Source: Candidatus Krumholzibacteriota bacterium (GTDB lineage: Bacteria; Krumholzibacteriota; Krumholzibacteriia; Krumholzibacteriales; Krumholzibacteriaceae). Taken from it: 8,803 nucleotides of DNA. How positions within the stretch are numbered: position 1 is the first letter of the stretch; the number at the start of each line of letters is the position of its first letter. Positions 1 through 8,803 of this stretch are shown here, piece by piece. Position numbers and translations under genes: made by a program. The stretch is from contig JAFGCX010000019.1 of NCBI GenBank assembly GCA_016932415.1, positions 1 to 8,803 on the forward strand, read 5' to 3'. The notes under the pieces are model-generated. The model worked only from the letters and a program-made list of their open reading frames with translations, was not told the origin of the DNA and did not search any database.

Positions 1-79
1 AGGATGGATTAGAAGCTAAAGCAGCTTAAAAGAGGTGACCGTGGATGCAGAGAAAAATCTCATACACAACATTTGACAG

Positions 80-115
80 TATCTCGCCCGGCGGCCCGGG
101 GCGGCGATATTTTTC
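80..115 (+). terminator. Terminator-like hairpin 1 of a tandem pair
   Basis: A GC-rich imperfect hairpin (TATC, one bulge, CGCCC on the left; GGGCG, then GATA on the right) is followed by TTTTTCTTT. This is the layout of a Rho-independent terminator read on the plus strand. It probably ends a gene lying left of the window. A possible last few codons of that gene end in TAA at 27-29, reading D-G-L-E-A-K-A-A, but this is too short to call. Confidence 0.5.
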
Positions 116-147
116 TTTCATTTGGACAAGCGCCCGGAGTATTATTG

Positions 148-175
148 AAGCGCCCGTCAGGGGCGTTTTATTTTA
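148..175 (+). terminator. Terminator-like hairpin 2, directly before the sigma gene
   Basis: AAGCGCCC and GGGCGTTT form a stem around the loop GTCAG and are followed by TTTATTTTATT, which fits an intrinsic terminator on the plus strand. It ends where the longest sigma-factor reading frame begins (TTG at 176). It is either a second stop for upstream transcription or an attenuator in the sigma operon leader. The sequence cannot separate these. Confidence 0.6.
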
Positions 176-802
176 TTGAATAATATCGGCCATTGTCTTG
201 TATCTATAAGTGAGAGTGAATTGGAAAGAACAACGGAGATATCCAGAGAGACCCTGCTTGAGTGGAAAAAGGGTAACGTCAGGGCGTTCGAGGAGATCGT
301 GACTGTGACGAGACAACGAGCCTATTCTTTCGCGCTCGGACTTGTGGGCAACAGCGAGGACGCGCGCGACCTTTCCCAGGAAGCGTTCATCGCGGCGCAC
401 AATGCCCGCAAGAGCTTCGACGCCGATAAACCCTTTTTCCCGTGGTTTTACAGGATACTGAGGAATCGTTGCCTCAATTTTATCCGCAGCAGGGCGAGAA
501 AAAGGGAAATATCGATGGATATCCTTATCGAAAAGGCAAGCACCGAGGCTTCTCCAGACACCAGCATGATCAGGAAGGAGAACGCCGAAGCGCTGTGGAA
601 GGGTCTCTTCGCCCTGTCGGAAGAGCACAGGGAGGTTATGGTCCTGCGCTGCTTTTACGACCTGTCGTACAGGGAGATATCGGAGACTCTCGTGATTTCC
701 GAGGGAACTGTCATGTCGCGCCTCTTCTATGCCAGGAAGGCTCTCTATGGCATTTTGAAGGACAGGTTTGACGAGTCCCAGATGGAAGGGGATGATGCGT
801 GA
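176..802 (+). CDS. ECF-type RNA polymerase sigma factor (sigma-70 family)
   Basis: Directs RNA polymerase to a dedicated promoter set, in the cytoplasm, normally under control of the anti-sigma factor encoded next. The 208-residue frame has sigma region 2 at about 36-110, including D-A-R-D-L-S-Q-E-A-F (62-71) and the W-F-Y-R-I-L-R-N-R motif (90-98). An acidic linker follows, then region 4 at about 139-195 with its helix-turn-helix (L-S-Y-R-E-I-S through the R-L-F-Y-A-R-K segment). There is no region 1 or 3, as is usual for ECF factors. The start is uncertain. TTG 176 abuts a terminator U-tract and has only a distant AGGGG. TTG 221 would give 193 residues and still contain all of region 2, but its ribosome site is also poor. 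The 3' end overlaps the anti-sigma gene. The specific ECF subgroup and the signal are not recognisable. Confidence 0.93.
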   Translation: MNNIGHCLVSISESELERTTEISRETLLEWKKGNVRAFEEIVTVTRQRAYSFALGLVGNSEDARDLSQEAFIAAHNARKSFDADKPFFPWFYRILRNRCLNFIRSRARKREISMDILIEKASTEASPDTSMIRKENAEALWKGLFALSEEHREVMVLRCFYDLSYREISETLVISEGTVMSRLFYARKALYGILKDRFDESQMEGDDA

Positions 803-1236
803 TGGGTTGTGAACGGATGGAAACGGATGGAATGCGTTATCTCGATGGCGAGATGTCGCTTCAGGAAAAATCGGAATTCGAAAAACATCTCGATTCCTGC
901 CGGGCGTGCAGGGAAGCTGTCGCCCAGATGAACAGGCTCGGGATACTTACCCGCGGGGTCGTCATCAAGGACCCGCGGGACTCGTTCTGGGACGGATACT
1001 GGAAGTCGATCTACAGGAGGATCGAGAGAAAGACCGCGTGGATATTCATACTGCTCGGCGGTATCCTCATCATCCTTTACGAATTGTACAGAGCGGTGAG
1101 GGACATGGGCGAGTTGACAATCTCGAAGATCGCTATTATTCTCCTGCTGACAGGGCTTGCCATACTGCTGGCCTCTGTCGTGCGCGAAAGGATACACCAG
1201 CGGAAGGTCGACAGGTACAGGGATATCAAGAGGTAG
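799..1236 (+). CDS. Zinc-binding membrane anti-sigma factor
   Basis: Probably holds the ECF sigma factor inactive at the cytoplasmic membrane until a signal arrives. The N-terminal ZAS-type zinc-finger domain is plain: C4, then H30-x3-C34-x2-C37, preceded by the typical Y-L-D-G-E stretch. Two hydrophobic helices follow at about 80-97 and 109-128, joined by a loop of only about 11 residues, and the tail is basic. There is thus no periplasmic sensor domain, so the signal would have to be sensed in the membrane, by the zinc site or by a partner. Length is 145 residues. GTG 799 overlaps the sigma stop by four bases (GTGA) and lies 7 bases after AGGGG; ATG 802 is an equally possible start one codon later. 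The overlap implies translational coupling with the sigma gene. The pairing of the two genes makes the call strong. Confidence 0.9.
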   Translation: MMGCERMETDGMRYLDGEMSLQEKSEFEKHLDSCRACREAVAQMNRLGILTRGVVIKDPRDSFWDGYWKSIYRRIERKTAWIFILLGGILIILYELYRAVRDMGELTISKIAIILLLTGLAILLASVVRERIHQRKVDRYRDIKR

Positions 1237-1265
1237 CGGCGGCCTGGCGCTGAAGGGAATCAAAG

Positions 1266-1586
1266 ATGATAATAGTCACTCTGGAAACGGTACCGGGCAG
1301 GAAGATCGTGGAGACCCTCGGCCTCGTGCGGGGGAATACGATCCGGGCGCGCAATATCGGCAGGGATATCCTGGCTGTAATGAGGAATATCGTCGGCGGC
1401 GAGATCGTCGAATACACCAAGATGATAGCCGAATCGCGCGAACAGGCCCTCGACAGGATGCTCGACGAGGCCAAGGCTCTCGGTGCCGACGCCGTCGTGG
1501 GATTCAGGTTCACCACTTCCTCGATGATGGACGGGGCGGCCGAACTGCTCGCCTACGGGACCGCTGTAAGGACAGAGGCTCTCTGA
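1266..1586 (+). CDS. YbjQ-family protein (UPF0145)
   Basis: A 106-residue protein that matches the small YbjQ/UPF0145 family in length and pattern: the opening V-T-L-E-T-V-P-G-R segment, the central R-N-I-V-G-G-E-I-x-E-Y motif, and the late E-A-K-A-L-G-A-D-A-V-V-G-F-R-F segment. The family is often described as a putative heavy-metal-binding domain, but its biological role is not established, so no reaction is assigned. No signal peptide or membrane segment is present, which points to the cytoplasm. The ATG lies 7 bases after GAAGGGA, a good ribosome site. It follows the anti-sigma gene after 29 bases and its TGA shares one base with the next ATG (TGATG). It is therefore almost certainly in the sigma operon, and a stress-linked role is an inference from that context only. 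Confidence 0.87.
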   Translation: MIIVTLETVPGRKIVETLGLVRGNTIRARNIGRDILAVMRNIVGGEIVEYTKMIAESREQALDRMLDEAKALGADAVVGFRFTTSSMMDGAAELLAYGTAVRTEAL

Positions 1587-2461
1587 TGAAACTTGGCCGT
1601 TTTACGCTCAAGGCTATCGAAACAGGGCATTTCCGCCTCGACGGCGGAGCGATGTTCGGGGTCGTTCCGAGGGTGCTCTGGGAGAAGACCGACCCTGCCG
1701 ACGCTGACAACCGGATCTCGATGCATATGAGAGCGCTCTATGTCGAGGGGGACGGGCGCAGGGCGCTCGTCGACAGCGGCGCGGGGACTAAGCTCGGCGA
1801 GAAGATGCTGAAGAACTATCTGATCGAATGCCTGCCGGTCAGAGATGTCCTTAAGGCCAGCGGTATCGATCCCGACGCGATAACAGATGTCATCGCGACT
1901 CACCTTCATTTCGACCATGCCGGCGGATATACATATTTCGACGAAGAAGGGAGACCGGCTCTCTCATTTCCAGACGCCGTCCACTACATACAGAAACGGC
2001 AGTGGGATGCCGCCCTCAATCCGAACGAAAAGGACAGGGCGAGCTTTTTCCCCGAGAATTTCCTCCCGATCGCCGATCTTGGCAGGCTCAAGCTTCTGGA
2101 TGGCGAGGCGGAGATATTTCCCGGCGTGACAGTGCTGCCGGTCGACGGACATACCGACGGTCAGCAGGTCGTGCTCATCGAGACCGGTGAAGGATCGCTC
2201 CTCTATTGCGGAGACCTAATCCCGCTTGCCAGCCATGTAAATCTTCCGTACATAATGGCTTACGACCACCACCCACTTCAGACTCTCGGGGAGAAGAAGG
2301 AACTCCTCGGCAGGGCGGCAGACGGGGACTGGATCCTCTTTTTCGAGCATGATCCGAAGATCGCCGCGTGCAGGGTGAGAAGAAACGAAAAGGGAAGGTT
2401 CGAGATCTACGATACCGGCTTATTTCAGGAAGAGATACCTGACGAGCAGGTAGGCGCTTGA
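1586..2461 (+). CDS. Metallo-beta-lactamase-fold hydrolase
   Basis: A two-metal hydrolase of the MBL fold, 291 residues. The metal ligands are all visible: H106-x-H108-x-D110-H111 in the T-H-L-H-F-D-H-A-G-G motif, H189 in D-G-H-T-D-G, D210 in C-G-D-L, and H255 in F-F-E-H-D. Overall pattern and size recall the lactonase / YtnP-like branch (H-x-H-x-D-H, H, D, H) rather than true beta-lactamases, but the substrate cannot be read from the sequence. There is no signal peptide, so it is cytoplasmic. ATG 1586 is chosen because it overlaps the YbjQ stop by one base. The same frame stays open further upstream, but that part runs over the YbjQ gene and lacks family features. It is the last gene of the sigma operon. 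Its final 42 bases overlap the end of the convergent transporter gene, and no terminator was seen between them. Confidence 0.92.
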   Translation: MKLGRFTLKAIETGHFRLDGGAMFGVVPRVLWEKTDPADADNRISMHMRALYVEGDGRRALVDSGAGTKLGEKMLKNYLIECLPVRDVLKASGIDPDAITDVIATHLHFDHAGGYTYFDEEGRPALSFPDAVHYIQKRQWDAALNPNEKDRASFFPENFLPIADLGRLKLLDGEAEIFPGVTVLPVDGHTDGQQVVLIETGEGSLLYCGDLIPLASHVNLPYIMAYDHHPLQTLGEKKELLGRAADGDWILFFEHDPKIAACRVRRNEKGRFEIYDTGLFQEEIPDEQVGA

Positions 2462-3748
2462 GATCACGATCGAGACGATCATCAACGGGAATCCATACCT
2501 TAAATAATTCTTGAAATTAAGGGGGCTGCTCGTCTTCTCGCTGAAGCCGGCTATGACGACGTTGGCCGAGGCTCCGACGAGAGTCCCGTTTCCACCCATG
2601 CAGGCTCCCAGGGCGAGCGCCCACCAGAGCGGCTGGGACTGCTTTATATAATAGAGCGCGTACGCCGCCTCATCGAGCCCGTCGACGTTGGGGAAGAGGG
2701 CGATGCTGATCTTTGCCAGCAGCGGGATCATCGCCGCGACGAACGGTATGTTGTCGAGGAATGAAGAGGCGATAGCCGAGACCCAGAGGATGCAGAGGCT
2801 CAGGACGATGAGATTGCCGCTGATCGAAAGGACGCCGTTGGCGAGCTTCTCGAGCAGCCCGACCTTCTCGAGCCCCCCGACGAGGACGAAGAGGCCGATG
2901 AAGAAGAAAAGAGTCGTCCATTCTATCTCCTCGAACCTTTTCTCTATATCCGTCCCGCTCCAGACGAGAAGAGCCGAACCGCCTGCCATCGCGACGGTCG
3001 CCGGCTTGAGGCCAAGATAGTCGTGAATTATGAATCCCGCCATCGTTACCCCAAGGATTATCATCGAACGGACGAGAAGTTTCCTGTCCTTTATCACCTT
3101 CGTCTCGTCCATCCCCTCGATCACCTTCTTGAAATCGACGAACTCGACTTTGAGATCTTTCCTGAAAAGGACTCTCAGCAGGAGTAGTGTCACGGCCAGG
3201 ACTATCACTACTACCGGGCCGAGATTGACGAGAAAATCGAGGAAAGTGAGATCGGTGGCGCTGCCGATCAGTATGTTCGGGGGATCACCGATCAACGTCG
3301 CAGTTCCCCCGATGTTGGAGGCGAGGATCTCGGCGACGAGAAAGGGGAATGGGCTGATATCGAGCATCTCGGCGATCAGTATCGTTATCGGAGCTATCAG
3401 AAGAACGGTTGTCACGTTGTCGAGAAGGGCGGAGGCGACCGCGGTGAAGATCGAGAACCAGAGGAGTATCTTCCAGCTGTCGCCCTCGGTCTTTTTCGTG
3501 ATGACGATCGCGATATAGGTGAATACGCCGGTCTCCTTTATGACGCTGATCAGGAGCATCATCCCGATCAGCAGCCCGATCGTATTGAAGTCGATATAAC
3601 TGAAAGCCTCTTTCTGGGTGAGGACGTGAAAGATCACGACGAGCGCCGCGCCGAGCAGCGCGATCTTCGTCCTGTGGATCCTCTCGGAGATTATAAGGCC
3701 GTAGGCGATAACGAAGACTGAAAGAGCTATAATCGTTTGCGTCGTCAC
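2420..3748 (-). CDS. ArsB/NhaD-family ion transporter (ion transporter superfamily)
   Basis: A 442-residue integral inner-membrane transporter with about 11-12 hydrophobic helices. It has the internal duplication typical of the ArsB/NhaD group. The first half carries D110-N111-V-T-T and G-G-T-A-T-L-I-G-D-P-P-N-I at 147-159. The second half carries the matching D332-N333-I-P-F and G-N-G-T-L-V-G-A-S-A-N-V at 386-397. A hydrophilic loop at about 196-226 separates the halves. Family members exchange Na+ for H+ or move anions such as arsenite or carboxylates; the substrate here is not decidable. The start is GTG 3748, whose GTGA overlaps the stop of the CBS-domain gene by four bases, so translation is probably coupled. 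It is the last gene of the EIIA-CBS-transporter set. Its 3' end overlaps the convergent hydrolase gene by 42 bases. Confidence 0.92.
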   Translation of the reverse strand: MTTQTIIALSVFVIAYGLIISERIHRTKIALLGAALVVIFHVLTQKEAFSYIDFNTIGLLIGMMLLISVIKETGVFTYIAIVITKKTEGDSWKILLWFSIFTAVASALLDNVTTVLLIAPITILIAEMLDISPFPFLVAEILASNIGGTATLIGDPPNILIGSATDLTFLDFLVNLGPVVVIVLAVTLLLLRVLFRKDLKVEFVDFKKVIEGMDETKVIKDRKLLVRSMIILGVTMAGFIIHDYLGLKPATVAMAGGSALLVWSGTDIEKRFEEIEWTTLFFFIGLFVLVGGLEKVGLLEKLANGVLSISGNLIVLSLCILWVSAIASSFLDNIPFVAAMIPLLAKISIALFPNVDGLDEAAYALYYIKQSQPLWWALALGACMGGNGTLVGASANVVIAGFSEKTSSPLNFKNYLRYGFPLMIVSIVISSAYLLVRYLFLK

Positions 3749-4200
3749 TTCTCTTCATCCATATCGTATATGGCCCTGCAGACATCGTTCTGGCTGATCA
3801 TGCCGACCAGGCGTCCGCCGCTCAGGACGGGGATGCGCGGAAGGTTGTGCTTGTGAAGGACGGCGGCGGCTTTCATCACGCTGTCGCTGACGTCGAGGAC
3901 GGTGACGTCCACGCGCATCAGGTCCTCGGCGACAAAGAGCATTTCCTCGACCGAGAAGGAGTCTTTTTCCAGGGCGCCGAAATTATGTATGAAGTCGACG
4001 CTTCTTATCATGTCTATATATTCGGGGAGAAAGATCAGGATGAAATCGTCGATTGTTATGATCCCGGCAAGCGAGCCGTCCTCCTCGACGACCGGAAGGA
4101 CCGATTCACCCGACTCGAAGAAAGCCCTGGCGACTTCCTTGAGGGGAGCGTCGGGGGAGAGCCTTCGAAAATCCTCCCTGATATATTTTCCTATGTTCAA
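3745..4200 (-). CDS. Two-CBS-domain protein
   Basis: A 151-residue cytoplasmic protein consisting almost entirely of two CBS domains, about residues 1-58 (with L-P-V-V-E-E-D-G-S-L-A-G-I-I-T) and 92-148 (with R-I-P-V-L-S-G-G-R-L-V-G-M-I-S). A Bateman pair like this usually binds adenine nucleotides and tunes a partner protein. The start is TTG 4200: AAGGAG lies about six bases before it, the best ribosome site in this operon, and the residues from there match the start of a CBS repeat. It begins 26 bases after the EIIA-like gene and its stop overlaps the transporter start by four bases. The likely partner is therefore the transporter. Regulation of transport by nucleotide binding is an inference from this layout. 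Confidence 0.9.
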   Translation of the reverse strand: MNIGKYIREDFRRLSPDAPLKEVARAFFESGESVLPVVEEDGSLAGIITIDDFILIFLPEYIDMIRSVDFIHNFGALEKDSFSVEEMLFVAEDLMRVDVTVLDVSDSVMKAAAVLHKHNLPRIPVLSGGRLVGMISQNDVCRAIYDMDEEK

Positions 4201-4226
4201 CGCTTCTCCTTCTGCCTGTTAAAGGC

Positions 4227-4691
4227 TCAGAGATACTTCTTCTCGGCCTTTTCGACCAGGTCGAAGAATTCCTTCTCGTTGCCGCATTCGGCGAGGGCGA
4301 GCCGTAATTCCTCATGCTTGACAAGGCGGGAGATCCCGGCCAGCGCCTTGATATGCGGTCCGGAGACGTCGAGGGGGGAGACGAGGATGAAGAATATCTT
4401 CGCCTTCTCGCCGTCGATCGAGTCGAAGTCGATACCGCCGCGGGAGAGTCCGAACCCTACGTATAATTTATCGACCGCGGGGGTCTTGGCATGCGGCACG
4501 GCAAGTCCCATTCCGATCCCCGTGCTCTGCTTCGATTCGCGGTTTTTCAGCGCTTCGAGTATTTCCGCCCGGGCTTTCAGTTTGTATGCCGCGCAGAGGA
4601 GGTCGACGAGCTCTTCAAGGGCGTCGTCCTTGTCCGCCGCGGCGAGATCGAGGGAGATAGCCGATTTTTTTATATCTTTTGAAAGTCTCAT
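4227..4691 (-). CDS. PTS EIIA domain protein (fructose/nitrogen type)
   Basis: A 154-residue single-domain protein of the PTS EIIA type 2 family, which includes fructose/mannitol EIIA and EIIA-Ntr. The phospho-accepting histidine is H67 in the signature G-L-A-V-P-H-A, and the second conserved histidine is H113 in the S-x-x-x-x-S-G-P-H segment. No membrane EIIB/EIIC partner, EI or HPr lies in the window, so a regulatory role like that of EIIA-Ntr is more likely than sugar uptake. The ATG is preceded by AAAGGA about 9 bases upstream, inside a region that can form hairpins. It is first of three closely packed genes with the CBS protein and the transporter. EIIA-Ntr proteins are known to affect ion (K+) transport in enteric bacteria. 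Control of this transporter is inferred by analogy. Confidence 0.9.
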   Translation of the reverse strand: MRLSKDIKKSAISLDLAAADKDDALEELVDLLCAAYKLKARAEILEALKNRESKQSTGIGMGLAVPHAKTPAVDKLYVGFGLSRGGIDFDSIDGEKAKIFFILVSPLDVSGPHIKALAGISRLVKHEELRLALAECGNEKEFFDLVEKAEKKYL

Positions 4692-4698
4692 TCTGTCA

Positions 4699-4720
4699 CG
4701 TCCTTTTCGAGGACGAAAAG
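4699..4720 (-). promoter_or_regulatory. Overlapping hairpins over the EIIA ribosome site
   Basis: Read on the minus strand, CTTTTCG and CGAAAAG (4720-4714 and 4709-4703) form a perfect 7-bp stem with a four-base loop. CGTCC and GGACG (4715-4711 and 4703-4699) form a second, competing 5-bp stem. Both 3' arms include part of AAAAGGA, the ribosome site of the EIIA gene. No U-tract follows, so this is not a terminator. It could limit translation initiation. If transcription starts near 4714, only the second stem would be complete. Confidence 0.4.
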
Positions 4721-4750
4721 TTAATAGAATATATGATCGATGTCAATCAA
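4721..4750 (-). promoter_or_regulatory. Possible promoter for the EIIA-CBS-transporter genes
   Basis: In the 100-base gap before the EIIA-like gene, the minus strand has TTGATT (4750-4745) and TATTAA (4726-4721), 18 bases apart, each matching four of six consensus bases. A perfect TTGACA also occurs here (4746-4741), but at poor spacing (14) to the same -10. The stretch is locally AT-rich compared with its surroundings. No terminator with a U-tract was found after the barrel gene, so read-through is also possible. Confidence 0.35.
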
Positions 4751-4791
4751 TTACCGGTTTTTCTGCCGGCCCGCTGCCTCGGCGAAGGCCG

Positions 4792-5481
4792 CTACCAGAG
4801 CCTGAAGCCGGCCGTGAGATAGAAGAAGACCCCGCTGTAATTGAGAGTCACTATTTCGCCGGTCTCTGCGTGGGTAGCTATGTCCTTGAACTTGTTCTCC
4901 ATTTCGGTGATCTTCGCGTTTCTGTATCCGAACATCAGTCCGACCTCTACCGGGTTCAGGAAATTCGTCGTTGCTTCGGCGAAGAGGTCCCATCCGTAAT
5001 TGTTCTGCTTGTATTCGAGCAGCCTCGTCGATTCAGTCACCTCGTTCGATCCGTATATCGCTTTGGTGTAGGTGCCCCTCGCTCCGACGTTTATATCGAG
5101 GAGCTTCGGGAACTTGACGACATTCACCGCTCCGCCCATCATATAGACGTTCGCCGGGCACTTGTACATCAGGGTGAAGGTCGTCGCGTCCATGCTCGAA
5201 TCGACCCAGTAGTGTTCATAACCGACCAGGAAAGCTATCCTGTCGAAGACCCATATCCTCCCGTCGAGATAGACCTGGAAGCCGTTGTCGATCGGGGAGA
5301 GGTTGGTGTTATAGACCTGCCGGAGATAAGTGATCTGCGAGTTGATCTCGGACATCGAGAAACTCGCAGTTCCGATCCCTCCCTTCGCCGATATCGATAC
5401 GGGGAAAGGGAGCTTGCCCGCGCTGAGCGTGCCGGATAGAAACAGGACCGCGATCGAAACGAGTAATATCGATTTTTTCAA
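4792..5481 (-). CDS. Outer-membrane beta-barrel-like protein, family not recognised
   Basis: A 229-residue secreted protein. The first 21 residues form a Sec signal peptide: M-K-K, a hydrophobic core, then L-S-A before the likely cleavage site. The mature part consists of alternating polar and hydrophobic/aromatic stretches typical of a small outer-membrane barrel, for example F-Q-V-Y-L-D-G-R-I-W-V-F, V-E-V-G-L-M-F-G-Y and the final F-F-Y-L-T-A-G-F-R-L-W. The terminal aromatic residue fits the sorting signal recognised by the barrel-assembly machinery. I do not recognise a specific family, and it could be a porin-like or purely structural barrel. The start is TTG 5481, supported by AAAGGAG about seven bases before it and by the signal peptide beginning exactly there. 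It lies 42 bases after the aminotransferase gene and may be co-transcribed with it. Confidence 0.8.
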   Translation of the reverse strand: MKKSILLVSIAVLFLSGTLSAGKLPFPVSISAKGGIGTASFSMSEINSQITYLRQVYNTNLSPIDNGFQVYLDGRIWVFDRIAFLVGYEHYWVDSSMDATTFTLMYKCPANVYMMGGAVNVVKFPKLLDINVGARGTYTKAIYGSNEVTESTRLLEYKQNNYGWDLFAEATTNFLNPVEVGLMFGYRNAKITEMENKFKDIATHAETGEIVTLNYSGVFFYLTAGFRLW

Positions 5482-5523
5482 GTTCGGCTCCTTTCAGTCT
5501 CCTGATCGATGGTGGGGCCTCTG

Positions 5524-6675
5524 TCAGAGTCTTTCTTTTTCTTCCAGGTATCTTTCCAGCCGGTCCATCCCCTCGCGGAGGTTCTCGATCGAGTTGGCGT
5601 AGGAGATCCGAAGATGCCCCTCGCCGCTCTCCCCGAAATCTATCCCCGGCGTCAGCGCCACTCCGGTCTTTTCAAGGATATCGAAGGCGAGCCTGTACGA
5701 GTCGGGATCGATATGGTCGGCTTTTACGAATATATAGAAAGCGCCCTTCGGTTCGATCTTGTAATCGAGCCCGAGAGCCGGAAGCCTTTCGAGAAGGAAT
5801 CTCCTTCTCTTGTCGTAAAGGGCGATCATCTCCGCGACTTCCGGGTGCTTTTCTTCCAGGGCGCATATCCCCGCCTTCTGAACGAAGGAGTTGGGGGAGA
5901 TGAAGAAGTTCTGCTGGAGTATCTGCATCTTTCTGAGCGATTTTTCCGGCATGATGATATAGCCGAGCCGCCAGCCGGTCATGGCGAAGAGCTTCGAGAA
6001 GCCGTTCAGCACATATGTGTTATCGGTAAATTCGAGCGACGTGTGCGCCGTCTCGCCATAGACGAGGCCGTGATAGATCTCGTCGCTGACGACGGGGATG
6101 CCGAGCTCGCATATCTCCTTCAGGTCGGAGCCGGGGATGACCGTTCCCATCGGATTGGCGGGGGAGTTTATCATCACTCCCTTTGTCTTTGGACCGACCG
6201 CGCCCTTGATCTCGCCGGCCTTGAGTTGAAAGCCGTTCTCCTCGCGCGTCGATATATACCTCGGGATTCCGCCGAGATAGCGGATGAAATTGGGGTAGCA
6301 GGGATAGCATGGGTTGCCGAGGATGATCTCGTCTCCCGGCGATTCAACAAGGGACGACAGGACAAGGAGAAGGGCGGGAGAGACCCCCATCGTGACAAGG
6401 ACCTGCGAGGGTTTTACCGAAACGGGGTAGTTCCTGTTGTAATAATCGGCTATCGACTCGCGAAATTCGAGTGTACCCCGGCTGTCGGTATAGTGGGTGT
6501 CACCGGCGCGGAGAGATTCCACGCCTGCCTTTATTATATTTTTGGGGGTGGAAAAGTCGGGCTCCCCGATCTCCATGTGTATGATCGATCTTCCCTGTTT
6601 TTCGAGCTCGATCGCCCTTTCGAGGACTTCCATCACGATGAACGGTTTGATTATATCATTATTATGACTGCTCAC
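5524..6675 (-). CDS. Class I/II pyridoxal-phosphate-dependent aminotransferase
   Basis: A 383-residue cytoplasmic enzyme, normal length for a fold-type I aminotransferase of the aspartate/alanine aminotransferase type. It transfers an amino group between an amino acid and a 2-oxo acid. Visible motifs are G-E-P-D-F (37-41), N174 in S-P-A-N-P-M-G, D198 and Y201 in S-D-E-I-Y, and the PLP-binding lysine K228 in N-G-F-S-K. R235-L-G-Y follows, and R356 in H-L-R-I-S-Y-A is the expected carboxylate-binding arginine. All key residues are present, so it should be active. The substrate cannot be set from sequence alone. The start is GTG 6675, with GGAGGG eight bases upstream. It lies 69 bases after the PgeF-type gene, with a promoter-like pair in that gap, and 42 bases before the barrel gene. 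Confidence 0.93.
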   Translation of the reverse strand: MSSHNNDIIKPFIVMEVLERAIELEKQGRSIIHMEIGEPDFSTPKNIIKAGVESLRAGDTHYTDSRGTLEFRESIADYYNRNYPVSVKPSQVLVTMGVSPALLLVLSSLVESPGDEIILGNPCYPCYPNFIRYLGGIPRYISTREENGFQLKAGEIKGAVGPKTKGVMINSPANPMGTVIPGSDLKEICELGIPVVSDEIYHGLVYGETAHTSLEFTDNTYVLNGFSKLFAMTGWRLGYIIMPEKSLRKMQILQQNFFISPNSFVQKAGICALEEKHPEVAEMIALYDKRRRFLLERLPALGLDYKIEPKGAFYIFVKADHIDPDSYRLAFDILEKTGVALTPGIDFGESGEGHLRISYANSIENLREGMDRLERYLEEKERL

Positions 6676-6707
6676 CGGCGCCGCCCTCCATTAATGAACC
6701 ATATATG

Positions 6708-6736
6708 AGGATAAGCAGTTATGGACGTCAAGTCAA
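6708..6736 (-). promoter_or_regulatory. Possible promoter for the aminotransferase gene
   Basis: In the gap before the aminotransferase gene, the minus strand has TTGACT (6736-6731) and TATCCT (6713-6708), exactly 17 bases apart. They match five and four of six consensus bases. Transcription would start near 6701, giving a leader of about 26 bases that contains the GGAGGG ribosome site. It supports a separate start after the PgeF-type gene, without excluding read-through. Confidence 0.4.
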
Positions 6737-6744
6737 ATAGATCG

Positions 6745-7515
6745 TCACAGAGTCGAGCTGATCATCGCCACGGTCCAGTGGCGGCCTGTGGCGCCGCCAT
6801 CGCGGCGGTAGGAGAAGCAGAGCTCGCCGTAGCAGGAGGTGCAGATATTGGAAAAGAGGATGTTCTGTTTCTGGATGCCGGCCCTGGCGAATTCGAGGGC
6901 GCAGAAACGGGCGAGGTCGAGGTGCCAGCCGTCCTTTCGCTCTTTTGCCACCTCGGGAGGGAAGGCGGCGGCGTCCGATTCGCTGACGGTGTAGCACTTG
7001 CCGCATATCCCGGGCCCGGCGATGGCGAGCGTGTTCCTGATATCGATGCTGAAGCTGTCCTTGAGGATATCGAATGCTTTTCCGATGATCCCTCCGCTCG
7101 CTCCTGCCCGTCCGACATGCAGGGCGGCGAGGACCCTTTCAGAAGGTGAGTAGAGGAATACCGGGTAGCAGTCGGCGGTGCTCACCACCAGGGCGATATC
7201 GCGCGCCATGGTGATCATTCCGTCAGTCTCAGGCTGGATCCCGCCTGATTTGATGATCTTTATCCCAGTCCCGTGTACCTGGTCCATTGTCGCTATCGCC
7301 GGGGGGGCGACGCCGAGGTGTTTTATCACTGCAGCCCTGTTTTTCTCGACGTTGCCGGGAAGGTCGCCCACGCCAAGGCCGAGGTTGAGGGAATTATAGG
7401 GAGCAGGGCTCACGCCACCCGCCCTGGAGAAAAAGAGGAGGGAGAGCCCGGGGGCGAGTATCTCCAGGGTTGGAAAGGTTCCGACCTTAAGATCCTTATG
7501 ACTGCTGAAATACAT
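6745..7515 (-). CDS. pgeF: PgeF/YfiH-family protein (polyphenol oxidase / laccase-domain type)
   Basis: Member of the YfiH/PgeF (DUF152) family. Members have been described as peptidoglycan-editing factors and as purine nucleoside-processing enzymes, and are cytoplasmic. From ATG 7515 it has 256 residues, close to the family norm. The three metal/catalytic residues are present: H81 in D-Q-V-H-G, C116 in T-A-D-C-Y-P-V and H133 in L-H-V-G. Other family signatures are F-S-R-A-G-G-V-S near 29-36, G-P-G-I-C-G-K-C-Y and F-S-Y-R-R-D-G-G. The usual H-A-G-W-R-G reads H-V-G-R-A-G here, losing the W-R pair. The frame stays open to TTG 7578, with another ATG at 7548. I prefer 7515 because GGAAAG precedes it, because family homology begins just after it, and because TATATT-like promoter sequence covers the upstream codons. 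It is the first gene of the minus-strand series. Confidence 0.9.
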   Translation of the reverse strand: MYFSSHKDLKVGTFPTLEILAPGLSLLFFSRAGGVSPAPYNSLNLGLGVGDLPGNVEKNRAAVIKHLGVAPPAIATMDQVHGTGIKIIKSGGIQPETDGMITMARDIALVVSTADCYPVFLYSPSERVLAALHVGRAGASGGIIGKAFDILKDSFSIDIRNTLAIAGPGICGKCYTVSESDAAAFPPEVAKERKDGWHLDLARFCALEFARAGIQKQNILFSNICTSCYGELCFSYRRDGGATGRHWTVAMISSTL

Positions 7516-7578
7516 TTCGACCGACTTTCCGGATAAGATGTCCTGCATAGAGGATAATATATATACGGAATAATTCAA

Positions 7579-7882
7579 GCCCCGAGAGAGGGTAAATTTA
7601 CGGCTCCCGTCAGGAAGTGCAAAATTCCATGCTGTTTAATGGTTTTGGAAGCATGATTGGACCTGATCTGCTACTAAAGCGTAAAATATTGTTGACATCT
7701 AATTCTGAAAATATCTGTTGAATTATCTGCCGCGTTTGTGATAGACTCCCTCGTTATCTCGCCGCACAAACCCATCTACCATACTCCAGAGATAAAAGAT
7801 CCTGAGTGGGTTATAATAAAAAAACAGTGTAGCCCTTTAACGAAATAAAATTGCGTGTTAGCAGTTTAGTAAATGCGGGATA
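7579..7882. other. AT-rich stretch without a firm gene
   Basis: About 300 bases between two divergent genes. It is clearly richer in A and T than the sequence to its left. It holds a 10-base palindrome (GTAAATTTAC, 7592-7601) and a 7-base inverted repeat (GTTTGTG 7734-7740 / CACAAAC 7765-7771). A 50-codon plus-strand frame (7696-7848) has no ATG and is not called as a gene. The part from 7772 onward matches the sequence downstream of the next gene in inverted orientation. Confidence 0.7.
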
Positions 7883-7898
7883 ACAGTAGTTAGATTCC
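7772..7898. repeat. Left arm of a long imperfect inverted repeat
   Basis: Reverse-complemented, this stretch matches 8649-8751 in three blocks in the same order: 7883-7898 with 8649-8664 (15 of 16), 7836-7854 with 8680-8698 (about 16 of 19, two single-base gaps), and 7772-7794 with 8730-8751 (about 18 of 22, one gap). Spacing between blocks differs by 20-40 bases. The innermost block ends 19 bases before the start codon of the enclosed gene. Block matches were made by eye. Confidence 0.6.
7812..7817 (+). promoter_or_regulatory. Possible -10 element for the isolated gene
   Basis: TATAAT, a perfect -10 consensus, lies about 100 bases before the start of the three-helix gene. No convincing -35 element is found 16-18 bases upstream, and no extended -10 TGn is present. 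It falls between two blocks of the left repeat arm, so expression may depend on the repeat. In such AT-rich DNA a chance match is possible. Confidence 0.3.
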
Positions 7899-7917
7899 AA
7901 ATGTGGAGTATTATGCA

Positions 7918-8649
7918 ATGAGTATGTTTTCCGGTGAAGAAATGAAGAGAATCGATAAACCTAGCGATGGCTTTCGAATCCTTCAAAGAAAACTTCGAAA
8001 GAAGAAAGAGTCGCCTTACGGAATATTAGATAATATTGAAAAATATATGAATTGGTTTATTCCCTTTGTCTCTTCTTTGTTTTTCGTGATTATAGGAATA
8101 TCTTACAAAGCTGAGGGCAGTACGATACTGTTAGGTGATATAGTTGCGTTGTTGGGTTTTATATTACTGTTTGCCGCACTGATCTTGGCTCTCTTATCAA
8201 GATTGTTCTTGTTTCATTTTAACAAATTGCGGAGTGATGCCGTAATAAAAATTGAATCATGGGCTATGACTTTCTTTAAAAAATATGAAATATTTATGAA
8301 AAAGCTAGAACGAGAGCAAGAAGTTGAGCCTGAAATACAAAAGGATCTCAGTGATGCGTTTGTGCGCGATACCGAGGAAGAAGTTGTAGAACTTTGGGAG
8401 TTGATGTCAATAGGATTGCTTGATGCAGCGGCGAGTGGATTGAAAGATAAGCTTCAAAAAGAAAATGATCCTGAAAAAGAAAAAGAAATTATTGAAAACG
8501 AGAAACTGAAGCAAGAAAGGAAATGGGGAATGAAGAAAGGGTGTGGCAGATGGGCCATACTATGCTTCTACTATTCAAATAGTTTATTTCTTGCCTCATT
8601 ACTAGCGTGGTTTGTTTTCTTTGTGAAGGAATTAGTGATTTGTAGATAG
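7918..8649 (+). CDS. Hypothetical membrane protein with three hydrophobic segments
   Basis: I do not recognise this 243-residue protein. The first 42 residues are basic and polar (R-K-L-R-K-K-K at 24-30), with no signal peptide. Hydrophobic helices lie at about 46-63 and 69-99. A long charged, probably coiled-coil segment follows at about 100-205, rich in K and E, and a third hydrophobic stretch lies at about 212-241. ATG 7918 is chosen because GGAG (7905-7908) lies nine bases before it; GTG 7903, five codons upstream, is the alternative and would overlap that site. Codon use is strongly AT-biased (AAA, GAA, ATT, TTA), unlike the genes at 176-7515, which suggests separate origin. It stands alone, divergent from the PgeF-type gene, between inverted repeats that nearly touch its start and stop. 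Signal transduction, toxin-like or defence roles are all possible and none is shown. Confidence 0.75.
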   Translation: MSMFSGEEMKRIDKPSDGFRILQRKLRKKKESPYGILDNIEKYMNWFIPFVSSLFFVIIGISYKAEGSTILLGDIVALLGFILLFAALILALLSRLFLFHFNKLRSDAVIKIESWAMTFFKKYEIFMKKLEREQEVEPEIQKDLSDAFVRDTEEEVVELWELMSIGLLDAAASGLKDKLQKENDPEKEKEIIENEKLKQERKWGMKKGCGRWAILCFYYSNSLFLASLLAWFVFFVKELVICR

Positions 8650-8751
8650 GAATCTAACTACCGTATCTGGACTCCTCTGGCAATAGTTATTTTGTAAATC
8701 TTTGGCGAACTGGGATCTGACTGCAGTCGTATCTCCGGCCTCTGGTAATGG
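8649..8751. repeat. Right arm of a long imperfect inverted repeat
   Basis: Counterpart of 7772-7898. It begins at the last base of the TAG stop codon with GGAATCTAACTACCGT. The arm also repeats itself directly: 8649-8686 resembles 8712-8751 (28 of about 38 aligned bases, with a 3-base and a 1-base gap). The second unit contains the 10-base palindrome GACTGCAGTC (8719-8728). The arm may continue past the compared part toward the window end. Confidence 0.6.
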
Positions 8752-8803
8752 AGAGCTAAAGTCTCCGGGCCAATATGGAACCCGCGCGCGAGGAGCCAAT
8801 CGC
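8650..8803. other. Sequence after the isolated gene, no firm gene
   Basis: The last 154 bases are less AT-rich than the gene before them. On the minus strand two frames stay open from the window edge: one to a TAG at 8660-8658 (47 codons) and one to a TAA at 8634-8632 (56 codons). Either could be the tail of a gene entering from the right, but the segment is too short to choose. No terminator with a U-tract was found after the isolated gene. Confidence 0.5.

Follow-up and report, generated by a model that had tools for sequence, protein, structure and literature searches.

An inverted repeat in a Krumholzibacteriota genome frames a gene that is almost certainly an integron cassette, its attC site apparently split by an IS1111-type element

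The window analyzed here, meaning the whole stretch of 8,803 nucleotides, is an entire contig (C19) of a Candidatus Krumholzibacteriota genome, and this contig stops inside an insertion sequence (IS). A laccase-like gene (PF02578) lies to the left of the array described below. The features to its right are:

7690..7805, + strand: leader beside the laccase gene, the final conserved piece of chromosome ahead of the array, with 70% identity to the sister species (G001) only
7883..7888, + strand: ACAGTA, outer portion of the left arm of the inverted repeat, placed by sequence to the left of the crossover point and outside the cassette
7889..7898, + strand: left arm proper, made up of R' (the GTTRRRY-type core site GTTAGAT, 7889-7895) and the three bases that follow
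7918..8649, + strand: ORF of the cassette, with 243 aa if started at ATG 7918 (GGAG at 7905-7908) and 248 aa if started at GTG 7903
8649..8663, + strand: right arm at the 3' edge of the cassette, with the inverse core R'' (ATCTAAC, 8652-8658, fits RYYYAAC) and the spacer TACCG
8664..8803, - strand: predicted IS1111-type element (IS110 family), right end plus non-coding stretch, assigned by homology to other copies

The cassette unit runs from 7890 to about 8663 and measures ~0.8 kb. Its ORF has a GC content of 36% and encodes hydrophobic segments close to both ends, so the protein is probably membrane-bound; searches with the ORF found no relatives. The leader contains a TTGACA box, which is promoter-like, and may be closed by a stem (TATCT.../...AGATA) that is longer in the sister species. 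It has no match in Rfam and could be a small RNA or an array promoter.

The arms of the inverted repeat, 7883-7898 and 8649-8664, are complementary at 15 of 16 positions with a perfect run of 13. The right arm begins at the final base of the stop codon TAG (8647-8649), and 19 bases separate the end of the left arm from the in-frame ATG at 7918. These values, and the framing of the gene on its start and stop codon sides, agree exactly with a preliminary description of the locus. That description also judged the repeat unlikely by chance, which holds only because the repeat frames a gene: a 13-base match was reached in only 1 of 1,500 shuffles of the 100-base flanks of the cassette gene. For 8.8 kb, the size of the repeat is ordinary. 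Perfect inverted matches of at least 13 bases are expected 0.74 times in the whole window and are present in 55% of dinucleotide shuffles; the expectation is 0.145 for matches within 1 kb and 0.013 inside 7600-8803. The 11-base core AATCTAACTAC has no second copy in the 3.1 Mb genome.

Integron attC sites are bounded by the inverse core RYYYAAC and the core GTTRRRY (PMC3053210). In the window, both motifs are in place where cassette ends belong: the 5' boundary carries GTTRRRY and the 3' end RYYYAAC, and the right arm forms the opening portion of the attC that belongs to this cassette. Integration of a circular cassette at G^TT puts the core half of its attC ahead of the gene and leaves the inverse core behind it. 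An inverted repeat framing one gene is therefore expected. From this known chemistry, the crossover would fall between 7889 and 7890. The cassette ends are complementary for 10 bases inward from the core and for 13 in total, three of these perfect bases lying past the core on the outer side, where the cassette model predicts no match. Overall, ACAGTA (7883-7888) pairs with the right arm at 5/6 positions. Framed cassettes elsewhere show 0-1 matching base beyond the core, and the match of these outer bases is probably accidental.

No intact attC was found in the window, and neither an attI nor an attC was recognised left of 7889. Folded singly, the flanks reach z-scores of -0.6 (right) and -1.5 (left) and show no attC. 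The left arm was also considered as the start of an inverted attC; this candidate was dropped, as the minus strand lacks a following L'' sequence.

Intact attCs of this lineage open with YCTAACTAnCG, followed by CTTGCAGC or similar, with a TTGCAGC-like L''. The window reads ATCTAACTACCG and then changes to IS sequence. By homology, the attC reads as broken at 8664/8665 by an attC-targeting IS1111-type (IS110 family) element, with the exact IS/target junction uncertain by 1-3 bases. Positions 8664-8803 match, at 73-90%, an IS end in G007, G015, G020, G021, L121 and others. The transposases of these homologues belong to the IS110 family (NF033542, 331 and 304 bits; PF01548/PF02371) and read towards the matched end. 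In full homologues, ~235-265 non-coding bases lie downstream of the transposase gene, between the end of the open frame and the matched IS end. The transposase of the window's copy would read on the minus strand, past the contig end; the body of this copy, transposase included, is absent from the assembled bin, and its IS110 assignment comes via the homologues. A subterminal repeat, TGGACTCCTCT, is found at 8668-8678, and TGGACTCCTCC on a second contig of the same genome (C30) matches it at 10/11 positions, giving subterminal inverted repeats of ~11 bp. Copies that are read through bear the corresponding repeats GGACTCCTCC/GGAGGAGTCC. The direction of the transposase, the downstream non-coding region and the subterminal repeats therefore indicate an IS1111 layout.

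Among eleven aligned IS ends, homology extends from TATCTGGACTCC on, and upstream of this point mainly the attC target is common; the junction after YYTAAC and spacer is identical in most of the eleven. The IS-end pattern CTAACTNNCGTATCTGG occurs in 7/80 genomes of the class (reversed control, 0) and is absent from viral contigs, and the tail of the window has no match to plasmids. An earlier candidate, that 8664-8803 is a long attC, was overturned by its homology to insertion sequences with transposases. The preliminary description reported no target-site duplication at the repeat edges, which is compatible both with cassette insertion and with an adjacent IS1111-type element.

The other side of the break lies on C30. 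This contig opens on the other end of an IS of this kind, and then continues with TTGCAGCAGACGG, the missing half of the attC (TTGCAGCAGACGGCTCC...GGCTGAACCGATGGATGCTAGACC). When the C19 and C30 halves are joined, they form 103 nt that read like the attCs of the lineage, with a weak fold and a degenerate R' (GCTAGAC). Eight relatives carry homologues of the genes at 8.6-16.8 kb of C30 next to their laccase gene, and the attC model finds no attC at that locus in these eight; the C30 genes include a cluster judged tol-like by eye. The laccase match lies 443 bases from that of the tol-side neighbour in G005 and 342 in G006. In several other relatives, the gap beside the laccase gene holds a threonine synthase-like gene (by eye). 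Because the homologues of the C30 genes adjoin the laccase gene in attC-free relatives, it is very probable that C19 and C30 lie on either side of a single array, split by the assembly at the repeated IS, and the two contigs would be physically joined there. The same IS within the attC accounts for the contig end at 8803. The framed gene is apparently the first cassette of this array.

Cassettes with attCs also follow the laccase gene of the sister species, and the first of these cassettes encodes a TIR-domain protein. The preliminary description would have doubted mobility if relatives carried the same gene in the same place without the repeats; the sister species has a different cassette there, with an equivalent repeat of its own. 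We note defence-like genes in the laccase-tol array region (L061:3125-4183, L061:5557-6234 and L172:4033-6213), among them a TIR-domain protein (PADLOC TIR-TM, 44 bits), a HEPN-like protein just under the Pfam cut-off and a SIR2-like protein recognised by eye. One attC of the sister species' laccase array (L061:4203-4324, on G001:C28) retains a short, ~30-40-base piece of the same IS end with no IS body, as if the element had been lost imperfectly and had left a scar. G024 and G020 contain comparable short pieces. A further reading, that the genus has in the laccase-tol gap a second site dedicated to cassette capture, with a conserved promoter-like leader of its own at 7690-7805 and an IntI acting in trans from elsewhere in the genome, seems improbable.

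The genome encodes an integron integrase, IntI, on contig C17 (455 bits for TIGR02249, whose cut-off is 265). Integrase matches on C25 and C1 are XerC/D-like and fall under the IntI cut-off, and there is no IntI match on C19 or C30. Close IntI matches (E of 1e-30 or better) were detected in 30 of the 58 genomes searched, counting the window's own. A covariance model of attC, trained on relatives and applied to the window's genome, places attC sites on C38 and C30. With no adjacent intI and no recognised attI, the array is therefore CALIN-like and not a complete integron. As for the IntI gene itself (G000:C17:94947-96074) and the loci of relatives, intI genes in the class often lie near a contig end with their 3' side towards the break, which suggests that arrays downstream of intI (inverse orientation) break the assemblies.

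The product of a minus-strand gene near the end of C38 (L170:3701-4477) is a subclass B2 metallo-beta-lactamase, with 360 bits for NF033087 (cut-off, 240). The gene lies between two attC sites and is apparently an integron cassette. To our knowledge, B2 metallo-beta-lactamases are unusual as cassettes. One novel B2 gene has been reported from hospital sewage, and the accessible part of that report mentions no cassette context for it (PMC6598227).

Cassettes of other genomes and control loci were compared for framing by repeats of at least 10 bases that start with GTTRRRY. Five cassettes have such repeats: two in L121 (15 and 14 bases) and one each in G007 (12), G001 (10) and G032 (10). None was found in 161 kb of control loci. 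One more framing repeat, of 9 bases, surrounds a cassette on the genome's own C38. The arms vary in sequence between cassettes and the core motif GTTRRRY/RYYYAAC is constant.

The core motifs, the matching framed cassettes, the IS homology, the presence of both kinds of IS end and the synteny of the locus can all be read in the sequences, and on these grounds 7890 to about 8663 is almost certainly an integron gene cassette with its attC split by an attC-targeting IS1111-type element. In its free, circular form, the two ends of the cassette would pair as R' and R'' within a single attC hairpin, and the circular junction would join the right end to TTAGATTCC. IntI, which we infer to be supplied from C17, would integrate the cassette at G^TT, so that the inserted gene starts with R' and ends with R''. 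Later, the IS1111-type element would have entered between R'' (with its spacer) and L'', probably crippling excision and hence mobility. The cassette is thus very probably mobile without being autonomous, its movement depending on an integron integrase that acts in trans.

The preliminary description suggested a mobile unit of about this size without its own transposase, which is retained; the repeats themselves are not transposon ends. A MITE-like or other transposon unit, with the arms as terminal inverted repeats and transposase coming from elsewhere, would explain one foreign-looking gene framed by an inverted repeat with no transposase inside. However, transposon ends would stay alike, and the arms of other cassettes differ while keeping the core motifs, which argues against it. 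Moreover, the repeat has no other copy in the genome, no loci there carry both arms around different DNA, and the sequence directly beyond the right arm belongs to an attC-targeting IS. We regard the transposon as very improbable. Lack of the repeat elsewhere had been proposed as evidence against mobility altogether; this does not apply to an integron cassette, whose repeat is cassette-specific, so that few further copies are expected.

A long-range transcript stem, formed by the arms for stability or regulation, was the other original proposal, and one arm does lie just before the start codon with the other at the stop codon. Yet the same positions are the usual ends of cassettes. Pairing of mRNA ends is unsupported and superfluous as an explanation; it is conceivable as a side effect, and scarcely credible as the origin of the repeat. 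Least probable of all is a chance match of two AT-rich flanks. The expectation for 8.8 kb would allow it, and the shuffled flanks speak against it, as do the attC core consensus in both arms at the predicted positions, which the IS and C30 support independently, and the framed cassettes of other genomes.

By these observations, the largely uncultured phylum Krumholzibacteriota, on which no integron report was found in the open-access literature, has both integron cassette arrays and attC-targeting insertion sequences of the IS1111 type. They also indicate that a cassette with a broken attC can still be recognised by an inverted repeat that frames the gene and has GTTRRRY/RYYYAAC at its ends.

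The locus resembles the cassettes of chromosomal integrons or CALIN arrays in having one ORF between GTTRRRY and RYYYAAC with complementary ends, in lying within an array, and in sharing its genome with IntI and further attC sites. It differs from an intact integron cassette in that the attC is split by an IS, no IntI is adjacent on the available contigs and attI is unrecognised. The IS resembles the IS1111-attC group, to which ISKpn4 and ISPst6 are assigned (Tetu and Holmes 2008 and Post and Hall 2009, as cited in PMC11187229). Compared with these two elements, only the two ends of the window's copy are assembled, on two contigs, and the likeness is one of features: an IS110/DEDD transposase (in homologues only), subterminal inverted repeats, a non-coding region downstream of the transposase, and insertion at one end of attC with no target duplication seen. 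Cassette and attC-targeting IS are thus both of known kinds, in a phylum that is little studied.
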